Assembly: GCA_035502855.1 (NCBI GenBank)
Contig: DATJTX010000039.1
Span: forward strand, 1-64,000
DNA: 64,000 nucleotides
DNA from: Candidatus Baltobacteraceae bacterium
GTDB lineage: Bacteria > Vulcanimicrobiota > Vulcanimicrobiia > Vulcanimicrobiales > Vulcanimicrobiaceae
Direction of reading: 5' to 3'
The notes beneath the pieces were generated by a model. It did not search any database. It worked only from the letters and a program-made list of their open reading frames with translations, and was not told the origin of the DNA. Made by a program: the position numbers and the translations under genes. Below are positions 1 through 64,000 of this stretch, one piece after another. The stretch's first letter is position 1, and each line of letters opens with the position of its first letter.

Positions 1-1
1 C

Positions 2-346
2 CCCGCAGATGTGGCGACTATTTGCGTGCTACCGCCCCACGGGTCTGTTACCTGCAACTTGCCTCCGGATCAGATTCAGGATCCTAAGGAGCGTGCAAAA
101 TACGCGGCTGCATTACAGGCGAACGCATTGAAGCTCCAGCAGGCATATCATTTTCATGATGTTTCTGTTCTTGATTTGCTGGCGATGGGGGCCCTTCAGA
201 TGCACCTGAAAGGCTTTGCTGCGGCGGGCGCACCGTCGGATTACGCAGCGCTTGACGCCATTTTCCGCCAAGCGGGCATTAGCAAGACTAGAATGGCGAA
301 GATCGATGCGATGCTGGCGGCTCCAGCACCCAAAACGAATCCCTAG
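2..346 (+). CDS. hypothetical protein, possibly 5'-partial
   Basis: The reading frame is open to the left edge of the window, so the gene may start outside it; the first candidate start inside is the GTG at 11, which gives 111 residues. I do not recognise the family. The C-terminal half (about residues 45-105) looks like a compact helical domain, ending in an Ala/Pro-rich tail with a KTNP terminus. There are no membrane segments, no signal peptide and no catalytic motif that I can name. About 180 bases follow before the next gene remnant, and nothing nearby explains the role. Its existence as a gene rests on an open frame with ordinary codon usage for this window. Confidence 0.5.
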   Translation, partial: PADVATICVLPPHGSVTCNLPPDQIQDPKERAKYAAALQANALKLQQAYHFHDVSVLDLLAMGALQMHLKGFAAAGAPSDYAALDAIFRQAGISKTRMAKIDAMLAAPAPKTNP

Positions 347-529
347 TCACTGACGCCGGGCACGAGCCACCCGCATTCGCCGCACTGACGTACTCCCTCT
401 TGAACTCAGCGTTCGGGGTCAGCGCTCCGGAGCGTGCCTTAGAGGATGGGGTCCGAAAACGGCGAGCCTGCGCACACGCAAGGCGTTACGATCATCGAAA
501 GCAGCATTGCGTGTTTCAAGGAGAATATG

Positions 530-923
530 ATGACGACAACGGTGCGGGAGACGGCCGGCTTCGTCGAGGCGCTGGTCGCTCGCGGTGCAGCTCGTGTGGG
601 CCATTCCACGGCGCTCGCAGCGGAGGGCGGGTACACCGAAAGCGGGAAACCGCTACGGCACGACGCTGTGCGTTTGGGATGCGCAGATCGGCGGGTGGCG
701 CGTGACGTGGATCAATCCGGTGAGCGGGGCGCGAACCGAGTTGACGGCGCGTGGCGATCGCGAGCGCATCGTGCAGATCGGACGCCACGCGGACGGGACG
801 CCGGTTCGATGGAACTTCAGCGAGATCACGGAACGCTCGTTTCGGTGGTCGGGCGAGGCACTCGAGACCGACGGAAAGACCTGGCGACTCGAAGTCGAGT
901 TTCGGGGCACCAAGGTCGCATGA
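530..923 (+). pseudogene. decayed DUF-type cytosolic protein (internal deletion plus frameshift)
   Basis: An AAGGAG ribosome site (518-523) precedes ATG 530, and the first about 20 residues (MTTTVRETAGFVEALVARG) read well. The frame then becomes nonsense. From about 597 a different frame carries a conserved-looking C-terminal block: NRYGTTLCVWD, GGWRVTWINPVSG, PVRWNFSEIT and WRLEVEF, ending at TGA 921-923. From memory this matches the end of a widespread uncharacterised family of about 150-170 residues whose members join such an N-terminus and C-terminus through a middle section that is absent here. I read it as one gene that lost roughly 50-60 codons near base 590 together with a frame change. 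It overlaps the next remnant by ATGA, as intact operon partners would. Confidence 0.6.
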
Positions 924-1224
924 ACGCAACGCGCGAGCTCGTCTTCAGCAGCGCGCATGTGCCAAGCCCAATCGGACCGCTGATCATCGTGACCGACGAC
1001 AACGGCCGCCTGCGCGCACTCGACTGGGTGGATCACGAAGCACGCATGCGCGATCTGCTGAACGTGCAGTACGGCTGCTCCGGCGCATCCCAAGCGGCCG
1101 TACGGTGAGTTATGGTGAGCCGGCGACGCGGCTCGGATATCCGCGTGCCGCCCGCGCAGTAGGCGCAGCGAACGGCGCGAACGGACTGACGCTCTCCGCG
1201 GACCGCGGGCACATCCTGCCGTGA
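920..1224 (+). pseudogene. ogt: remnant of O6-methylguanine-DNA methyltransferase (ogt)
   Basis: The start (ATG 920) encodes an Ogt-like N-terminal domain: PSPIGPLIIVTDD, then LDWVDHEARMRDLL. After about base 1070 the frame ends early at a stop at 1106-1108. A second frame then gives PSGRTVSYGE, RLGYPRAARAVGAANGAN, which is the Ogt helix-turn-helix block. This breaks off in unrelated residues and stops at 1222-1224. The middle linker and, decisively, the PCHRV motif with the methyl-accepting cysteine and everything after it are missing, so no alkyltransferase activity is possible. The remnant abuts an intact Ada-AlkA gene, so it was once part of an alkylation-repair operon. Confidence 0.8.
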
Positions 1225-2663
1225 TGCTCGACTCCGCGGCATGCTACGCCGCGCTGCGCGCACGCGATCTGCGTTTCGACGGGCGCTTTTTCGTCGCCGT
1301 GCGGACCACGCGCGTCTACTGCCGTCCGATTTGCACGGTCAAGACACCCAAGCGCGAGAACTGCGAATTCTACACGAACGCGGCGGCGGCCGAGGCTCGC
1401 GGTCACCGTCCGTGTCTGCGATGCCGGCCTGAACTTGCACCGGGGAGCTCGAGCGTCGACGCGGGTTCGCGGCTGGCGCAGGCAGCGGCGAGCGCAATCG
1501 GCGACGGCGCCCTCGAAGGCGGCAGTCTTGCCGATCTGGCCGCCGCGCTGCGGACGACCGATCGTCACCTGCGGCGCGCGTTCAACGCGCGCTTCGGCGT
1601 CTCGCCGATCGCCTATGCTCAGACGCACCGGCTGCTGCTCGCGAAACGCTTGTTGACCGACACGCAGCTCAGCGTAACGCAGGTCGCGTACGCCAGCGGC
1701 TTCGGAAGTTTGCGGCGCTTCAACGCGCTCTTCAAGCAGCGGTACCGGCTCAATCCCGCAAATCTGCGCGCGCGTGCGCAAACCACCTCTCTCGATTCGC
1801 AATTCGACGCAATGGCGTTCACACTCGCCTTTCGACCGCCGTACGACTGGCCGTCGCTCCTCGCGTTCCTAGGCGCGCGTACGATTTGCGGCGTGGAGGA
1901 AGTCGGCGAGGGTGTTTACCGGCGCGCGTTGCGCGTCGAGCGCGGAAGGGCAGTCTCTTCAGGCTGGATCGAAGTAAGCTTTGCCGAGGGCGCACCGGCG
2001 CTGCGCGTGCTCGTGTCGGGTTCGTTGCTCAGCGTGATCTCATCCGTGTTGGCGCGTGTCGAGCACGTCATGGATCTCGCCGCCGATCCGCAAGAGATCG
2101 CCGCGGTGCTCGGTCCGATCGCGGCGCGGCGTCCGGGATTGCGCGTGCCCGGCGCATTCGACGGCTTCGAGGTCGCCGTGCGCGCGGTGATCGGACAACA
2201 AATCTCGGTCAAGGGCGCGCGCACGATTGCCGGGCGCTTCGCCGAGGCCTTCGGCACGCAGATCGCGACGCCGTTCGCCGGCGTGTCGACGCTCTTTCCT
2301 CGCGCGAGGGACGTCGCCGACGTTAATCCGGATCGGATCGCCGCGCTCGGAATCATCGGCGCGCGTGCGCGGACGATCGTCTCGCTCGCTCGTGCCATCG
2401 CGCGCGGCGAGCTCGACCTGCATCCGCGTTCCGACGTGCCTGCGACTCTTCGTGCGCTGCAGGCGATCCCCGGCATTGGCGAGTGGACGGCGCAATACAT
2501 CGTGATGCGCGCCGTCGGTTGGCCCGATGCCTTTCCGCACAGCGATCTCGGCTTGCGAAAAGCGTTACACGAGAACGATCCCAAGCGAGTGCTCATGGCA
2601 GGCGAAGCCTGGCGGCCGTGGCGCGCCTACGCCACAATGCACCTTTGGCATCGGCTTGGATAA
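1224..2663 (+). CDS. Ada-AlkA fusion: methyl-sensing regulator and 3-methyladenine DNA glycosylase
   Basis: A 479-residue three-part protein. Residues 1-80 are the Ada metal-binding domain with four cysteines at 33, 37, 64 and 67, the same 4-27-3 spacing as in E. coli Ada, where the first Cys takes the methyl group from phosphotriesters. Residues about 85-185 are an AraC-type double helix-turn-helix (LADLAAALRTTDRHLRRAF; VTQVAYASGFGSLRRFN). The rest is an AlkA N-domain and an HhH-GPD glycosylase with AIPGIGEWTAQYIVMRA and the catalytic Asp in HSDLGL. It should remove alkylated purines and also activate repair genes once methylated. ATG 1224 is chosen; GTG 1221 is equally possible. The direct-reversal partner upstream is a pseudogene. 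Confidence 0.95.
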   Translation: MLDSAACYAALRARDLRFDGRFFVAVRTTRVYCRPICTVKTPKRENCEFYTNAAAAEARGHRPCLRCRPELAPGSSSVDAGSRLAQAAASAIGDGALEGGSLADLAAALRTTDRHLRRAFNARFGVSPIAYAQTHRLLLAKRLLTDTQLSVTQVAYASGFGSLRRFNALFKQRYRLNPANLRARAQTTSLDSQFDAMAFTLAFRPPYDWPSLLAFLGARTICGVEEVGEGVYRRALRVERGRAVSSGWIEVSFAEGAPALRVLVSGSLLSVISSVLARVEHVMDLAADPQEIAAVLGPIAARRPGLRVPGAFDGFEVAVRAVIGQQISVKGARTIAGRFAEAFGTQIATPFAGVSTLFPRARDVADVNPDRIAALGIIGARARTIVSLARAIARGELDLHPRSDVPATLRALQAIPGIGEWTAQYIVMRAVGWPDAFPHSDLGLRKALHENDPKRVLMAGEAWRPWRAYATMHLWHRLG

Positions 2664-2705
2664 CAACAACGATGCGTCTTCGTCGCGATGCCGGTCGCCG
2701 GGTGC

Positions 2706-3620
2706 TTATCGCGGATCGGCAGCGCACGCTGAAGCACGGATCCAGATACGACGTGCCTGATGATCGTATACGAGTCGAAATTTGCCTAAAAGATCGCTTC
2801 CTAGCAGCATCGCGGGCCGGCTGCCGAAATCTCGGCGAAGAACGGGCAGATCGATTACCTCCGCGCGAGCGTCGCGAACGCTGACGTTCGCGAAACGAAC
2901 CGTGCCGATCGGGCCAACTCGCGGCGTCATGCGGTTCGAATTCGCACCGTAGATTGCGGCGCCGTTGTGAAAGTCCGCTGAGCGCGTGTCAATTCCAGCG
3001 GCTCGCGCAAAGGCCGGCGTCATGCGGGTATCGCGCGATCCCGTATCGATCACCGCCGTTCCGGCGTAGCCATTGACCGAAATCGGGATCGAGAGCAGAC
3101 CGCTGCCGTTTACGGTTGCCGCGGATACCGGCGCGCCGTCATCGCCCACGGCTCGAGCGGACTCGACCGGCTTGGCGTAGACGTCGACTTTGCCGCACGG
3201 AAAATCGAACGCAATGATCGCACCGTCCATATAGTCCGTGCCGAGCACGCCCGCTTCGCGCCCGGCGTCGTGCCGGTCGGGAAGGCCGTATACCGTGACG
3301 TGCTCGATGTGACGATCGCTCATCGCCAAGTCGTCGATCTTGTAGAGGGGAACGTCTGCCGTACCCGTCTGTCCCGATAGACTCCCGGCTGCGCCCGCGA
3401 CCGTTTTCAATTTCGCAAAGCGGGCGAACCATTGATAAACGGCAGAACCGTCGGCGCCGGTATCGAGAATGAATGGATACGGTCCTCGTCCGTTGACAAA
3501 TACCGGCACGGTCTGATGACCGTCGGGCGATGGAGTGAGAGCTACCTGCGCATCCACGACAGTCCTCGCGACGAAGACAACGAGAAAGACGGCGCACAGT
3601 GCGAGAACACGGCGGAGCAT
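2706..3620 (-). CDS. secreted retropepsin-like aspartic protease with two active-site repeats
   Basis: 304 residues. An N-terminal signal peptide (LRRVLALCAVFLVVFVA) is followed by two retropepsin-type halves. The first has PFILDTGADGS and the second AVIDTGSRDT, each the DTG/DTGS catalytic loop, so one chain could form the whole two-aspartate site that viral proteases build from a dimer. Each half ends with a hydrophobic-Gly motif (GVLGTDYMD; MLLGSDLLGKF). The protein should act outside the cytoplasm; the substrate is unknown. ATG 3620 has a GAGG ribosome site eight bases upstream; the TTG two codons earlier is less likely. It converges on the Ada-AlkA gene and has its own good promoter. Confidence 0.85.
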   Translation of the reverse strand: MLRRVLALCAVFLVVFVARTVVDAQVALTPSPDGHQTVPVFVNGRGPYPFILDTGADGSAVYQWFARFAKLKTVAGAAGSLSGQTGTADVPLYKIDDLAMSDRHIEHVTVYGLPDRHDAGREAGVLGTDYMDGAIIAFDFPCGKVDVYAKPVESARAVGDDGAPVSAATVNGSGLLSIPISVNGYAGTAVIDTGSRDTRMTPAFARAAGIDTRSADFHNGAAIYGANSNRMTPRVGPIGTVRFANVSVRDARAEVIDLPVLRRDFGSRPAMLLGSDLLGKFRLVYDHQARRIWIRASACAADPR

Positions 3621-3663
3621 ACACAATCCTCTGTTTTGGGTTGCAACTAATTCTTTAAGAGTA

Positions 3664-3693
3664 ATGATAGCCGCGTCTCGGCCCGCATGTCAA
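3664..3693 (-). promoter_or_regulatory. sigma70-like promoter of the retropepsin gene
   Basis: Read on the minus strand, TTGACA (3693-3688) is followed by an 18-base spacer and TATCAT (3669-3664), a near-consensus housekeeping promoter. The transcript would start near 3656 and have a leader of about 35 bases before ATG 3620. It sits in the gap behind the upstream membrane-protein gene. Confidence 0.7.
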
Positions 3694-3711
3694 GGGTCCA
3701 GTCCGCGATGA

Positions 3712-4374
3712 TCAGCGTGCCATAGCGATCGTACGCTGCGCAGAAGCCGCTCGAACAAAGATCATGATGTGACCGATCATGAACGTCGGGACCAGAGCTA
3801 ACGGGATCAGCGACCACGGTAGCGCCGAGATCGCTGCGGAGCCGGCACCGGCGTGGAACACCTGCAGCGGAAACCCGTTGGCGGACGTAACGCCGAGCGC
3901 TACCGCAACCAAGAGGTCGAGCAGCCCCCACGCGTTCCACGCCAGCACGCGCGGGTCATTCGCGTTCTCCCCTCTCATGCTCAACGCGACCGGAAGAGCG
4001 AACGCACCGGCAACCATATCGCCGATGCCGGCGAAATATGGAAACGGGCCGCCGAGTGCTCCGGCAAAGGCAAGCAGCACGAACTCTACACCGAGAATGC
4101 GGATGACGTTGAGCGCAACGAATGTCCGCGACGCTACGCCGCGCCATACAAACGGTGCAGCGATCAGACTTGCGGCAAACAGCGCGACGAAGACCCGGAA
4201 GTCTTTTGCGTCGCCGTTCGCGGTGAGGGCTGCGATCAGCCCGATCCACCCGCCGGCCACCGCCGCGAACACGGCGCGATTCCAGAGAGGGGCAGGACGA
4301 TTGCCGATGGTTGCGGCTACGATCGCGGCGAGCGAGGCGCCGGCGGTAACGGCTCCGAACGTGTCTAGCATCAT
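3712..4374 (-). CDS. multi-pass membrane protein under divergent HxlR control
   Basis: 220 residues, almost all hydrophobic, with about six or seven predicted transmembrane helices. Recognisable stretches are PLWNRAVFAAVAGGWIGLIAA, ILGVEFVLLAFAGALGGPFPY, LAWNAWGLLDLLVAVALGV and LIPLALVPTFMIGHIMIFV. I know this only as an uncharacterised bacterial membrane family and assign no function. Two ATGs lie in tandem (4374 and 4371). The -10 box of its promoter ends eight bases before ATG 4374, so the message would be leaderless. It is transcribed away from an HxlR regulator through a 55-bp gap that holds an operator, so it is very likely that regulator's target. Confidence 0.75.
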   Translation of the reverse strand: MMLDTFGAVTAGASLAAIVAATIGNRPAPLWNRAVFAAVAGGWIGLIAALTANGDAKDFRVFVALFAASLIAAPFVWRGVASRTFVALNVIRILGVEFVLLAFAGALGGPFPYFAGIGDMVAGAFALPVALSMRGENANDPRVLAWNAWGLLDLLVAVALGVTSANGFPLQVFHAGAGSAAISALPWSLIPLALVPTFMIGHIMIFVRAASAQRTIAMAR

Positions 4375-4381
4375 GCAAGTG

Positions 4382-4422
4382 ACTATACTGCGTTGACTTG
4401 CGTGATGCAAGTAGCTACACTG
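4382..4422. promoter_or_regulatory. overlapping divergent promoters with a palindromic HxlR operator
   Basis: Plus strand: TTGACT (4393-4398), 17 bases, TACACT (4416-4421), start codon at 4430. Minus strand: TTGCAT, 17 bases, TATAGT (4387-4382), start codon at 4374. In the shared spacer lies a perfect dyad, ACTTGC-GTGAT-GCAAGT (4396-4412). A direct repeat of ATGCAAGT plus a similar tail occurs at 4373-4390 and 4405-4422, 32 bp apart, or about three helical turns. A dimeric winged-helix repressor bound here would block both promoters. Confidence 0.75.
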
Positions 4423-4429
4423 AAATTCG

Positions 4430-4882
4430 ATGCAACACGCCAATCTCTCGGCACAGATCCCGTGTCCCATCGCTCGCTCGCTCGAAATCGTCGGGGAGTG
4501 GTGGACGCTGCTCATTGTCCGCGATGCGTTGCTCGGCGCGCGCCGCTTCGATGAATTCAAGGCGACGGGGATCGCCGATAACATTTTGGCCGCGCGCCTC
4601 AAGAAGCTCGTCGCCGAGGGTGTCCTCAAGAAGCGCGCCTATCAGCAGCACCCGGTGCGCTACGACTATGCGCTAACGATGAAAGGCCGTGCGCTTGCGC
4701 CGGTCGTGATAGCCCTGCGCACGTGGGGGAAGCGATTCACGAAGGGCCCCGATTCGAGCGGTGTGACGCACTCCGCATGCGGGCACGAATTGACGGCGGC
4801 GTTGTATTGCGCGGAATGCTCGCGGGTTGCGCTCGGTGACGATGTACGCGCCGTACCCGCACGATCGGAACGAGCGAGCTAG
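4430..4882 (+). CDS. HxlR-family winged-helix transcriptional regulator
   Basis: 150 residues. The HxlR core is clear: CPIARSLEIVGEWWTLLIVRDAL, then GARRFDEFKATGIADNILAARLKKLVAEGVL, and a wing with HPVRYDYALTMKGRAL. The single conserved N-terminal cysteine (about residue 12) is the residue that senses thiol-reactive or redox signals in several family members. The C-terminal about 45 residues add CGHELTAALYCAEC, four-cysteine/histidine spacing that could bind a metal, which is less usual. The stop codon overlaps the next gene's GTG by one base, so it forms an operon with the MFS transporter. The operator just upstream predicts autoregulation and control of the divergent membrane protein. Confidence 0.92.
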   Translation: MQHANLSAQIPCPIARSLEIVGEWWTLLIVRDALLGARRFDEFKATGIADNILAARLKKLVAEGVLKKRAYQQHPVRYDYALTMKGRALAPVVIALRTWGKRFTKGPDSSGVTHSACGHELTAALYCAECSRVALGDDVRAVPARSERAS

Positions 4883-6042
4883 TGTCGCTCCGTGGGGGAC
4901 CCCGCGTGCTCGTCTTCTGGTCGAGCGCGGTGTTCGCGTTGCAGATCGGGGTCGCTCGACTCGGATACGGCCTTGCGCTGCCTGCGATCCGGACGGCGCT
5001 TCACGGCGATTACACGCTCTACGGAACGATCAACGCGGCGAGTCTGGGTGGCTATCTAGCCGGTGCGCTGATCGCGCCGCTGGTGATCCGGCACATACGC
5101 CAGGCGGTGCTATGGAGCGGCGTCATCGCCGGTGCGGCGCTCGTCGTCTCGGGATTCGCCGGTGATTCGCTCGTCTTCGGCGCGGCACGCACGCTCTTCG
5201 GATTTGCCAGCGGCGTCTGCCTCGTCGCCGCGGCAGTTCAAACGCTCGAATCCGTCGAGGCGTCAAAACGCGGCGGTGCAAGTGCGGTCATGTGGGGCGG
5301 CATCGGCATCGGAATGGTTCTCTCGGCGTTCGGCGCCGATTGGCTCCTTCGCGGACTCGATTGGCGTATCGCTTCGTTCGGTACCGGCGTGGTGACGGCA
5401 CTGATCGGCATCGGTTACGGCGCTGCGGCCCGCCGATTGCCCGCGAGCGCGCCCACGACACCGGTCGCTGCGCACCGATCGCTGTCACTGCGGCAGTTCG
5501 GATTTCTGAGCCTCGCGTATTTTTCGTTCGGCTTTGCGTACATCGCCTACGCGACGTTCATCGTCGCATCGATCGATGGGCGGCTCGGCGTTCGCGGCGG
5601 CCAAGCGACGATCGAGTTCCTGTGGGGCTTGTACGGGATCGCAAGCGTCATCGGTACGATGTCGATCGGACGCATTCTGCACCGTCCGATCGGACGCGGC
5701 GCCATGATCTTTGCCGCACTTGCCGGCGCTACCGGATGCGCGCTGGCGTCCCTCGCGCCGGGGGCCGCCGTTCCGAGCGCATTCCTCGTGGGTCTGGGTC
5801 TGACCGCGACGCCGGCTGCCGCAACGGCGTTCGCGCGCGCCCGCAGTACACCATCCACGGCAGCGGTGGCGATCGCCGCGGTCACCGTCGCGGTCGGCAT
5901 CGGGCAATTGATCGGTCCGGTCGCAGCGGGCGTTGCGGCCGATCGCTTCGGCCTCAATTCGGTGGTGCTGGTGGCCTGTGCGGTCTATTCGCTCGGCGTA
6001 CTATTCTCCGCCCTCGACGCCGCCATCGCTCTTAGGCACTGA
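4882..6042 (+). CDS. MFS transporter, YbfB/YjiJ-like
   Basis: 386 residues with twelve hydrophobic segments. The N-terminus (FALQIGVARLGYGLALPAIR) and the second helix pair (LGGYLAGALIAPLVIRH) resemble the YbfB/YjiJ branch of the major facilitator superfamily, proteins usually treated as exporters of unknown substrate. It starts at GTG 4882, overlapping the HxlR stop by one base. The natural reading is a small efflux operon controlled by its own HxlR sensor. The stop codon lies in a short tandem duplication shared with the convergent helicase gene. Confidence 0.88.
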   Translation: MSLRGGPRVLVFWSSAVFALQIGVARLGYGLALPAIRTALHGDYTLYGTINAASLGGYLAGALIAPLVIRHIRQAVLWSGVIAGAALVVSGFAGDSLVFGAARTLFGFASGVCLVAAAVQTLESVEASKRGGASAVMWGGIGIGMVLSAFGADWLLRGLDWRIASFGTGVVTALIGIGYGAAARRLPASAPTTPVAAHRSLSLRQFGFLSLAYFSFGFAYIAYATFIVASIDGRLGVRGGQATIEFLWGLYGIASVIGTMSIGRILHRPIGRGAMIFAALAGATGCALASLAPGAAVPSAFLVGLGLTATPAAATAFARARSTPSTAAVAIAAVTVAVGIGQLIGPVAAGVAADRFGLNSVVLVACAVYSLGVLFSALDAAIALRH

Positions 6043-6058
6043 TCTCTTAGGCACTGAT
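6029..6058. repeat. 15-bp tandem duplication across two convergent stop codons
   Basis: CTCTTAGGCACTGAT is repeated exactly twice, head to tail. The first copy supplies the TGA of the MFS gene (6040-6042) and the second supplies the TAA of the minus-strand helicase gene (6049-6047). Each unit contains both stops, so deletion of one copy would still terminate both genes, with four bases of overlap. Confidence 0.85.
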
Positions 6059-9000
6059 CTCGGCGGATGCGGCGACCGGGCTTCGCGAGCCCGGAAGAAT
6101 GATACCGGTGAGGTGAAGCGGATCGTACGCGCTGACCACCATCAACTCGGCGTCGTCGCCGCTTCGGCGAGATGCGCGAAGCGCATCGATTGCTTCCGGA
6201 AGCGCAAACTGCTCGCCCACGAATCCGTGGACGAAACGGCCGCCGCGAATCTCACCGCGCGCTTCCATACGGCGCAGTGCGACGAGAAGGTCGCGCCAGC
6301 GGGGCGCTAGCGTTTCACGCGCAACTACATCGCGGAAGAGCACACCCCATCGCTCGAGTAGCCGTCGCGCGAACCACTCGGGATCGATCCCTGCGGTCGC
6401 CGAATCGAGCAGCGTCCACCGTCCGCTCGACGACCGCGGACGAGCGCGCAGACCCTTTTCACCCAGACGGCGCTTCGCATCGATCAGCGAACGGAGCGCA
6501 TCGAAACCATCCGCGGTTACGAGCCCGGCCGCGACCAGCTGCCAGAGTGCATCCTCGACCTCGCTGGCCAGACGCTTCGAGCCGCGAACGATATCGCTGA
6601 AAAACGGCGCACCGCGGCGGCGTATTTCAGCAAGCACGTCGAGGGCCGCATGCGAAAGGCCGGCGGTACGGTACTCACCGCGTGCGATCAACGCTTCGGC
6701 GTTTTCGCGGGTAAAGACCGAAATCGGTGCGAGCTTGGTCGGTCGTACGCGGCGGCTTCGTTCGTCGTTCGGTTCGAGTGCGGGATGCGCTGAGAGCCGT
6801 CCCCACATCACCTCACCGGAATAGCACAACTGATCCAGATACTCGCGACGGTATCCGGCAATACGGGAGGGCAGAATCTGCGCCTCCCATGCCGCAGCGG
6901 GAATTTCGTAGCCTTCCAGCTGCCGAATGACCGCGAGCGTTCCATCGATGCCGTGGAGGCGAGAGCCGGGCGCGACGTGCTGCCATCGATGCAAGAAGCG
7001 AACGTACTGGATCGAGGAAACGGGCTCGATCTCGCGCCGCAGCGTGCCGATCGTACGGCGATGGATTCGCGCGAGCACGCGGCGGTTACACCATTCTTCC
7101 GCTTCTCCGCCGCGGAAATGGCCCCGCAGGAGCTGGCCCTGCGTTTCGAGCCGGATCAACGCGGCGTCGATCGTCGCAACCTCGATGCCGAAGCGTTCGG
7201 CCAGTTCGAGGTTCGTCGCCGGGCCGCCCGACTCGAGCCAGCCGCGCAGGATCTCGGCTACGGCGGCCTCACGCGTCTGCGGCACTTCACCGTGCGTGGC
7301 CGCACTAATGTGCGGTTCCAACGTCGCGCCGGGGTATGCGGCGCGTGCAAAATCCAATCGCTCGGCGCTCGTCCAGAACGCGCCCGAGCGCGAGCGTATC
7401 GTCGTCGCGCGCCGCTGCGCGACGAGTTCGTCGTACCACGCGGCCCATTGCGGCACTACAGGCAGCACCACGAGCGTCGCCAAGGCGTCGTGCAATTCGT
7501 CGGCATCGCGCACGACCGGCCAAGACTCCTCGGCGACCTCGGCGATCGCCTCGGCGCTCAAAATCCCGGCGCCGCCGACGTCGTCACGGATGGTGCGCCG
7601 CAGCTGCACGGCACGGGCGCGGCGTTCTTCGAGCGGGGCATCGTCGAGATAGGCAAACGGATTCGCGTTCAAAATTTCGTGGCAGAACGGAGAAGGCTCC
7701 GGCGTATCGATGGCGACCGTGCGTATCGCGCCCGCTTCGAGGCTGCGCAGGATCTCCAGCAGACCGTCCAGGTCCATCGCCTCGTGCAGACAGTTGTCGA
7801 TCGTTTCACGCACCAGCACGTGATCGGGAATACGAATCGGTCCGCTGAGATTCTCGGCGCACGCCGCTTGATCCGGGAAAACGGCCGCCACCAAATCATC
7901 GGCCCGCATCCGTTGTAATTGCGGAGGGACTTTTCGACCGCCTCGCATCCGCAGGATCGCAAGCGCGCGCGTTGCGTTCCAACGCCAGCGTGCGGCAAAC
8001 ATGGGCGCCGGCAACAACGCTTGCGTGAGCACGTATTCGACGCTCGCCGACTTCACGTACTCGAAGATGACCTCGAGCGGAAACGCGTGCTGGTCGGTGA
8101 GCGAGAGCACGATACCGTTGTCGGTCGCTGCGGCTTGGAGTTCCAAATTGAACGAACGGCAAAAGCGCTTGCGCAGCGCCAAGCCCCACGCGCGATTGAT
8201 ACGGGCGCCGAACGGCGTGTGCAGGATGAGCTGCATCCCGCCCCCCTCGTCGAAAAATCGTTCGGCGACGATCGTCCGGTCGGTTGGCACGACGCCGAGA
8301 ATCGCCTTTCCGGCGCGCACGTACGCGATCGCCTGATCCGCTCCCGCCGCGTCGAGCCCGCAGCCGCCGATCAAAAATTCCCGTGCTGCCGCGTCGTCGC
8401 GTTCGTCGATCGCCGAGCGAACCGCCGCGACTTCACGCGAGAGTTCGATCGTGCGGCCGAGGCCTTCGCCATTCCAAAAAGGCACGGTCGGCGGCGCACC
8501 GCTTGCGTCTTCGACCCGCACGACTCCCGGTTCGATGCGGCGGATTCGCCACGACGTGGTTCCCAGCATGAAGATGTCGCCGGCCAAACTCTCGATCGCA
8601 AAATCTTCGTCCAGCGTCCCGACGATATGCCCGTCCGGCTCGACGACCACGTTGTAGTTTGCCGTCTCCGGAATAGCGCCGCCCGATGTGATCGCGGCGA
8701 TGCGAGCGCCGCGCCGCCCGCGCAGCCGGCCGTTGACGCGATCGAAGTGCAGGAACGCTCCGCTGCGTCCGCGCGAGGTCGCAACACCGTCCGCGAGCAT
8801 GTCGATGACGTCGTCGAAATCCTTGCGCGCGAGCGCTCGATACGGGTACGCCGTTCGAACGGTCTGGTATAACTCCGCCACGTCCCACTCTTCGCTCGCG
8901 CAAGCGGCGACGATCTGCTGCGCGAGAATATCGAGCGGTGACGTGGGAATCGTTATCGCATCCATCGCACCCGTGCGTATCGCGCGCACCAGCGCCGCGC

Positions 9001-10147
9001 ACTCGAGCAACTCGTCGCGCGTCGCGGGAAACAGCCTGCCGTGCGGACGCGCCCCGATCCAGTGACCCGATCGGCCGATGCGCTGAAGCGCCACGGAAAT
9101 CGACCGCGGCGAGCCGAGCTGCACGACCAAATCGATCGACCCGATGTCGATACCGAGTTCGAGTGAGGCGGTGGCGACCACGGCCCGAAGCTCGCCCTGC
9201 TTGAGCCGATCCTCTGCCTCAAACCGCTTCTCGCGCGAAAGACTTCCGTGGTGCGGCAGCACCACGCCTTCACCGAGGCGCTCGGTCAGGGCAAAGGTGA
9301 CGCGCTCGCTCATGCGCCTCGTGCCGACAAATACCAGCGTCGTCCGATTGGCGCGTATCAAGTCGGCGATACGATCGTAGATCTCGCCCCACATCTCGCT
9401 GCTCGCAACCGGGCCGAGTTCGTCGCGCGGTACCTCGACGGCAATCGTCATTTCACGCCGGCTCCCGACGTCGATCACCTGCGCATCCGGGCTCAAGAAC
9501 CGCGCAACGTCCTCCAACGGACGCACGGTTGCCGACAACCCGATCCGCTGCGGCTTCTTGCCTCCGGCGCCCTCGACGATGCGGTCGAGACGCACGAGCG
9601 TCAACGCCAGATGAGACCCGCGCTTGTCGCGCGCCATCGCGTGGATCTCGTCGACGATGACGGTCGTGACACCGGTGAAAAGGGCTCGCGACTTCTCGGC
9701 TGTCAACAGAATGAAGAGTGACTCAGGGGTTGTAACCAGAACGTGCGGCCGCTTCTTGAGCATGCGTTGCCGTTCAGCAGCGGTCGTATCGCCCGTCCGA
9801 ACGGCCGTGCGGATCTCGGCAAGCGTCGAGCCTCGCTGCCGTGCCAAATCGACGATCTCGCCGAGCGGAATCTCGAGATTTTTGCGCACGTCGTTCGTGA
9901 GCGCTTTGAGCGGAGAGACGTAGACGACGAGCGTTCGATCGGGAAGCTCGTTCGCCGCCGCCCGGCTCACGAGATCGTCCAAGCAGATGGAGAATGCGGC
10001 GAGCGTTTTCCCGGAGCCCGTCGGAGCCGAGATCAGCACGTCCTTTCCCGCGTGAATCGCGGGCCAGCCGTGAACCTGCGGCTCGGTCGGCTTGCCATAG
10101 CGCCAGGCGAACCAGTCGCTCACCAGCGGATGGAAACGATCGATCAC
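6047..10147 (-). CDS. lhr: Lhr-family large ATP-dependent helicase
   Basis: 1366 residues, starting at a GTG. Superfamily 2 motifs in order: APTGSGKT (41-48, Walker A), TTPESL, VDEIHA (165-170, Walker B), a SAT-type motif (GLSATVRP), and RIGRSGH (motif VI). This is followed by the long Lhr-core winged-helix and beta-sheet region and a C-terminal extension. The protein translocates on single-stranded DNA and unwinds DNA/RNA hybrids. Actinobacterial and E. coli Lhr (about 1500 residues) act in DNA repair, in mycobacteria within a mitomycin-induced operon. It stands alone between a convergent and a divergent gene. Most lesser open frames across this stretch are its shadows. Confidence 0.93.
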   Translation of the reverse strand: MIDRFHPLVSDWFAWRYGKPTEPQVHGWPAIHAGKDVLISAPTGSGKTLAAFSICLDDLVSRAAANELPDRTLVVYVSPLKALTNDVRKNLEIPLGEIVDLARQRGSTLAEIRTAVRTGDTTAAERQRMLKKRPHVLVTTPESLFILLTAEKSRALFTGVTTVIVDEIHAMARDKRGSHLALTLVRLDRIVEGAGGKKPQRIGLSATVRPLEDVARFLSPDAQVIDVGSRREMTIAVEVPRDELGPVASSEMWGEIYDRIADLIRANRTTLVFVGTRRMSERVTFALTERLGEGVVLPHHGSLSREKRFEAEDRLKQGELRAVVATASLELGIDIGSIDLVVQLGSPRSISVALQRIGRSGHWIGARPHGRLFPATRDELLECAALVRAIRTGAMDAITIPTSPLDILAQQIVAACASEEWDVAELYQTVRTAYPYRALARKDFDDVIDMLADGVATSRGRSGAFLHFDRVNGRLRGRRGARIAAITSGGAIPETANYNVVVEPDGHIVGTLDEDFAIESLAGDIFMLGTTSWRIRRIEPGVVRVEDASGAPPTVPFWNGEGLGRTIELSREVAAVRSAIDERDDAAAREFLIGGCGLDAAGADQAIAYVRAGKAILGVVPTDRTIVAERFFDEGGGMQLILHTPFGARINRAWGLALRKRFCRSFNLELQAAATDNGIVLSLTDQHAFPLEVIFEYVKSASVEYVLTQALLPAPMFAARWRWNATRALAILRMRGGRKVPPQLQRMRADDLVAAVFPDQAACAENLSGPIRIPDHVLVRETIDNCLHEAMDLDGLLEILRSLEAGAIRTVAIDTPEPSPFCHEILNANPFAYLDDAPLEERRARAVQLRRTIRDDVGGAGILSAEAIAEVAEESWPVVRDADELHDALATLVVLPVVPQWAAWYDELVAQRRATTIRSRSGAFWTSAERLDFARAAYPGATLEPHISAATHGEVPQTREAAVAEILRGWLESGGPATNLELAERFGIEVATIDAALIRLETQGQLLRGHFRGGEAEEWCNRRVLARIHRRTIGTLRREIEPVSSIQYVRFLHRWQHVAPGSRLHGIDGTLAVIRQLEGYEIPAAAWEAQILPSRIAGYRREYLDQLCYSGEVMWGRLSAHPALEPNDERSRRVRPTKLAPISVFTRENAEALIARGEYRTAGLSHAALDVLAEIRRRGAPFFSDIVRGSKRLASEVEDALWQLVAAGLVTADGFDALRSLIDAKRRLGEKGLRARPRSSSGRWTLLDSATAGIDPEWFARRLLERWGVLFRDVVARETLAPRWRDLLVALRRMEARGEIRGGRFVHGFVGEQFALPEAIDALRASRRSGDDAELMVVSAYDPLHLTGIILPGSRSPVAASAEISA

Positions 10148-10206
10148 AGGACGTGAAACACCGAATGCCCGCGGGCGTATGCGCGGCCACTACGAATAAC
10201 CGCCGT

Positions 10207-11505
10207 ATGCGCAGCTTCTTGCCCCTCATCCTCGCGGTCGCGACGATGGGCGCCACGATCACGCCGAGCAACGTCGCGGGCTTGCGCGTTCGATGGCAGG
10301 TCAAGCTCGGCGCGGTCGCCGACACGGCCCCGCTCGTTGTGGGAACGACGCTCTACATCACCGCGACGGACGGCACGACCTACGCGGTCGACACCGCTAA
10401 CGGCCGAATCCTTTGGCGGTTTGCGACGCACGGCCCGAAGATCACGACGTCGGTCCCCGCCTACGATCCGGCAACGCACGCGCTGTATGTGCCGGGCGTC
10501 GACGGCATGGTGCACCGCCTCGATCCCGGGAACGGACGGGAAGTACGCGAGGGCGGATTTCCCGAGCAGATCACGCTCGCGCCACAGACCGAAAAGAACG
10601 CATCGCCGCTGCGCGTGGCCAACGGCTATCTCTACGCGCAGACGTCCGGGTACGTCGGCGATGCGACGCCGTACGTCGGCCACGTGGTGGCGATTCGTCT
10701 GAGCGACGGCAGCAAGCACGTCTTCAACGTGCTTTGCAGTTCGCATCACGAGTTGATCGAACCGCAAACTTGCGCGGGACAGCGCGCGGGGATGTGGTCG
10801 CGGGCCGGCGTCGTGGTCGACCCCGACGCCTCGATGCACGGACGTATCTACGTCGCCACCGGCAACGGCCCGTTCGACGCTTCCGCCGGCGACTACGGCG
10901 ATTCGATCCTCTCGCTGAACGACGATGCGGCCACATTGATCGGATATCTGACGCCGCCGAATCACGACGAGCTGGAGGCCGACGACTTGGACGTCGGAAG
11001 CTCATCACCCGCGATGCTGCCGCGTCAACCAAATAGCGCAACGCCGCTGATGGCCGTACAGGGCGGCAAGGATTCGGTCTTACGCCTTTTCGATCGGGCG
11101 CATCTGAGCGGAACGTATCTGCCGCTGCAGTCGATCGGCCTGGATCACCTGCTCTTCTCGATTCCCGGCGTGTGGACGGACGGCGCCGGCACGACCTACG
11201 TCTTCATCGGGATCACCGACGGCGTGCACGCGTACCGTCTCGTCACGAAGAACCGCGTCAGCCGTCTGGTCGCCGCCTGGCATACCGCGCTCGACCTGGG
11301 AAGAGAGGGCGCCTCCCCCATCGTCGGTGACGGCGTGCTATTCCTGGCGACGAGCAACCAACTCTTGGCGCTCGATGCGCAAACGGGCCGGCAGCTCTGG
11401 AGCAGCACGGCGATCGGCCTGATCCACTGGGAAATTCCGGTCGTGGCCGGCGATACGGTCTACTGCGCGGACTATAACGGTACGCTCACCGCTTTCTCAC
11501 GATGA
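10207..11505 (+). CDS. secreted PQQ-type beta-propeller repeat protein
   Basis: 432 residues with a short signal peptide (MRSFLPLILAVATMGA). Repeated blades of the PQQ/quinoprotein type are visible: APLVVGTTLYITATDGTTYAVDTANGRILWRF, ALYVPGVDGMVHRLDPGNG and, at the end, LLALDAQTGRQLWSS with AGDTVYCADYNGTLTAF. The AxDxxxGxxxW pattern is the tryptophan-docking motif. I do not see the metal- and cofactor-ligand set that would mark an active alcohol dehydrogenase, so it may be a binding or scaffold propeller. ATG 10207 is chosen because it begins the signal peptide. It is divergent from the helicase, with 59 bases between. Confidence 0.85.
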   Translation: MRSFLPLILAVATMGATITPSNVAGLRVRWQVKLGAVADTAPLVVGTTLYITATDGTTYAVDTANGRILWRFATHGPKITTSVPAYDPATHALYVPGVDGMVHRLDPGNGREVREGGFPEQITLAPQTEKNASPLRVANGYLYAQTSGYVGDATPYVGHVVAIRLSDGSKHVFNVLCSSHHELIEPQTCAGQRAGMWSRAGVVVDPDASMHGRIYVATGNGPFDASAGDYGDSILSLNDDAATLIGYLTPPNHDELEADDLDVGSSSPAMLPRQPNSATPLMAVQGGKDSVLRLFDRAHLSGTYLPLQSIGLDHLLFSIPGVWTDGAGTTYVFIGITDGVHAYRLVTKNRVSRLVAAWHTALDLGREGASPIVGDGVLFLATSNQLLALDAQTGRQLWSSTAIGLIHWEIPVVAGDTVYCADYNGTLTAFSR

Positions 11506-11513
11506 GCGTCGCC

Positions 11514-12245
11514 TCACCCATCGCCGCCGGCACGCGCTCTGCGGGCGAGATAATTTGCCGCGATCCAGGCGGATCCGGCGATCCCGAGCGTTTCGAACGC
11601 TTCGGTCCAATTCGAGAAACGATGCGGATCGGCGAAAAGCCTCGGCACCCAGACCAGCAAGCCGAAACTCAGGAGCATGACCGTGTTCAGTCGAGCCGCG
11701 AGCAACGCCCACAAACCGGTGAGCAGGGCGACTGCGGCCAGCGCAAACGCAATCGTGGTCGCGACCGACCAGAACATTTGGCTCGGCGGAACCCAGGTCG
11801 GAACCAGACTGGCCGTATACGAGAGATAGAAGAGCTGATAGAGTGCGAACGTGATAACAGAAATACCGAACGAATAATATCCGATCCGCGCCCATCGCGC
11901 CGTGAGGAGCATGGCGCCGGAAACGAACGCAAACACTTCGAAGAAGTTGCCGTAGCCGTCGAAAAGCAGCGGATGCGCGACGATGAACGGCACCCACAGC
12001 AAGGCGAGGATGAAATAGAGCAGGCCAAGGACGAACGCGCCCGCTCGGACCGTTCTCGGCCACAGAACCGCGAGGCCGCCGAGAACTTCGAGCGCGCCCA
12101 CGATGTCTGAAAGAATCTCGCGTAGGGGGAGCCCGGCAAGGGCCTTCATCGCCTCCCAATTGCTGAGGTCGTGCCATGCCAAGGCTACGATTCCGAGACC
12201 GATCACCGCCGAGCCGTAGACGTAACGTCCGATCGAAAATCTCAT
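11514..12245 (-). CDS. DoxX-like membrane protein
   Basis: 243 residues with about six hydrophobic helices. The N-terminal part (RYVYGSAVIGLGIVALAWHDL, then ILSDIVGALEVLGGLAVLW and AGAFVLGLLYFILALLWVPF) has the DoxX/DUF4267-like four-helix arrangement: an early Gly-rich helix, then a G..E..GGLAVL helix. DoxX-type proteins are linked to thiol and sulfur redox at the membrane, but the family is broad and no substrate is implied. The gene ends eight bases past the convergent propeller gene and is divergent from the following membrane protein. Confidence is high for a membrane protein and moderate for the family name. Confidence 0.7.
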   Translation of the reverse strand: MRFSIGRYVYGSAVIGLGIVALAWHDLSNWEAMKALAGLPLREILSDIVGALEVLGGLAVLWPRTVRAGAFVLGLLYFILALLWVPFIVAHPLLFDGYGNFFEVFAFVSGAMLLTARWARIGYYSFGISVITFALYQLFYLSYTASLVPTWVPPSQMFWSVATTIAFALAAVALLTGLWALLAARLNTVMLLSFGLLVWVPRLFADPHRFSNWTEAFETLGIAGSAWIAANYLARRARAGGDG

Positions 12246-12312
12246 TGCTTCGCCTTAGCGGGAATTGGCGCAGATTCCTTATACTTCTTTATGCGTGCGT
12301 CTGAACGGGCCA

Positions 12313-14034
12313 ATGTTATATTGTGTTAGAAGACTTTGGCCCGTCGCGATTTTCGTTGTCTTGGCGGGCATCCATCTCGCCGTTGGAAAGCTGCCCTGCG
12401 CCGGTGACGAAACGCGCTACGCCTTCCAAGGCGTCGGGCTCTACACCAACGGCAGCTTCTACCCCGATCGGGCTGTTTGGAAGCGGTTTGCCGATTCGAG
12501 CGGATGCGGCAACGGCGGCGTTTTGCAATCGGACCACCGCGGACGGCCATTGCAAACCATCTCGGCCAGCGTTATCTACGGCGCGGCGCTCCGCGTCGCG
12601 GGTCTCGAGGGAGCGCGGTGGCTCAACTTTGCGGTCGGATGCGTCGGGCTCACGCTCCTCTACGTTCTGTTGTGGTCACTGTTTCCGCGCCGCACAGGCG
12701 GACCGAGTGCGGCTGCTATCGTTTCGTTTGCCGCAATCGCGCTCTCGCTTCCGTTCGTGCCGTATCTGCAGCTCATCTATCCCGAAGTATTGCTCTTCAC
12801 GGCGGTCGCGGCAGCGCTTTACGGGTTGACGCGCCGTAGGTACTACCTCACGCTCGTGGCGATCGTCCTATTGCCGTTTCTCCACGTCCGCGCGCTGCCG
12901 TTGTCGCTGATCTTTTTTCTCGTGCTCCTCGTGCAAATGCGGCGCGACAAGACCGCGATCGCCATCCGTTGGCAATTCCTCGCGCTCTACGCCGCCGGCA
13001 TGGCGATCTTTGCCGCATCGCAGTACCGGCTTTTCGGGTCGCTCACCGGGTCGGCGTTTCCCTCGTACGCGCCATCGCTCTCGATCGCTCTCGAACGTAT
13101 CGGGATGCAGCTCTACGGCGTGCGGCACGGCGCCGTCGCGTACGCACCGCTGCTCCTCGTCGGCTTCGCCGGTTTGCTACTCGGAACGCTTCGCCGCGAG
13201 CGCGTGTGCGAATACTCGCTCATCCTGTTCGGGACGTACTTTGCCACCTTCATGTGGTCGAACGCATCCGAGTCCTGGACCGCGCGATTTTGGGTCGCGG
13301 GGCTTCCGTTCTTGGCGGTCGGCTTGGGCTTTTGGCTGAATCAAGCTAAACGCTGGTGGGAATGGCTGCCGGCGGCACCGCTTGCGGCAATCGATATCGG
13401 CAACACGCTGACCTATATTTTTAACCCGCTCTGGTATCTGGAGAGCCGGCAAGCCTCGATTCCATACGCGGCGCTGTTCCTCATAGCACACGTGCACTTC
13501 GGGTTATTGCTCCCGGTCGACGGCGAACCGGGTGGCATCGCACCCTATGCGGCGCCGATCGCGCCGCTTCTCGCGTACACGGCGCTGCTAATCGCGCTAC
13601 TTGTCATGTGCAGGGTGCCGAGCGTTACTCGGTCGAGAATCCTTTTCACTGCGGCTGCCTGCGCGTTGCTCACGCTTCCTGTCGCGTTCGCAGCTGCCAA
13701 CTCGGTCGACGCGACCGATTACTCCGTCACCGTTGACCCGAAGCAGCATGAATTCGTCGTGCGCCTTAACGCGCCCCGGCAGAACGTCGATGCTATTCAG
13801 TTCGACGATCAAATCCCTGCCTTTTGGCAAGCGCCGCCGTATCCGCGCTCTTTTACGATTCGCTGCATCCGCGATGGGCGGGTCGTGAGCGAGACCGACG
13901 AACCGGCGCATCCGCTCTTGATCCTACCACGCTGTGTGGACCCGACATCGATCGAGATCGAAGGAAACGCCGGCAGTCAGGATGCGACCTACCGCGGTTT
14001 CGGTCGCATGCGTCTGATCCGCCGCCTGCTGTAA
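12313..14034 (+). CDS. polytopic glycosyltransferase-like membrane protein
   Basis: 573 residues with roughly ten to twelve membrane helices and a C-terminal soluble domain of about 100 residues. The first extracytoplasmic loop contains CAGDETRYAFQG. An acidic pair in this position after helix 1 is typical of GT-C glycosyltransferases (ArnT/PMT type), where an Asp acts as catalytic base. A Tyr-Pro-Glu motif (LIYPEVLLFTA) and the C-terminal domain after about residue 470 fit the same architecture. I would call it a candidate GT-C enzyme using a lipid-linked sugar. ATG 12313 is taken as start; an in-frame TTG lies at 12265. No operon partner is evident. Confidence 0.6.
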   Translation: MLYCVRRLWPVAIFVVLAGIHLAVGKLPCAGDETRYAFQGVGLYTNGSFYPDRAVWKRFADSSGCGNGGVLQSDHRGRPLQTISASVIYGAALRVAGLEGARWLNFAVGCVGLTLLYVLLWSLFPRRTGGPSAAAIVSFAAIALSLPFVPYLQLIYPEVLLFTAVAAALYGLTRRRYYLTLVAIVLLPFLHVRALPLSLIFFLVLLVQMRRDKTAIAIRWQFLALYAAGMAIFAASQYRLFGSLTGSAFPSYAPSLSIALERIGMQLYGVRHGAVAYAPLLLVGFAGLLLGTLRRERVCEYSLILFGTYFATFMWSNASESWTARFWVAGLPFLAVGLGFWLNQAKRWWEWLPAAPLAAIDIGNTLTYIFNPLWYLESRQASIPYAALFLIAHVHFGLLLPVDGEPGGIAPYAAPIAPLLAYTALLIALLVMCRVPSVTRSRILFTAAACALLTLPVAFAAANSVDATDYSVTVDPKQHEFVVRLNAPRQNVDAIQFDDQIPAFWQAPPYPRSFTIRCIRDGRVVSETDEPAHPLLILPRCVDPTSIEIEGNAGSQDATYRGFGRMRLIRRLL

Positions 14035-14089
14035 AATGCTTCGCGTTTGCGCTTGCTCAACATGGCAGTACTCTCTTCCGTTTCGTGAC

Positions 14090-14737
14090 TCACGGTTCGA
14101 TTTCGACGGTCGCCTCGGCCCGTTCGATCAAGCGCTTTTCGGCTGCCGGCCATCGTGTCGATGTGGTTGAGTCTTCGCTATAAATGATCATAAGTTCTTT
14201 GCGCTGGCCATCGAGTGTGTGTACGAAACGGACGGACATCATTGCCGGCGGCAGCGCGTATCCGCGCGCGCGAAGCAGCGCGTCGACGTGCTGCTCGTCG
14301 GAGCCCGAATCGATCCCGCGCGGTATCGCATATCCTTTGGACGCAATCCACGCTTCGAGCGCCTGCAGATCCGGCGCTACAGTGACGCCGGCACGCTCGC
14401 GCTCGAGCCACGTGTCGACGTAGAAATCCATTCCGCCGAGCATCGCGTGACGGGTTGAATGATATTCGTGGTGCAGCTTCGGCATCGACGGAAGGTAGCT
14501 TTCGAATTGCACCCAGTAGAGCCGCTGCACCACCTTTCGTGAATTCGCTTGCACGAAAACGAAGAGTTGGCAATTCGAGATGCCGAAGAGAACCCAACGA
14601 TCCGACCCCACAAAGCGAGCGGTTTGCGGGATTCGAATACGAACGCGGGGGTCGAGCGTCGACGTCACGACGTTCCCGTTGACGCCGCGTACCGGTACGA
14701 GAGCGGCGGCAAGCAAAAGCATGACCAGATAGCGCAT
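14090..14737 (-). CDS. hypothetical secreted protein
   Basis: 215 residues from ATG 14737, which begins a clear signal peptide (MRYLVMLLLAAALVPVRG). The mature part has mixed beta-type sequence (RIPQTARFVGSDRWVLFGI, QLFVFVQANSRKVVQRLYWVQFESYLP) and a cluster of HHEYHSTRHAM, but no motif I recognise. A second half (ALEAWIASKGYAIPRGIDSGSDEQHVDALLRARGY) looks helical. It converges with the preceding membrane gene and stands alone. No function is assigned. Confidence 0.7.
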   Translation of the reverse strand: MRYLVMLLLAAALVPVRGVNGNVVTSTLDPRVRIRIPQTARFVGSDRWVLFGISNCQLFVFVQANSRKVVQRLYWVQFESYLPSMPKLHHEYHSTRHAMLGGMDFYVDTWLERERAGVTVAPDLQALEAWIASKGYAIPRGIDSGSDEQHVDALLRARGYALPPAMMSVRFVHTLDGQRKELMIIYSEDSTTSTRWPAAEKRLIERAEATVEIEP

Positions 14738-14940
14738 CTGCGATAATTGTAGCACGCTCTTCACCGATTCTTCTCACGCGCGCCGGATAGTTACGGTGTA
14801 GCGTGAGGAGAATTGCCTCGTGGTTTGGGAGATGACGCGCGCCTGCGCGCTCTCATGCAAACATTGCCGCGCCGAAGCCATTCCGTATCGGAGCCGGGAA
14901 GAACTGTCGACCACTGAAGCGTTCGCGCTTCATGAAAGCT

Positions 14941-14970
14941 GAGGTGGAAGCCCCTTTGGGCTTCCACCTC
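14941..14970. terminator. intrinsic-type terminator hairpin
   Basis: A perfect 13-bp stem, GAGGTGGAAGCCC / GGGCTTCCACCTC, with a 4-base loop. It lies eleven bases past the stop of the minus-strand repeat-protein gene and is followed in that direction by AGCTTTC, a weak T run. It can serve the minus-strand gene. Confidence 0.75.
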
Positions 14971-14980
14971 GTCTCGTCAC

Positions 14981-15667
14981 TTAGTCCGAGACTAGCGTCA
15001 GGGTCGACATATCGACTTGATATTGGCCCGGACCGATTTCGTCGTTCGGGTAGGCGCAAATCTCGCTGCCGTCCGGTCCGAATATTTGAACGAGATTCGG
15101 CTGATCGCAGTCGGTCTGCTGGAGGCCGTACTGCGCAAGGAGGTCGGCGCCCGGCGAGTACGCCTGAACCGGGTAGTAGCCGTAGTTGCCGTAGTCGTTG
15201 AAGGCCAGACCAATCGAGAAGGCGCCCCAGAATCCGCCGCCCCAGTAGCGCGGCGATGCCACCCATTCGCGGCCTCCGTTCCACTGCCACGGAGAGCGCC
15301 CGCCCACGCGTGCGACATAGCGCGGCATCACGGTCCGCTCGGGCGGGTGATACGACTGTTGCTGGTAATAGCGCGACGACTGCTGCGAGTATCGCGGCTG
15401 TTGCGAGTAGCGCGGTGTCTGCTGCGAGTAGCGCGGCTCCGAGTACCGCGGCTGTTGCGAGTAGCGCGCCGCTTGTTGCTGGTAACGCGGTGCCTGTTGG
15501 TACGAGCGCGATGGGGCGGAGCGATTATACGAGCGCGCCGACGCCGACTGATAACTGCGAGCCGATGCCGCCGGACGCGAATAAGAACGGTCACCGTGCG
15601 AATCGGCCAGCGCCGCGGCAGGCAGCGCGGCGAGCAGACAGGCGATGATCGGGATTTGGAGTTTCAT
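14981..15667 (-). CDS. secreted low-complexity protein with YSQQ/RYSQQP repeats
   Basis: 228 residues. A signal peptide (KLQIPIIACLLAALPAAALA) is followed by a biased region (about 25-105) rich in Ser, Arg, Gln and Tyr. It has near-repeats of RYSQQP and RSYQ, six or more in register. The C-terminal about 115 residues are ordered-looking, with WQWNGGREW, YWGGGFWGAF, a YYPVQAYSPGADLLAQYGLQQTD stretch and Cys pairs (DCDQP, ICAYP). The C-terminal block resembles small secreted proteins of the type found in biofilm or envelope contexts, but I cannot name it. A strong hairpin terminator lies directly after the stop. Confidence 0.8.
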   Translation of the reverse strand: MKLQIPIIACLLAALPAAALADSHGDRSYSRPAASARSYQSASARSYNRSAPSRSYQQAPRYQQQAARYSQQPRYSEPRYSQQTPRYSQQPRYSQQSSRYYQQQSYHPPERTVMPRYVARVGGRSPWQWNGGREWVASPRYWGGGFWGAFSIGLAFNDYGNYGYYPVQAYSPGADLLAQYGLQQTDCDQPNLVQIFGPDGSEICAYPNDEIGPGQYQVDMSTLTLVSD

Positions 15668-15793
15668 GGTGAAGTCAGCCTACGCCCAGAGTTTGATAAT
15701 GAGCCTCCATCACGTTGAGAGTCCGCTGCCAATCGGATGAGCACGCGTTTAAGACAGCAGGCGGGCGCATAGCCGTGCAGTAAGAAGAACGGC

Positions 15794-16717
15794 ATGCGCA
15801 TTCTCGTTGTCGGCGCCGGTGCGACCGGCGGGTTCTTCGGCGGCCTTCTGGCACGCGCCGGGAGAGACGTCACCTTTCTCGTGCGTCCGGCGCGCGCACA
15901 GGCGCTGCGCGAACACGGTCTGCAGATAAAAAGCCCGCGCGGCGATTTCACGCTCGCGCCGCAAATCGCGCAAACCGGAACCCTCTCTTCCACGTTCGAT
16001 CTAATTTTGCTCGGCGTCAAAGCCTACACGCTCGAAGACGCGATGAATGACTTCGCGCCCGCGGTCGGGCCGCAGACGGCGATCGTACCCACGCTCAACG
16101 GCATGCGGCACATCGACCTGCTGACCGCGCGGTTCGGGAAGAGCGCCGTGCTCGGCGGCGTTTGCATCGTGTCCAGCACGCTCGATGAGTCGGGACGGAT
16201 CGTGCAGCTCACCGACATGCAGTCGCTCACCTATGGCGAGCTTTCCGGCGAGCTCACGACGCGGATCCGTCAAGTCGACGCAACGCTGCAGGGCGCCGGT
16301 TTCGCCGCGTCCGCTTCGCAGCACATCGTGCGCGATATGTGGGAGAAGTGGGTCATCATCGCCACGCTCGGCGCGAGTACATGCCTCATGCGCGGATCGA
16401 TCGGCGCGATCGTCGCAGCCGGCGGCGCGCCGGTGATCGAGGCGACCTTGGAGGAATGCGCCTCGGTTGCACGCGCCGCAGGGTATCCGCCGACCGACGC
16501 GTTCGTTGCCGACATGCGCGCCCGATTCACGGCCGCCGGCTCCCCGCTCACGGCCTCGATGTATCGCGATCTGCAAGCGGGAGCAAAAGTCGAAGCCGAT
16601 CAGATCCTGGGCGATCTGGTCGGACGGGCCCGCGAGTTCGGGCTTTCGACGCCGCTGCTCGCGGCTTCGTACGTCCAGCTCAACGTCTACCAGCGCGGGT
16701 TGACGCAAACCGCGTGA
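15794..16717 (+). CDS. panE: ketopantoate reductase family protein (2-dehydropantoate 2-reductase)
   Basis: 307 residues. The NADP-binding fold opens at residue 1 with ILVVGAGATGGFFGGLLARAG. The ketopantoate reductase core follows: LLGVKAYTLEDA, PTLNGMRHID, the catalytic-lysine helix DMWEKWVIIATLGA, and the substrate-site loop GSPLTASMYRDLQAGAKVEADQILGDL. It would reduce 2-dehydropantoate to pantoate in pantothenate/CoA synthesis. Many paralogues of this family act on other keto acids, so the symbol is provisional. The stop overlaps the GTG of the mannosidase gene by GTGA, although the two functions have no obvious link. Confidence 0.88.
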   Translation: MRILVVGAGATGGFFGGLLARAGRDVTFLVRPARAQALREHGLQIKSPRGDFTLAPQIAQTGTLSSTFDLILLGVKAYTLEDAMNDFAPAVGPQTAIVPTLNGMRHIDLLTARFGKSAVLGGVCIVSSTLDESGRIVQLTDMQSLTYGELSGELTTRIRQVDATLQGAGFAASASQHIVRDMWEKWVIIATLGASTCLMRGSIGAIVAAGGAPVIEATLEECASVARAAGYPPTDAFVADMRARFTAAGSPLTASMYRDLQAGAKVEADQILGDLVGRAREFGLSTPLLAASYVQLNVYQRGLTQTA

Positions 16718-18093
16718 AGCGTCGCGCATTTCTTCTCTCGGGCGCGAGCACGATGGCTGCGCTCCCGCTGCTTGGCGACGTCGATCCGATGCCCGATCCC
16801 AAAACGATCGCTGCGCAAGTCCGCGACGAGTTCGCGCACGCATGGAACGGATACAAGCAGTTCGCCTGGGGTTACGACGAGGTCAAGCCGGTCAGCGGGA
16901 CCGGCTCGAACTTCTTCATTCCGGGTCACTCCTTCGGGCTTTCCATCATCGAGGCGCTCGACACGCTCTACGTGATGGAACTCGATACCGAGCTGGCAGC
17001 TTGCGTAACCTGGCTACGAACTCATCTCGACTTCGACGTCGATGGGAACGTGCAAACGTTCGAGGCCGTCATTCGCATGGTGGCCGGATTGCTCGCCGGC
17101 TATTACGCGACCGGCGAGCGCTTCATGCTCGAGGGAGCGCGCGACCTCGCCGATCGACTCCTCGTCTGCTTCACGAAATCCCCGACCGGGGCGCCGTACC
17201 GCTTTGCGAACCTGCGCACCGGTGCGGTGAGCGATCCGCAAAGCAATCTGGCGGAGATCGGCTCGAATATTCTGGAATTCGGCGATCTCTCGCGCCTGAC
17301 CGGCGATCCGAAGTATCTGCGTGCATCGATGCGCGCGTGCGAGGCTGTCATCGCCAAGCGTTCCGAGCTCGACCTGCTCGGGACCCACTTCGACATCGAG
17401 CAGGGCGTCTTCACCGATCCCATCGACGTCGCGCCGGACGAACCGGCCGACTCATTCTACGAGTACCTCTGGGGCGGCTGGCAGATGCTGCGCATCGAAC
17501 AGTCGCGCGCGTGGTACCGTTTGCTCACCGACGCGCTACTCAGGTACAAAGTCGTGCACGTCGACGGAAACCTTTGGTTCCGGCAGGTGAACTATCAGAC
17601 CGGTGCGCCGGCGGGCACCACGCAGATCACCGAGCTCGCCTCGTTTTACGCCGAGCTGGTCGCCAAGGGCGGCGATCGCGCGATCGGCGAAGCGTTCTAC
17701 GACTCTTGGACCGGCGTACTGGACCGCTACACGCTGATCCCTGAGGTCATCGACTACACGAGCCTCGCCGTCATCGACCCGGCCTACCGGCTGCGGCCCG
17801 AATATGCCAATGCGGCCTTTGATCTCTGGTTCTTGACCGGCGATGCGAACTATCGCCGGACCGCGTATCAATACTTCACCGCGCTACGCGCCAACTGCCG
17901 CGTCGCGAACGGTTACACCGATCTGCGCGACATCCAAACGTGGCCGATGATTGCCGGCGATCACTTTCCGGCCTACGCCTTTTCCGAGAACTTCAAGTAT
18001 CTCTATTTGATGTTCGCCGACTCGCCGCGCTTCGATGCGTCGACCTACTATCTCAACACCGAGGGAAAGATCCTGCGCGGCCTGCGCCGTTAG
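16714..18093 (+). CDS. glycoside hydrolase family 47 alpha-mannosidase, Tat-like signal
   Basis: 459 residues. The N-terminus MKRRAFLLSGASTMAAL resembles a twin-arginine or basic signal, so it is probably exported folded. The GH47 (alpha/alpha)7 barrel signatures are in order: FFIPGHSFGLSIIEALDTLYVM, FEAVIRMVAGLLAGYYATG, NLAEIGSNILEFGDLSRLTGDPKYL, DSFYEYLWGGWQML and ENFKYLYLMFAD near the C-terminus. GH47 enzymes are inverting, Ca-dependent alpha-1,2-mannosidases, common in eukaryotes for ER/Golgi glycan trimming and much rarer in bacteria. It starts at GTG 16714 overlapping panE, and converges on a lipoprotein gene with four bases of overlap. Confidence 0.9.
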   Translation: MKRRAFLLSGASTMAALPLLGDVDPMPDPKTIAAQVRDEFAHAWNGYKQFAWGYDEVKPVSGTGSNFFIPGHSFGLSIIEALDTLYVMELDTELAACVTWLRTHLDFDVDGNVQTFEAVIRMVAGLLAGYYATGERFMLEGARDLADRLLVCFTKSPTGAPYRFANLRTGAVSDPQSNLAEIGSNILEFGDLSRLTGDPKYLRASMRACEAVIAKRSELDLLGTHFDIEQGVFTDPIDVAPDEPADSFYEYLWGGWQMLRIEQSRAWYRLLTDALLRYKVVHVDGNLWFRQVNYQTGAPAGTTQITELASFYAELVAKGGDRAIGEAFYDSWTGVLDRYTLIPEVIDYTSLAVIDPAYRLRPEYANAAFDLWFLTGDANYRRTAYQYFTALRANCRVANGYTDLRDIQTWPMIAGDHFPAYAFSENFKYLYLMFADSPRFDASTYYLNTEGKILRGLRR

Positions 18094-18512
18094 TGCAGCG
18101 CGATCGGCAGCAATCGAACGTCTTCGACGCCGGCGGTGTTGCGGGCGATGATGGTCAACGTGTAGGCACGCTTGTACTGAGGCACGATGTCGAGCACGTG
18201 CTGCAGAAAGACGAACTGCCCGAACCCGATGCGGGTCGCGTTGAACGAGAATGATTCAGTACGGATCTCGAGGCTCGCGACGTTGGTCGTGGTCGCGATG
18301 CGTCCGCGCCAATCCGTTCCCGGAGCGATCGTGGTTTCGTTCGTCCAAAACGCAAGGATGCGCGGCGGTGCGCTCGGCGCGGCGACCGCGGCCGAAGGCC
18401 ACGGCGAAGGCATCACGACGGCCGCGCTCGGATCGAGGCGCGTGCCGACGACCTCGTCTTCGCACCCCGCTAGCAAAAAGATGACTGCGAGCACCACGCA
18501 CAATCGCCGCAT
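18090..18512 (-). CDS. small lipoprotein
   Basis: 140 residues. MRRLCVVLAVIFLLAGCEDE is a signal-II sequence with the lipobox LAGC; Cys17 would be lipidated. A Pro/Ala/Ser linker follows, then a compact beta-rich domain (RILAFWTNETTIAPGTDWRGRIATTTNVASLEIRTESFSF through YTLTIIARNTAGVEDVRLLPI) that looks like an immunoglobulin-type fold. The ATG at 18512 is divergent from the following membrane gene, with a 42-bp gap. Its tail overlaps the mannosidase stop. No specific role is suggested. Confidence 0.78.
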   Translation of the reverse strand: MRRLCVVLAVIFLLAGCEDEVVGTRLDPSAAVVMPSPWPSAAVAAPSAPPRILAFWTNETTIAPGTDWRGRIATTTNVASLEIRTESFSFNATRIGFGQFVFLQHVLDIVPQYKRAYTLTIIARNTAGVEDVRLLPIALH

Positions 18513-18554
18513 GTGAAGGGGTCGCTTCGTGCGCAGTGCGGAATCCACCCGCTC

Positions 18555-19598
18555 ATGAAGCAACGCCCCGCGCCGAGCACGCTCTTCGATTGGTCGATGA
18601 CCGTCGCGAGCCTTTGGGCATCGGGCGGCATCATGATCGACGCGTATCATCATTTTCATTCGACCGTCGAAACGTTTTTCGAACCCGCGCACGGCTTGCT
18701 CTACGCCGGCTTGCTCGCGGCCTTCGTGTTCGTCGGAATTGCGGCGGCGCACTTCCATCGTCAAGGCTACGCCTGGCGATACGCGCTTCCGAAGGGATAC
18801 GAGGCCACGTATGCCGGACTGATCACGTTCCTGGTCGGCGGCATCCTCGACATGATCAAGCATACGCTCTGGGGATTCGAGCAGGGCTTCAACGCGTTGA
18901 CCAGCCCGACGCACTTGCTTATCGGTGCGGGAGTGTTTCTGATCATCGCGGGCCCGGTACGTTCGATCCTCGTGCGCGAGCGCCAACCGGCGACGCTGGC
19001 CGGTCAGCTGCCGATGCTGCTCGCGCTCGCATCGATGATGGAACTGCTGCACTGGGGTACGCAATTCGTGTTCCTGAGCGAGGCCGAGCATATGAACGCG
19101 CCCCTAGACCCGTCGCGCTTCCCGCACGATACGCTCACCCTGCTCGCGCTGCTCTATTACAAGCAGGGCATCGGTCTGCTCGCCGTGATTCTGCAGAGTC
19201 TGTTGGTGGTGGGCTTCGCGCTCTACGCCGCCCGGCGCATTCGCCTTGCGCCGGGAGCGCTGGCCGTCCTCTTCCTCGTCGGCAACCTGTTCGTTGCGGC
19301 CGCCTTCTCGAACTATGCCGGCCAATTTATCGCGGTCGTCTTGGCGAGCCTGTGCGCCGGCGTCCTCGGCGATGCGCTCCGCGTCGCGCCCGATTCCGGT
19401 CCGGTGCGCTGGAACGTCTTTGCCTTCGGCATGCCGGCCCTCTACTGGACCGTCATGCTGGTGGTTTTGGCGCTCACCATGGACGGCATCTGGTGGAGTC
19501 CCGACGTGATCTCGGGCTCGGTTCTCTTCGCCGGACTTTCCGGAACGTTCGCTTGTGCGTTAGTCGGCGCGGGCGAGCGTCTCGAGAAAAATGCGTAG
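18555..19598 (+). CDS. histidine-rich polytopic membrane protein, unknown function
   Basis: 347 residues with eight or so membrane helices. Polar residues sit in the helices in an ordered way: MIDAYHHFHSTVETFFEPAHGLLYAG near the N-terminus, GGILDMIKHTLWGFEQGFNALTSPTHLL in the middle and MMELLHWGTQFVFLSEAEHM later. Such buried His/Asp/Glu sets suggest metal binding, as in membrane copper or heme handling proteins or membrane hydroxylases. That is an inference from pattern only. ATG 18555 is preferred over GTG 18513. The 3' end overlaps the convergent PAS-sensor gene by 39 bases. Confidence 0.7.
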   Translation: MKQRPAPSTLFDWSMTVASLWASGGIMIDAYHHFHSTVETFFEPAHGLLYAGLLAAFVFVGIAAAHFHRQGYAWRYALPKGYEATYAGLITFLVGGILDMIKHTLWGFEQGFNALTSPTHLLIGAGVFLIIAGPVRSILVRERQPATLAGQLPMLLALASMMELLHWGTQFVFLSEAEHMNAPLDPSRFPHDTLTLLALLYYKQGIGLLAVILQSLLVVGFALYAARRIRLAPGALAVLFLVGNLFVAAAFSNYAGQFIAVVLASLCAGVLGDALRVAPDSGPVRWNVFAFGMPALYWTVMLVVLALTMDGIWWSPDVISGSVLFAGLSGTFACALVGAGERLEKNA

Positions 19599-21332
19599 CG
19601 CGGTCAGCCGGCGCGGCGGCATGACTCCCGGCCACGCGAAGTCTACCGCAACCGCGTGATCGAACAGCACGCCGCGCGGCATCACCACGTAACCGTTACG
19701 CTCTTTGACCCGTAACGCGACGTCGGTGCCGCGATCGGTCCGGCTGAACGTTCCGTTGGCGTCCCATTCCTCCCGAAGGACTTCGAGAAACGCGTCGCGC
19801 CGTTCGTGCAGCTCGGCATAGCGCAAGATCTCGTGGCCGAGCGCGATGGCCAGCCCGACGCCGGCGAATCCCTCGTTTAGGGGCATGCGCAGCCCGTGCT
19901 CGATCGCGATGATCGAGCCCAGCGGCTCGCTGCGCTCGTTCATCGGCCGCAGCTCCAGCGTTGCCCATCGCCGGCCGTTACCGCAGCCGCCGCGAACCAG
20001 CCGGTGCACGCTCTTGCCGTTCTCGAGTACCGGCCACGCGCTTGCGACTCGCACGCGCTGCGAAGGGTCGCGCAGCAGGCCTTCGAGCAACGAGCATTCG
20101 AGCGTCGTTGCGCGTTCGTTCATGTGCTGCAATTCCAATTCGAGCGGACTGATCACGCCGTAAATGGCGATCGGCTCCTCGGCCAAGTCCAGAGCCGTCA
20201 TCAGCTGCGCCGTCTGGGTATAAGCCTGCTTACGCACGCTGATGTCTTTTCCGATGAAGAACCACGCGCCGAAACGAACGCCTTCTCCGTGGACCGGGTG
20301 TCCGGTCAACTCGATCCACAGGTCGTTGCCGTCGTTCAGGCGGCGCAGCAGCAGCTCGTGCGAAATCGAGCGATGCTGCTCCAACCGTGAAACGACGTTT
20401 GCGACGACCTGGGCATCGTTGCGCGGGCTGAGAAACGACAAGAGCCCCTTACCCACGACGCGATCGACGTCGAGTCCGACCAACGCGGCGAACGCGGCGT
20501 TGGCGTACGTGACGACCGGTCCGCCTTTGACCGGCGGCGTGGCATCGGCGACCACGATGAAATCCGAGGTCTCCGAGAGGATCGAATGAAACAGCGTGAG
20601 CTGATCATCCATCCGTTTTCGATCGTCAACGTTTCGATAGACCGCGACCCATTTTTCCACCCGGCCCGATTTGCCGTAAAACGGTGTGATCGTCATGTGA
20701 ACCCATACCGGCGTTCCGTCGCCGCGCCGGGCGCGAACATCGTGCTCGAAGCGGGAGCCGCGCGAAACCTGGTCGATGCACAGCTGGAGCAACTCCGGGT
20801 TCTCGGTAAAGACGCACTGCGCTATTCCCTCGCTCAAAATGCGCTCGCGCGGTAACTGCATCAGTTCGCAAATCGCATCGTTCGCATAGACCACGTAGCG
20901 CCGGAATGGATCGCCGTCGGGCAGTTCGAGGATGCACACGCCGTTCTGCGCCTGTTCGACCGCGCCGGCGAGCACGTCGGCCATACCGCCGCGCTCCTCG
21001 AGCTTGGTAACGTCGTCGAAGACCACGAGCACGTTCTGCATCTCGTCGGCGGGCCACGGGTGCAGCGAGATCCGCAGCCAACGCGCGCCGCGCGGAGCGT
21101 CCGTCCGGACGGTTACGCAGCTCGATTCGGACTCGGTGAAAGCCCACTCCAAGGCTGCCGATGCTTCTTCTTGATCGGCGTCGGAGAGGGTCGCGAAGAA
21201 CCCTTGCGGATCGAAGGCGTCGATCCCGATCGTGCGCGCCAGCTCGATGAAGCGGGCGTTGGCGTAGCGCACGTAGAGCTGGCCGGAGCTCCAGCGCCCC
21301 AGCAAAACGATTGCCTCCGTCGCATTGCGCAT
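19560..21332 (-). CDS. cytosolic multi-PAS sensor protein without an obvious output domain
   Basis: 590 residues from ATG 21332. Three PAS-type units are visible: about 1-120 (YVRYANARFIELARTIGIDAFD, ending VLVVFDDVTKLEE), about 125-250 (NGVCILELPDG, VVYANDAICELMQLPRE, AVYRNVDDRKRMD) and about 255-375 (YANAAFAALVGLDVDRVVGKGLLSFLSP, ending IGKDISVRKQ). The remaining about 200 residues resemble a degenerate histidine-kinase core (LAIALGHEILRYAELHERRDAFLEVL, then DVALRVKERNGYVVMP), but I see neither a proper H-box nor N/G ATP boxes, and no GGDEF or EAL. It may signal by protein contact. It lies just downstream of an HTH-GAF regulator on the same strand. Confidence 0.8.
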   Translation of the reverse strand: MRNATEAIVLLGRWSSGQLYVRYANARFIELARTIGIDAFDPQGFFATLSDADQEEASAALEWAFTESESSCVTVRTDAPRGARWLRISLHPWPADEMQNVLVVFDDVTKLEERGGMADVLAGAVEQAQNGVCILELPDGDPFRRYVVYANDAICELMQLPRERILSEGIAQCVFTENPELLQLCIDQVSRGSRFEHDVRARRGDGTPVWVHMTITPFYGKSGRVEKWVAVYRNVDDRKRMDDQLTLFHSILSETSDFIVVADATPPVKGGPVVTYANAAFAALVGLDVDRVVGKGLLSFLSPRNDAQVVANVVSRLEQHRSISHELLLRRLNDGNDLWIELTGHPVHGEGVRFGAWFFIGKDISVRKQAYTQTAQLMTALDLAEEPIAIYGVISPLELELQHMNERATTLECSLLEGLLRDPSQRVRVASAWPVLENGKSVHRLVRGGCGNGRRWATLELRPMNERSEPLGSIIAIEHGLRMPLNEGFAGVGLAIALGHEILRYAELHERRDAFLEVLREEWDANGTFSRTDRGTDVALRVKERNGYVVMPRGVLFDHAVAVDFAWPGVMPPRRLTALRIFLETLARAD

Positions 21333-21407
21333 ATCCGGCACACAGCAGAACACACGGCTGAGGGCTTGTCTGTGAAGCGGCAGTTCACAGCCCGGCAGGC
21401 TGGTGAG

Positions 21408-22283
21408 CTAGGCGCACGCGGACGCGAGATCGACGAGCGTGCTCAGCAGCCGAGCGACCTCAACCTCTCCTGCGGCAATGCTGCGCGGTTCGAGCCAGCC
21501 GCAGGCTAGGACGCCGGAAAACGCTCCGCGTTCGAAAAGCGGCACGATGAGGGCGCTGCGAACCTTCAATCCTCCGTTGAACGACCGCCAGCGATCGAGG
21601 GAGCACTCGAACTCGTACCGGGTCTGCCCATCGGGCTGCGTGAAGCTGCTGACGACCCGGGCTTCGGCCTCGGCTTCGTCCGGCAGAAGAACGCGCTCGA
21701 TGATGCCGGCGCCACCCGTTTGCAGCGAGGCCTGATGCGCCTCGAGCATCACTTCGTTGCTCAAGTCGCTCCAATGGCGAGGAGCGCGGGGGCCGGCGGC
21801 ATAGCCCGAGGTTCGGCCGTCGGCGTCGACGAGCGAATAGATGGCGCCGCAGTCCGGCCGCGCAATCCGCCGCAGCGCTTCAACCGCGCCTCCGGCCGAT
21901 TCGGCGAAGCTCGAGCTCGACCCGAGATCCCTTGCAAAGCGCTGCAACTCGATCAGGGAGCCGGTGACTTGCGCTTCGAGATCTTCGCGCGCGAACGCGC
22001 CGGCGCGCGCTATACCTCCCAGGCCGAAAACTTCGGCGACCCGATGAGCCAGACGCGACGAAAGCCTCGGAATCCCGCCGTTTTCCAAGACCGAGTACCA
22101 CTCGCGGCTCACGCCGAGCGCCTCGGCGGCTTCCTCCTGGGTTACGCGGTGACCGACGCGAGCCGGGAGCCGCGTGTACGAGCCGAAATCGAGCGCTTGC
22201 GGATGTATGGAAAGGCGGCGGGAACGCAGCAGCTCGCCTAATCTTCGCGAGCGGTTGGTTCTCATGTGGGACCGGGTCTGCAT
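21408..22283 (-). CDS. HTH (MmyB-like) transcriptional regulator with GAF domain
   Basis: 291 residues. Residues about 10-80 form an XRE/MmyB-type helix-turn-helix (LGELLRSRRLSIHP, TQEEAAEALGVSREWYSVLENG, RLAHRVAEVFGL). After a short linker a GAF-like sensor domain spans about 115-290 (DCGAIYSLVDADG, SALIVPLFERGAFSGVLACGW). The architecture is a one-component regulator responding to a small ligand or redox state. ATG 22283 has an AGAGG site just upstream; ATG 22265 is an alternative. The multi-PAS protein follows after 75 bases on the same strand, so the two may be a sensing pair. Confidence 0.82.
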   Translation of the reverse strand: MQTRSHMRTNRSRRLGELLRSRRLSIHPQALDFGSYTRLPARVGHRVTQEEAAEALGVSREWYSVLENGGIPRLSSRLAHRVAEVFGLGGIARAGAFAREDLEAQVTGSLIELQRFARDLGSSSSFAESAGGAVEALRRIARPDCGAIYSLVDADGRTSGYAAGPRAPRHWSDLSNEVMLEAHQASLQTGGAGIIERVLLPDEAEAEARVVSSFTQPDGQTRYEFECSLDRWRSFNGGLKVRSALIVPLFERGAFSGVLACGWLEPRSIAAGEVEVARLLSTLVDLASACA

Positions 22284-22638
22284 CCTCGCCTCTTACCCAG
22301 CCCTCGCCGTCTACCCCGTATGCGCCCGTATACCTCGGACGTGAACAAAGCCCGTCGCCGTGAGGCGCCGGGCTTTGTTGTAGCGTTCGAGCACTGTCGG
22401 CCTGTCATGGATCCATTGCCAGACCCCTACTGACCGCCGTGTCGTCGAATTCGTTCACCTTCACTCCGGCCGAGGTACGACATCAACCGTCGGGCGTGTG
22501 GTGACTCGCGTTTCTCTACGTTTCGCACTTCGTCGTTACTCGAAGTGTTTGAATGGTAGCAAGCGAACAAATGCCGTGCAAGAGCAAATCCGCGCCACTC
22601 ACAACCTATTCGCAAGAAAGTCGAGTTACCCACACCTT
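22284..22638. other. 355-bp intergenic region
   Basis: This gap separates the divergent HTH-GAF and proline dehydrogenase genes. It contains the terminator-like hairpin at 22344-22379 and a small stem, CACTTCG / CGAAGTG, at 22526-22547. It is somewhat AT-richer than its surroundings near 22500-22640, where the proline dehydrogenase promoter should lie. No convincing gene is seen; short open frames here do not look coding. Confidence 0.6.
22344..22379. terminator. 16-bp-stem hairpin, terminator-like
   Basis: AACAAAGCCCGTCGCC pairs with GGCGCCGGGCTTTGTT over 16 positions with one T-G wobble and a GTGA loop. The plus-strand arm ends in CTTTGTTG, and the minus strand reads similarly, so it could act in both directions. 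Oddly it sits between two divergent genes, where no transcript is expected to end, unless a short RNA is made here. Confidence 0.6.
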
Positions 22639-23589
22639 ATGCCCACGCTATCCATCGATTCGCTGCTCGAACGCCCTTTGCGCGCGGCAATTTTGGCGGC
22701 CGCGGAGAACGATCTGGTGCGCACAGCGGTCAGCCGCTACGGCATGCAGCTCGGTGCGCGGCGATTCGTCGCGGGGGAGAGCCCCGCGGATTTCCTGCGC
22801 GTCGCGCACGAAGTCAACGCCCGCGGGTTCGCGGTCGCCTGCGGGATCCTGGGCGAGGGCGTCCACGAACGCGCGCAAGCGCTCGCCGCCGCCGATCAAT
22901 ACTGTGCGCTCCTGCGCACCTTTGCCGAGCAGCGCATCGATGCCAACGTGGCCTTCAAATTGACGCACGTGGGTCTCGACGTCGATCCCGAACTTGCCTA
23001 TCAAAACGCTGCGCGCATCGCGCAGACCGCGCTCGAGTGCGGGAACACGATGCGCCTGGATATGGAGCAGTCGCGCTACGTCGATACCACCCTCGCAATC
23101 TATCGCCGCTTACGCGAGCGGTTCGACAACGTCGGCTTCGTCTTACAATCGTACCTGCGGCGCAGTCTGGACGATCTGCGGGCGGCCGAGCGGCTTGCAC
23201 CCAACGTCCGGTTGGTCAAGGGCGCCTATCTCGAGCCGCCCGAAGTCGCCTACGAAAAGAAGGCCGAGGTCGACGAGAACTATCTGCGCCTTGCCCTCGC
23301 CGCGCTCGGCGGATCCGGCTATACGGCCATCGCCACCCACGATCCGGCGATCATCGCCCGGGTCGAGCACTACGCGCGCGAACACGCGCTCCCCAACCGG
23401 GGACGATTCGAATTCCAAATGCTCTACGGTATCGCGGCGCCGTTGGCCGCTTCGCTGGTCGAGCGCGGCTATCGCGTTCGTCTGGCGGTGCCCTTCGGCG
23501 ATTGTTGGTTCCCATACCTGATGCGAAGACTTGCCGAACGGCCCGCGAACCTTGCCTTCTTCCTGAAAGGAGCGTTCGCACGGGGATGA
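22639..23589 (+). CDS. proline dehydrogenase, monofunctional
   Basis: 316 residues from ATG 22639, the usual length of stand-alone bacterial PRODH. Family blocks are present: FKLTHVGLDVDPELAYQN, MRLDMEQSRYVDTTLAIYRRL, VGFVLQSYLRRSLDDL, RLVKGAYLEPPEVAY, IATHDPAII, FEFQMLYGI and the flavin/substrate block YRVRLAVPFGDCWFPYLMRRLAERP. It oxidises L-proline to pyrroline-5-carboxylate with FAD and passes electrons to membrane quinone. No P5C dehydrogenase is adjacent. Instead the stop overlaps (ATGA) a DapA-family aldolase, which raises the possibility of a hydroxyproline or other imino-acid route. Confidence 0.93.
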   Translation: MPTLSIDSLLERPLRAAILAAAENDLVRTAVSRYGMQLGARRFVAGESPADFLRVAHEVNARGFAVACGILGEGVHERAQALAAADQYCALLRTFAEQRIDANVAFKLTHVGLDVDPELAYQNAARIAQTALECGNTMRLDMEQSRYVDTTLAIYRRLRERFDNVGFVLQSYLRRSLDDLRAAERLAPNVRLVKGAYLEPPEVAYEKKAEVDENYLRLALAALGGSGYTAIATHDPAIIARVEHYAREHALPNRGRFEFQMLYGIAAPLAASLVERGYRVRLAVPFGDCWFPYLMRRLAERPANLAFFLKGAFARG

Positions 23590-24440
23590 TTGCAACCGGG
23601 AGTCTGACGGGCGTTTGGTCGGCGGTGCTCACGCCCGTCGACGAATACTACGAACCGGACGCGGCGCGCGCGGTCGCATACTATCGCGATCTGCTGCACG
23701 ACGGCATCGACGGCATCAACCTGCTCGGCACGACCGGCGAAGCGATGTCGTTCAGCGTCGGCCAGCGCCTGGGTTTGATGGAAGCGGTTGCGGCCGGCCT
23801 ACCGCGTGAACGCACGATGTGCGGCACCGGCGCATCCTCGCTGGCGGATACGGTTCGCCTCACCCGTGCCGCGAGCGACCTCGGCTTCGCCGCCGCCCTG
23901 CTCATGCCGCCGTTTTTCTTCCGCGATGCGAGCGACGAGGGTCTCCTTCGCTTCTTCGACGCGATGCTCAGCCGGGTCGGTACGCTGCGCACGACGATTC
24001 TGCTCTACAATTTCCCGCGCATGACCGGGATCACGTTCCACGCCGGACTCGTCGACCGTCTGCTCGAGGCGTTTCCCGGCACGATCTCCGGCATGAAGGA
24101 CAGTTCGAACGACGAGGTGCTACAGCAAGAAATCTTGGAGCGCCATCCCGAGCTGCGCGTCTTTCCGTCGACCGAAGAAACGCTGATCGAAGCAAAAGGC
24201 TACGGGGCCGCCGGCTGCATTTCCGGCAGCGTCGCGCTGTGGCCACAACCGGCGCATGCCGCCTACGCGAACGGTGACGCGGCGGCGGCCGCGCTCGTGC
24301 GCGCTTCGCGCGCACAGCTTACCGGTGCGCCGTTGATCTCGCTCGTGCGCGCACGCGTCGCGCAAGCACGCCGAGACGATGCTTGGGCCCGCGCCATGCC
24401 GCCGAACGGGGCTTCCCTAGGACAGCCTGCGCGCACGTAA
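23586..24440 (+). CDS. dihydrodipicolinate synthase / aldolase family protein
   Basis: 284 residues, a TIM-barrel class I aldolase. It has GTTGE at 48-52 (pyruvate-carboxylate loop), the catalytic Tyr141 in LLYNFPRMTG and the Schiff-base Lys171 in SGMKDSSND. These residues make an active lyase likely, but the family includes dihydrodipicolinate synthase, N-acetylneuraminate lyase, 4-hydroxy-2-oxoglutarate aldolase and others. Translational coupling to proline dehydrogenase argues for catabolism rather than lysine synthesis; in mammals the same two families (PRODH2 and HOGA1) act in hydroxyproline breakdown. The 3' end overlaps the convergent OPT transporter by 24 bases. Confidence 0.85.
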   Translation: MIATGSLTGVWSAVLTPVDEYYEPDAARAVAYYRDLLHDGIDGINLLGTTGEAMSFSVGQRLGLMEAVAAGLPRERTMCGTGASSLADTVRLTRAASDLGFAAALLMPPFFFRDASDEGLLRFFDAMLSRVGTLRTTILLYNFPRMTGITFHAGLVDRLLEAFPGTISGMKDSSNDEVLQQEILERHPELRVFPSTEETLIEAKGYGAAGCISGSVALWPQPAHAAYANGDAAAAALVRASRAQLTGAPLISLVRARVAQARRDDAWARAMPPNGASLGQPART

Positions 24441-26378
24441 CCCGATCCAGCGATAAACCAAGAATGGCACGACGAAAAACGCGATTCCGGCGAGCCAGTT
24501 TTCCCACGCAAACCCCGAGCCGACGATCGCCAGCGGCGCGCTCTTTTCGCTGAAGTAGATGAGCCCCGCCAATGCGACGCCGAAAAGACTCTCACCCGTA
24601 ATGAAGCCCGACGCGATCAGCACGCCGAGACGTCGTGCCGGAGCCGGATTGGGTTTGCGCATCGTCCAGCGATTGTAGAGCGCGCCGAAGAGCGCCCCGA
24701 CGACCGCCGGCGCCGTGGTCGCGGCGGGAAGATAAATTCCCAGACCGACCGCGAGCGGCGGAAAGCGGAATCGTCCGCTGCGCCGGCCGGCCTCGTCGAT
24801 CATCACGACGACCGCGCCGACGATCGCCCCCGCAAAGATCAAATTCCAATCGATGGCGCCGCCGATCACGCCTTTGGCGAGCGTCGAGATCAACGTGGCT
24901 TGCGGCGCCGGCAAGCCGTGCGGGCCGCCGAAACCGTATGCCTTATTCAGCACGACCAGCACCGGCGGGATGACGATTGCGCCGAAGATCACTCCGACCA
25001 CCAGTGCGACCTGCTGTTTCCATGGTGTCGCGCCAACCAGTTGTCCGGTCTTGAGATCTTGCAGGTTGTCATTCGAGATCGTCGCCACGTTGATCACGAT
25101 TGCGGTAACGAAGAGCGCGTAGGCGATGAACGCCGGCGTCGCTGCCGGCGCGGCCGCGCGCGCGAAAGCCGCAAGGATCAGCGAAACGCCGAGAACCGCG
25201 ATGATCGCCAGGCCCGAGACCGGACTGTTGGACGACCCGATGAGGCCCGCCATGTACCCGCAGACGGCCGCAACCAGAAACCCGACGATCACGACATAGA
25301 TCACCGCGCCGATGATGAGCGGCACGATCATGGACGAGAGGACGCCGCCGGTAAGAAACGCGACCAGCAGAATCGCCATCGGAATCATGCAGATTACCGA
25401 AATCAGCGTAACGATGCCGATCGGGATGTCTTGCTCGGTAATCGGCGCCTCATCGCCGTGCTGCGCCGCGCGCCGCCGGCGCGAAGCGGCCAGCGAAGAC
25501 GCGATGCCCTTCCATACCGGCCCTACCAGCGTTCCCAGCGTCCAAATCCCGGAGATGCCGATCGCACCCGCACCGATGAAGCGCACGTAGTGCGACCACA
25601 CGCTCATTGCGGCGTCGCCGGCCGGCCCCGCGATCGGATGCAGCGCGGTGAGCACCGGGATCGCGATCCCCCACGCAATCACCAGGCCGCCGAAGATCGC
25701 CATTCCGACGGTAAGTCCGATCAAATGGCCGGCGCCGATCAGCGCGAGCGACATCCCAAGACCGATGCCGGTCGTCGAAGGACCGAAACGCCGGTACGCG
25801 TCGAATTCTCCGCTGAAGATCCCGAACGCGATCAGGAGTTGAAACGCCGCCGATACCAGCGAGCCGACGACGAGCGCGATCAAGCCTTGCCGGTTCTCCG
25901 CCACCGCTTCGCTGCTGTGCGTTCCCGAACCGACCTTGAGCACTTCGGCGGCGGCGACACCTTCGGGATAGGGCAAATCGGATTCGGTCACGAGCGCGCG
26001 CCGCAGCGGCACGCTGTACATTACTCCGAGGATACCGCCCACCGCGCAGATACCGAACGACTCCCAAAACGGAAAACCCGTCCACCATCCCACCATCACC
26101 AGACCCGGCAGCACGAAGATGACCGACGAGAGCGTCCCCGCCGCCGACGCCACCGTCTGGACGATGTTGTTCTCCCAGATCGTCGCGTTGCGCAGCCCGC
26201 GCAAGACCGCCATCGAGATGACCGCCGCCGGAATCGAGGAGGCGAACGTGAGCCCGACTTTGAGACCGAGATAGACGTTGGCCGCCGTAAAGACCAACGT
26301 GATCAATCCGCCGAGCGCCAAACCGCGAATCGTGAGTTCGACGCGCGAAGGCCGCGCCGCATCAAGGCTTTGCTGCAC
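24417..26378 (-). CDS. OPT-family oligopeptide/metal-chelate transporter
   Basis: 653 residues starting at GTG 26378, with about sixteen hydrophobic helices. The N-terminal signature ELTIRGLALGGLITLVFTAANVYLGLKVGLTFASSIPAAVIS is characteristic of bacterial OPT/YSL-like transporters. Further marks are ALVTESDLPYPEGVAAAEVLKVG and NDNLQDLKTGQLVGATPWKQQVAL. These are proton-coupled importers of peptides or metal complexes. It converges on the aldolase gene and diverges from a LAL-type ATPase gene with 81 bases between. If the proline dehydrogenase operon is catabolic, peptide uptake would supply its proline. Confidence 0.9.
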   Translation of the reverse strand: MQQSLDAARPSRVELTIRGLALGGLITLVFTAANVYLGLKVGLTFASSIPAAVISMAVLRGLRNATIWENNIVQTVASAAGTLSSVIFVLPGLVMVGWWTGFPFWESFGICAVGGILGVMYSVPLRRALVTESDLPYPEGVAAAEVLKVGSGTHSSEAVAENRQGLIALVVGSLVSAAFQLLIAFGIFSGEFDAYRRFGPSTTGIGLGMSLALIGAGHLIGLTVGMAIFGGLVIAWGIAIPVLTALHPIAGPAGDAAMSVWSHYVRFIGAGAIGISGIWTLGTLVGPVWKGIASSLAASRRRRAAQHGDEAPITEQDIPIGIVTLISVICMIPMAILLVAFLTGGVLSSMIVPLIIGAVIYVVIVGFLVAAVCGYMAGLIGSSNSPVSGLAIIAVLGVSLILAAFARAAAPAATPAFIAYALFVTAIVINVATISNDNLQDLKTGQLVGATPWKQQVALVVGVIFGAIVIPPVLVVLNKAYGFGGPHGLPAPQATLISTLAKGVIGGAIDWNLIFAGAIVGAVVVMIDEAGRRSGRFRFPPLAVGLGIYLPAATTAPAVVGALFGALYNRWTMRKPNPAPARRLGVLIASGFITGESLFGVALAGLIYFSEKSAPLAIVGSGFAWENWLAGIAFFVVPFLVYRWIGLRARRLS

Positions 26379-26459
26379 GTCCCTTCGATTGCACGCGCAC
26401 GCGCGGCAGTCTTGCTCCTGCGGCAGGAAAAGCGCCGCTCATCAACGGAGGCTGGAGGC

Positions 26460-27824
26460 ATGCCCACGCTCGTCGGCCGTGACCGGGACATCGCCGCCGC
26501 GCTCGGCGTTTACACGAGCGCAAAGACCACGCCGTCCGCGCGAACGCTCTTCATCGAAGGGCCGAGCGGGATCGGGAAGACGGCGCTTATCCTCGAACTC
26601 GAGGACCGCGTCGCCTCGGAATCGCTGGTTCTGCGGGCACGTGCGCGCCGGTTCGAACGGGCGATGCCGTTTTCACTGGCCGATCGGCTCGCGCGCAACC
26701 TGCAAACGACGCTCGAGGGCGCCTTACGCCGCCGCCCGGCCGTCGTCATCGTCGACGACACACAGTTCGCGGATAATGAAAGCCTCGAGACGATCGCCGC
26801 CGCAACGCGCGCATCGGCAAACCGTCCGCTGCTCACCGTTTTTACACGCAGCGACGAGAATCCGCGCGACGTGCACCTGCAAGCCGACGCCTCGATTGCG
26901 CTCCGCGAACTCGACGCGAACGCCGCGACCCAAATCGCTCGCGCGCATTATCCCGGTGCATCCCCTGACGTCATCGATGCCGTAATTGCGAACGCCCGCG
27001 GCATTCCGTACGAGATCGTCGCCATTGCCGCGCAAGCTGCGCGCCGCCATGCGACCGGTGCCGCGATGGTGGATTTTTCTTCGCGCGCCGCGATTGCGGT
27101 CGAGTTGGCCGCACTTGCGCCGGCGCAGCGCACGATGCTGCAACTGCTCTCGCTGCTTGCGGATCCCGTGGAATTGCCGTTGCTGCGCGAGCTGATACCG
27201 GACGCAGCCGAGCTTGCGGCGCTGCTGGCTGCGCTCGCCGATACGCACGTCCGTCGCGACGGCGAAGAGGTGCGTCTCGATCACGAACTGACCGCGTCGG
27301 CGATCGCGGAGACGATTGCGATGACGATTCCGCTGCATCGCCGTATCATCGCCGCGATGCAGCGCCGCGGTGCAAAATGCATAGCGGACCGCCTTGCGCT
27401 CGCCGAGCAAACGCTGGCAGCGGGCGATCGCGCGTTGGCACGCGGCGTCGTGCTCGATCTCGCATTCGCCGCCGCCGGCGAACACCTCACGCGTGCCGTG
27501 CTCTGGGCGTCGGAGCGTCATCTCGAACTCGGCGAGCCTCCCGATGAGCGCTTCATCGACTTCTATCGAAACTTCTTTGCGGCCCTGATGGATACGCGGC
27601 AATATACGCGAGCCGAATCGATCGTCGCGCACGCATTGAGCGAAGCACAGCACCGCGGCCTATCCGGGATGGGATCGCTGGTCGCGCAGTTGGTGCTGGC
27701 GCAATGGACGGTGGAACGGCACGAGGCTGCGAAGGCGAGCTACGAGCGCTACGCGCAGGCATTTGCGGATCCGCGCGATCTTCAACTGCTGCGTGAGGCG
27801 GCGCCGTGGCTACGGGCGGTCTAG
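26460..27824 (+). CDS. LAL-type (LuxR/MalT-like) ATPase lacking the C-terminal HTH
   Basis: 454 residues from ATG 26460, with GGAGG eight bases upstream. N-terminal LVGRDRDI followed by GPSGIGKTALILEL (P-loop) and PAVVIVDDTQFAD (Walker B) define an AAA/STAND NTPase like that of large LuxR regulators. Helical repeats follow. The protein ends at about residue 454 in a repeat-like helix (FADPRDLQLLREAAPWLRAV) without the expected LuxR helix-turn-helix; the paralogue 465 bases downstream has it and is 864 residues long. The C-terminal half is therefore either lost or never present. It may modulate the paralogue or be a non-DNA-binding sensor. Confidence 0.82.
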   Translation: MPTLVGRDRDIAAALGVYTSAKTTPSARTLFIEGPSGIGKTALILELEDRVASESLVLRARARRFERAMPFSLADRLARNLQTTLEGALRRRPAVVIVDDTQFADNESLETIAAATRASANRPLLTVFTRSDENPRDVHLQADASIALRELDANAATQIARAHYPGASPDVIDAVIANARGIPYEIVAIAAQAARRHATGAAMVDFSSRAAIAVELAALAPAQRTMLQLLSLLADPVELPLLRELIPDAAELAALLAALADTHVRRDGEEVRLDHELTASAIAETIAMTIPLHRRIIAAMQRRGAKCIADRLALAEQTLAAGDRALARGVVLDLAFAAAGEHLTRAVLWASERHLELGEPPDERFIDFYRNFFAALMDTRQYTRAESIVAHALSEAQHRGLSGMGSLVAQLVLAQWTVERHEAAKASYERYAQAFADPRDLQLLREAAPWLRAV

Positions 27825-27831
27825 GGAAGCT

Positions 27832-28200
27832 CTAGTTCTCGGCGCAATCGTTCCGGAGGACGAAGACGGCGATACGCCGGCCCTCTTCGCCGTGGAGCGG
27901 CGCGACCGTCACCTGCAGATGCGAAACGACGGCGGTGGCGCTCGCGGCCGGGCGCGACGTGCGCCAGGTCGCGGTCAACGCGCGCACGACCCGGTCGATC
28001 GGACCGGGCAACTGGTCGATCCGCGAATCGGCCGCGTAGAGCGCAGCCAGGGGATCCTCGCGTCCCGACGGTCCCGCCATCACGACCCGGTATGTATCGT
28101 CCAGAATGAAACAGTAGGGAATCAGGTTCGGCCGCGCCGCCGGCAGCGGGGACGCATTTCTCGGCGCCGCGTCCTTAAAGGTTAGTGCTCGGGCATACAT
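27832..28200 (-). CDS. small PAS-like protein between two LAL regulators
   Basis: 122 residues from ATG 28200. The central sequence LIPYCFILDDTYRVVMAGP followed by a helix-rich stretch and VSHLQVTVAPLHGEEGRRIAVFVLRND resembles a PAS fold: a beta pair, helices, then three strands. There is no membrane helix and no catalytic motif. It is transcribed opposite to, and lies between, two LuxR-LAL ATPase genes. It may sense a ligand for them or be regulated by them. The name rests on pattern only. Confidence 0.6.
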   Translation of the reverse strand: MYARALTFKDAAPRNASPLPAARPNLIPYCFILDDTYRVVMAGPSGREDPLAALYAADSRIDQLPGPIDRVVRALTATWRTSRPAASATAVVSHLQVTVAPLHGEEGRRIAVFVLRNDCAEN

Positions 28201-28288
28201 GATCGGGTCCTCCACGCTGCAAGACTAGCGCGATTGCGGCCCTGCGAACGTCCGGGGAAATACCTGATTTTCGGCTAACGCAGCCCGC

Positions 28289-30883
28289 GTGGGCATCCTG
28301 GTGGGGCGCGATGCCGAGCTGGAACAGGCTCGGGCCGTATTGGATTCGGCGGCGAAGGGCGGCCTGGTGCGCGCGCTGCGAATCACCGGCCTCAGCGGCA
28401 CCGGAAAGACCCGGCTCGCCGAGGAGTTCTCGGACCAGGCGGCGGCCGCAGGCTGGCTCGTCGTCCGCGTGCCGAGCTTTCGCATTCACACGACCCTTCC
28501 GCTCTTTGCGGCACGCCGAATCGCCGGCGAGCTCCTGGACGCCCTGGGCCCTTCAGCCGAGCGGTACCGTTCGGGATTGACCCTCGAGCGCGATCGCCCC
28601 GAGGACTTCCAAGAAGCGTTCGTTCGAATCGTCGAAGGCGTAACGCTCGACCACCGCTTGCTCGTCGTTCTCGACGATGCGCAGTGGACGGACATCGAAA
28701 GCCGCGAGTTGCTCTTACGCATGGGGACGGCACTGGCCGACCGGGCGATCGTAATCCTCACGGTCGAACGTACCGATGAGTCGGCGGAACCGGCGCTGCG
28801 CCTTCTCGACGAATCGATCGTGCTGGGCGACCTGCCGAACGCGGCCTCGATGGAAATCGTGCGCGCCATCTACCCGCAGGTGAGTCCCGAGGTTGCGGAA
28901 TCCATCGTGGCCGCGACCCGCGGTCACACCATGGACGTGGTCGCCGTCGCTACCGCCGCGCGCGAGAGCGGTGCGCAAAACGCAGCCGACGTCGGCGCAA
29001 GTACCCGCCGCGTCGTGGTCCGCGACCTGTCTCTGCTCGATCCGGAGATCCGCGCTTTTTTGCAGCTTGCCGCACTGATCGACGAACCGATCGAGTTTTC
29101 GCTGCTTCAACAACTCTGGCCGCGCGATCGTTTACTCGATATGATTTCGAAGGTCTCGGGACGCTACCTCATCGAGGGGAACGACGGATTGCGCTTCGTC
29201 CATGCGACGATCATGGAGAGCGTGCTCGAGACGATTCCGATCGAAATCCCGCTGCGCTATCGGATCATCGACGCGCTCCGGAAACGCGTTACGCCGCGCC
29301 TGGAAGATTACGAGCGGCTGATCAAACAGAGCGCGGCGTGCGGCGACCGCGAGCTCGAGCGCGACACGCTTTTGAAGCTGGCGGATGCCGCGGCTGGGAA
29401 GTCGCTCTATCGTCTCGCTACCGGTGCGATGGAACGAGCCTTCAAGATTGCGCCGGCAACTCGCGAAGAACTGATCCCGCTCTATGCGCGCCTCTCGCAG
29501 ATGTACAACGCGATGGGACGGGTGACGGACGCAATTCGTGTGTGCCGCGACGCTCTCGTTCAAGCCCGGGAGCACGAGCTCGTCGACGGGCTCGGCGCGA
29601 TCGTGGCATCACTTGCTCTGGGCTTGAACCATGCCGGGCAGAGCGCCACGGCTCGCGCGGAACTGGAACGCTACGGCGAAGTGCTGCGCTCGGACGCCGA
29701 TCGCGCGCAGCTGCTGACCGTCGGCGGCTATTTGGCCACCTGTCAGCACGAACTCGATCGCGCGAACGAACTGGCCACGGCGTTCGAAGCCTTACCGCCG
29801 CCGGTGAGCCCGCTGCTTACGGTGCGGCACCACATCAACCGTGCGTTTCTTTCGCTGCGTATCGGCGACGAGGCCGGAATCCTCGATAACGTACGGCTCG
29901 CCGAGCGCGCGGCCGAGCCGCTGCCGGCAGTCGTTTCGACGATGCCGCGCGCGGTCCGAATGCTCCATGCCTTTCGCTTCGGCGGGTTACAGGCGGCGGA
30001 GCGCTATCTGGAGGTGCGTGAAGACGAACTCAACGAGGTGCTCAACTTCATGCTTCGGGCGGCAACGCTGCTCGGGCGCGGTGCATTCGACGACGCACGC
30101 GACTTCGTCATCGAGAAGGTCGGACGATTCGAAGATCCGTCGGTGACGTACGCGCTCCTCGGTCTGTATGCGGTGTCGGCGGCGCTGGCGGGTTTGCCGC
30201 CGGACGACGCCGGCTGGGATCCGGTGCGTCCGGCGATTGACGCCTTTCGCGGAGGCGAACGCACCGGGGCGCTCGCGGTCGGGATGTCGGCGTGGGCATA
30301 TGCGCAGGCCGCTCAAAACAAGCCTGCGACCGGCGCGCTCGTCCGCGAACTGCTGGCATTGCATCGGCGGCCGTTCGACTTTGTGATCGCTCCGTTTCCG
30401 GTCTTGCTCGCCCTTGGCGCGCGTCATCTCAACGACCGCGAGCTCATCGCCGAAGTCGCGACGGGCACGACACTCTTCTGTGACGCGCAGCCCTGGAACC
30501 GCGCGCATCTCCTCCTCGCGCGGGGCGCAGCGGGAAACGCGTTGGGGTTGACGTCAGCCGCCGTCGAGTTGGGCGAAGCGCGCGCGATCTTCACCGCGCT
30601 GCAAGCCGATTTTTTTGCGAATTTCGCGGAACAGATTGCTTCCGGCGGCAGCGCGAAAGTCAAAACCGCCGGAGCAGAGCGCCCCGGAAATACGACGCGA
30701 CGAGAGCGCGAAATCGCCGCCCTCGTAGCGGAGGGCTTGACGAATCGCGAGATCGCCGAACGGCTCGTGCTGAGCGAGCGCACGGTCGAAGGTCACATCG
30801 CCAATCTCTTCGCCAAGGTGAACGTCAATTCGCGAACGCAGCTCGCGACCTGGTATTTGCGGGCCGTCAGCTCTGTTGCATGA
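28289..30883 (+). CDS. LuxR-family LAL transcriptional regulator
   Basis: 864 residues starting at GTG 28289. [29 protein letters not shown] (P-loop) and [15 protein letters not shown] (Walker B) form the STAND ATPase. A long TPR-like helical region follows, and the last about 65 residues are a LuxR-type helix-turn-helix: [54 protein letters not shown] proteins activate operons for degradation or secondary metabolites. Here its end overlaps the tail of the minus-strand TfuA-YcaO cluster by 17 bases, which makes it a candidate regulator of that cluster. Confidence 0.93.
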
Positions 30884-31154
30884 GGTACACGATGCCGACG
30901 TGATGCGGTCCGCCCGGATGCGCCTTGTGGAATTCGGTGGCGTCATGCTTGAGATGCGAATCGACGTAGGCGGCCATCGCGTGGAGATCGGCCTTGCCCG
31001 GCGCCTCCGCCAGGCCGACATGCCTGCGAATCAGCTCTCCGACCTTCGCTGCGTCGTCTTGCGGCGTGTGCGACCACTCATTATAGACTTCTGGTGAGGT
31101 ATGCAATACATGGAGAAATCCAGCGGCGGCTGCATGCCGTTGTACCTCGGTCAT
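30867..31154 (-). CDS. 95-aa histidine-rich protein, candidate substrate of the YcaO cluster
   Basis: 95 residues with 12 histidines and no cysteine. The first about 70 residues look helical ([32 protein letters not shown]). The tail from about 71 is less structured ([22 protein letters not shown]). The ATG at 31154 has AGGGAG upstream and lies 85 bases past the methyltransferase gene, on the same strand and last in the TfuA-YcaO gene run. I recognise no family. Position and size fit a modified peptide or a small partner protein, with the C-terminal tail as the possible core. It lacks a double-Gly or other standard leader cleavage site, so this is unproven. The 3' end overlaps the LuxR gene by 17 bases. 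Confidence 0.65.
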
Positions 31155-31238
31155 AACGACAATACTCCCTTGAATCGTGGGAACGGTGGTCGGCTCTTGG
31201 ACGGATCGTTCCGTGAGCAGCGGCCGAGTCCTTGCTCG

Positions 31239-32102
31239 TTAATCAGCGCGGGCGGTAACCAGCCGTAGCGGTAGGGACGTCGTAACATAGCCGTTGGAAC
31301 CCCCGATCTCCGACGCGAATGCAAACAACCGGTCGCGCAACGCGTCTTGCATCGGCCGTTCGAGCAACCCGAACGGATACATGTTCCGCGTAAACGTCCA
31401 CAGCTGATCGAGCGAAAGCGTGCTCCGCAGCACGGTCCGCTCGATCAGCTGTTCGTGAAAACCGGCGGCGGTCAACAATGAGCTCAGGCCCTCGTCGTGC
31501 TCGATGGCTTCGCGCTCGGGAATGACCAGCCTGAACGAAGGCCAATCGGCGCCCAGCGAAGCCAGCGCCGCGCCGACGATGCGGAAGATCGACTCCGGTG
31601 CACCGAGATCTTCAACGATGCACGCAAAGAGGGCGCCCGGACGCAAGGCGGCGTGAATCCGCTCCACGACCGTGCGCAGACGCGAAACGATCGCCAGAGT
31701 CAAATGGGCGAGGACGACGTCATAGGTATTTTGGCCTAGGCCATCAGCCGCATCGGCGCACCGTAGCAAGGCAAGCGGTGCGACGCGCCGGGCACGCGCG
31801 ATCTCGTCCTCGGAAAGATCGACCCCGTGCAGTGTGATGTCCTTGCCGTACGCGCGCGCGATCTGCGCCAGCAGCGTTCCGTTCCCGCAGCCCAGGTCGA
31901 GCACGTCGTGAGCCTGCGGCGCCAGTTCCCGCACCCGCCGGGCGAGCAGTTCATACGACGTCGCGCCGCCGTCGGCGCGGAAAAGCGAGATCGTTCCCGA
32001 GGTGGCATCGGCGAACGCGCGATGGAACGTGATCAGATGCTGATTCCACTCCGCGACCGTCGGGACGTCGCCGGCGCGCAGGCGCGCGAGATAGGGCGTC
32101 AC
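31239..32102 (-). CDS. class I SAM-dependent methyltransferase
   Basis: 287 residues. The Rossmann motif I is HDVLDLGCGNGTLLAQIA, followed by ITLHGVDLSEDEIARAR, ALLRCADAADGL, YDVVLAHLTLAIV and a C-terminal substrate cap region (about 180-287) unlike common UbiE-type enzymes. N-terminal residues AEWNQHLITFHRAF form a helix typical of small-molecule methyltransferases. It lies 59 bases after the TfuA-YcaO gene on the same strand. The target could be the modified peptide, a thioamide or a side chain; the sequence does not say which. Confidence 0.88.
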   Translation of the reverse strand: MTPYLARLRAGDVPTVAEWNQHLITFHRAFADATSGTISLFRADGGATSYELLARRVRELAPQAHDVLDLGCGNGTLLAQIARAYGKDITLHGVDLSEDEIARARRVAPLALLRCADAADGLGQNTYDVVLAHLTLAIVSRLRTVVERIHAALRPGALFACIVEDLGAPESIFRIVGAALASLGADWPSFRLVIPEREAIEHDEGLSSLLTAAGFHEQLIERTVLRSTLSLDQLWTFTRNMYPFGLLERPMQDALRDRLFAFASEIGGSNGYVTTSLPLRLVTARAD

Positions 32103-32161
32103 CCGGCATCGGGTTGGACGCGGGCGCAGCGCGCCCTCTCGGGCTTTCGAACGAGTGAGCG

Positions 32162-34132
32162 CTAGCGATGCAAAGCAAAGGGATTCAGCAGCGCACGCGC
32201 GCGTGAGCCCATGGCGCCGGTGAAGACGAACGTTTCCAGACCCGGAACGATCGTTCTCACGACCGCGATCGGGAGATCCGGCGGCGAGAGATCGATCGCG
32301 ACGACGCTGTCAAACCCGTCCTCGCGCAGCAACTCGAGCGTCGTGCGCAGGTCGGCAGCCAAATCATCGCTGCTGCGGTCCGGCAAATCGCGCAAGAATA
32401 TCTCCCGCGCAGGCAGGTCGTAGTACCACTGTTTGGTGGGAATCGCTTTCAAACGCCGCGCGTGGTCACCCATGATTCCCTTGGGCTCGTCGGAACGCAG
32501 AATGTCTTCGCGCGCCGCTTGAATATCGACCACGCGGCTTTGCACCGCCTCGGTGAGCGCGCGCGTCAGCGCATGCGCGGGAGAGAGCGCGCAGCCCAGC
32601 CCCATGTGCGCCATCGGCGGAGTTGCGTCTTCCTCGGTGACCGAGGCGATGACCGTTATGGGGAGCGCACCCTCTTGCAGCGCGAGCGCGCGAACCGTGA
32701 GTCCGGCTTCGACGATTTCGCGCACGAGCCGGTCGACGTTCGCCTCGCCGGCCGGCAGCGCGATTCGCGGCGCGCCCGCACGATCGCCGGCTTCCGGCCC
32801 GAGATAGAACCGCGGGACGAGTGAACAGCGGACGTGGTACATCGACCAGATATGACGCTCGATCAGCTCGCAGAGCGCGTGGTAGATCGCCTCGGTGAGA
32901 TTATTGCCCGAGGCGAGACCGTTGGTCGAGGTGACGTCGAAGAGGCGCTCCCCGAACCACGGGCATTGCACCATCGCAAGCGGAACGGGGATCGCCTCAC
33001 CCGTGAGCAGCTCGGTGCCGAGCACGCACTCGACCGTGCGGTCGCCGGCGTCCTCACGCACGCCGCACGCCGCAAGATCGATGCGCTCGCCGACGATCCG
33101 CAGCGATTCCCGGAAGAGTGGGAGGTTCACGGCCGCCCCGATCTGCCGTTCCGCCGCTTCCATGACCGCACTTGCCATCGCGCTTTCCGGCGTCATTCCC
33201 TTTCCGTTGTAGACGCCGAGCAGATCGGGTGAATGCGGCACCAGCGCGGAGTAGGTGGGAATCCGGGTGCGATCGAGATGGGTCGTGTCGGCGACGCGAG
33301 TGATCCCGTACCGCCGGCGCAGCTCGGGTACCAGCGCGACCGTCTGCGTAAACGGAACGGCGCGATCGTACGTCTGCGGCGCCTTGCGAACCGATGGCGG
33401 CAGAACGATCGGCGCCGTATCGGCCGCAGGCTGGAGCGCGATCGTAACACGGGTCGGTGCCGCGGTTTCACCGCCTGCGCGCCCGCGGCGAGCGCGGCTG
33501 CGCAGCACCGTGCGCAGACCAAAGCGCGCGTCCATGCGCTTGAGGTCACCCTGCGATCGCGCGATCGACGCGATTGCCGCACGGGCATCCTTCGGCGCAC
33601 CTTCGAGCACGTCGTCCCAGCTGCGATCCGCATAAAAGATCGCTCGCGCGCGTCGAATGAAGTCGTCGCGTTCGGCCGCGCCAAGCAACCCGCGACGGCA
33701 AGCGAGGCGGGCGACATAACGCACGTTGACCAGGGGCACGCTCAATGCGTCGTGCGTCTCCGGGTGCGTGAGCACGGCCACTTCGTCGTCGCCGTCGATC
33801 ACGTCGCGCGCATACCAATTGGCGATCGTGCCGAGCGGCGTGAATCCGTACGGCGCGCACTCGGCCGCGCGCAGCGCGCCCATGCTCGATGCGCCGAACA
33901 TTCGCGCGCGGCTCACCGCGGCGTAGCATTCCTTGGGCGAAGGCGCGAGATCGTGATGAAAGACGCCGTCGATCAATAGGACGACGTCGTGTTCTCGCGC
34001 TGCGCGCTCGACGTCGCCGCGCGATGCGGGCGGAAGATAAACGACGCCGGCGATCGCGACGCGATCTTCAAACGGCAACGAAGGGCCGGCAAATACGGCG
34101 ACCCGGCGGCGGTGAGCGTCCACGCACCACAA
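32162..34132 (-). CDS. TfuA-YcaO fusion protein (ATP-dependent amide-backbone modification)
   Basis: 656 residues in one chain. Residues about 10-190 are TfuA-like: VFAGPSLP, DGVFHHDLAPSPKE, ASSMGALRAAE (81-91) and DGDDEVAVLTH (113-123). After a linker (about 195-250), YcaO follows with its ATP-binding set: YNGKG (308-312), SAVMEAAERQIG, NGLASGNNLTEAIYHALCELIERH (404-427). The C-terminus ends NPFALHR, with no PxPxP tail. YcaO enzymes phosphorylate backbone amides; with TfuA as partner the usual outcome is thioamidation, as in methyl-CoM reductase and some RiPPs. Start is TTG 34132 or GTG 34123. A methyltransferase and small proteins flank it on the same strand. Confidence 0.92.
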   Translation of the reverse strand: MWCVDAHRRRVAVFAGPSLPFEDRVAIAGVVYLPPASRGDVERAAREHDVVLLIDGVFHHDLAPSPKECYAAVSRARMFGASSMGALRAAECAPYGFTPLGTIANWYARDVIDGDDEVAVLTHPETHDALSVPLVNVRYVARLACRRGLLGAAERDDFIRRARAIFYADRSWDDVLEGAPKDARAAIASIARSQGDLKRMDARFGLRTVLRSRARRGRAGGETAAPTRVTIALQPAADTAPIVLPPSVRKAPQTYDRAVPFTQTVALVPELRRRYGITRVADTTHLDRTRIPTYSALVPHSPDLLGVYNGKGMTPESAMASAVMEAAERQIGAAVNLPLFRESLRIVGERIDLAACGVREDAGDRTVECVLGTELLTGEAIPVPLAMVQCPWFGERLFDVTSTNGLASGNNLTEAIYHALCELIERHIWSMYHVRCSLVPRFYLGPEAGDRAGAPRIALPAGEANVDRLVREIVEAGLTVRALALQEGALPITVIASVTEEDATPPMAHMGLGCALSPAHALTRALTEAVQSRVVDIQAAREDILRSDEPKGIMGDHARRLKAIPTKQWYYDLPAREIFLRDLPDRSSDDLAADLRTTLELLREDGFDSVVAIDLSPPDLPIAVVRTIVPGLETFVFTGAMGSRARALLNPFALHR

Positions 34133-34172
34133 TTTCGGCGGACGCGCGCACGCTCACCTGTGCTCCCGGTTA

Positions 34173-34322
34173 TCAGGGAGTCGTGCTCGGACTTGGGCTC
34201 GGTGACGGTGTCATCTGTGCCGTAGCCGTGGTCGTTTGCGTCTGCGCGCCGACGGCAATGCCTGCACCAAGAGTGGTTGCAAGCACCGCCGCAGCGACGA
34301 GGCGCGTAATGAGTTGCTGCAT
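34173..34322 (-). CDS. 49-aa secreted peptide with a Pro/Ser/Thr tail
   Basis: This short gene runs ATG 34322 to TGA 34173. Residues 1-26 are a clean signal peptide (MQQLITRLVAAAVLATTLGA, then GIAVGA), and the mature tail is QTQTTTATAQMTPSPSPSPSTTP. It lies 40 bases ahead of the TfuA-YcaO gene on the same strand, so it is first in that run. The tail could be a cell-surface linker or glycosylation substrate, or simply a small secreted protein unrelated to YcaO. A cytoplasmic YcaO acting on a Sec-type precursor would be unusual. Confidence 0.55.
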   Translation of the reverse strand: MQQLITRLVAAAVLATTLGAGIAVGAQTQTTTATAQMTPSPSPSPSTTP

Positions 34323-34627
34323 GCGCTCGGTCTACCCCGGCGACGCGCGCCGCTAACGCGTTAGACGCCCGCTAAACCGCGGCCCGTCCGGGCTCGTCCA
34401 AGGTCTCTTTTCACGCTAAGGCAACGCCGACTTAGTCCCGCGCAATTCACGCGTCGTGTTATAAAGGTCACGCGCCGAGAGGCGTTCTTGCGCTCGTTCA
34501 ACATCGTCAAGCCACACTATCCGAAGGGCGTCGAGCACGTGTTCTTCAACCCTTCTTCAGAGCGGAATCAGCCGAAATGTCGACAACATAGCGCCGACTT
34601 AATCGGACCCACCGTAAATTGGCCTGG
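34323..34627. other. 305-bp gap with palindrome, repeats and a possible gene fragment
   Basis: A perfect palindrome CTAACGCGTTAG (34353-34364) lies just upstream of the secreted-peptide gene and could be its operator. A 10-bp direct repeat CGCCGACTTA occurs at 34425 and 34592. A plus-strand frame from about 34440 to 34570 reads like coding sequence (FLRSFNIVKPHYPKGVEHVF) but has no good start and runs into antisense of the next gene, so it may be a truncated remnant at the edge of the AT-richer insert. GAAATGTCGAC at 34574-34584 has an inverted partner 2.7 kb away. Confidence 0.4.
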
Positions 34628-35422
34628 CTACCGAAGGCCGAAAATCCAACCTTCTACTTCCGCTGCGGCCATATCGTCTTTGGAGAGTGGAGGAGTGAAG
34701 AGCGGCTCCAGCAAGCTGACCTCGTCCTGCTGGCGTGCCCACTCCGCAATGACGAACGCATCATGTTGGTCGCCGCTACGGTCGCCTTGGTCAAATGCCT
34801 TGTTCCAGAGGGCCGGGTAAACCTCAGCGATGACGGACGCCCCTTCCGGTGGGCGCCAGCCATCAAATGGCCAGAAGAAGACCTTGCCTCCCAGCTGCTG
34901 GCGAATGAAGCGCAGCCACGGCAGCCCGGCATGTGTAGACTTTGCGACCGTCCCTTGGCAGTCAAAGTGAAACACCGATTTTGCCGTACGGGTGCGAATC
35001 TCGGTAATGCGTCGCCACCGGCTGTTTCCGGAGCGCAAAGCGCCCGCGCCCCACAGATCGTGACGCACGAAATCAACATACATGTGGTCGCCATCTGTCG
35101 GCCAATGCATCTGAAAATCGTCGAGAAATGCAGACCAGTCGTGCTGCAAGCCGTGCTTCGCGAAGTATTTCAGCGGAAACGAAAACGCGTGGTCGATCCC
35201 CACGAAGGTTGGGTTGCATTCTCGGAGCGAGGAGACGAGACACTCAGCGACTCCTTTGCGCGTCCAATGTTTTCGCGGGCTTGGCGGTGGCGGCACCTCT
35301 GCGGTTACTGAACCACGAGATGCCTGGTATACGCGCAATCCCTTCAGGCTGCTCGTCGGGGTTTGCGCGCCGGAATAATCGATGCCGATGTATCGCTCAA
35401 ACACGTTGCTGGCCCCGATCAT
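34628..35422 (-). CDS. DUF429-like predicted RNase H-fold protein
   Basis: 264 residues. YIGIDYSGA near the N-terminus, FVGIDHAFSFP (about 75) and VIAEVYPALW with DQHDAFVIAEWAR near the C-terminus give the acidic residues in the order expected for the DUF429 predicted RNase H-like nuclease family. Base composition is clearly more AT-rich than the neighbouring 30 kb. It follows the AbiE genes on the same strand with a 164-base gap, so it belongs to the inserted defence module. The nuclease activity of this family is predicted, and a role with AbiE is inference. Confidence 0.7.
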   Translation of the reverse strand: MIGASNVFERYIGIDYSGAQTPTSSLKGLRVYQASRGSVTAEVPPPPSPRKHWTRKGVAECLVSSLRECNPTFVGIDHAFSFPLKYFAKHGLQHDWSAFLDDFQMHWPTDGDHMYVDFVRHDLWGAGALRSGNSRWRRITEIRTRTAKSVFHFDCQGTVAKSTHAGLPWLRFIRQQLGGKVFFWPFDGWRPPEGASVIAEVYPALWNKAFDQGDRSGDQHDAFVIAEWARQQDEVSLLEPLFTPPLSKDDMAAAEVEGWIFGLR

Positions 35423-35586
35423 CGAGAACCCGTAACTCGATGAAGAGCCCTTTACCTTCGTTGCTGTCGGGCACTCGCTGGAAGAAGGTCTCCGGTAGCG
35501 CGCTGGATGCGAGGGGAAAGTTCCAAAACGCGGCGCGAAGCGCGCAGCTGCGACATCCGGAATTCATACACACTTTGTTTAAGGCT

Positions 35587-36510
35587 TCACGGGATGCCCG
35601 CGAAGCGACCAGCGAGCTCGTCGGCCTGGGCGCGCAACTTGGCGTTATTCTCTTTCGCGAGCTTTTGCAGGTTTTGCACTTTCCATTTAATCGCGGGTAA
35701 TCGCGCAACATGTTCGATATCGAGCAGTTTCCATTGCGGATCAGCATTAGCGAGCGAAATTAGGAATTGCCTCTCATCGGGTGTTAAAGACTTGGGAAGG
35801 TCGTTGAACAGACGGTTACGAGCCGAAAGCAATTCGGACAACTCGACCGGTTCGGCCATCATACCACGGAAGGTCTGCTCATAGTCGCGCGATATGTCTA
35901 GTTCTGTAGGAAAGAGCACTTCATGGATTGGTCGGTTATGACTGGCCAAGTAAACAACAAAGCTCCGCCTGATATCTGGCGTAATGCCTTCATTCGCAAA
36001 TAGCTGCAATACGTCGAAGAGGTCGCGTGGATGCTGCCGATCGAGCGCGGCGACCAGCTTGCCCCCATAGACGTCGTGGGGAGAGAGAACGGGCAAGTCC
36101 AGATCTCGCAAGAGTGTGTTTCTTGCCCTAGGCGCAAGTGAAAGACGCTGAATCGGCTCGACCGTTCCGCGGATGACTTTGTTTACTTCGATCTTTACGC
36201 GGATTGTGCCCCGTGTAATCAGGAGCTTCGCTTCAATAGCATCGCCCTGAGCCGGTACATGAGCCTGAAAGCCGCGCGCAATGAGACGATCGCGAGCGTT
36301 CCGAATTGCGTCGTTTATGGCGGATATAGCGGCAGAACGCGGCACTCTGTAGTCCGTGAACGCCAAATCCAAGTCGACGGACAGACGCGGCATGTCGCGT
36401 AGAAAGAGATTGATCGCGGTGCCGCCCTTTAGCGCGAGCCTCTCGTCTGTAAAGATGAAAGGTGCAACTTCAGCCATCATTCGGGCGGTGTCGATATATG
36501 TTTGGTTCAC
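35587..36510 (-). CDS. AbiEii-family nucleotidyltransferase toxin
   Basis: 307 residues. LALKGGTAINLFLRDMPRLSVDLDLAF (about 25-51) is the nucleotidyltransferase motif GG-TA...R-S-D-D of AbiEii/AbiGii toxins, with LSPHDVYGGKLVAALDRQHPRDLFDVLQLF as the second conserved block. These enzymes transfer nucleotides, in the mycobacterial MenT relatives to tRNA 3' ends, and stop growth during phage infection. It begins at a GTG that overlaps the antitoxin stop (GTGA), the standard antitoxin-first order. It should be neutralised by AbiEi without protein contact (type IV). Confidence 0.92.
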   Translation of the reverse strand: MNQTYIDTARMMAEVAPFIFTDERLALKGGTAINLFLRDMPRLSVDLDLAFTDYRVPRSAAISAINDAIRNARDRLIARGFQAHVPAQGDAIEAKLLITRGTIRVKIEVNKVIRGTVEPIQRLSLAPRARNTLLRDLDLPVLSPHDVYGGKLVAALDRQHPRDLFDVLQLFANEGITPDIRRSFVVYLASHNRPIHEVLFPTELDISRDYEQTFRGMMAEPVELSELLSARNRLFNDLPKSLTPDERQFLISLANADPQWKLLDIEHVARLPAIKWKVQNLQKLAKENNAKLRAQADELAGRFAGIP

Positions 36511-37244
36511 GGTTTCAGCACGAGCAGGCCATCTCGCGATTTTGACACCCAGGGTCGACCGCTCCCGGTAGGTAGTTTCTTAAGGTCGAGCTTCGCGACC
36601 CAATTCAAGTCAAGCTCACGAGCTAATTGCAAACAAAGACGGACAGTCTTTACGCTCTTACAGTTCTGTAGAAGCTCGTTCAAGACATCAGCGCGCATGT
36701 TGTAAGCGCTCTCCATGATCTCGCGTGCCTCTTGTAACGGCTGCCGAACTCCTACCTCGCTTAACAGTTCGAGCAACGCACGTTCAGGCGAAGATGTTAG
36801 AGGCCCGTCCGTGCGTTGTTCAAACGCTGTGACGTGCAGCATGTCGTCGGGAGTCTCACTGAAAAGCCGCTTCCGATGGTACTCGCCGGGGAAGCGCGTC
36901 GTGAACCATTCGGGAAGCCGGGCGGCGGCCCAACCGTATAGGTGCAACACCTCATGGCTGGCGACGTAGTGACGAACGCCATACCAGTCGAGAGCGGTCT
37001 TGCCGCCGATGTGGAGCCCCGTGATTTGGCATTGTAGCGCTACGAGAGTGGCGTCTCGAGAAAGTGGCTGGCCCGCCCGGTAATAAACTCCCCTGCCTAG
37101 CCTTTTGAGCCATCCGGTCCGGACGTAGTGCACGGCAAGGTCGGCGGATATCCCGTGCCTGGACAGAAGGGTTGTCGTCAGGGGGCTGCCTGCTGGAAGG
37201 TCCTCGTACAGACGCTTTAGTTTATTCCGAGTTGTCGTAACCAC
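36507..37244 (-). CDS. AbiEi-family antitoxin and autorepressor
   Basis: 245 residues from GTG 37244. An N-terminal winged-helix (TTLLSRHGISADLAVHYVRTGWLKRLGRGVYYR) is followed by the AbiEi C-terminal domain with HIGGKTALDWYGVRHYVA, LHLYGW and SSPERALLELLSEVG. The domain order matches the AbiEi antitoxins, which bind inverted repeats in their own promoter through the N-domain and counteract the toxin through the C-domain. A large symmetric operator covers its start codon. The -10 box TATGAT (37256-37251) lies so close that the message is probably leaderless. Confidence 0.9.
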   Translation of the reverse strand: MVTTTRNKLKRLYEDLPAGSPLTTTLLSRHGISADLAVHYVRTGWLKRLGRGVYYRAGQPLSRDATLVALQCQITGLHIGGKTALDWYGVRHYVASHEVLHLYGWAAARLPEWFTTRFPGEYHRKRLFSETPDDMLHVTAFEQRTDGPLTSSPERALLELLSEVGVRQPLQEAREIMESAYNMRADVLNELLQNCKSVKTVRLCLQLARELDLNWVAKLDLKKLPTGSGRPWVSKSRDGLLVLKP

Positions 37245-37317
37245 GCTACGATCATAGCATATTTTCTAAATAGTGTGTTTAGAATATCTATCGCTATCGT
37301 AGCGCAGCTACGACAAC
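37231..37317. promoter_or_regulatory. 87-bp symmetric AbiEi operator-promoter
   Basis: Two 22-bp arms (37231-37252 and 37296-37317) are inverted copies with 19 of 22 matches, and each arm is itself a dyad, TCGTA-N7-TACGA. An inner perfect inverted repeat TTCTAAA / TTTAGAA (37264-37284) has the same centre at 37274. The left arm covers the GTG start codon and touches the TATGAT -10 box. AbiEi proteins are known to repress by binding paired inverted repeats of about 23 bp around their promoter. Confidence 0.85.
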
Positions 37318-37462
37318 AGTCGACATTTCAAACCGCCGGGATGTAGAGCTTACTACTAGGCCGGTAGCTGGGAGCCCATCACCCTAAGCGGCACACTACA
37401 GGGAGGGGCGGTTACCTGGCATTCAATCCTGACTCGCCGTTTATCCTAACCCCCCAGCCGGC

Positions 37463-39184
37463 TTAATTACCGGCAGCCGATTTCGCGTACCGTTCGCGGA
37501 TGCGCACCGCTTCGATGTGATCGTACGCGCGCGAGGCTTCGCGGGCGAGCTCTTCCAATAGCTCGACCTCTTCCGGATCGAGTTGCGAGCCGTTGCGGTG
37601 CGGTCCGTAGAGAACGAACGAGACGAGTTCGTGACGCACCGTCACCGGGATCGCGAGCACGTAGTGTTTCGCCTGCTCGCGGTCGAGGTGACCGCGGAGT
37701 TGATCGAGCCACACGCGCTCTTCGCCGGCTTGCAGCATGCGAACCAGCAGATGGTTACGATCGAACCCCGGAGGAGCGACGGTCGTATTCGAGGCGGTCG
37801 CGACGCCCTCGAACCGCTCGCCGTCGTTCGAGCGGCGGTAGAGTGCGGCTGCACTCAACTTCAGCGCGTCGACCGGCACCTGGGCGAGCCCGTCGGAGAC
37901 CGCTGCTTCATCGGTTGCGTATGGCAGCGCGCGCGCGGCGCGGCGCAGATACTCTTCGGCTTCGCGGCGCTCGCGGAAAAACACGGTTTCCACGGAGTTC
38001 GAGACGGTACGATTGATCCGGTCGAGGAGTACGCCGACGATGATGGTGGCGACGAGCGCGACGCCGGTGGCGAGACGGGTCTGCGCGATGACGTGGCCTG
38101 CACCATAATCGAGCAGCGAGACGAAGACGATCACGAGTATCGACAAAATGCCGTAGCCCAGCGCACGGTTGAGCACGAAGTTCACGTCGATCACGCGGTG
38201 TTTGAGAACCGCGTACATCACGCAAATCGGCATGGTGATCACCGCGTAGCCGGCGACCTGCGCGACCAGCGGCGGAACGCCGGGGATGAAGTAGATCGCA
38301 TAGGCGATGAACGAGACGACGAACCCGACGATCAAGAATCGGAAGCGCTGACGAATTTCGGCGCGGGCGTGCTGATATTTCTTCACCATGAAAAAAGTGG
38401 CCGTGGCGAAGACCGCGAGCGGGAGCCAGGTATCGAGCGCGTAACCCATCCAGACCGGTACGCCGCTCGACCACCGTAGGTACCATTCGTACGCATACGC
38501 GAGGAAGACGACGGTAATCGCCGCCCAAACCGCGCGATCGACCGAGCGCGCGAAGCCGGTCAGCTTGTCGTCGGGAAAGCGTAAGACGAACGGCAGCAGC
38601 GGAAACACCGCGAAATTTCCCCACACGGTCGAGAGCAGGAAAGAGAGCACGAGATATTCGCCGGTCGGGAGATACGGCGTGAAATACGCGAACGAAGGGG
38701 TGGTCGAGAGAAACCCGGTCGCGTAGGCGTAGAAACTCCACGTCATCACGCTCGGGCGCAAGAAGACCAGTACGAAGGCGATCACCACGAATATCGTCGA
38801 CGGCAGCATCGCGATGACACCGAGCGCCTGCGCGCCGCGCGTAAAGGGGATCTGCCTCGCGGTGAGATTCGCAATATACGTCGATCCGTCGGCGTGTTTG
38901 AGCATGAAGGCGGCGCGGTCTCCGGCACGCGGATACGCAAACGCGGTGAAGGTCTTGCTGAAGGGCGGAATCTGCAAAATGTCGCCGCTGCATACCCCGG
39001 CCTGCGCCGCGGGCGATCCCGGTGTAACCGACTGCACGCGCGGGTTCACCGCGCTCTCCATCCGTACACCGTACGTGCCGCCCAGCCAGTTCCCGGCGAA
39101 ATCGGTGTGCCCGATCGGAGCATAGAAGATCACGATCACGAGCGCCGTGACCACCACCAGCACGACGCGCCCGGCGAACCTCAC
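37463..39184 (-). CDS. membrane sensor with PDZ-like N-terminus and GAF-like C-terminus
   Basis: 573 residues. After an N-terminal helix (VVLVVVTALVIVIFYAPI), residues about 35-110 look like a PDZ domain (YGVRMESAVNPRVQSVTPGSPAAQAGVCSGDIL). Seven or eight membrane helices follow (about 115-385). A cytoplasmic helix ends ETVFFRERREAEEYLRR, and a GAF-like domain (about 415-560) follows. The layout recalls two-component kinases of the 7TM-GAF type, but no kinase or cyclase domain is attached. The start overlaps the MscS gene's stop by GTGA. It might sense envelope stress and pass a signal to a partner protein. Confidence 0.8.
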   Translation of the reverse strand: MRFAGRVVLVVVTALVIVIFYAPIGHTDFAGNWLGGTYGVRMESAVNPRVQSVTPGSPAAQAGVCSGDILQIPPFSKTFTAFAYPRAGDRAAFMLKHADGSTYIANLTARQIPFTRGAQALGVIAMLPSTIFVVIAFVLVFLRPSVMTWSFYAYATGFLSTTPSFAYFTPYLPTGEYLVLSFLLSTVWGNFAVFPLLPFVLRFPDDKLTGFARSVDRAVWAAITVVFLAYAYEWYLRWSSGVPVWMGYALDTWLPLAVFATATFFMVKKYQHARAEIRQRFRFLIVGFVVSFIAYAIYFIPGVPPLVAQVAGYAVITMPICVMYAVLKHRVIDVNFVLNRALGYGILSILVIVFVSLLDYGAGHVIAQTRLATGVALVATIIVGVLLDRINRTVSNSVETVFFRERREAEEYLRRAARALPYATDEAAVSDGLAQVPVDALKLSAAALYRRSNDGERFEGVATASNTTVAPPGFDRNHLLVRMLQAGEERVWLDQLRGHLDREQAKHYVLAIPVTVRHELVSFVLYGPHRNGSQLDPEEVELLEELAREASRAYDHIEAVRIRERYAKSAAGN

Positions 39185-40716
39185 GTCGGGTCCGGACTCG
39201 CCTGCGGCGCGCTCACGAACGGCGCCGCCGGATCAACCCCGAGCGCGATGCCGGCGCCGCGGAACGCTTCCAGCACGCGAACGTTGATCTCGCGACGCAC
39301 TTCGAACTGACGCAGCGGCACGGTGCGAATCACCGCGCGAAGCTCGATGCCGTTGCGCGACATCGCTTCGATGCCGCTCCACTCGACCGGTTCGATCACG
39401 GAATTATGCCAAGACGGGTCGGCACGCAGCCCTTCGAGCGTCTCATGAAGAACGGCAAGAGCCTTACGTGCCTCAGCGCCGGAATCGATCGTGACCCGAT
39501 AATCGATACGCGACCAGCTGCGCGACGCGTTGACGACTTGCGAAACGGTGCTATGCGGAATCGTGATCAAATTTCCGCGGCTATCGCGGACCTGCACGAC
39601 GCGCAGGGTGAGGTGCTCGACCATGCCGTTGTAGTCGCCGATCATCACGTAGTCGCCGACGACGTATTGGTCTTCGAAGAGCACCAGCAATCCGTTGAGA
39701 AAGTCGCGAACCAGGCTCTGCGCGGCGAAGCCGATCGCGAGCGCCGCGATGCCGCCGATCGTAACGACCGAAGCGATCGGAATTTGCAGCGCCGACAGCG
39801 TTGCCAGCGCGGCGACGAAAAATACGAGGAACGTGCTGAAGCCGACCAGTGCCCGCGAAAGCGTCGGCACGCGCAAGAGGTAACGCGCCTGCGCTCCCGG
39901 GGCGATGCCGAACAATGCCCACGCCCGCACGCTCTGCGCGATCGCGATCGCAAGCAGACGTTCCGCGACCAACGCGACGATCCACACCAGCGCGACCAGC
40001 TTCGCTCCATGCAGAATCGCGTTTCCGTATCCGACGCTCTGCGGAAACTGGAGCAAGCCGTAGGTCACTGCAGCCAACCACAGCAACGCCAAGCCCCACG
40101 CGACCACGACTGCCGCCGCGCGATTGCGCAGGAATCGGAAGAGCACCAGGCCTGCAATCGTCAAGACGATCAGCCCGATCGCGGTAGCGGCGAGCACCGT
40201 CAGACTGCGGTGGATCGCCGCCGGCTGCCGCCGTTCGAGCGCGGCGATCAGCGCCGATTGGAGCGTGCTCTGCCATTGTTGCGCGAGGTCGGCTTCGGTC
40301 AGATTCGCGTGACGGGCGTCCTCGGCGGTCACAGTGAGAATCGGCAGCGGGGCGTGGTGACGCGCGTCGGTCGCGACCAGCGCGTATTCCGACCCCTCAC
40401 GCTCGATACCGACCTTGAAACTTGCCGGGTCGTAGACCGTGGTGTTGCGGTCCGGGTCGAGCGCCAAGAGTTGCGCGATCGCTCCGTCGATGAGAAAGCG
40501 GCGCGACTGGATCGGCATCGCCCCGGGCGGCGGGCTCGCCAGCGCCGTGATCCGCAACACCGGTATGCCGTCGATGACGACCGGCGCCGACGCAAAGAGC
40601 GCCGGGTGCCCGGGAGTCGGAACGAGCGTCGGTACCTGTGCGCCCGCGACTGCATACCAGCAAGCGCAAACGATCGCGCCGATCACGGGTATTGAGAAGT
40701 AGCGAAGAGAACGCAT
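39181..40716 (-). CDS. MscS-family mechanosensitive channel with secreted N-domain
   Basis: 511 residues from ATG 40716. A signal-like helix ([21 protein letters not shown]) is followed by a periplasmic domain of about 150 residues, then about five membrane helices. The pore-helix region [69 protein letters not shown] is the MscS signature, with a C-terminal cytoplasmic vestibule. It should open under membrane tension during hypo-osmotic shock. It is the first gene of a two-gene unit with the PDZ sensor, and its start lies only 15 bases from that of nadA, which runs the other way. Confidence 0.92.
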
Positions 40717-40731
40717 CGCCCCCAAGGATTC

Positions 40732-41751
40732 ATGACCTCCACCGAACTCACCCTCACCGCCGACGACGAGCGTGAAACCGCGCCGATCCTCGAACGCGTC
40801 GCCAACGTGATTCCACGCGTCGAGTGGCCGCTGCACGCGCCATACGTCGCTGCGATCAACCGCCTCAAGCGCGAGCGCAACGCCGTCATACTCGCGCACA
40901 ACTACCAGGTACCCGAGATTTACCACACGGTTGCCGACATCGTGGGCGATTCGCTTGCGCTCGCGATCCAAGCTGCAAAAACGCCGGCCGACGTCATCGT
41001 GCTGTGCGGCGTGCACTTCATGGCCGAGACCGCCAAGCTGGTCAACCCCGAGAAGACCGTGTTGGTGCCGGACCTGCGCGCCGGTTGTTCGCTGGCGGAG
41101 TCGATTACCGCGGCCGACGTGCGCTTGCTGCGCGAGCGGTATCCCGGCGTTCCGGTCGTCACCTACGTCAACACGTCGGCCGCGGTCAAAGCCGAATCCG
41201 ACGTGTGCGTGACCAGTGGTAACGCGGTTGAGATCGTCGAGGCGCTCGAAGTTCCGCGGGTGATCTTCCTTCCCGACGAATATCTTGCAAAGTACGTCGC
41301 TACGAAGACCAAGACCGAGATCATCGCGTGGAAGGGCCATTGCGAAGTGCACGAGCGATTCACCGGCGCCGACATTCGTAAGTACAGGCAGGGCGATCCG
41401 CGGCTCGTCGTGATCGCGCACCCCGAGTGTCCGCCGGACGTTCTTGCGGAAGCCGATTTCGTCGGGTCGACGCACGGTATGTCCGAATACGTACGCGAGC
41501 ACCAGAACGCGCGCGTGCTCATGGTCACCGAGTGTTCGATGGCCGATAACGTGGCCGGCAGCTATCCAAGCGTCGAATTCGTGCGGCCGTGCAATCTGTG
41601 TCCGCACATGAAGCGCAACACGCTGCCGAAAATCCTGCACAGCTTGCAGACGATGCAGTACGAAGTCACGGTCGATGCGGCGGTCGCGCAGCGCGCCCGC
41701 GCCGCGGTCGAACGCATGCTCGACTTTTCCCGCGCGCGCGGTGCCCGGTGA
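40732..41751 (+). CDS. nadA: quinolinate synthase
   Basis: 339 residues. It joins iminoaspartate and dihydroxyacetone phosphate to make quinolinate, the second step of NAD synthesis from aspartate. The three 4Fe-4S cluster cysteines are in GCSLAES (119), in HPECPPD and in CNLCPHM, and the active-site [13 protein letters not shown] block is near residue 53. An AAGGA ribosome site precedes ATG 40732. Its stop overlaps nadB by GTGA, giving the order nadA-nadB-nadC. The [4Fe-4S] cluster is oxygen-sensitive in general. Confidence 0.97.
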
Positions 41752-43271
41752 ACGCACAGCGCGCCGCCGTGGTGATCGTCGGCGCCGGCATCGCCGGATT
41801 GATGGCGGCGCTCAAACTCGCGCCGTTGCCGGTTACGGTTCTGTGCAAACGCCGCCTCGGGAGCGGCGCAGCGACCGATTGGGCGCAAGGCGGTATCGCG
41901 GCCGCGATGGGCACGGACGACTCGCCCTCGCTGCACGCGATCGACACCCAGCGCGCCGGCGCCGGCATCAGCGACGCGCGGATCGTCACGATCTTGACCA
42001 ACGACGCACCGGCACGCATCGAGGAGCTGCTCGAACTCGGTGCTGCGTTCGACCGTGACGCGTCCGGCGAACTCGCGCTCGGCCGGGAAGCGGCACACCA
42101 ACGGCGACGCATCGTCAAAGCCGGCGGCGATGCCACCGGCCACGAGATTCTGAGCACGCTCATCGCCGCCGTGCGTGAAGCGCCGACGATCACCGTCGTC
42201 GAAGACATCACTGCCCACGACATCGTGCTGCGGGACGGACGCGTCGCCGGCGTGCACGCACACGACCGCGACGGCCGCGCGCTCACGTTTCTCGCGCCGG
42301 CGGTGGTGCTCGCCACCGGCGGCATCGGTCGCCTGTACCGGTACACCACCAATCCCGTCGAGGCGACCGGCGACGGCATCGCGATGGCCGCGCGCGCGGG
42401 CGCCACGCTCGCCGACATGGAGTTCGTGCAGTTTCATCCCACCGCACTCGCCGTGGGTCTCGATCCAATGCCGCTCGTGACCGAAGCGGTGCGCGGCGAA
42501 GGCGCCGTCCTGCTCAACGACCTGGGCGAGCGGTTCATGCTGGCGATTCATCCGGACGCGGAACTTGCACCGCGCGACGTCGTCGCGCGCGCCATTTTCG
42601 AACAGATGCAGCGCGGCCGTCTCGTCGGTCTCGATGCGCGCGAAGCGATCGGCGAACAATTTCCGCAAGAGTTTCCGACGGTCTTCGGATTCTGTCAATC
42701 GGCGGGAATCGATCCGCGCGCAGCGCGGATTCCGGTGGCACCGGCGGCGCACTATCATATGGGCGGCATCGCGGTCGACGAATGGGGCCGTTCCTCGGTG
42801 GCCGGATTGTGGGCGTGCGGTGAAACGAGCGCAACCGGCGTGCACGGTGCGAACCGGTTGGCGAGCAACTCGCTCCTCGAAGCGCTGGTGTACGGTTCCC
42901 GCGTAGCCGAAAGCATTGCCCTCTCTCACCCCGAGCCCCTCGACGCCGCCGGCGACGAGCGTAGCCCAGCGGAGTCGAGCGACGCGGATCACAACGATGT
43001 GATTGGCGATCTGCGGAACCTGATGCACACCAATGTGGGTCTGGTCCGCAACGAGTTCGGCCTGCGCGAAGCACTCTCACGCATCGAGGATCTCGAACGA
43101 GGCTTTCCTCGTGCAGGAAACGACCTGCGGAATCTGCTCGTCGTGGCGCGATTGATCGCCGAGGCCGCCCTCTCGCGTAAAGAGAGCCGCGGCAGTCACT
43201 ACCGTTCCGACTATCCCGCGACGGATGAAGCGCTTGCGAAACGCTCCTTCACGCATCTCCTGCGAGCGTAG
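41748..43271 (+). CDS. nadB: L-aspartate oxidase
   Basis: 507 residues starting at GTG 41748. It oxidises L-aspartate to iminoaspartate with FAD and O2 or fumarate, feeding NadA. The FAD motif [19 protein letters not shown], the [10 protein letters not shown] loop, [26 protein letters not shown] and [15 protein letters not shown] are all in place, as are [19 protein letters not shown]. An unusual Ser/Asp/Glu/Ala-rich stretch ([16 protein letters not shown], about bases 42945-43000) interrupts the usual link to the C-terminal helices. It overlaps nadC by 47 bases if that gene starts at its first ATG. Confidence 0.96.
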
Positions 43272-44118
43272 CGCGCCGGCGCGGCTCCTGATCGAGCCGC
43301 TCGTGCGCGCCGCGCTGACCGAAGACCTCGCCCACGGCGGCGATCTCACAACCGATGCGATCGTTCCGCGCGAGCTGCGCACGACCGCACAGATTCGCGC
43401 GCGCGCCGGCGGCGTGGTCGCCGGGCTGGACGCGGCGCTCCTCACCTTCGATCTGCTCGAACCGGGCGCGGTCACGACGAGAACACGGATTCACGACGGC
43501 GAGCTCGTCGCGCCCGGCGGCGTCGTCGCCGATTTGGAAGGGCCGGCGCGCGTGCTCCTGACCGGCGAGCGCACGATGCTCAACCTGCTCTCGCGTCTGT
43601 GCGGAATCGCGACCGCGACGCGCGCCTTGGTCGACGCGGTCGCCGCGACGCGCGCGCGCATCGTCGATACGCGCAAGACGACGCCGGGATTGCGAATTCT
43701 CGAGAAATACGCGGTGCGCTGCGGCGGCGGAAGCAACCACCGCTTCGGTCTCGATGACGCGGTCTTGATCAAGGACAACCATCTCGCGCTGGCCGGTTCG
43801 ATTCGCGAAGCGGTTGCGCGAGTGCGCGCGCTCGCGGGACACATGGTCAAGGTCGAGGTCGAGGTCGATACGCTCGAGCAGCTGCGCGAAGCGCTGCGCG
43901 AACCGATCGACGCGGTACTGCTCGATAACATGGAGCCGCCGGCGTTGACCGAAGCCGTGCGCGTCGTGAACGGCGCGGTTCTAACGGAAGCCAGCGGCGG
44001 TATTCGCCCCGAAACGATTGCAGCCGTTGCTGCCAGCGGCGTCGATTTGATCTCGGTCGGGTGGCTCACCCACGGCGCACCCGCCCTCGATCTGGGTTTA
44101 GATATCGCGCTCGGCTAA
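43225..44118 (+). CDS. nadC: nicotinate-nucleotide pyrophosphorylase (carboxylating)
   Basis: 297 residues; last step of the trio. Quinolinate and PRPP give nicotinate mononucleotide, CO2 and PPi. Motifs: TEDLAHGGDLTTDAIV, GERTMLNLLSRLCGIAT, VDTRKTTPGLRILEKYAVRCGGGSNHRFGLDDAVLIKDNH, VEVEVDTLEQ, LLDNM and LTEASGGIRPETI. The ATG at 43225 lies within the end of nadB and adds about 20 residues with no family match, so a later non-ATG start is possible. It ends four bases inside the convergent Spy-like gene. Confidence 0.96.
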   Translation: MKRLRNAPSRISCERSAPARLLIEPLVRAALTEDLAHGGDLTTDAIVPRELRTTAQIRARAGGVVAGLDAALLTFDLLEPGAVTTRTRIHDGELVAPGGVVADLEGPARVLLTGERTMLNLLSRLCGIATATRALVDAVAATRARIVDTRKTTPGLRILEKYAVRCGGGSNHRFGLDDAVLIKDNHLALAGSIREAVARVRALAGHMVKVEVEVDTLEQLREALREPIDAVLLDNMEPPALTEAVRVVNGAVLTEASGGIRPETIAAVAASGVDLISVGWLTHGAPALDLGLDIALG

Positions 44119-44639
44119 CGACGGGGAGCACCGCCCTGGTGCCAACGGCCCATCATCGGCATCCCGTGCCCGCCGCCGGCGAGGCCGAGCAGAATCGCTC
44201 CGGCGTCGGGAGCATGCGGCTTGCGCGCGCCGCGGCTGCGGTGCGGCCATGGTTTACCGCTCGCATGCGGCCACGGATGATCGGCTTTGATCTGCGCCAT
44301 GATGGTCTTCATTTGACCGCGCATTTGCGCGGCATCGGCGAGAATCGCCGACTTCTCGGCGGGCGAGAGCGCGGCGTCGAGCTGCGCGATCGCGGCGCGA
44401 CGGTCGGGATTCACGGATACCGCCAAATTGCCGGCGATCGACGCCAACAGGCGCTTGTGCGCCGGCGTGAGCGCGCCGAGCACCTCCGCGCGGAATTGCC
44501 GGTGCATCGTTTCGATCTGTTGGAACTGCGCGTGCATCTGCGCTCGCATCGCCGGACCGGGCGCGCCGGGGTCTTGCTGCGCAAGCGCGACGGCCGGCAC
44601 GGCGAAGAGGAGTGTGAGTGCAAGAAAAAGACGTTTCAT
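44115..44639 (-). CDS. CpxP/Spy-like secreted helical protein
   Basis: 174 residues. A signal peptide (KRLFLALTLLFAVPAVALA) is followed by helical sequence rich in Met, Gln, Ala and Arg. The LTPAHKRLLASI and LSPAEKSAIL segments match the LTxxQ-type repeats of Spy/CpxP and metal-resistance sensors. The C-terminal 45 residues are His-, Pro- and Gly-rich (HPWPHASGKPWPHRS, GGGHGMPMMGRWHQGG), which could bind Cu, Ni or Zn. It would act as a periplasmic chaperone or stress sensor. It is alone and converges with nadC. The His-rich tail is not typical of Spy itself. Confidence 0.78.
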   Translation of the reverse strand: MKRLFLALTLLFAVPAVALAQQDPGAPGPAMRAQMHAQFQQIETMHRQFRAEVLGALTPAHKRLLASIAGNLAVSVNPDRRAAIAQLDAALSPAEKSAILADAAQMRGQMKTIMAQIKADHPWPHASGKPWPHRSRGARKPHAPDAGAILLGLAGGGHGMPMMGRWHQGGAPRR

Positions 44640-44717
44640 ACCATCTTTCTACGGCATGCCGGCAGGGGAAAAGCTGAGAAACCGGGGTTCAAGTTGGCGA
44701 TCCCGAATGAGAGTTCT

Positions 44718-46157
44718 ATGAGCGCAGACTCCACCAAGCCCGCCCCGAGCACACCCTCCAAGGCAAGTCACGACAGCGACACGCCGCCGGCGCTGGTCGA
44801 GTTCATGTCGCAAGGCTGGCTCGAAGCGCCGTTGCGCGTAGGTGCTCACCCGCAGCTCGCGCGGCTGCGTTCGCGGCGCGACGAACTCTCGCGCGCCTAT
44901 CCGGGATGGTACCTCGTGATACCGGCGGGCCAGGAACACGTGCGCGCCAACGACACCTGCTTTCGTTTCCGGCCGGCCAGCGACTTCGCGTATCTCATGG
45001 GAACCGGCGAACCGGGGGCGCTGCTCGTCATGGAGCCGGAAGGAGCATCGCATCGCACGCTGCTCTTCGTGCCCGAACACAACCGGGGCAAGGCGGACTT
45101 CTTTACCGATCGTGTCTACGGCGAACTCTGGGTCGGGCGGCACCGCGGATTGGACGAGAGCCAGATTTTCTTCGGCGTCGATCGAACTCGCCCGCTGCAA
45201 GAGATTCCGGCCTTTCTCGAAGACCTCGCCTCCGCCCACCATCCCGTGCGTGTGCTGCGCGGTCACAATCGCGCGATCGACGATGCGCTGCCGCATGACG
45301 ACGAAGACGACGAACTTGCGGTTCGCCTCTCCGAAATGCGGTTAGTCAAGGACGAGTACGAAGTCGCCGAACTGCGCAAGGCCTGCGAGATCACCAAAGC
45401 GGGTTTCGAAGACGTCATCCGGCTCTTTCCGCGCGCGACGAGCGAGCGTGAGTTCGAGGGCGCCTTTTGGAACCGCGCGCGGATCGAAGCCAACGACGTC
45501 GGCTACCTGACGATCGCCGCGTCCGGACACAACGCCTGCACCCTGCATTGGACGCGCAACGACGGCACCCTCGACGCGAGCGCGCTGCTTTTGCTCGATG
45601 CAGGCGTCGAATGCGACTCGCTCTACACCGCTGACATCACCCGCACGATGCCCGTGCGCGGGCGCTATTCGCCGGAGCAGCGCGCCGTCTACGATATCGT
45701 CTACGAGGCGCAACGGGTTGGAATCGACGCGGTTGCGCCGGGCAACGACTTTCTCGAACCGAACCGGCGCGCGATGCGGGTGCTGGCCGAAGGTTTGATC
45801 GATCTGGGCGTACTGAAATGTTCGCTCGACGAGGCGCTCGATCCGCAGAAGCAGTGCTACCGCCGGTACACGCTGCACAACGTGAGCCACATGCTCGGCC
45901 TGGACGTGCACGATTGCGCGCGCGCGCGTTCCGAGAACTACAAGTTCGGCTCGCTTCGCGAGGGAATGGTGCTCACCGTTGAGCCCGGCCTCTACTTCCA
46001 ACCGAACGACGAGACGGTCCCGCCGAAACTGCGCGGCATCGGCGTGCGAATCGAGGATGACGTCGTCGTCACCGCCGCCGGACGCGAGAATCTCTCCGCG
46101 ATCCTGCCTTCGAAAGCGGACGCGGTCGAACGCTGGATTGCCGATTTGACGGCTTGA
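44718..46157 (+). CDS. pepP: Xaa-Pro aminopeptidase (M24B)
   Basis: 479 residues from ATG 44718. It has an N-terminal aminopeptidase P domain (LVIPAGQEHVRANDTCFRFRPASDFAYLMGTGEPGALLVM), then the pita-bread M24 catalytic domain. The five metal ligands are evident: Asp in LLLLDAGVE, Asp in TADITRTMPVRG, His in NVSHMLGLDVHD, Glu in VEPGLYF and Glu in GVRIEDDVVVT. The enzyme removes N-terminal residues preceding proline in the cytoplasm. The stop overlaps the start of a permease gene. Confidence 0.94.
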   Translation: MSADSTKPAPSTPSKASHDSDTPPALVEFMSQGWLEAPLRVGAHPQLARLRSRRDELSRAYPGWYLVIPAGQEHVRANDTCFRFRPASDFAYLMGTGEPGALLVMEPEGASHRTLLFVPEHNRGKADFFTDRVYGELWVGRHRGLDESQIFFGVDRTRPLQEIPAFLEDLASAHHPVRVLRGHNRAIDDALPHDDEDDELAVRLSEMRLVKDEYEVAELRKACEITKAGFEDVIRLFPRATSEREFEGAFWNRARIEANDVGYLTIAASGHNACTLHWTRNDGTLDASALLLLDAGVECDSLYTADITRTMPVRGRYSPEQRAVYDIVYEAQRVGIDAVAPGNDFLEPNRRAMRVLAEGLIDLGVLKCSLDEALDPQKQCYRRYTLHNVSHMLGLDVHDCARARSENYKFGSLREGMVLTVEPGLYFQPNDETVPPKLRGIGVRIEDDVVVTAAGRENLSAILPSKADAVERWIADLTA

Positions 46158-47476
46158 TCTATAAAGATCAGGTCCTCGTGGTCGAGCCGATCGGCATCGA
46201 ACCGGTCGGCGAGAGTTCGCGTCACGGCCGCGCGCGCGATCTCTTCGGCGTCTGGTTTTCAGCCAACGCCGAGATCGCGACCTGGATGGTCGGCGTCTTC
46301 ATCGCCGCGCTCTTCGGCGCGGATTTACGCAGCGCCGTCTTCGGCATCGTCGTCGGCAACGTGCTCGGCTTTGCCATCCTCGGCGTGCTTGCGACGTTCG
46401 GTCCGCGCTACGGCGTGCCGCAAATGCTCGCCTCGCGCCTCGCGTTCGGACGCCGCGGCAACAGCGCACCCGCGGCGCTCTCGTTTCTGGCCGGCATCGG
46501 CTGGTTCGCGATCAACACGATCTTCGGGGCCTATGCGTTGCAAACGCTCGTCCATATCGGCTACGGCCTGGCGCTGGCGATCATGCTCGTGCTGCAGATC
46601 GCACTTGCCGTTTACGGCTACAATCTGATCGGTGCGTTCGAACGCGCGAGCGCCGTGCTGCTGGCCGCGGGCTTCATCCTACTCGGGGCGGTGACCTTAC
46701 CGCACGCGTCATGGGCGCCCTCGCACGCGCCGTTGCAAGGCTTCATGTTTGCCGCGGCGCTCGCGTTCGCGTACGCCATGGGCTGGGTTCCCTGCGCTTC
46801 CGATTACTCGCGCTACCTGCCGCGCAGCACGAATCCGCGCGCCGTATGGTGGTTCGCCTTTCTCGGCTGTGCGCTGCCCTGCATCGCGATCGAGATCATG
46901 GGCGCGGCAGCGGTCAGCGCCTCGCACGTAAATTTGCGCACCGAGGTTCCGACGCAAGCGATCGCGCAACTCTTGGGCTCGGGCGCGGTAGCAAAGGTCG
47001 TGCTCGTCACCGTCGTTCTCGGCACCTTGACTGCCAACTGCATGAACTTGTACTCGGGCGCGCTGGCCGCGCTGGTCGCTTTCGACGTGCGCATCTCGCG
47101 CGCGGTCGCCGCGTTCGCGGTTGGGATCGTCGGCGCGCTGCTCGCCCTGGGCGGCTCGAATCCGGCCGACACGGCCGTGTTCTACACGAACTTCCTTTTA
47201 TTGCTCTCGTATTGGGCCGCGCCGTGGGCCGGGGTGGTGCTTGCCGATCGCTGGCGCGCGCGCGGAGCAAATCGCGATCCCGAGCACGTTGCGGCGTGGC
47301 GACCCGGCACGCTCGCGTGGCTCGCGGGTGTTGCTGCATCGATTCCGTTTTGGAATCAAGCCTGGTTCGGCGGAGCGTTCGCGCGAGCATTTCCCCAGTA
47401 CGGCGATCTTTCGTACTACGTCGGATTTCTAGTCGCGTTCGCGGCGATGTCCGCCTTGAGCTATCGGTATGCTTGA
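46154..47476 (+). CDS. NCS1-family nucleobase/cofactor permease
   Basis: 440 residues with about twelve helices. LFGVWFSANAEIATWMVGVF, RYGVPQMLASRLAFGRRGN, WFAINTIFGAYALQTL, AMGWVPCASDYSRYLPRSTNP and SYWAAPWAGVVLADRW are the NCS1 (CodB/PurP/hydantoin) signatures. It imports a nucleobase or related compound with H+ or Na+; the substrate is not deducible. The start is TTG 46154, overlapping the pepP stop (TTGA), or GTG 46178. Its last bases overlap the ABC ATPase gene, so pepP, permease and ABC genes form one run. Confidence 0.88.
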   Translation: MIYKDQVLVVEPIGIEPVGESSRHGRARDLFGVWFSANAEIATWMVGVFIAALFGADLRSAVFGIVVGNVLGFAILGVLATFGPRYGVPQMLASRLAFGRRGNSAPAALSFLAGIGWFAINTIFGAYALQTLVHIGYGLALAIMLVLQIALAVYGYNLIGAFERASAVLLAAGFILLGAVTLPHASWAPSHAPLQGFMFAAALAFAYAMGWVPCASDYSRYLPRSTNPRAVWWFAFLGCALPCIAIEIMGAAAVSASHVNLRTEVPTQAIAQLLGSGAVAKVVLVTVVLGTLTANCMNLYSGALAALVAFDVRISRAVAAFAVGIVGALLALGGSNPADTAVFYTNFLLLLSYWAAPWAGVVLADRWRARGANRDPEHVAAWRPGTLAWLAGVAASIPFWNQAWFGGAFARAFPQYGDLSYYVGFLVAFAAMSALSYRYA

Positions 47477-48371
47477 CGTCGATCACGTTCGCAAGGAGTT
47501 CGGCTCGGTGAGGGCCGTGAGCGACGTGCACTTCGCGATCGAAGACGGAGCGACGTTCGGGCTGCTCGGCCCCAACGGTTCGGGCAAGACGACGACGATG
47601 CGAATGATTCTCGGCATCCTCGTTCCCGACCGCGGCAGCGTTCGCTGGAACGGAGCAGCGGTCGGCGACGAGAGCCGGCGTCATTTCGGCTATCTACCGG
47701 AAGAGCGCGGGATCTACGGCAAAATGAAGGTCCGCGAGCAAATCACCTACTTTGCCAAACTGCACCGCTTGCGCGAGCCCGAATTGACCAAGCGGATCGA
47801 TCGCTGGATCGAACGCTTGGGTCTCTCCGTTTACGCCGATCGGCCGTGCGGTGAGCTTTCGAAGGGCAACCAGCAGAAGGTGCAGGTCGCGTGCGCCGCC
47901 GTGCACGCCCCGGTCCTGCTGGTGCTCGACGAACCGTTCTCCGGACTCGACCCGGTCAACGCCGAAGTGTTGCTCGCGGTATTGCGCGAGCTGCAGAGCA
48001 ACGGTACCACCCTCATCCTTTCGAGCCATCAAATGTGGCAGCTCGAAGATCTCTGTTCGCGATTCTGCATCATCGCCGGTGGCGCCAACCGCGCCGAAGG
48101 GTCGCTCGCGCAGCTGCGTTCGGCGTGGCCGACGCGGGTCGTGCGGGTCGCGCCGCCGAGCGAAGCGGTTCGCAATCTGCTCGAAGGCGTCGCCGGCGCG
48201 CACGCGCTCGCCCGCGTGGACGGCGCCATCGATTATCAAGTCCCCGCCGCAACCGACTTCGCCGCGCTGCTGCATCGACTCGTCGACGTCGCGCCGGTCA
48301 CCAAATTCGAGGCGCTCGAACCCTCGCTGCACGAAATCTACCTGCGCGCCATCGGAGAGACCGCCGCATGA
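47469..48371 (+). CDS. ABC transporter ATPase, NatA-like
   Basis: 300 residues. Walker A is LLGPNGSGKTTTM, the signature motif is LSKGNQQKVQVACA, Walker B LLVLDEPFSGLDPVN, and the H-loop ILSSHQMWQLEDL. The signature and a C-terminal extension after about 220 follow the NatA/drug-ABC type, in which an ATPase works with a separate permease. It overlaps the permease downstream by ATGA. It would energise export of an ion, peptide or drug. Confidence 0.94.
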   Translation: MLDVDHVRKEFGSVRAVSDVHFAIEDGATFGLLGPNGSGKTTTMRMILGILVPDRGSVRWNGAAVGDESRRHFGYLPEERGIYGKMKVREQITYFAKLHRLREPELTKRIDRWIERLGLSVYADRPCGELSKGNQQKVQVACAAVHAPVLLVLDEPFSGLDPVNAEVLLAVLRELQSNGTTLILSSHQMWQLEDLCSRFCIIAGGANRAEGSLAQLRSAWPTRVVRVAPPSEAVRNLLEGVAGAHALARVDGAIDYQVPAATDFAALLHRLVDVAPVTKFEALEPSLHEIYLRAIGETAA

Positions 48372-49591
48372 TCGAGGATCTGGCAACCGTCTACGCCGCC
48401 GAACTCGCGCGTCGAATCCGTTCGCGGCCGTTCATCGTGGGTCTCGTGGTCGGCGTGCTCGCGATCGCGCTGGTCGGAAAGCTCCCCGCTTTTCTCGACA
48501 AACAAGTCAGCAGCGCAAACGCGGTCGTGCTGATCGGCAGCGCCACCCTAACGGCACGCGCCGAACCGCTGCTCGCCGCGAACGATCGCATTCTCGGCTC
48601 GCTACCACTGCAACCGATCGATGATGCGTTCTTGAAACGTCACGGCGCCGCCGCCGCGATCGAATTACGCGCCGCCGGCGACGGGCTCCGCGTCACCGTC
48701 TTCGCGCACGATCCGGGAAGCGTCGAGCCAGGCCTGCTTCGCCGTGAGCTTCTTCCGCTGCAGCTCGAACTGACGACGCAGCGCAGCGCCGCCGAGGTGA
48801 AGAAAATCTCCGCGATACCGATCGCGATCGCGGCGGTCGGGTCCAAATTCAGCTCCGCGAAGCAGGCCGCAGCGGTTCGCGCGATCGCCTACACGTTGAT
48901 CTTCTTTCTCTATCTTCTCATTCTGCTCAACAGCCAACTGGTGACGGCCTCGGTCGCCGAGGAGAAGACGAGCCGGATTGCCGAGCTGCTGGTTGCGTCG
49001 GTGAACCCCGCGGCGCTTCTGAGCGGAAAGATCCTCGCCTCGGCGACGCTCGGCATGGTGCAGCTCGCGGTTTGGATCGCGACGATCCTCTTTCTCGGCG
49101 CGGGGTCCGGCGGTTCACAAGCCGCGGCTTCCGGCGGCGGAATTCTGTCGCTCGGGAGCGTTCTCGACGTCATCACGCCGGGGATCGTCGTGGCGTTCTT
49201 CGTCTTTTTCGTAATCGGTTTTCTTCAGGTTTCGACGCTCTTCGCGGGCGCAGCCTCGTTGATCAACCGGACCGAGGACCTCGGTAGCATCACGCTGCCC
49301 CTGGCTCTGCCGGTGGTTGCGGCATTTTTCATCGCCATCGCGACGCTCCAAGTGCCCGACTCGACGCTCGCCGTCGTCACGAGTTACGTTCCGCTGCTCG
49401 CGCCGTTCGTGATGTTTACGCGCATTGCCGTGAGCAACGTTCCGGTCTGGCAGATCGCGGTTTCGATCGCGATCAACCTCGCCGCGCTCTACGTGATTGC
49501 CGTCTTTGCCGGAAAGATCTATCGCGTCGGGATGTTGCTGTACGGCCGCTCGCCCAGCCTGCGTCAGGTTTGGAGCGTCATCCGCTCTTAG
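48368..49591 (+). CDS. ABC-2 type permease, NatB-like
   Basis: 407 residues from ATG 48368. One N-terminal helix (RPFIVGLVVGVLAIALVGKL) is followed by an extracytoplasmic domain of about 170 residues, then five or six C-terminal helices. QLVTASVAEEKTSRIAELLVASVNPAALLSGKILA is the conserved ABC-2/NatB coupling segment. It pairs with the ATPase upstream, which starts the unit. The substrate is unknown; NatB homologues export Na+ or antimicrobial compounds. Confidence 0.9.
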   Translation: MIEDLATVYAAELARRIRSRPFIVGLVVGVLAIALVGKLPAFLDKQVSSANAVVLIGSATLTARAEPLLAANDRILGSLPLQPIDDAFLKRHGAAAAIELRAAGDGLRVTVFAHDPGSVEPGLLRRELLPLQLELTTQRSAAEVKKISAIPIAIAAVGSKFSSAKQAAAVRAIAYTLIFFLYLLILLNSQLVTASVAEEKTSRIAELLVASVNPAALLSGKILASATLGMVQLAVWIATILFLGAGSGGSQAAASGGGILSLGSVLDVITPGIVVAFFVFFVIGFLQVSTLFAGAASLINRTEDLGSITLPLALPVVAAFFIAIATLQVPDSTLAVVTSYVPLLAPFVMFTRIAVSNVPVWQIAVSIAINLAALYVIAVFAGKIYRVGMLLYGRSPSLRQVWSVIRS

Positions 49592-49693
49592 GCAGACTCC
49601 CGCTACGGCCTAACGCCGCACGGGTGGTTGACGCCGTCCCAATACAGATGCACGTGCGATCGTATCGTGCGAGAGACTACGGTTCGTGCCAAT

Positions 49694-49709
49694 CCGTTCG
49701 ACCGAACGG
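49694..49709. terminator. short palindrome between convergent genes
   Basis: CCGTTCG-AC-CGAACGG is a perfect 7-bp inverted repeat with a 2-base centre. It lies between the ABC permease stop and the convergent glutaredoxin stop. No T tract follows, so a terminator role is weak; a protein-binding site is possible. Confidence 0.3.
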
Positions 49710-49721
49710 CTAGTGTACGGT

Positions 49722-49976
49722 TCAGCCGCGCGGCGGATGTCCCCAGCCCGATTGCACGTAAGCTCCGTCGATCACGATCGCCGGAACCGTCGGGTCGCCC
49801 TTGGTCAGCGCGAGCATCGATTCCCGCTCGCGACGATCGTTCTGCGCGTCGTGCGTCGTGTACGGTACGCCGTGCGCGTCGTAGTAGGCCCGCGCCTCGC
49901 GGCAGTACGGACAGCTGGGGCTGATGTAGAGCTCGAGCCGCGCGCCGACCGGCGGATGCTCGACGTCGATGGCCAT
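49722..49976 (-). CDS. glutaredoxin-family protein
   Basis: 84 residues from ATG 49976. LELYISPSCPYCREARAYYDAHGVPYTTHDAQNDRRERESMLALTKGDPTVPAIVIDGAYVQSGWG has the CPYC active site at about 21-24, the cis-Pro in TVPAI and the small thioredoxin fold length. It would exchange disulfides with glutathione or a similar thiol. It is convergent with the ABC operon, and its 5' end lies 37 bases from the rsmI start, which is divergent. Confidence 0.85.
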   Translation of the reverse strand: MAIDVEHPPVGARLELYISPSCPYCREARAYYDAHGVPYTTHDAQNDRRERESMLALTKGDPTVPAIVIDGAYVQSGWGHPPRG

Positions 49977-50013
49977 AACGAGAGTTCGCTTTCTGGACGG
50001 CGAAGGAGAGGTC

Positions 50014-50847
50014 ATGCCGCTCGTCCTCGTTCCTACTCCGCTCGGAAATCTCGGCGACATCACGCTGCGCGCGATCGAAGCGCTGCGCGACGCGGAGCTG
50101 ATCGTAGCCGAGGACACGCGAGTCACGCGCAAGCTTCTGGGTGCGCTCGAGATCGCCACGAAAGAATTGTGGAGCTATCGTGAAGCGAACGCCGCCGCAG
50201 TGACGGCCGGCATCCTCGAGCGGGCGCGCGCGCAGCGCGTTGCGGTCGTCACCGACGCCGGCATGCCGGCGATCTCCGATCCCGGAAGCGAACTGATCGC
50301 CGCGGCGCGCGCGGCCGGCGTCGCGGTCGACGTCCTTCCCGGACCCAGTGCGGTGCTCGGTGCGCTCGTGCTCAGCGGTTTTTCACTGCGCCGTTTTGCC
50401 TTTGAAGGCTTTCCCGCACGCGCGACCGGCGCACGACGAGAGCAGTTTGCCGCAGCGCTGCGCTCGGGCGTGACCACGGCGTGGTACGAATCGCCGCAGC
50501 GCATCGTGCAATCGCTCGCCGATCTGCATTCGCTCGCTCCCGATGCGAAGGTCTTCGTGGTGCGCGAATACACCAAACGCTTCGAGCAACAGCTTCTCGG
50601 TACGCCGGCCGAGGTCGCCGCCGCGTTGGCGGATCCGGTACGGGGCGAGATCGCCTTCGTGCTCGCGCCCTACACGGGCGCCGCGCGCGAGCTACCGCCG
50701 CCCGATCTCGACGCCGCAATCGACGAACGGCTCGAGCGCGGCGAAAGCGTTGCCGAGATCGCACGCGCCCTCGCGCGCATCGGCGCGGGCGCGCGGCGCG
50801 ATCTTTACGCCCGGGCGACCGAGCGCAAGGCCAAGCGGCGCGGGTAG
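50014..50847 (+). CDS. rsmI: 16S rRNA (cytidine1402-2'-O)-methyltransferase
   Basis: 277 residues from ATG 50014, placed by an AAGGAGAG ribosome site just before. It is a tetrapyrrole-methylase-fold protein: LVLVPTPLGNLGDITLRAIEAL, EDTRVTRKLL, VVTDAGMPAISDPGSELI, PGPSAVLGALVLSG and FEGFP, with GVTTAWYESPQRI. RsmI uses SAM to methylate the ribose of C1402 in the decoding centre. A C-terminal Arg/Lys-rich helix completes it. The short gap to metG (33 bases) makes an operon likely. Confidence 0.95.
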   Translation: MPLVLVPTPLGNLGDITLRAIEALRDAELIVAEDTRVTRKLLGALEIATKELWSYREANAAAVTAGILERARAQRVAVVTDAGMPAISDPGSELIAAARAAGVAVDVLPGPSAVLGALVLSGFSLRRFAFEGFPARATGARREQFAAALRSGVTTAWYESPQRIVQSLADLHSLAPDAKVFVVREYTKRFEQQLLGTPAEVAAALADPVRGEIAFVLAPYTGAARELPPPDLDAAIDERLERGESVAEIARALARIGAGARRDLYARATERKAKRRG

Positions 50848-50880
50848 GCGCGCCCCTGCGCCGAACAGCATCCTCCTCGC

Positions 50881-52431
50881 ATGAGCCGCGCCTTTTACGT
50901 CACCACCCCGATCTATTACATCTCGGGCGACCCGCATATCGGTCACGCCTATACCACCGTCGTCGCCGACGTGCTGGCCCGCACCGCGCGAACCGCCGGT
51001 CCGGCCTTCTTTCTAACCGGCACCGACGAGCACGGCCAAAAGGTCGCCAACGCCGCGGCCGAACACGGCACGACGCCGCAAGCCTGGTGCGACGAGCTCG
51101 TACCGCGCTGGCAGTCGCTCTTTGCCGCCTATCACGTCGAATACGACGATTTCATCCGGACCACGCAGCCGCGCCACGAAATCAAAGTGCAGCGCGTCTT
51201 CGAACGCCTGCGCGCCAGCGGCGACGTCTACTTGGGGAAGTACGAAGGCTGGTATTGCGTCAACGACGAGACCTTCTGGCTCGAGTCGAAGCTCGTCGAC
51301 GGGCGCTGCCCCACGTGCAGGCGCGAAGTGCTGTGGATCTCCGAGGACGATTGGTTTTTCCGTCTCTCGAAGTATCGCGACCGGCTGCTCGCGCATTTCA
51401 AGGCCAACCCCGAGTGGGTGCGGCCGCGCAGCGTCTACAACGAGATGGTCGCGATGCTGGAAGAAGGCCTCGAAGATCTCTCGATCTCGCGCACCAACTT
51501 TGACTGGGGCATTCCGATTCCGGACGGCGGCCCTTCGAGCGGCTCAGGGCAAGCTGTCATCTACGTCTGGTTCGACGCGCTGCTCAACTACATCACCGCG
51601 ATCGATTGGTCGGAGGACGAGCGACGTTTTCATTCGCTTTGGCCGGCGTCGGTGCAACTCGTCGGAAAAGAGATCGCGCGGTTTCACACGATCATCTGGC
51701 CGGCGATCCTCTGGGCGCTCGGCGAAGCCGAACCGAAGCTCGTATTCGCGCACGGGTGGATCACGGTCGATGGGCAAAAAATGGGCAAGAGCCTCGGCAA
51801 CGCGGTCGATCCGTTCCTCCTCGCCGAGCGCTTCGGCGCCGATTCGCTGCGCTATTTTCTTTTGCGCGAAGCACCGTTCGGCAGCGACTTCTCGTATTCG
51901 GAAGAAAAGATCGCGCAGCGCCACAACAGCGACCTCGGCAACGATCTCGGCAATCTGGTCAAGCGCACGATCTCGATGCTGCAAAAGTATCGCGGCGGCG
52001 CGGTTCCCGCACGCGGTTCATCACGCGTTTTCGCCGAGCGCTTCACCGATCTGCCGCAGCGCGTGCGCGGAGCGATCCTCAACCTCGACTTTCGCGGCGC
52101 ACTCGAAGCGGCGTGGGAACTCGTGAGCGCACTCAATCGCGAGATCGACGAACGCAAACCGTGGGCGCTCGCCAAAGAGGGCCGCAGCGACGAACTGGAC
52201 GCGCTGCTCTACGATCTGTGTGAAGGGCTGCGCTGGCTCGCGATCCTGCTGCACCCGTTCATGCCCGAACGTACCGCGCAGATGTGGGAGCAGCTCGGTC
52301 TGCGCGAAGGGATCGGCGACGATTGGGCGCGCGCACTGATCTGGGGCAGGCTTGAGCCCGGAACGCAGGTCGTAGGCGGCGAGATTCTCTTCCCGCGCAT
52401 CGAGTTGGCACAGAGCGCAGCGCCGGGATGA
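50881..52431 (+). CDS. metG: methionyl-tRNA synthetase
   Basis: 516 residues. Class I signatures: TTPIYYISGDPHIGHAYTT (HIGH site), FFLTGTDEHGQKV, and KMGKSLGN (about 300), the KMSKS loop, followed by the anticodon-binding helical region. It has no C-terminal EMAP-type tRNA-binding domain, so it resembles the shorter MetG forms. The zinc-knuckle (CPTCRRE at about 143) is reduced. It charges initiator and elongator tRNA-Met. Its stop overlaps the following diguanylate cyclase start by ATGA, so their translation is coupled. Confidence 0.97.
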   Translation: MSRAFYVTTPIYYISGDPHIGHAYTTVVADVLARTARTAGPAFFLTGTDEHGQKVANAAAEHGTTPQAWCDELVPRWQSLFAAYHVEYDDFIRTTQPRHEIKVQRVFERLRASGDVYLGKYEGWYCVNDETFWLESKLVDGRCPTCRREVLWISEDDWFFRLSKYRDRLLAHFKANPEWVRPRSVYNEMVAMLEEGLEDLSISRTNFDWGIPIPDGGPSSGSGQAVIYVWFDALLNYITAIDWSEDERRFHSLWPASVQLVGKEIARFHTIIWPAILWALGEAEPKLVFAHGWITVDGQKMGKSLGNAVDPFLLAERFGADSLRYFLLREAPFGSDFSYSEEKIAQRHNSDLGNDLGNLVKRTISMLQKYRGGAVPARGSSRVFAERFTDLPQRVRGAILNLDFRGALEAAWELVSALNREIDERKPWALAKEGRSDELDALLYDLCEGLRWLAILLHPFMPERTAQMWEQLGLREGIGDDWARALIWGRLEPGTQVVGGEILFPRIELAQSAAPG

Positions 52432-54116
52432 CGGAGCGCCGAGCGGCGGCGCCGAGCCGCGCGATCACCGTCGGCGGCGGCATTGCCGCCGTCGCCGGGC
52501 TGGCCGCCGCGCTGACGCTCTATGCCGCTTCCTTCACCCGTCTCGATTGGGCCGTTACCGCACTGGCCGCAGCAGCGATCGCGTTCGTCGCGCTTCACGC
52601 GCTTCCGGTGCGCGGACTGCGCATGCGCCGTACCGGGATCTTTGCCGAAGCAATCGTTCTCGATCTTCCGATCGCCGCGCCGCTCCTCGCGCTCGGGGGC
52701 GCGGTCGGTATCACCGCCTGCGCGCTCGCCTTCGCGCTGGGTTTCGGGATCGCCGCGCTCGTGCGCCGCGGCGAAGCGGTGGCGGACCTTCCGCGTGCCG
52801 GCGTTCTACGCGTGCTGGCATCGCTGCTCGCGCTTCCATTCGCCGCGAATATCGCCGCGCTACAAGCCCGGCCGCTGTCGCAGTCGACGCCGATCTTCGT
52901 CGGGTTGATCTGCGCGACGGTCGTCGTATTCACGTTCGCAATCTCCGCCCCGTCGGCAGCCTACACGTTCCATCTCTCGGTGCGGCGCATCTGGCGGCGG
53001 CTCGTGCGCGACCGCCGTGCGTGGGGCGTTGCCGCGGCAAGCATTCTGTGGACGACGGTCGTGCGTAACGAGGTCCTGCTCGGGCATCTGCTCGTCGTTA
53101 TCGCGATGTGGCTGCCCGTCTGTCTTTGCGCGCGCTTGCTGCGCACCATCGACGGACAGCATGCGGAATTGCACCGGCTGCGTTTGGTGCGCGACGCCGT
53201 TCAAGCCATGCTCGGCGAGCGTGATCCGCTGCCGCAGATCAACGCCATCCTCGCGACGCTTCGCGTTCCCTCGTTCGACGAGACGGTCTGCGTGATGGCC
53301 GCGACGGCGACGCGCACCGAGAACTGGCGGACGGTAACCACCCTGGGTCCGCCGCTCAGTCCCGCAGGCGACGAGCTGGGACGCCGCGTCCTCGCGCGCT
53401 TGAAATTCGGCGGAGCGCCTTCGACCTCGCTACGCGACGACTACTATATCGCCTACGCCTTCAGCGCGCGTCTTTCGGACGGTGAGCTGCACGGAGCGAT
53501 CGCCGTCTTCCGGCGGCACGACCGGCCGCTTTTGCACGAGCAGATCGCGCAATTCACCAACGCCGCGATCGAGCTCGCGCCGCTCTTGCGCGACATGCGC
53601 ACGATCGCAGCCACGCAGAGCGCCGCGACCATCGACGGCCTCACGGGACTGGTGAATCGCGCCACGGTGATGGACCGGCTGGCAGCGATGGTCGACGACC
53701 TTTCGGTTTCCGAGCTCGGCGCCGTCCTTCTGCTCGACATCGACCACTTCAAAACCATCAACGACGAACTCGGTCACGCGGCCGGCGACGCGTGCTTGCG
53801 CAAAATCGGCGAGATCATTCGCAGCGGCGTGCGCAGCGGTGATACCGCCGGACGAATCGGCGGCGAAGAGTTTCTGATCGTGATGCCGGGCGCCGACCGC
53901 GAGGTCGCGCTCGCCGTCGGCGAGCGTCTGCGTCTAGCGGTTGCGCTCGGCGGCATGCGCCATGCCGCCGGCGACCCGGTCACCACCAGCATCGGGGTCA
54001 CGGCCGCGCGCGTCGGCGATACCGCCGAAACCATGCTTGCCCGTGCCGATCGAGGTTTGTACGAAGCCAAGCGCCAGGGCCGCAACCGCATGGTGGAGGA
54101 TTTGGAAAGCGCATGA
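52428..54116 (+). CDS. membrane-anchored diguanylate cyclase
   Basis: 562 residues. Six or seven N-terminal helices (residues about 10-240) form a membrane sensor module, followed by a GAF-like region (about 250-390) and a GGDEF domain. The active-site motif is GGEEF at 478-482 with an I-site RSGD nine residues before it, so the enzyme can make c-di-GMP and be product-inhibited. LTGLVNRATVMDRL and LLDIDHFKTINDELGHAAGD are typical of active enzymes. The start codon overlaps the metG stop, an unusual pairing. A structured leader separates it from tatD. Confidence 0.93.
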   Translation: MTERRAAAPSRAITVGGGIAAVAGLAAALTLYAASFTRLDWAVTALAAAAIAFVALHALPVRGLRMRRTGIFAEAIVLDLPIAAPLLALGGAVGITACALAFALGFGIAALVRRGEAVADLPRAGVLRVLASLLALPFAANIAALQARPLSQSTPIFVGLICATVVVFTFAISAPSAAYTFHLSVRRIWRRLVRDRRAWGVAAASILWTTVVRNEVLLGHLLVVIAMWLPVCLCARLLRTIDGQHAELHRLRLVRDAVQAMLGERDPLPQINAILATLRVPSFDETVCVMAATATRTENWRTVTTLGPPLSPAGDELGRRVLARLKFGGAPSTSLRDDYYIAYAFSARLSDGELHGAIAVFRRHDRPLLHEQIAQFTNAAIELAPLLRDMRTIAATQSAATIDGLTGLVNRATVMDRLAAMVDDLSVSELGAVLLLDIDHFKTINDELGHAAGDACLRKIGEIIRSGVRSGDTAGRIGGEEFLIVMPGADREVALAVGERLRLAVALGGMRHAAGDPVTTSIGVTAARVGDTAETMLARADRGLYEAKRQGRNRMVEDLESA

Positions 54117-54193
54117 TGCTGTGTGATCGCCCCTCACTCAACGCCTCGCTTCTCGGACAAATGACAAACGCTTGCAGCGCGCACTCGGGGGGA

Positions 54194-54239
54194 CCCCGCA
54201 CGCTTTGCGTGCGGGGGGCGCGCAGCAGCGCAAGCTGCG
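54194..54239. repeat. tandem GC-rich hairpins
   Basis: CCCCGCACGC-TTT-GCGTGCGGGG (54194-54216) is a perfect 10-bp stem. It is followed at once by CGCAGC / GCTGCG (54221-54239). They lie between the cyclase stop and tatD. Without a U tract they are poor intrinsic terminators; the repeated GCGGAGCG core recalls REP-like palindromes. Confidence 0.6.
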
Positions 54240-54260
54240 GAGCGCCGGTTCAACTTAGCG

Positions 54261-54293
54261 ATCATACTGCGGAGCGAAGCGAAGCAGTATGAT
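54261..54293 (+). promoter_or_regulatory. start-codon hairpin of tatD
   Basis: ATCATACTGC (54261-54270) and GCAGTATGAT (54284-54293) form a perfect 10-bp stem with a 13-base loop. The tatD ATG (54289-54291) lies inside the 3' strand of the stem. No Shine-Dalgarno site is well placed. The fold would hide the start codon in the mRNA and might slow translation, or it could be a chance or REP-type palindrome. Confidence 0.6.
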
Positions 54294-55053
54294 TGATACA
54301 CACGCTCATGTGCACGATCGCAAGTTCGACGACGATCGCGGCGTCGTCATCGATCGGGCGCGAGTCGCCGGCCTCTCGACGATCGTCACCGTCGGCTGCG
54401 ACCTCGAGGATTCGTTTCGAGCGCTCGAAACCGCGCGCGAGTACCGCATCTACGCCTCGGTCGGCATCCATCCGCACGAAGCCAAGGATGCGCCGGTAGA
54501 TATACCCTCGATCTTCGAGCCCTTTCTGCGCGATCCGCGCATCGTCGCGATCGGCGAGGCCGGACTCGACTACTACTACGATCACAGTCCGCGCGACGTC
54601 CAGCGCCGGGTGCTGCGCGAGCAGCTGGATCTCGCCGGCGGGACCGGTTTCCCGTTCATCTTTCACCAACGCGACGCGTTCGACGATTTTACCGCGATGC
54701 TGCGTGCGGCGTGGCAAGCACCGATGCGCGGCGTCGTGCATTGCTTCACGGGTGATGCGACGCAAGCGCAGGTGCTCACGCAAGAGTTCGGACTCTACCT
54801 CGGAATCGGCGGCGTCCTCACGTTCAAGACCGCCGAGCCGCTGCGCGAGGCGGTGCGCGCCGTCGGTCTTCGGCCGCTGGTCCTCGAGACGGATTGCCCG
54901 TATCTCGCACCGATCCCGCACCGCGGCGACCGTAACGAGCCCGCGTATGTCGCGCTCGCGGCACAGAAATTGAGCGAAGTGCTCGAATGCTCCCTCGACG
55001 AAGTCGTCACCGCAACGGACGCGAACGCGCGCACGTTGTTCGCCTTGAAATAA
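54289..55053 (+). CDS. tatD: TatD-family metal-dependent hydrolase
   Basis: 254 residues. It starts with the family's MIDTHAHVHD, which fixes the start. Metal ligands include THAHVHD, VGIHPHEA, the Glu in AIGEAGLDYYYD, FIFHQRDAF, VVHCFTGD and ETDCPYLAP. TatD proteins are 3'-5' exonucleases/DNases with roles in DNA degradation and repair; bacterial ones are usually housekeeping. It often lies near metG, as here, with the cyclase inserted between. An M61 peptidase follows 21 bases later. Confidence 0.93.
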   Translation: MIDTHAHVHDRKFDDDRGVVIDRARVAGLSTIVTVGCDLEDSFRALETAREYRIYASVGIHPHEAKDAPVDIPSIFEPFLRDPRIVAIGEAGLDYYYDHSPRDVQRRVLREQLDLAGGTGFPFIFHQRDAFDDFTAMLRAAWQAPMRGVVHCFTGDATQAQVLTQEFGLYLGIGGVLTFKTAEPLREAVRAVGLRPLVLETDCPYLAPIPHRGDRNEPAYVALAAQKLSEVLECSLDEVVTATDANARTLFALK

Positions 55054-55074
55054 ATCGCAGCAGAGGAGCCGGAG

Positions 55075-56934
55075 ATGAATCTCGTTCTCGTTCTTATGGG
55101 CGCGTTGCTGCCGTTCACGGCGGCAACGCCGTACGCAACGCAAGCTCAACCGATGACGCTGCTCGTCGATGCCTCGCTTGCTGCGCGCGGCATCGCCTAC
55201 GTGCACGAGACCGTGCCGGTTCGGCCCGGCCCGTTCACGCTGGTCTACCCGAAATGGATACCCGGCGAACACGGTCCCACGGGCCCGCTCTACGATCTCG
55301 TCTCGATTCGCGTCAGAGCCGGCGGTGCGGCGCTCGACTGGCGGCGCGATAGCGTCCATCTCTACCAATTTCACGTCGACGTGCCCACCGGCGTCGATTC
55401 GCTCAACGTCGATTTCACGGTACTGATGAACGCGCCCGGCGACACGATGGCCACGCACGACGTCGCAATCGTCAATTGGAATCGGTTCATTTTGTATCAG
55501 AACGGGATCGATTCACACGACTACTTCGTGAAGCCGACGATCGTGCTTCCGAGCGGATGGCAGTTCGGTACGGCGTTGCGCGATCCGCAGCGCAGCGGCA
55601 ACACCGTTGCCTTCGCGCTCACGCCGCTCAATATGCTCGTCGACTCACCGCTCGACATGGGCAGCTACGTGAAGAAGTGGACGCTCTGGAGCGGCGACGG
55701 CTCGTTCGTGCAGCTCGACGCGTTCGCCGGCCGGCCGCAGGATCTCGACGTGCCGCAGAAGATGCTCGATGCGTACAAGCGCGTCCCCGCGCAAGCGTTT
55801 GCGCTCTACGGGTCGCGTCACTTCGTCGATTATCATGCGCTGCTCACGCTCTCTGACCAGATCGGCTTTCAAGGAATCGAGCACCATCAGTCCAGCGACG
55901 ACCGCGCGCCCGACGATTTTTTGACCAACCCGCTCGAAGCGTTGCAGGGCGGCGATCTCGTCACGCACGAGTTCTCGCACTCCTGGAACGGCAAATACCG
56001 GCGGCCGGACGATTTGACGACACCCAACTTCCAGGTTCCGCAGCAGACCGATCTGCTGTGGGTCTACGAGAGCATGAACCAATACCTGGGCGATCTGCTC
56101 TCGTTCCGTTCGGGCATTCGCGATTACAAGGACTACCCCGAGTATCTCGCTTCGCTCTACGCCGAGATGGATACGGAAACGGGCCGCGCCACGACGCCGC
56201 TGATCGACCTCACGACCGGCGCGCCCTACTATTACACCGCGCGCGGCGACTATCACGCGATCCGGCGCGGCGCCGGCGACTTCTACACCGAGGGCGAGCT
56301 GATGTGGCTCGACGCCGACACGATCATCCGCGAGCGTTCGCACGGCGCGCGTTCGCTCGACACGTTCTTGCACCTCTACAGCGAGCCCGCGCTCACCGGC
56401 CCGATCGTCAAGACCTACGACCGCGCGCAGATCGAAGCGCTGCTGAACCAAACGCAGCCCTACGATTGGCACGCATTCTTCCAGCGGTACGTCTATTCGA
56501 TCACCACGCACCCGCCCACCGACGAGCTCGCCCGCGCCGGTTGGAAACTCGTGTACAATGACAAGCCGAATAGGTTCATCAGCGCCGGCGAATCGCTGCG
56601 CCACTCGATCAACGCGTGGTATTCGATCGGCGCGCAGATCTCGTCGAAGACCGGCGCGATCACGGACGTGCGCGAGAATTCACCGGCGTGGCGGGCCGGA
56701 CTTGCCGTCGGCGAAACGATCCAGGCGGTCGACGGTCAAGGCTTCGATCCCGCCGTCTTCGACTACGCGCTCACGGTTGCGCAACACGACCGGCGGCCGA
56801 TTTCGATGGTGATCTCGCAGGACGGTTGGTACTCCACCGTTGCCATCGATTATCACGGCGGTCCGCGCTATCCGCACCTCGAGCGAATTTCCGGCACGAC
56901 CGACATGCTCGCCGAAATCATGAAGCCGCACTGA
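55075..56934 (+). CDS. M61 glycyl-aminopeptidase family protein with PDZ domain
   Basis: 619 residues. The N-terminus (VLVLMGALLPFTAA) is a likely signal peptide, so the protein is secreted or periplasmic. The catalytic zinc site is THEFSH (His298, Glu299, His302), with the third ligand Glu in WVYESMNQYLG about 50 residues later. The family's N-terminal beta domain spans residues about 25-190, and a PDZ domain (about 535-610) binds C-termini (RENSPAWRAGLAVGETIQAVDG). Members cleave N-terminal Gly or Ala. It ends 17 bases inside the convergent PLD-like gene. Confidence 0.93.
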   Translation: MNLVLVLMGALLPFTAATPYATQAQPMTLLVDASLAARGIAYVHETVPVRPGPFTLVYPKWIPGEHGPTGPLYDLVSIRVRAGGAALDWRRDSVHLYQFHVDVPTGVDSLNVDFTVLMNAPGDTMATHDVAIVNWNRFILYQNGIDSHDYFVKPTIVLPSGWQFGTALRDPQRSGNTVAFALTPLNMLVDSPLDMGSYVKKWTLWSGDGSFVQLDAFAGRPQDLDVPQKMLDAYKRVPAQAFALYGSRHFVDYHALLTLSDQIGFQGIEHHQSSDDRAPDDFLTNPLEALQGGDLVTHEFSHSWNGKYRRPDDLTTPNFQVPQQTDLLWVYESMNQYLGDLLSFRSGIRDYKDYPEYLASLYAEMDTETGRATTPLIDLTTGAPYYYTARGDYHAIRRGAGDFYTEGELMWLDADTIIRERSHGARSLDTFLHLYSEPALTGPIVKTYDRAQIEALLNQTQPYDWHAFFQRYVYSITTHPPTDELARAGWKLVYNDKPNRFISAGESLRHSINAWYSIGAQISSKTGAITDVRENSPAWRAGLAVGETIQAVDGQGFDPAVFDYALTVAQHDRRPISMVISQDGWYSTVAIDYHGGPRYPHLERISGTTDMLAEIMKPH

Positions 56935-57820
56935 CTGCGACCGGCTGCGCGCGCTGCCAGCGTGCATCGAACGCCGCGCGCAGATGCGTAACGATCGAGG
57001 GAGCGTCGGTGCGGGCGCCCCAATCGATTTGATCGGGGTGATCGAAGGCGACGGTCGCGTTGGCCGAGCCCATCCATCCGCGCGTGCCGTTCACGATTGC
57101 GAGTTTTTCGTCGGCATCGATCGTGCGCACCGCGACGCCGTCGCGGCTCAGCTTCTCGAGCGCGCCTCGTTCGTTCGTATTCCCTTGCAGATCGCGCGAA
57201 CTGACCAACAGCCGGACGTGCGCGCCGGCACGGCCGGCCGCATCGAGTGCCGCATAGACGCGATTGTTGGCGCCGAACGATTCGCTCTCGACGATCACGT
57301 CGTCGCCGGCATGCGCTTCGTGCAGCAGCCGTGTCTCCGAAGCAAGCGCCCCGCGTTTGGCCACCGCGAAGAACGGCGTCGGGCTATCCTCGCGGCCCTC
57401 GACAGCGTCGCGCACGATCGCTTCGTCGCGCGCGAAGTCGTCGCGCACGATCGTATCGGCGCCGTCGTCGGGCCAGTTCCGGTCGTCGAGGAAGAGCGCG
57501 CCGTCGACCAATGCCGCCTTGGCGTGCAGCATCGGGTCGTTCGAGTCGGCCGCCGGATGAACGAACTGCGCATCGACGCCGGCGGCTCGCAGTTTGGCGA
57601 TCGCCGACGTATTGGCCGAACCCACGCTGCCGTCGTCTTTATAGATGTAGCCTTCGAGCCGCACGCGCACGTGCGCGCCGTGGCGCGAGGCCGCGCTCAG
57701 CGCATCCAGCACGCGGCCGGCGGGAAGGGTATACGCAATCAGTGAGACGTTCCGCGCGGTATGCAGCGCGGAAAGCAGGTCGTCGGTTGAACTGAGCGTC
57801 ATCATCAGCGCAACCATCAC
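56918..57820 (-). CDS. phospholipase D-like protein with one degenerate HKD motif
   Basis: 300 residues. The first HKD site is HAKAALVDGALFLDDRN, with the HxK...D spacing of the family. The second, DADEKLAIVNGTRGWMGSANAT, has Asp-Glu-Lys in place of His-x-Lys, so the second catalytic histidine is lost. Bacterial PLDs need both halves, so activity is doubtful unless it dimerises. No signal peptide is clear; a short hydrophobic start (MMVALMMTLSS) may be one. The start is ATG 57820 or 57805. The gene is 43 bases from ubiE, and the two are divergent. Confidence 0.75.
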   Translation of the reverse strand: MMVALMMTLSSTDDLLSALHTARNVSLIAYTLPAGRVLDALSAASRHGAHVRVRLEGYIYKDDGSVGSANTSAIAKLRAAGVDAQFVHPAADSNDPMLHAKAALVDGALFLDDRNWPDDGADTIVRDDFARDEAIVRDAVEGREDSPTPFFAVAKRGALASETRLLHEAHAGDDVIVESESFGANNRVYAALDAAGRAGAHVRLLVSSRDLQGNTNERGALEKLSRDGVAVRTIDADEKLAIVNGTRGWMGSANATVAFDHPDQIDWGARTDAPSIVTHLRAAFDARWQRAQPVAVSAAS

Positions 57821-57863
57821 GACAAAGGTGGGCCATGTCTAGGGGAGAAGAGGCTGAATTCGC

Positions 57864-58598
57864 ATGGCGACCCAGGTACCCAACCCATCCGCCGGGCCGG
57901 TCGGCGACAAAGGCGCGTACGTGCGCGAGATGTTCGCGCGCATCGCTCCTCGCTACGACGCGGCGAACCGCGTGCTCACCGGCGGGATGGACGAGCGGTG
58001 GCGCCGGCGCGCGATCGCCTTGCTCGCGCCCCCGCGCAGCGGTGCGGTACTGGACCTGTGCTGTGGAACGGGCGATCTCGTTTTCCACCTGCTGCGCACC
58101 GACCCGTCGCTGCGGGTCACCGGCATCGATTTCTGCGCGCCGATGCTCAAGGGTGCGCGCACCCGCGCAGCGCGCGAAGCGCGCGGCGACGCCGCCTTCG
58201 TCGAGGGCGACGTAATGGCGTTGCCGTTCGCCGTCGAAAGCTTCGACGGTGCAACCATGGGCTTCAGCCTGCGCAACGTGGTCGATATCGATCAGGTCTT
58301 GCGCGAGGTGCTGCGCGTGCTCAAACCCGGCGGCCGCTTCGTGAATCTCGACGTCAGCAAGGCGCCGAATCGCGCCTGGAAGCGTGTATTCGATCTCTAC
58401 TTCTATCGTGTCGTCCCGTTGGTCGGCGGCTTGATCGGCGGCTCGCGCGCGGCGTACACCTATCTGCCGAACTCGCTGACGCATCATCCCAATGCCGACG
58501 ACCTGCGCGAGCGCTTCCTGCGCGCGGGATTTACGAACGCCGGTTACGCGCGTTTGATGGGCGGCTCGATCGCCATTCATTACGGAACGAAGGCATGA
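57864..58598 (+). CDS. ubiE: demethylmenaquinone methyltransferase (UbiE/MenG)
   Basis: 244 residues. YVREMFARIAPRYDAANRVLTGGMD, the SAM motif VLDLCCGTGDLVFHLL, VTGIDFCAPMLKGAR, GDVMALPFAVESFDGATMGFSLRNV, EVLRVLKPGGRFVNLDVSK and YLPNSLTHHPNADDLRERF are the UbiE/MenG family marks. It methylates demethylmenaquinone (or an ubiquinone precursor) at the last step. The next gene makes the polyprenyl tail, so the quinone is probably menaquinone. The stop overlaps that gene by ATGA. Confidence 0.95.
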   Translation: MATQVPNPSAGPVGDKGAYVREMFARIAPRYDAANRVLTGGMDERWRRRAIALLAPPRSGAVLDLCCGTGDLVFHLLRTDPSLRVTGIDFCAPMLKGARTRAAREARGDAAFVEGDVMALPFAVESFDGATMGFSLRNVVDIDQVLREVLRVLKPGGRFVNLDVSKAPNRAWKRVFDLYFYRVVPLVGGLIGGSRAAYTYLPNSLTHHPNADDLRERFLRAGFTNAGYARLMGGSIAIHYGTKA

Positions 58599-59554
58599 CC
58601 AGCGCGGTGCGACGCGACGAATCGAATCTCTACGAGCTGGTAGAGAATTTCTTTCGCGCGACGTTCTCCACCGATAATCCGTTGATCACCGAGGCGGTCC
58701 GGCGCATGCTCGCTGCGGGCGGCAAGCGGCTGCGTCCGCGAATTACCCTGCTCGCGGCCGCGGCCTGCGGCGACGATCCCGCGCGTCACCTCCACCTGGC
58801 CGCGTACATGGAGCTGATCCACGTCGCGACGCTCATTCACGACGACGTCGTCGACAACGCGCCGACCCGCCGCGGCGTCAACGCAACCGCCGTCGACTTC
58901 GGAAACCGGGTTTCGGTGCTCGCCGGCGACTATCTCTTCGCGTGGATCTTCAAGAACGTCACCGCCGGCTATCCCCATCCCGTGCCCAACATTCTCTCCG
59001 CGACACTGGCCGATATCTGCGACGGCGAGGTGCTGCAGTTGCAGGCGCTTGGAGATCTCGGCGTGCGCCTCGACGACTACGTCGAGATCGCGCGAAAGAA
59101 GACCGCCTCGCTCTTTTCCGCGTCGGCGGCGTGCGGCGCGATCATGGGCGGCGGCAGCGGCGCGCAAATCGAGGCGATGCGCGCGTTCGGCGACCTCTAC
59201 GGCATCGCGTTTCAAATGAACGACGATCTGCTCGACATGATTGCGGACGAACGGTCACTCGGCAAACCGGTCGGCAACGATTTGACCGAACGCAAGATGA
59301 CGGTTCCCGTGATTTTGGCCCTGCAGGCAGGCAAGCGGGAATTTTCGGACATGGTCGCACGTTTTTATGCCGGGCCTGACAACGGTGGGATTCCCAGTGT
59401 CGTCGCCGCCATCGCGCGAGAAGGCGGCCTCGACGGCACGCGCCGCGAGATCGCGCGTTACGTGAAGCGCGCCAAAGCTGCACTGGAGCCTTTGCCCCCG
59501 AACGCGGCGAAGGAAGAACTCGGGCACCTCGCCGATGCGCTGGCTGCCCCGTAA
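58595..59554 (+). CDS. polyprenyl diphosphate synthase (menaquinone side chain)
   Basis: 319 residues. The first aspartate-rich motif DDVVD and the second NDDLLDMIAD bind the diphosphate through Mg. GGKRLRPRITLLAA, ELIHVATLIHDDVVDNAPTRRGVNAT and KPVGNDLTERKMTVPVILAL are typical of E-type trans-prenyltransferases. It should extend FPP or GGPP to the C35-C50 chain of menaquinone; chain length cannot be read from the sequence alone. It overlaps ubiE by ATGA, and tatA follows after 15 bases. Confidence 0.94.
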   Translation: MTSAVRRDESNLYELVENFFRATFSTDNPLITEAVRRMLAAGGKRLRPRITLLAAAACGDDPARHLHLAAYMELIHVATLIHDDVVDNAPTRRGVNATAVDFGNRVSVLAGDYLFAWIFKNVTAGYPHPVPNILSATLADICDGEVLQLQALGDLGVRLDDYVEIARKKTASLFSASAACGAIMGGGSGAQIEAMRAFGDLYGIAFQMNDDLLDMIADERSLGKPVGNDLTERKMTVPVILALQAGKREFSDMVARFYAGPDNGGIPSVVAAIAREGGLDGTRREIARYVKRAKAALEPLPPNAAKEELGHLADALAAP

Positions 59555-59569
59555 GAAAGGAACCACCTC

Positions 59570-59869
59570 ATGCTCCACCCCATTCTCGCCTTGATCGACG
59601 CGCCGATCGTGATCGGCATCCTGATCGTCGGCGCTTTGCTCTTCGGCGGCATCGAGCGGCTGCCCAAGCTGGCTCGCAGTGCCGGTCAAGCCAAGAAAGA
59701 GTTCATGATGGGTCAGATCGAGGCCGACGAGGCGACCGCGCGCGCCCGCGAAGAAGCGCGAGCACGAGTGGAAGCGCAGCGCGCCGACGTCATGCAAAAC
59801 GTCGAGGCGGGCAGCGTTGCCGGTGAAGCCGTTCCGCCGCCGACCCCCGGTAAAGGCACCCAAGCGTAA
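59570..59869 (+). CDS. tatA: twin-arginine translocase subunit TatA
   Basis: 99 residues. One N-terminal helix (PIVIGILIVGALLFGGIERLPKLARSAGQAKKEF) followed by a charged amphipathic stretch is the TatA pattern: FGGxRLP then a Lys/Arg helix. The C-terminal tail (EAVPPPTPGKGTQA) is disordered. An AAGGA site lies before ATG 59570. It forms the Tat pore for folded, cofactor-bearing proteins. tatC follows twelve bases later; no tatB is seen. Confidence 0.88.
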   Translation: MLHPILALIDAPIVIGILIVGALLFGGIERLPKLARSAGQAKKEFMMGQIEADEATARAREEARARVEAQRADVMQNVEAGSVAGEAVPPPTPGKGTQA

Positions 59870-59880
59870 CCGTTTCGCCG

Positions 59881-60675
59881 GTGGAAGTACGGGAACGGAT
59901 CGGGTCGCAGAGCGATCCGAGCGTTACGGATTCATCGCGAAGCGACGAGTCCACATGGGATCAAAAGGAGATGCCGTTCACGGAGCACCTGCGGGAGCTC
60001 CGCTCGCGTCTCTTGATCGCGATCGGTTGCGTCGGCGGAATCGCCGTCGTGCTCTTTTGGCCGGCGCAGTTCGTGATCAAGTGGATGGTGCAGACCTATT
60101 TTCACGGCGTCCAATTGCACGCATTCGGTCCGGCCGACGTGATCTTCACCGAATTCAAGTTCTCGCTCATCGGCGGCATCGTACTGGGGCTGCCGGTGCT
60201 CTTCTACCAAGCGTGGATGTTCGTGGTTCCGGCGATCCATCCGCGCACGCGGCGCATGGTCTACAGCTTCATCGTTCCCTCGCTGCTGCTCGCCGCGCTG
60301 GGTCTGGCCTTCGCGCACTTCATCGTGATCCCGCGCGTCGTGGCGGCGCTGCTCTATATCACCGACGCGGTCGCGCAGCCGACCTTCGGCGTCGCGCAAA
60401 CGCTGAACTTCGTCTTGATCCTGCTCGCGCTCTTCGCCCTGATCTTTCAGCTTCCGATCGTGCTCGTCGGACTCGCGCGCCTGGGCATCGTCAACGCGTC
60501 GTGGCTGGGGCGCTATCGCCGGCATGCGCTTTTCGCGTTCGTCGTCGCAGGCGGCATCGCCGCACCGGACGGCAACCCGCTCACCATGGCACTGCTCGCC
60601 CTGCCGATGTACGTGCTCTACGAAGCCTCGATCTGGATCATCCGTTTCTTTGAGGCGTCGTGGTCGCGAAACTAG
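59881..60675 (+). CDS. tatC: twin-arginine translocase subunit TatC
   Basis: 264 residues from GTG 59881. MPFTEHLRELRSRLLIAIGCVGG, QAWMFVVPAIHPRTRRMVYSF, and FALIFQLPIVLVGLARLGIVNASWLGRYRRHALFAFVVAGGIAAPDGNPLTMALLALPMYVLYEASIWI give the six-helix TatC body, including the conserved Glu/Arg binding-site loop. A 30-residue N-terminal extension is predicted before MPFTEH, an alternative start. TatC recognises the twin-arginine signal. It overlaps resB by 16 bases. Confidence 0.95.
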   Translation: MEVRERIGSQSDPSVTDSSRSDESTWDQKEMPFTEHLRELRSRLLIAIGCVGGIAVVLFWPAQFVIKWMVQTYFHGVQLHAFGPADVIFTEFKFSLIGGIVLGLPVLFYQAWMFVVPAIHPRTRRMVYSFIVPSLLLAALGLAFAHFIVIPRVVAALLYITDAVAQPTFGVAQTLNFVLILLALFALIFQLPIVLVGLARLGIVNASWLGRYRRHALFAFVVAGGIAAPDGNPLTMALLALPMYVLYEASIWIIRFFEASWSRN

Positions 60676-62006
60676 ACTCGTATTATAGCGATTTCGTGCG
60701 CACGTTTGGAAACGTGCTCTTCGCGGTCAGCCTCTTCGCCGTCTGGGGTGTGCTGACGGTCATCGGCGTCATCGTCGATCAGGGCAAAGACCCTTCGGTC
60801 TATTTCGGCAGCTATCCGGCGCCGATCGCGCGCGCGATCCTGCGTCTCAATTTCGACAACATCTATCACTCGCCATGGTATGTCGGCATCATCGGCCTGA
60901 TACTTCTCTCGTTGACGGTGTGCACGTTCAAGCGCGTGATTCCCGCACGGCTGCCCCCGCTGCGCCCGGTCAAGATCGACAAGATCCCGCTGCACGCGAG
61001 CATCGACGTTCCCGGCGACGAACGCAGCGTGCGCGAGCGGGTGGAGAACTTCTTTCGTTCGCGGGGCTGGCAGCTGCGCAAACGCGAGTTCGACGGCACC
61101 GAGTGGACCTTCGCCGATAAGCACAACTGGGCTCGGCGCGGCGTGCTGGTGGCTCATATCGGCTTCGTGATCATCGCCGCCGGCACCACGCTGTATTGGG
61201 CCCGCGGTTTTTCGGGCGACACGGTGGTCGTAACCGGAGGGTCGGTCGAAATACCGCAGACCAAAGCGATCATTCACCTCGACTCGTTCGCCTACACGAT
61301 CACGCCGGTGCTGACCAAGGGCGGCATGGTCTATCAACCGACCGACTACGTTTCGCACGTCACGGTGACCGGCAACAACGGCATCCCGACGCCGATGATC
61401 GTGCGCGTGAACCACCCGATCGACGTCGACAAGACGCTGTACTACCAGGCCAGTTACGGATTCGCGACGCGCTTTCGCGTGACGCACGACGGAAAAGAGG
61501 TCCCCTCGCTCTCGCAGCGCGTGCTCCTGGAGGGCGATGCGCTGAACATTCCCGGCACGCGGTTAGCCGTGAATTACGACCGCTTCGTGCCAACGGTCGA
61601 CCGCGAAAGCGGGATGCCTTCGGCCGATCCGCGCGTCAACGATCCGGCCGTCGTCATCACCGTATCCGACGGCGGTGTGCAGACCGGCACCGCGCTCGTG
61701 CCTCTGCACAGCTGGGTCGATTTGGGCGGCGGCTGGCGCATCGTGCCGAGCACCTATCTCCTCTACAGCGGCATCCAGTATCGCTACGATCCGGGAATTC
61801 CGCTGGTCGGCATCGGTGCGCTCGTTCTCGTCGCCGGATTGTTGATCTCGTTCTACTTTTTGCCGGCGCGGCTCTACGCTCGCGTCGATCCGGCGCCGGG
61901 AGGACGCTGGACGGTTGGCGTAGCGGCCACGACCGTTAAGGGTTACGATATGTTCGAGTCGCAGTTTCGGGGATTGATCTCCGAGTTTTCCGCGGAGGCG
62001 CCATGA
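60660..62006 (+). CDS. resB: cytochrome c biogenesis protein ResB (Ccs1)
   Basis: 448 residues from GTG 60660. N-terminal helices (GNVLFAVSLFAVWGVLTVIGVIVDQG), a helix before VCTFKRVIPARLPPLRP, and a third (ARRGVLVAHIGFVIIAAGTTLYW) flank a long extracytoplasmic domain (about 190-380) and end in a last helix (LVGIGALVLVAGLLISFYF). This is the Ccs1/ResB fold. With CcsA it ferries heme and attaches it to apocytochromes c. It lies inside the tatC end and overlaps resC by ATGA. Confidence 0.93.
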   Translation: MVAKLDSYYSDFVRTFGNVLFAVSLFAVWGVLTVIGVIVDQGKDPSVYFGSYPAPIARAILRLNFDNIYHSPWYVGIIGLILLSLTVCTFKRVIPARLPPLRPVKIDKIPLHASIDVPGDERSVRERVENFFRSRGWQLRKREFDGTEWTFADKHNWARRGVLVAHIGFVIIAAGTTLYWARGFSGDTVVVTGGSVEIPQTKAIIHLDSFAYTITPVLTKGGMVYQPTDYVSHVTVTGNNGIPTPMIVRVNHPIDVDKTLYYQASYGFATRFRVTHDGKEVPSLSQRVLLEGDALNIPGTRLAVNYDRFVPTVDRESGMPSADPRVNDPAVVITVSDGGVQTGTALVPLHSWVDLGGGWRIVPSTYLLYSGIQYRYDPGIPLVGIGALVLVAGLLISFYFLPARLYARVDPAPGGRWTVGVAATTVKGYDMFESQFRGLISEFSAEAP

Positions 62007-63004
62007 AGGGACATTTGCAGGTCGACGAGCTCTTGATGATCATCGCGATCGCGTGCTACGTGCTGGGCGCGCTTGCACTGCTCGTCTATTTCTTTTCGCG
62101 GGAGGAATGGCTGCGCAATCTCGGCGCGCCGCTGGCGATCGCCGGCTGCATCGCACAATTCGCGCAACTCGGCGTGCGTTGGGAGCTCACCGGCATCTGG
62201 CCGCTGCTCAACCTCTACGGCTCGCTCTCGCTCTTTGCGGCGATGTCGGTCGCGATCTTCATCGGGTTCGCGTGGCGCTACAAGGCATGGTATGCCGGCG
62301 GATTCGTTCTGGCCCTGGCCGCAATCGCACTCGCCTACGGGGTGACCTGGAACGAGGGTACGATGCCGGCGGTGCCGTCGCTGCAATCCTATTGGGCGAA
62401 GATCCACGTCCCGATCGTCGTTTCGTCGTATGCCGCATTCTTGGTGGCGTTCGTCTTCTCGGTGATCTATCTGATCAAATATTACGCCGAAGATCACTTT
62501 GAAGGAAAAGGAGTTCTCGCCGCAATCGGCGCCCGGCAAGCTCACCTGTCGGGAGGATACGCGGGCGCGTCGATGGCGATCGCCGACGCTGGCTCGCCGG
62601 CACCGCCCCCGTATACGATCCGTCACGATACGCCGGCCATCGACGCAGCCGCCGCTGCCGGCAATGCCACCGCGGTCTGGCTGAAGTCGCTTCCTTCGCT
62701 CGCCCAACTCGACGTGATCGTCTATCGCGCGGTTGCGATCGGCTTGCCGCTGATCTCGATCGGCATCATCACCGGCGCCGCCTGGGCGAAAGAAGCCTGG
62801 GGCGCCTATTGGCAGTGGGATCCGAAGGAGACCGCCGCGCTCGCGACCTGGATCGTCTATCTCGCGTTCATGCATCTGCACACGCGCAACAATTGGCGCG
62901 GCCTACGCACCAACTGGGTCAGCGTCGCCGGCTTCATGCTCGTGATCTTCACCTACCTCGGCGTCAACATCTGGATCAGCGGCCTGCACTCCTACAAAGT
63001 GTAG
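62003..63004 (+). CDS. resC: cytochrome c biogenesis protein ResC/CcsA
   Basis: 333 residues with eight helices. WAKEAWGAYWQWDPKETAALATWIVYLAFMHLH is the tryptophan-rich WxWDPKE heme-handling motif near the C-terminus, preceded by a His-containing helix, as in CcsA/ResC. A variable extracytoplasmic insertion (about 175-215) is longer than usual. It takes heme through the membrane and, with ResB, attaches it to CxxCH. No cytochrome c gene is in the window. The TAG stop at 63002-63004 is the left edge of the inverted-repeat element. Confidence 0.94.
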   Translation: MKGHLQVDELLMIIAIACYVLGALALLVYFFSREEWLRNLGAPLAIAGCIAQFAQLGVRWELTGIWPLLNLYGSLSLFAAMSVAIFIGFAWRYKAWYAGGFVLALAAIALAYGVTWNEGTMPAVPSLQSYWAKIHVPIVVSSYAAFLVAFVFSVIYLIKYYAEDHFEGKGVLAAIGARQAHLSGGYAGASMAIADAGSPAPPPYTIRHDTPAIDAAAAAGNATAVWLKSLPSLAQLDVIVYRAVAIGLPLISIGIITGAAWAKEAWGAYWQWDPKETAALATWIVYLAFMHLHTRNNWRGLRTNWVSVAGFMLVIFTYLGVNIWISGLHSYKV

Positions 63005-63191
63005 AAACGTGACGCCGTAAGGCCTGCGCCGTTGCTGCCAAGCGAAAACTCGAAGTTTTTGCGCCATTCGCAGGATGCGATATTCCTTTGGACGTGGCGC
63101 AAAAACTCGGTAGCAGGAGCGCCACACGAGGTGGCGCGAGGAGTGGTTTCGCGGGCAGCAGCGGCGCAGGCCGCCGGCGTCACGTTTCGTA
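63001..63191. repeat. MITE-like inverted-repeat element
   Basis: Two outer arms (63004-63039 and 63154-63188) are inverted copies: 14 plus 18 paired bases, one mismatch and a 3/2-base bulge. GTA flanks both ends (63001-63003 and 63189-63191), a possible 3-bp target duplication. Inside are two more perfect stems, 63054-63066 with 63095-63107 (13 bp) and GCGCCAC / GTGGCGC at 63119-63137. It has no coding capacity. The left end overlaps the resC stop codon. Confidence 0.6.
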
Positions 63192-63225
63192 ACGGCGTGG
63201 CGTCCAGACGGTGGAGGATTTCAAA

Positions 63226-63768
63226 ATGCTTAGCTGGTTTGCCAAACGCTGGCTCGACAAGTTCGGTCGCGAATGGGGCTACGACGTTTCCTACATGCAT
63301 GACGTGCTCGACGCGGGCGGATACGAGGCGCTCAAGCCGATGATCGCGCTGCAAAAAGTCTCGGCGTATCGCGGCGGCGCTCCGCCGGACGCCCTCTTCA
63401 CGGCGGGCCTGGTCGCGGCGCGCGCAGGCGACTGCGGGCCCTGTTTACAGCTTGGCGTGACCATGGCCGAGCGCGGCGGAATGCGCGCGGAGCAGATCGC
63501 CGCCGTGCTCACGCACGATCGCGAGGCGATGACCGACGACGTTCGGATCGCGTACGATTTCGCAAACGCGGCCATCGCCCGTGACGGCTGGGACAAGCCG
63601 GCTCGCGAAGCAGCCGTCGAGCGTTTCGGCAAGCGCGCGATGATCGCGATGAGCTACGCTATCGCCGTTGCCGGATTCTACCCGGCGTTCAAATACGCGC
63701 TCGGAGCCGCGCACGCGTGCCAGCGGATACGCGTCGGCACGCGCGACGTGGTGCCCGCGGCCGTATGA
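63226..63768 (+). CDS. CMD/AhpD-like protein linked to an ECF sigma factor
   Basis: 180 residues. ATG 63226 is set by GGAGG nine bases upstream. The sequence is all-helical; the centre carries AARAGDCGPCLQLGVTMAERGGM, a CxxC in an AhpD-like helix pair of the carboxymuconolactone decarboxylase family (alkylhydroperoxidase core). Such proteins are redox-active or act on hydroxy acids. The stop overlaps an ECF sigma gene by ATGA, and CMD genes are a known partner of ECF41 sigma factors, which supports both calls. Confidence 0.75.
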   Translation: MLSWFAKRWLDKFGREWGYDVSYMHDVLDAGGYEALKPMIALQKVSAYRGGAPPDALFTAGLVAARAGDCGPCLQLGVTMAERGGMRAEQIAAVLTHDREAMTDDVRIAYDFANAAIARDGWDKPAREAAVERFGKRAMIAMSYAIAVAGFYPAFKYALGAAHACQRIRVGTRDVVPAAV

Positions 63769-64000
63769 CCGACGTGCAAACGCTCGTCGAGCGCGAACGC
63801 GCGCGGCTCGTACGCCACGCGTATCATATGCTCGGCACGATGACCGACGCGGAAGACGTCGTGCAAGACGCCTTCGTGAGGTGGCATCGCGCCGACACCT
63901 CCGGCGTGCGCGATCCGCACGCTTTCCTGCGTGCGACCGTTACGCATCTCGCGCTCGATCGGCTTCGCGCGCGCAAGCGCTCGCGCGAGACCTACATCGG
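63765..64000 (+). CDS. ECF sigma factor, ECF41-like, 3'-partial
   Basis: The first 78 residues reach the window edge. LVRHAYHMLGTMTDAEDVVQDAFVRWHRADTSGVRDPHAFLRATVTHLALDRLRARKRSRETYI is region 2 of an ECF sigma factor, with the DAEDxVQ core-binding helix and the -10 recognition helix. The start overlaps the CMD-like gene. ECF41 members carry a C-terminal SnoaL-like domain in place of a membrane anti-sigma factor; whether it is present here lies beyond the edge. Confidence 0.88.
   Translation, partial: MTDVQTLVERERARLVRHAYHMLGTMTDAEDVVQDAFVRWHRADTSGVRDPHAFLRATVTHLALDRLRARKRSRETYI

Follow-up and report, generated by a model that had tools for sequence, protein, structure and literature searches.

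YcaO proteins activate a backbone amide with ATP, and the thioamide formers among them are recognised by a TfuA partner. Meanwhile, azoline formation needs a Cys, Ser or Thr residue. The sulfide is supplied by TfuA, which obtains it from a thiocarboxylated ThiS-like carrier (PMC13063428). Precedents for housekeeping thioamidation are McrA in methanogens and ribosomal uL16 in Pseudomonadota. For RiPPs, the thiovarsolin precursor VarA has repeated cores behind a single leader (PMC6511847). Fusions of TfuA and YcaO are also on record: Malit et al. (2021, PMC8120280) reported one in Burkholderia thailandensis, where it belongs to a cluster proposed to make a thioamidated RiPP, and Santos-Aberturas et al. 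(2019, PMC6511847) left three fused proteins of Actinobacteria out of a tree. The then-known TfuA-YcaO RiPPs in the 2021 survey were all from Actinobacteria, and Eremiobacterota was unmentioned (PMC8120280). Among the papers listed by our literature search, which covered open papers, none tied Eremiobacterota to TfuA or thioamides.

The window investigated here is a stretch of 64,000 nucleotides (contig C39, positions 1-64000) from a 3.33-Mb assembly that is 96.6% complete and belongs to an uncultured member of the phylum Eremiobacterota (Vulcanimicrobiota in the NCBI taxonomy). The first-pass annotation held that TfuA and YcaO are usually separate proteins and that here they share a single polypeptide. 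The architecture is rare but, with fusions already published, not new; what looks new is the precursor peptide family. The single polypeptide itself was confirmed, and both domains are complete, with Pfam scores far above the cut-offs: TfuA (PF07812) matches residues 55-171 (E = 2e-29, 102.3 bits, gathering score 30) and YcaO (PF02624) matches residues 309-633 (E = 9e-57, 193.3 bits, cut-off 25.7). The coordinates of the gene also held. Its strand, absent from the first-pass annotation, is the minus strand: the plus-strand frame is interrupted by stops, and the coding ORF runs from 34132 to 32162. Translation may start at TTG 34132 or, a few residues further in, at GTG 34123, and the GTG is aligned with a start in a related genome (G001). 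The features of the locus are collected in Table 1.

Table 1. Features of the TfuA-YcaO locus in the window
Feature	Position	Strand	Basis
TfuA-YcaO fusion protein, 656 aa	32162..34132	-	ORF; Pfam; homologues; AlphaFold2 model
TfuA domain, residues 10-216 (model ~9-216)	33485..34105	-	33% identity to M. acetivorans TfuA 6xp8, Z 26.6
Linker, residues 217-246 (about 217-245 in model)	33395..33484	-	Low conservation; lower pLDDT
YcaO domain, residues 247-650	32183..33394	-	Nearest solved structures MJ1094 6peu/6pe3; ATP-site motifs conserved
SAM-dependent methyltransferase, 287 aa, next downstream of fusion	31239..32102	-	Pfam Methyltransf_25/11
Proposed RiPP precursor peptide, 95 aa (ATG 31154), two genes downstream of fusion	30867..31154	-	Homologues beside TfuA/YcaO genes
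Proposed core peptide, precursor residues 81-95	30870..30914	-	C-terminal motif
LAL-type regulator (AAA_16 ATPase + LuxR/GerE HTH)	28289..30883	+	Pfam
Small conserved orphan protein of cassette	27832..28215	-	Beside most loci with HVG-type core
OPT oligopeptide transporter	24417..26378	-	Pfam OPT 1.6e-102

The three strings proposed for the ATP site, YNGKG (residues 308-312), AVMEAAER (322-329) and NNLTEAIYHALCELIERH (410-427), are all present in the fusion and lie in conserved columns. Furthermore, every residue that is at least 95% conserved across the alignment rows is kept (27 of 27 in TfuA and 40 of 40 in YcaO), as are the YcaO ATP-site residues E325, E328, N410, E414, E422, E425 and R426. 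By homology, the TfuA domain would be a sulfur-delivery hydrolase or activator, and the YcaO domain would perform ATP-dependent amide activation. The linker between the domains does exist, and the Arg- and Pro-containing stretches noted in it are found in the window protein; the linker sequence varies among the ten remaining fusions, and the stretches were given no weight. The C-terminus, RARALLNPFALHR, lacks a PxPxP tail as claimed, and its LNPF is conserved in the 11 fused proteins.

The fusion was modelled with AlphaFold2. An alignment holding only the 11 close fused homologues gave a pLDDT of 44.5, and an alignment of 149 rows was used instead, which gave a mean pLDDT of 94.4 and a pTM of 0.93. 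Low confidence is limited to the N-terminus, the linker and the C-terminal end, and the high pTM suggests that the predicted placement of the two domains relative to each other is confident. The structural checks proposed with the first-pass annotation came out in its favour. The N-terminal part matches the TfuA of M. acetivorans with an rmsd of 2.3 over 208 residues, and the YcaO part superposes on MJ1094 with bound peptide (6peu, Z 43.0) and with bound ATP (6pe3, Z 41.8). Further YcaO matches were the M. kandleri YcaO (Z 40), LynD (Z 32-35), TruD (Z 29.5) and McbD (Z 27). Thus, the thioamide-forming MJ1094 outscores the azoline formers LynD/TruD (Z 29-35) and McbD, which supports a thioamide reading. 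None of the PDB matches seen for the model contains both TfuA and YcaO.

The full-length fusion was found in ten further genomes (68-74% identity) of the same family as the window genome, and the 11 fused proteins are spread over three genera of this family. In addition, C-terminal fragments of the fusion lie at contig ends in G079 and G086. The close relatives that have public names are metagenome-assembled genomes, several of them labelled Candidatus Eremiobacterota. Across the order, TfuA/YcaO occurs in 29 of the 103 genomes. In the plasmid collection, the nearest match was 37% identical and in two pieces; the single record examined has ycaO and tfuA as distinct genes.

A maximum-likelihood tree of 52 YcaO domains recovered the fused YcaOs as monophyletic (100/99) and nested in an Eremiobacterota clade (100/100) that includes separate tfuA and ycaO genes. 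Next to this clade stand the TfuA-paired YcaOs of Acidobacteria and Actinobacteria (92/92), and the methanogens are farther out; this was the phylogeny that the first-pass annotation had asked for. Elsewhere in the order tfuA and ycaO are separate genes, and where they are neighbours tfuA is the upstream one. Outside the Eremiobacterota clade, the order in the loci checked is ycaO and then tfuA. In four genomes (G028, G010, G070 and G072), tfuA and ycaO are in different frames and either adjoin directly or share a few bases, so that a small indel that also removed the stop would join them. The fusion is a single event, from abutting tfuA-ycaO genes. The same arrangement could suggest an assembly or frameshift artefact that joined two abutting genes, since one indel could do so. 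We ruled this out and give it practically no probability, because the fusion runs uninterrupted in eleven independent genomes of three genera that form one 100/99 clade.

The fusion, the methyltransferase and the 95-aa ORF, facing the LuxR/AAA regulator, are a conserved cassette. A homologue of the methyltransferase occupies the corresponding position in the fused loci and also occurs in G033, G077, G095 and G096. The regulator is convergent with the precursor gene, overlaps its 3′ end by 17 bp, and belongs to a family found beside most related loci. The OPT transporter is also near the locus in G001, G033, G091, G092, G095 and G096, and it is possible that it is the transport gene of the cassette. 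No cassette-specific cleavage site, protease or exporter was identified, and a promoter and terminator scan gave a result at chance level.

Several other features were seen around the cassette. The small orphan protein, which has no Pfam match, sits between the LuxR/AAA regulator and a shorter AAA paralogue without the HTH (26460-27824, plus strand), and this arrangement with a second AAA paralogue is common to the window and G001. On the other side, about 3.3 kb of lower GC (0.58) lies between the fusion and a PDZ/GAF gene (34133-37462, minus strand); it holds an unassigned 264-aa ORF (35422-34628) along with genes for AbiEi and AbiEii, a type IV toxin-antitoxin pair (37244-35587). The fusion and the PDZ/GAF gene are about 55 bp apart in G001, and thus the stretch looks like an insertion. 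Just upstream of the fusion there is a 49-aa ORF (34322-34173, minus strand; MQQLITRLVAAAVLATTLGAGIAVGAQ...PSPSPSPSTTP) with a signal-peptide-like start. Genes for a peroxiredoxin and a CxxC thioredoxin-like protein lie upstream of tfuA at L029 (9089-10101) and about a dozen other loci. The pair is seen in many family members and not in the window, and its role in sulfur or redox supply is hypothetical. The window genome also has a second, stand-alone YcaO (contig C26, L043 9026-10603; 217 bits) that carries no TfuA domain; a B12-binding radical SAM protein is encoded within a few kb of it, and this may be a further RiPP cluster.

The gene for the small peptide lies outside the coordinates of the first-pass annotation, which overlooked it. 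Its homologues lie near TfuA/YcaO genes across the whole order. A profile search over the 103 genomes of the order found this family in 27, all of which have TfuA/YcaO; it detected no member in the 74 genomes that lack TfuA/YcaO. The two other TfuA/YcaO genomes are G029, whose divergent precursor matches another profile, and G114, which has a distant pair. Among eight genomes of one genus, dN/dS of the small ORF was 0.04-0.36, that is, purifying selection; thus, the ORF is a translated and constrained gene. The 95-aa protein of the window has no Pfam or NCBIfam match. Furthermore, none of 23 members scored above the cut-off of the Nif11/NHLP leader profiles, with two weak Nif11 matches (E = 0.0089 and 0.096).

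The C-terminal core follows the motif P-x-[HT]-V-G-x3-[LVM]-[MV]-Q. Among 23 cores, G is present in all, V and Q in 22 each and P in 19, and position -2 is His in 12 and Thr in nine. No Cys, Ser or Thr is conserved, and the window core is free of all three from its P to its last Q. In G033 (L033), (DAPS)HVGxxFVVQ occurs five times behind a single leader, encoded by tandem repeats of 42 bp, and in G078 (L062) a leader has two core copies; such tandem copies behind one leader are expected of a core peptide. Meanwhile, G007 has three single-core precursor genes in a row. In the distant members (the f2 genomes, G014, G029 and G035), the C-terminus is without the V-G...Q motif. Thus, the modified residue differs among members, and the distant ones presumably have other products. 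Beside the nearest Acidobacteria and Asanoa loci, a listing of small high-GC3 ORFs and the precursor profile found no precursor with the motif. A tfuA and a ycaO gene with a precursor peptide gene, the combination that marks a thioamidated-RiPP cluster, are present at the locus and conserved in relatives. Judged from its sequence and setting, the 95-aa ORF is likely the precursor of an apparently undescribed thioamidated RiPP family.

Two loci hold further copies. L033 (9411-14352) has one tfuA, two ycaO genes, one five-core and one single-core precursor, and the two YcaOs may share the one TfuA. Another precursor copy lies away from the fusion in G078 (L165, contig C4, 2298-2579) beside a methyltransferase-like ORF, perhaps a second cluster. 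We also considered a metal-chelating peptide, in view of the core His/Met and nearby P-type ATPases. It found no support: the ATPase beside the G025 locus adjoins KdpA and is probably KdpB, not a copper pump.

We consider it quite likely that the fusion is a one-chain thioamide synthetase acting on the peptide encoded two genes downstream. In this scheme, the YcaO domain would activate a backbone amide of the precursor with ATP, and the TfuA domain would take sulfur from a ThiS-like thiocarboxylate and pass sulfide to the activated amide to give the thioamide. The substrate would be the 95-aa protein, with the first ~80 residues as leader and the last 15 holding the core. Modification would most likely fall on the backbone at the invariant Gly, giving thioglycine, or at a neighbouring residue. 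The Gly is favoured since the closest characterised relatives make thioglycine; this is a guess by analogy, to which we give clearly less than an even chance. A further change to the same peptide would probably be methylation by the neighbouring methyltransferase. Expression would be controlled by the convergent LuxR/AAA protein. Joining the two domains would fix their stoichiometry and hold the sulfide donor beside the activated amide. With respect to the sulfur source, the window genome has a ThiS gene on contig C31, between thiO-like and thiG-like genes (both recognised by eye), and a second ThiS-family gene on C24 that is MoaD-like by context. Thus, a source exists and none is dedicated to the cassette. 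We assume that the fusion uses the ThiS encoded elsewhere with the thiamine genes.

The thioamide chemistry favoured by the first-pass annotation was argued there from the missing PxPxP tail, which alone is weak evidence; the TfuA partner, the nearest relatives and the core peptide give it better support. Azoline formation requires Cys, Ser or Thr, and the core has none conserved; together with the TfuA partner, this makes a thioamide the natural reading. It could still be argued that the YcaO domain makes an azoline or macroamidine and that TfuA is only a structural partner, since the fold is the same as that of LynD and TruD and the Thr at core position -2 could be a site in one subgroup. 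However, besides the core composition, the absent tail and the family knowledge that TfuA marks thioamide formers, no E1-like/ThiF partner was found among the conserved neighbours scanned, and the SagD/TOMM D model (TIGR03604) stayed below its cut-off for the fusion (98.9 vs 219.25 bits). We find this reading highly improbable.

Another view would leave the thioamide in place and change its target: the enzyme would modify a housekeeping protein, and the small ORF would be regulatory or accessory and not the substrate. The patchy distribution in the order (29 of 103 genomes) argues against this, and so do the presence of TfuA/YcaO in every genome with the small ORF and the tandem repetition of its C-terminal motif. 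The closest solved and NCBIfam relatives are McrA-thioamidation proteins, and a ribosomal protein is the documented target of the E. coli YcaO (PMC13063428), which both favour such a target. Yet the fusion scores under the cut-offs of the McrA-glycine thioamidation equivalogs (201.1 vs 365 for TIGR03266 and 157.7 vs 235.2 for NF033432). A housekeeping target is thus unlikely in our judgement, and we retain the peptide as the probable substrate.

As a wider proposal, this may be a new thioamidated RiPP class, confined to one Eremiobacterota order as searched, whose precursors have a leader and one to five hydrophobic cores of the above motif with thioglycine, some of them made by a bifunctional TfuA-YcaO that passes sulfide between its fused sites without release. 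This is tentative, and we place it a little short of even. The fused enzyme, whose likely substrate is encoded two genes from it, would be a convenient single-chain system for studying the docking of TfuA on YcaO and the hand-over of sulfide. At a pTM of 0.93, the model is confident enough for designing tests. The C-terminal core, at 15 residues, could be made by synthesis, and the multi-core relatives would show how many sites are modified per chain.

Compared with known systems, the precursor resembles the Nif11/NHLP leader peptides in having, by eye, a leader of ~80 aa and then a short C-terminal core, but it has no significant match to their profiles. The methanogen McrA-glycine pair (MJ1094 6pe3/6peu and TfuA 6xp8; PMC5589413) shares both folds, the conserved residues and presumably the reaction. 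However, it consists of separate proteins with a large enzyme as target, and the window protein is below both equivalog cut-offs. The fusions of B. thailandensis and actinobacteria, set beside the window fusion by description only, have the same one-polypeptide TfuA/YcaO in other phyla, and two radical SAM proteins are encoded in the cluster of B. thailandensis, whereas none was seen at the window cassette. The thiovarsolin system (varA, varY, varT; PMC6511847) also has YcaO and TfuA acting on a precursor whose core is tandemly repeated in some members. In contrast, its YcaO and TfuA are separate, its precursor is another one, and its core is APR; the APR/GPR core is replaced in the window family by P-x-[HT]-V-G-x3-[LVM]-[MV]-Q. 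In addition, the thiovarsolin cluster carries heme oxygenase, ATP-grasp and amidinotransferase genes, and the window cassette has a methyltransferase instead.
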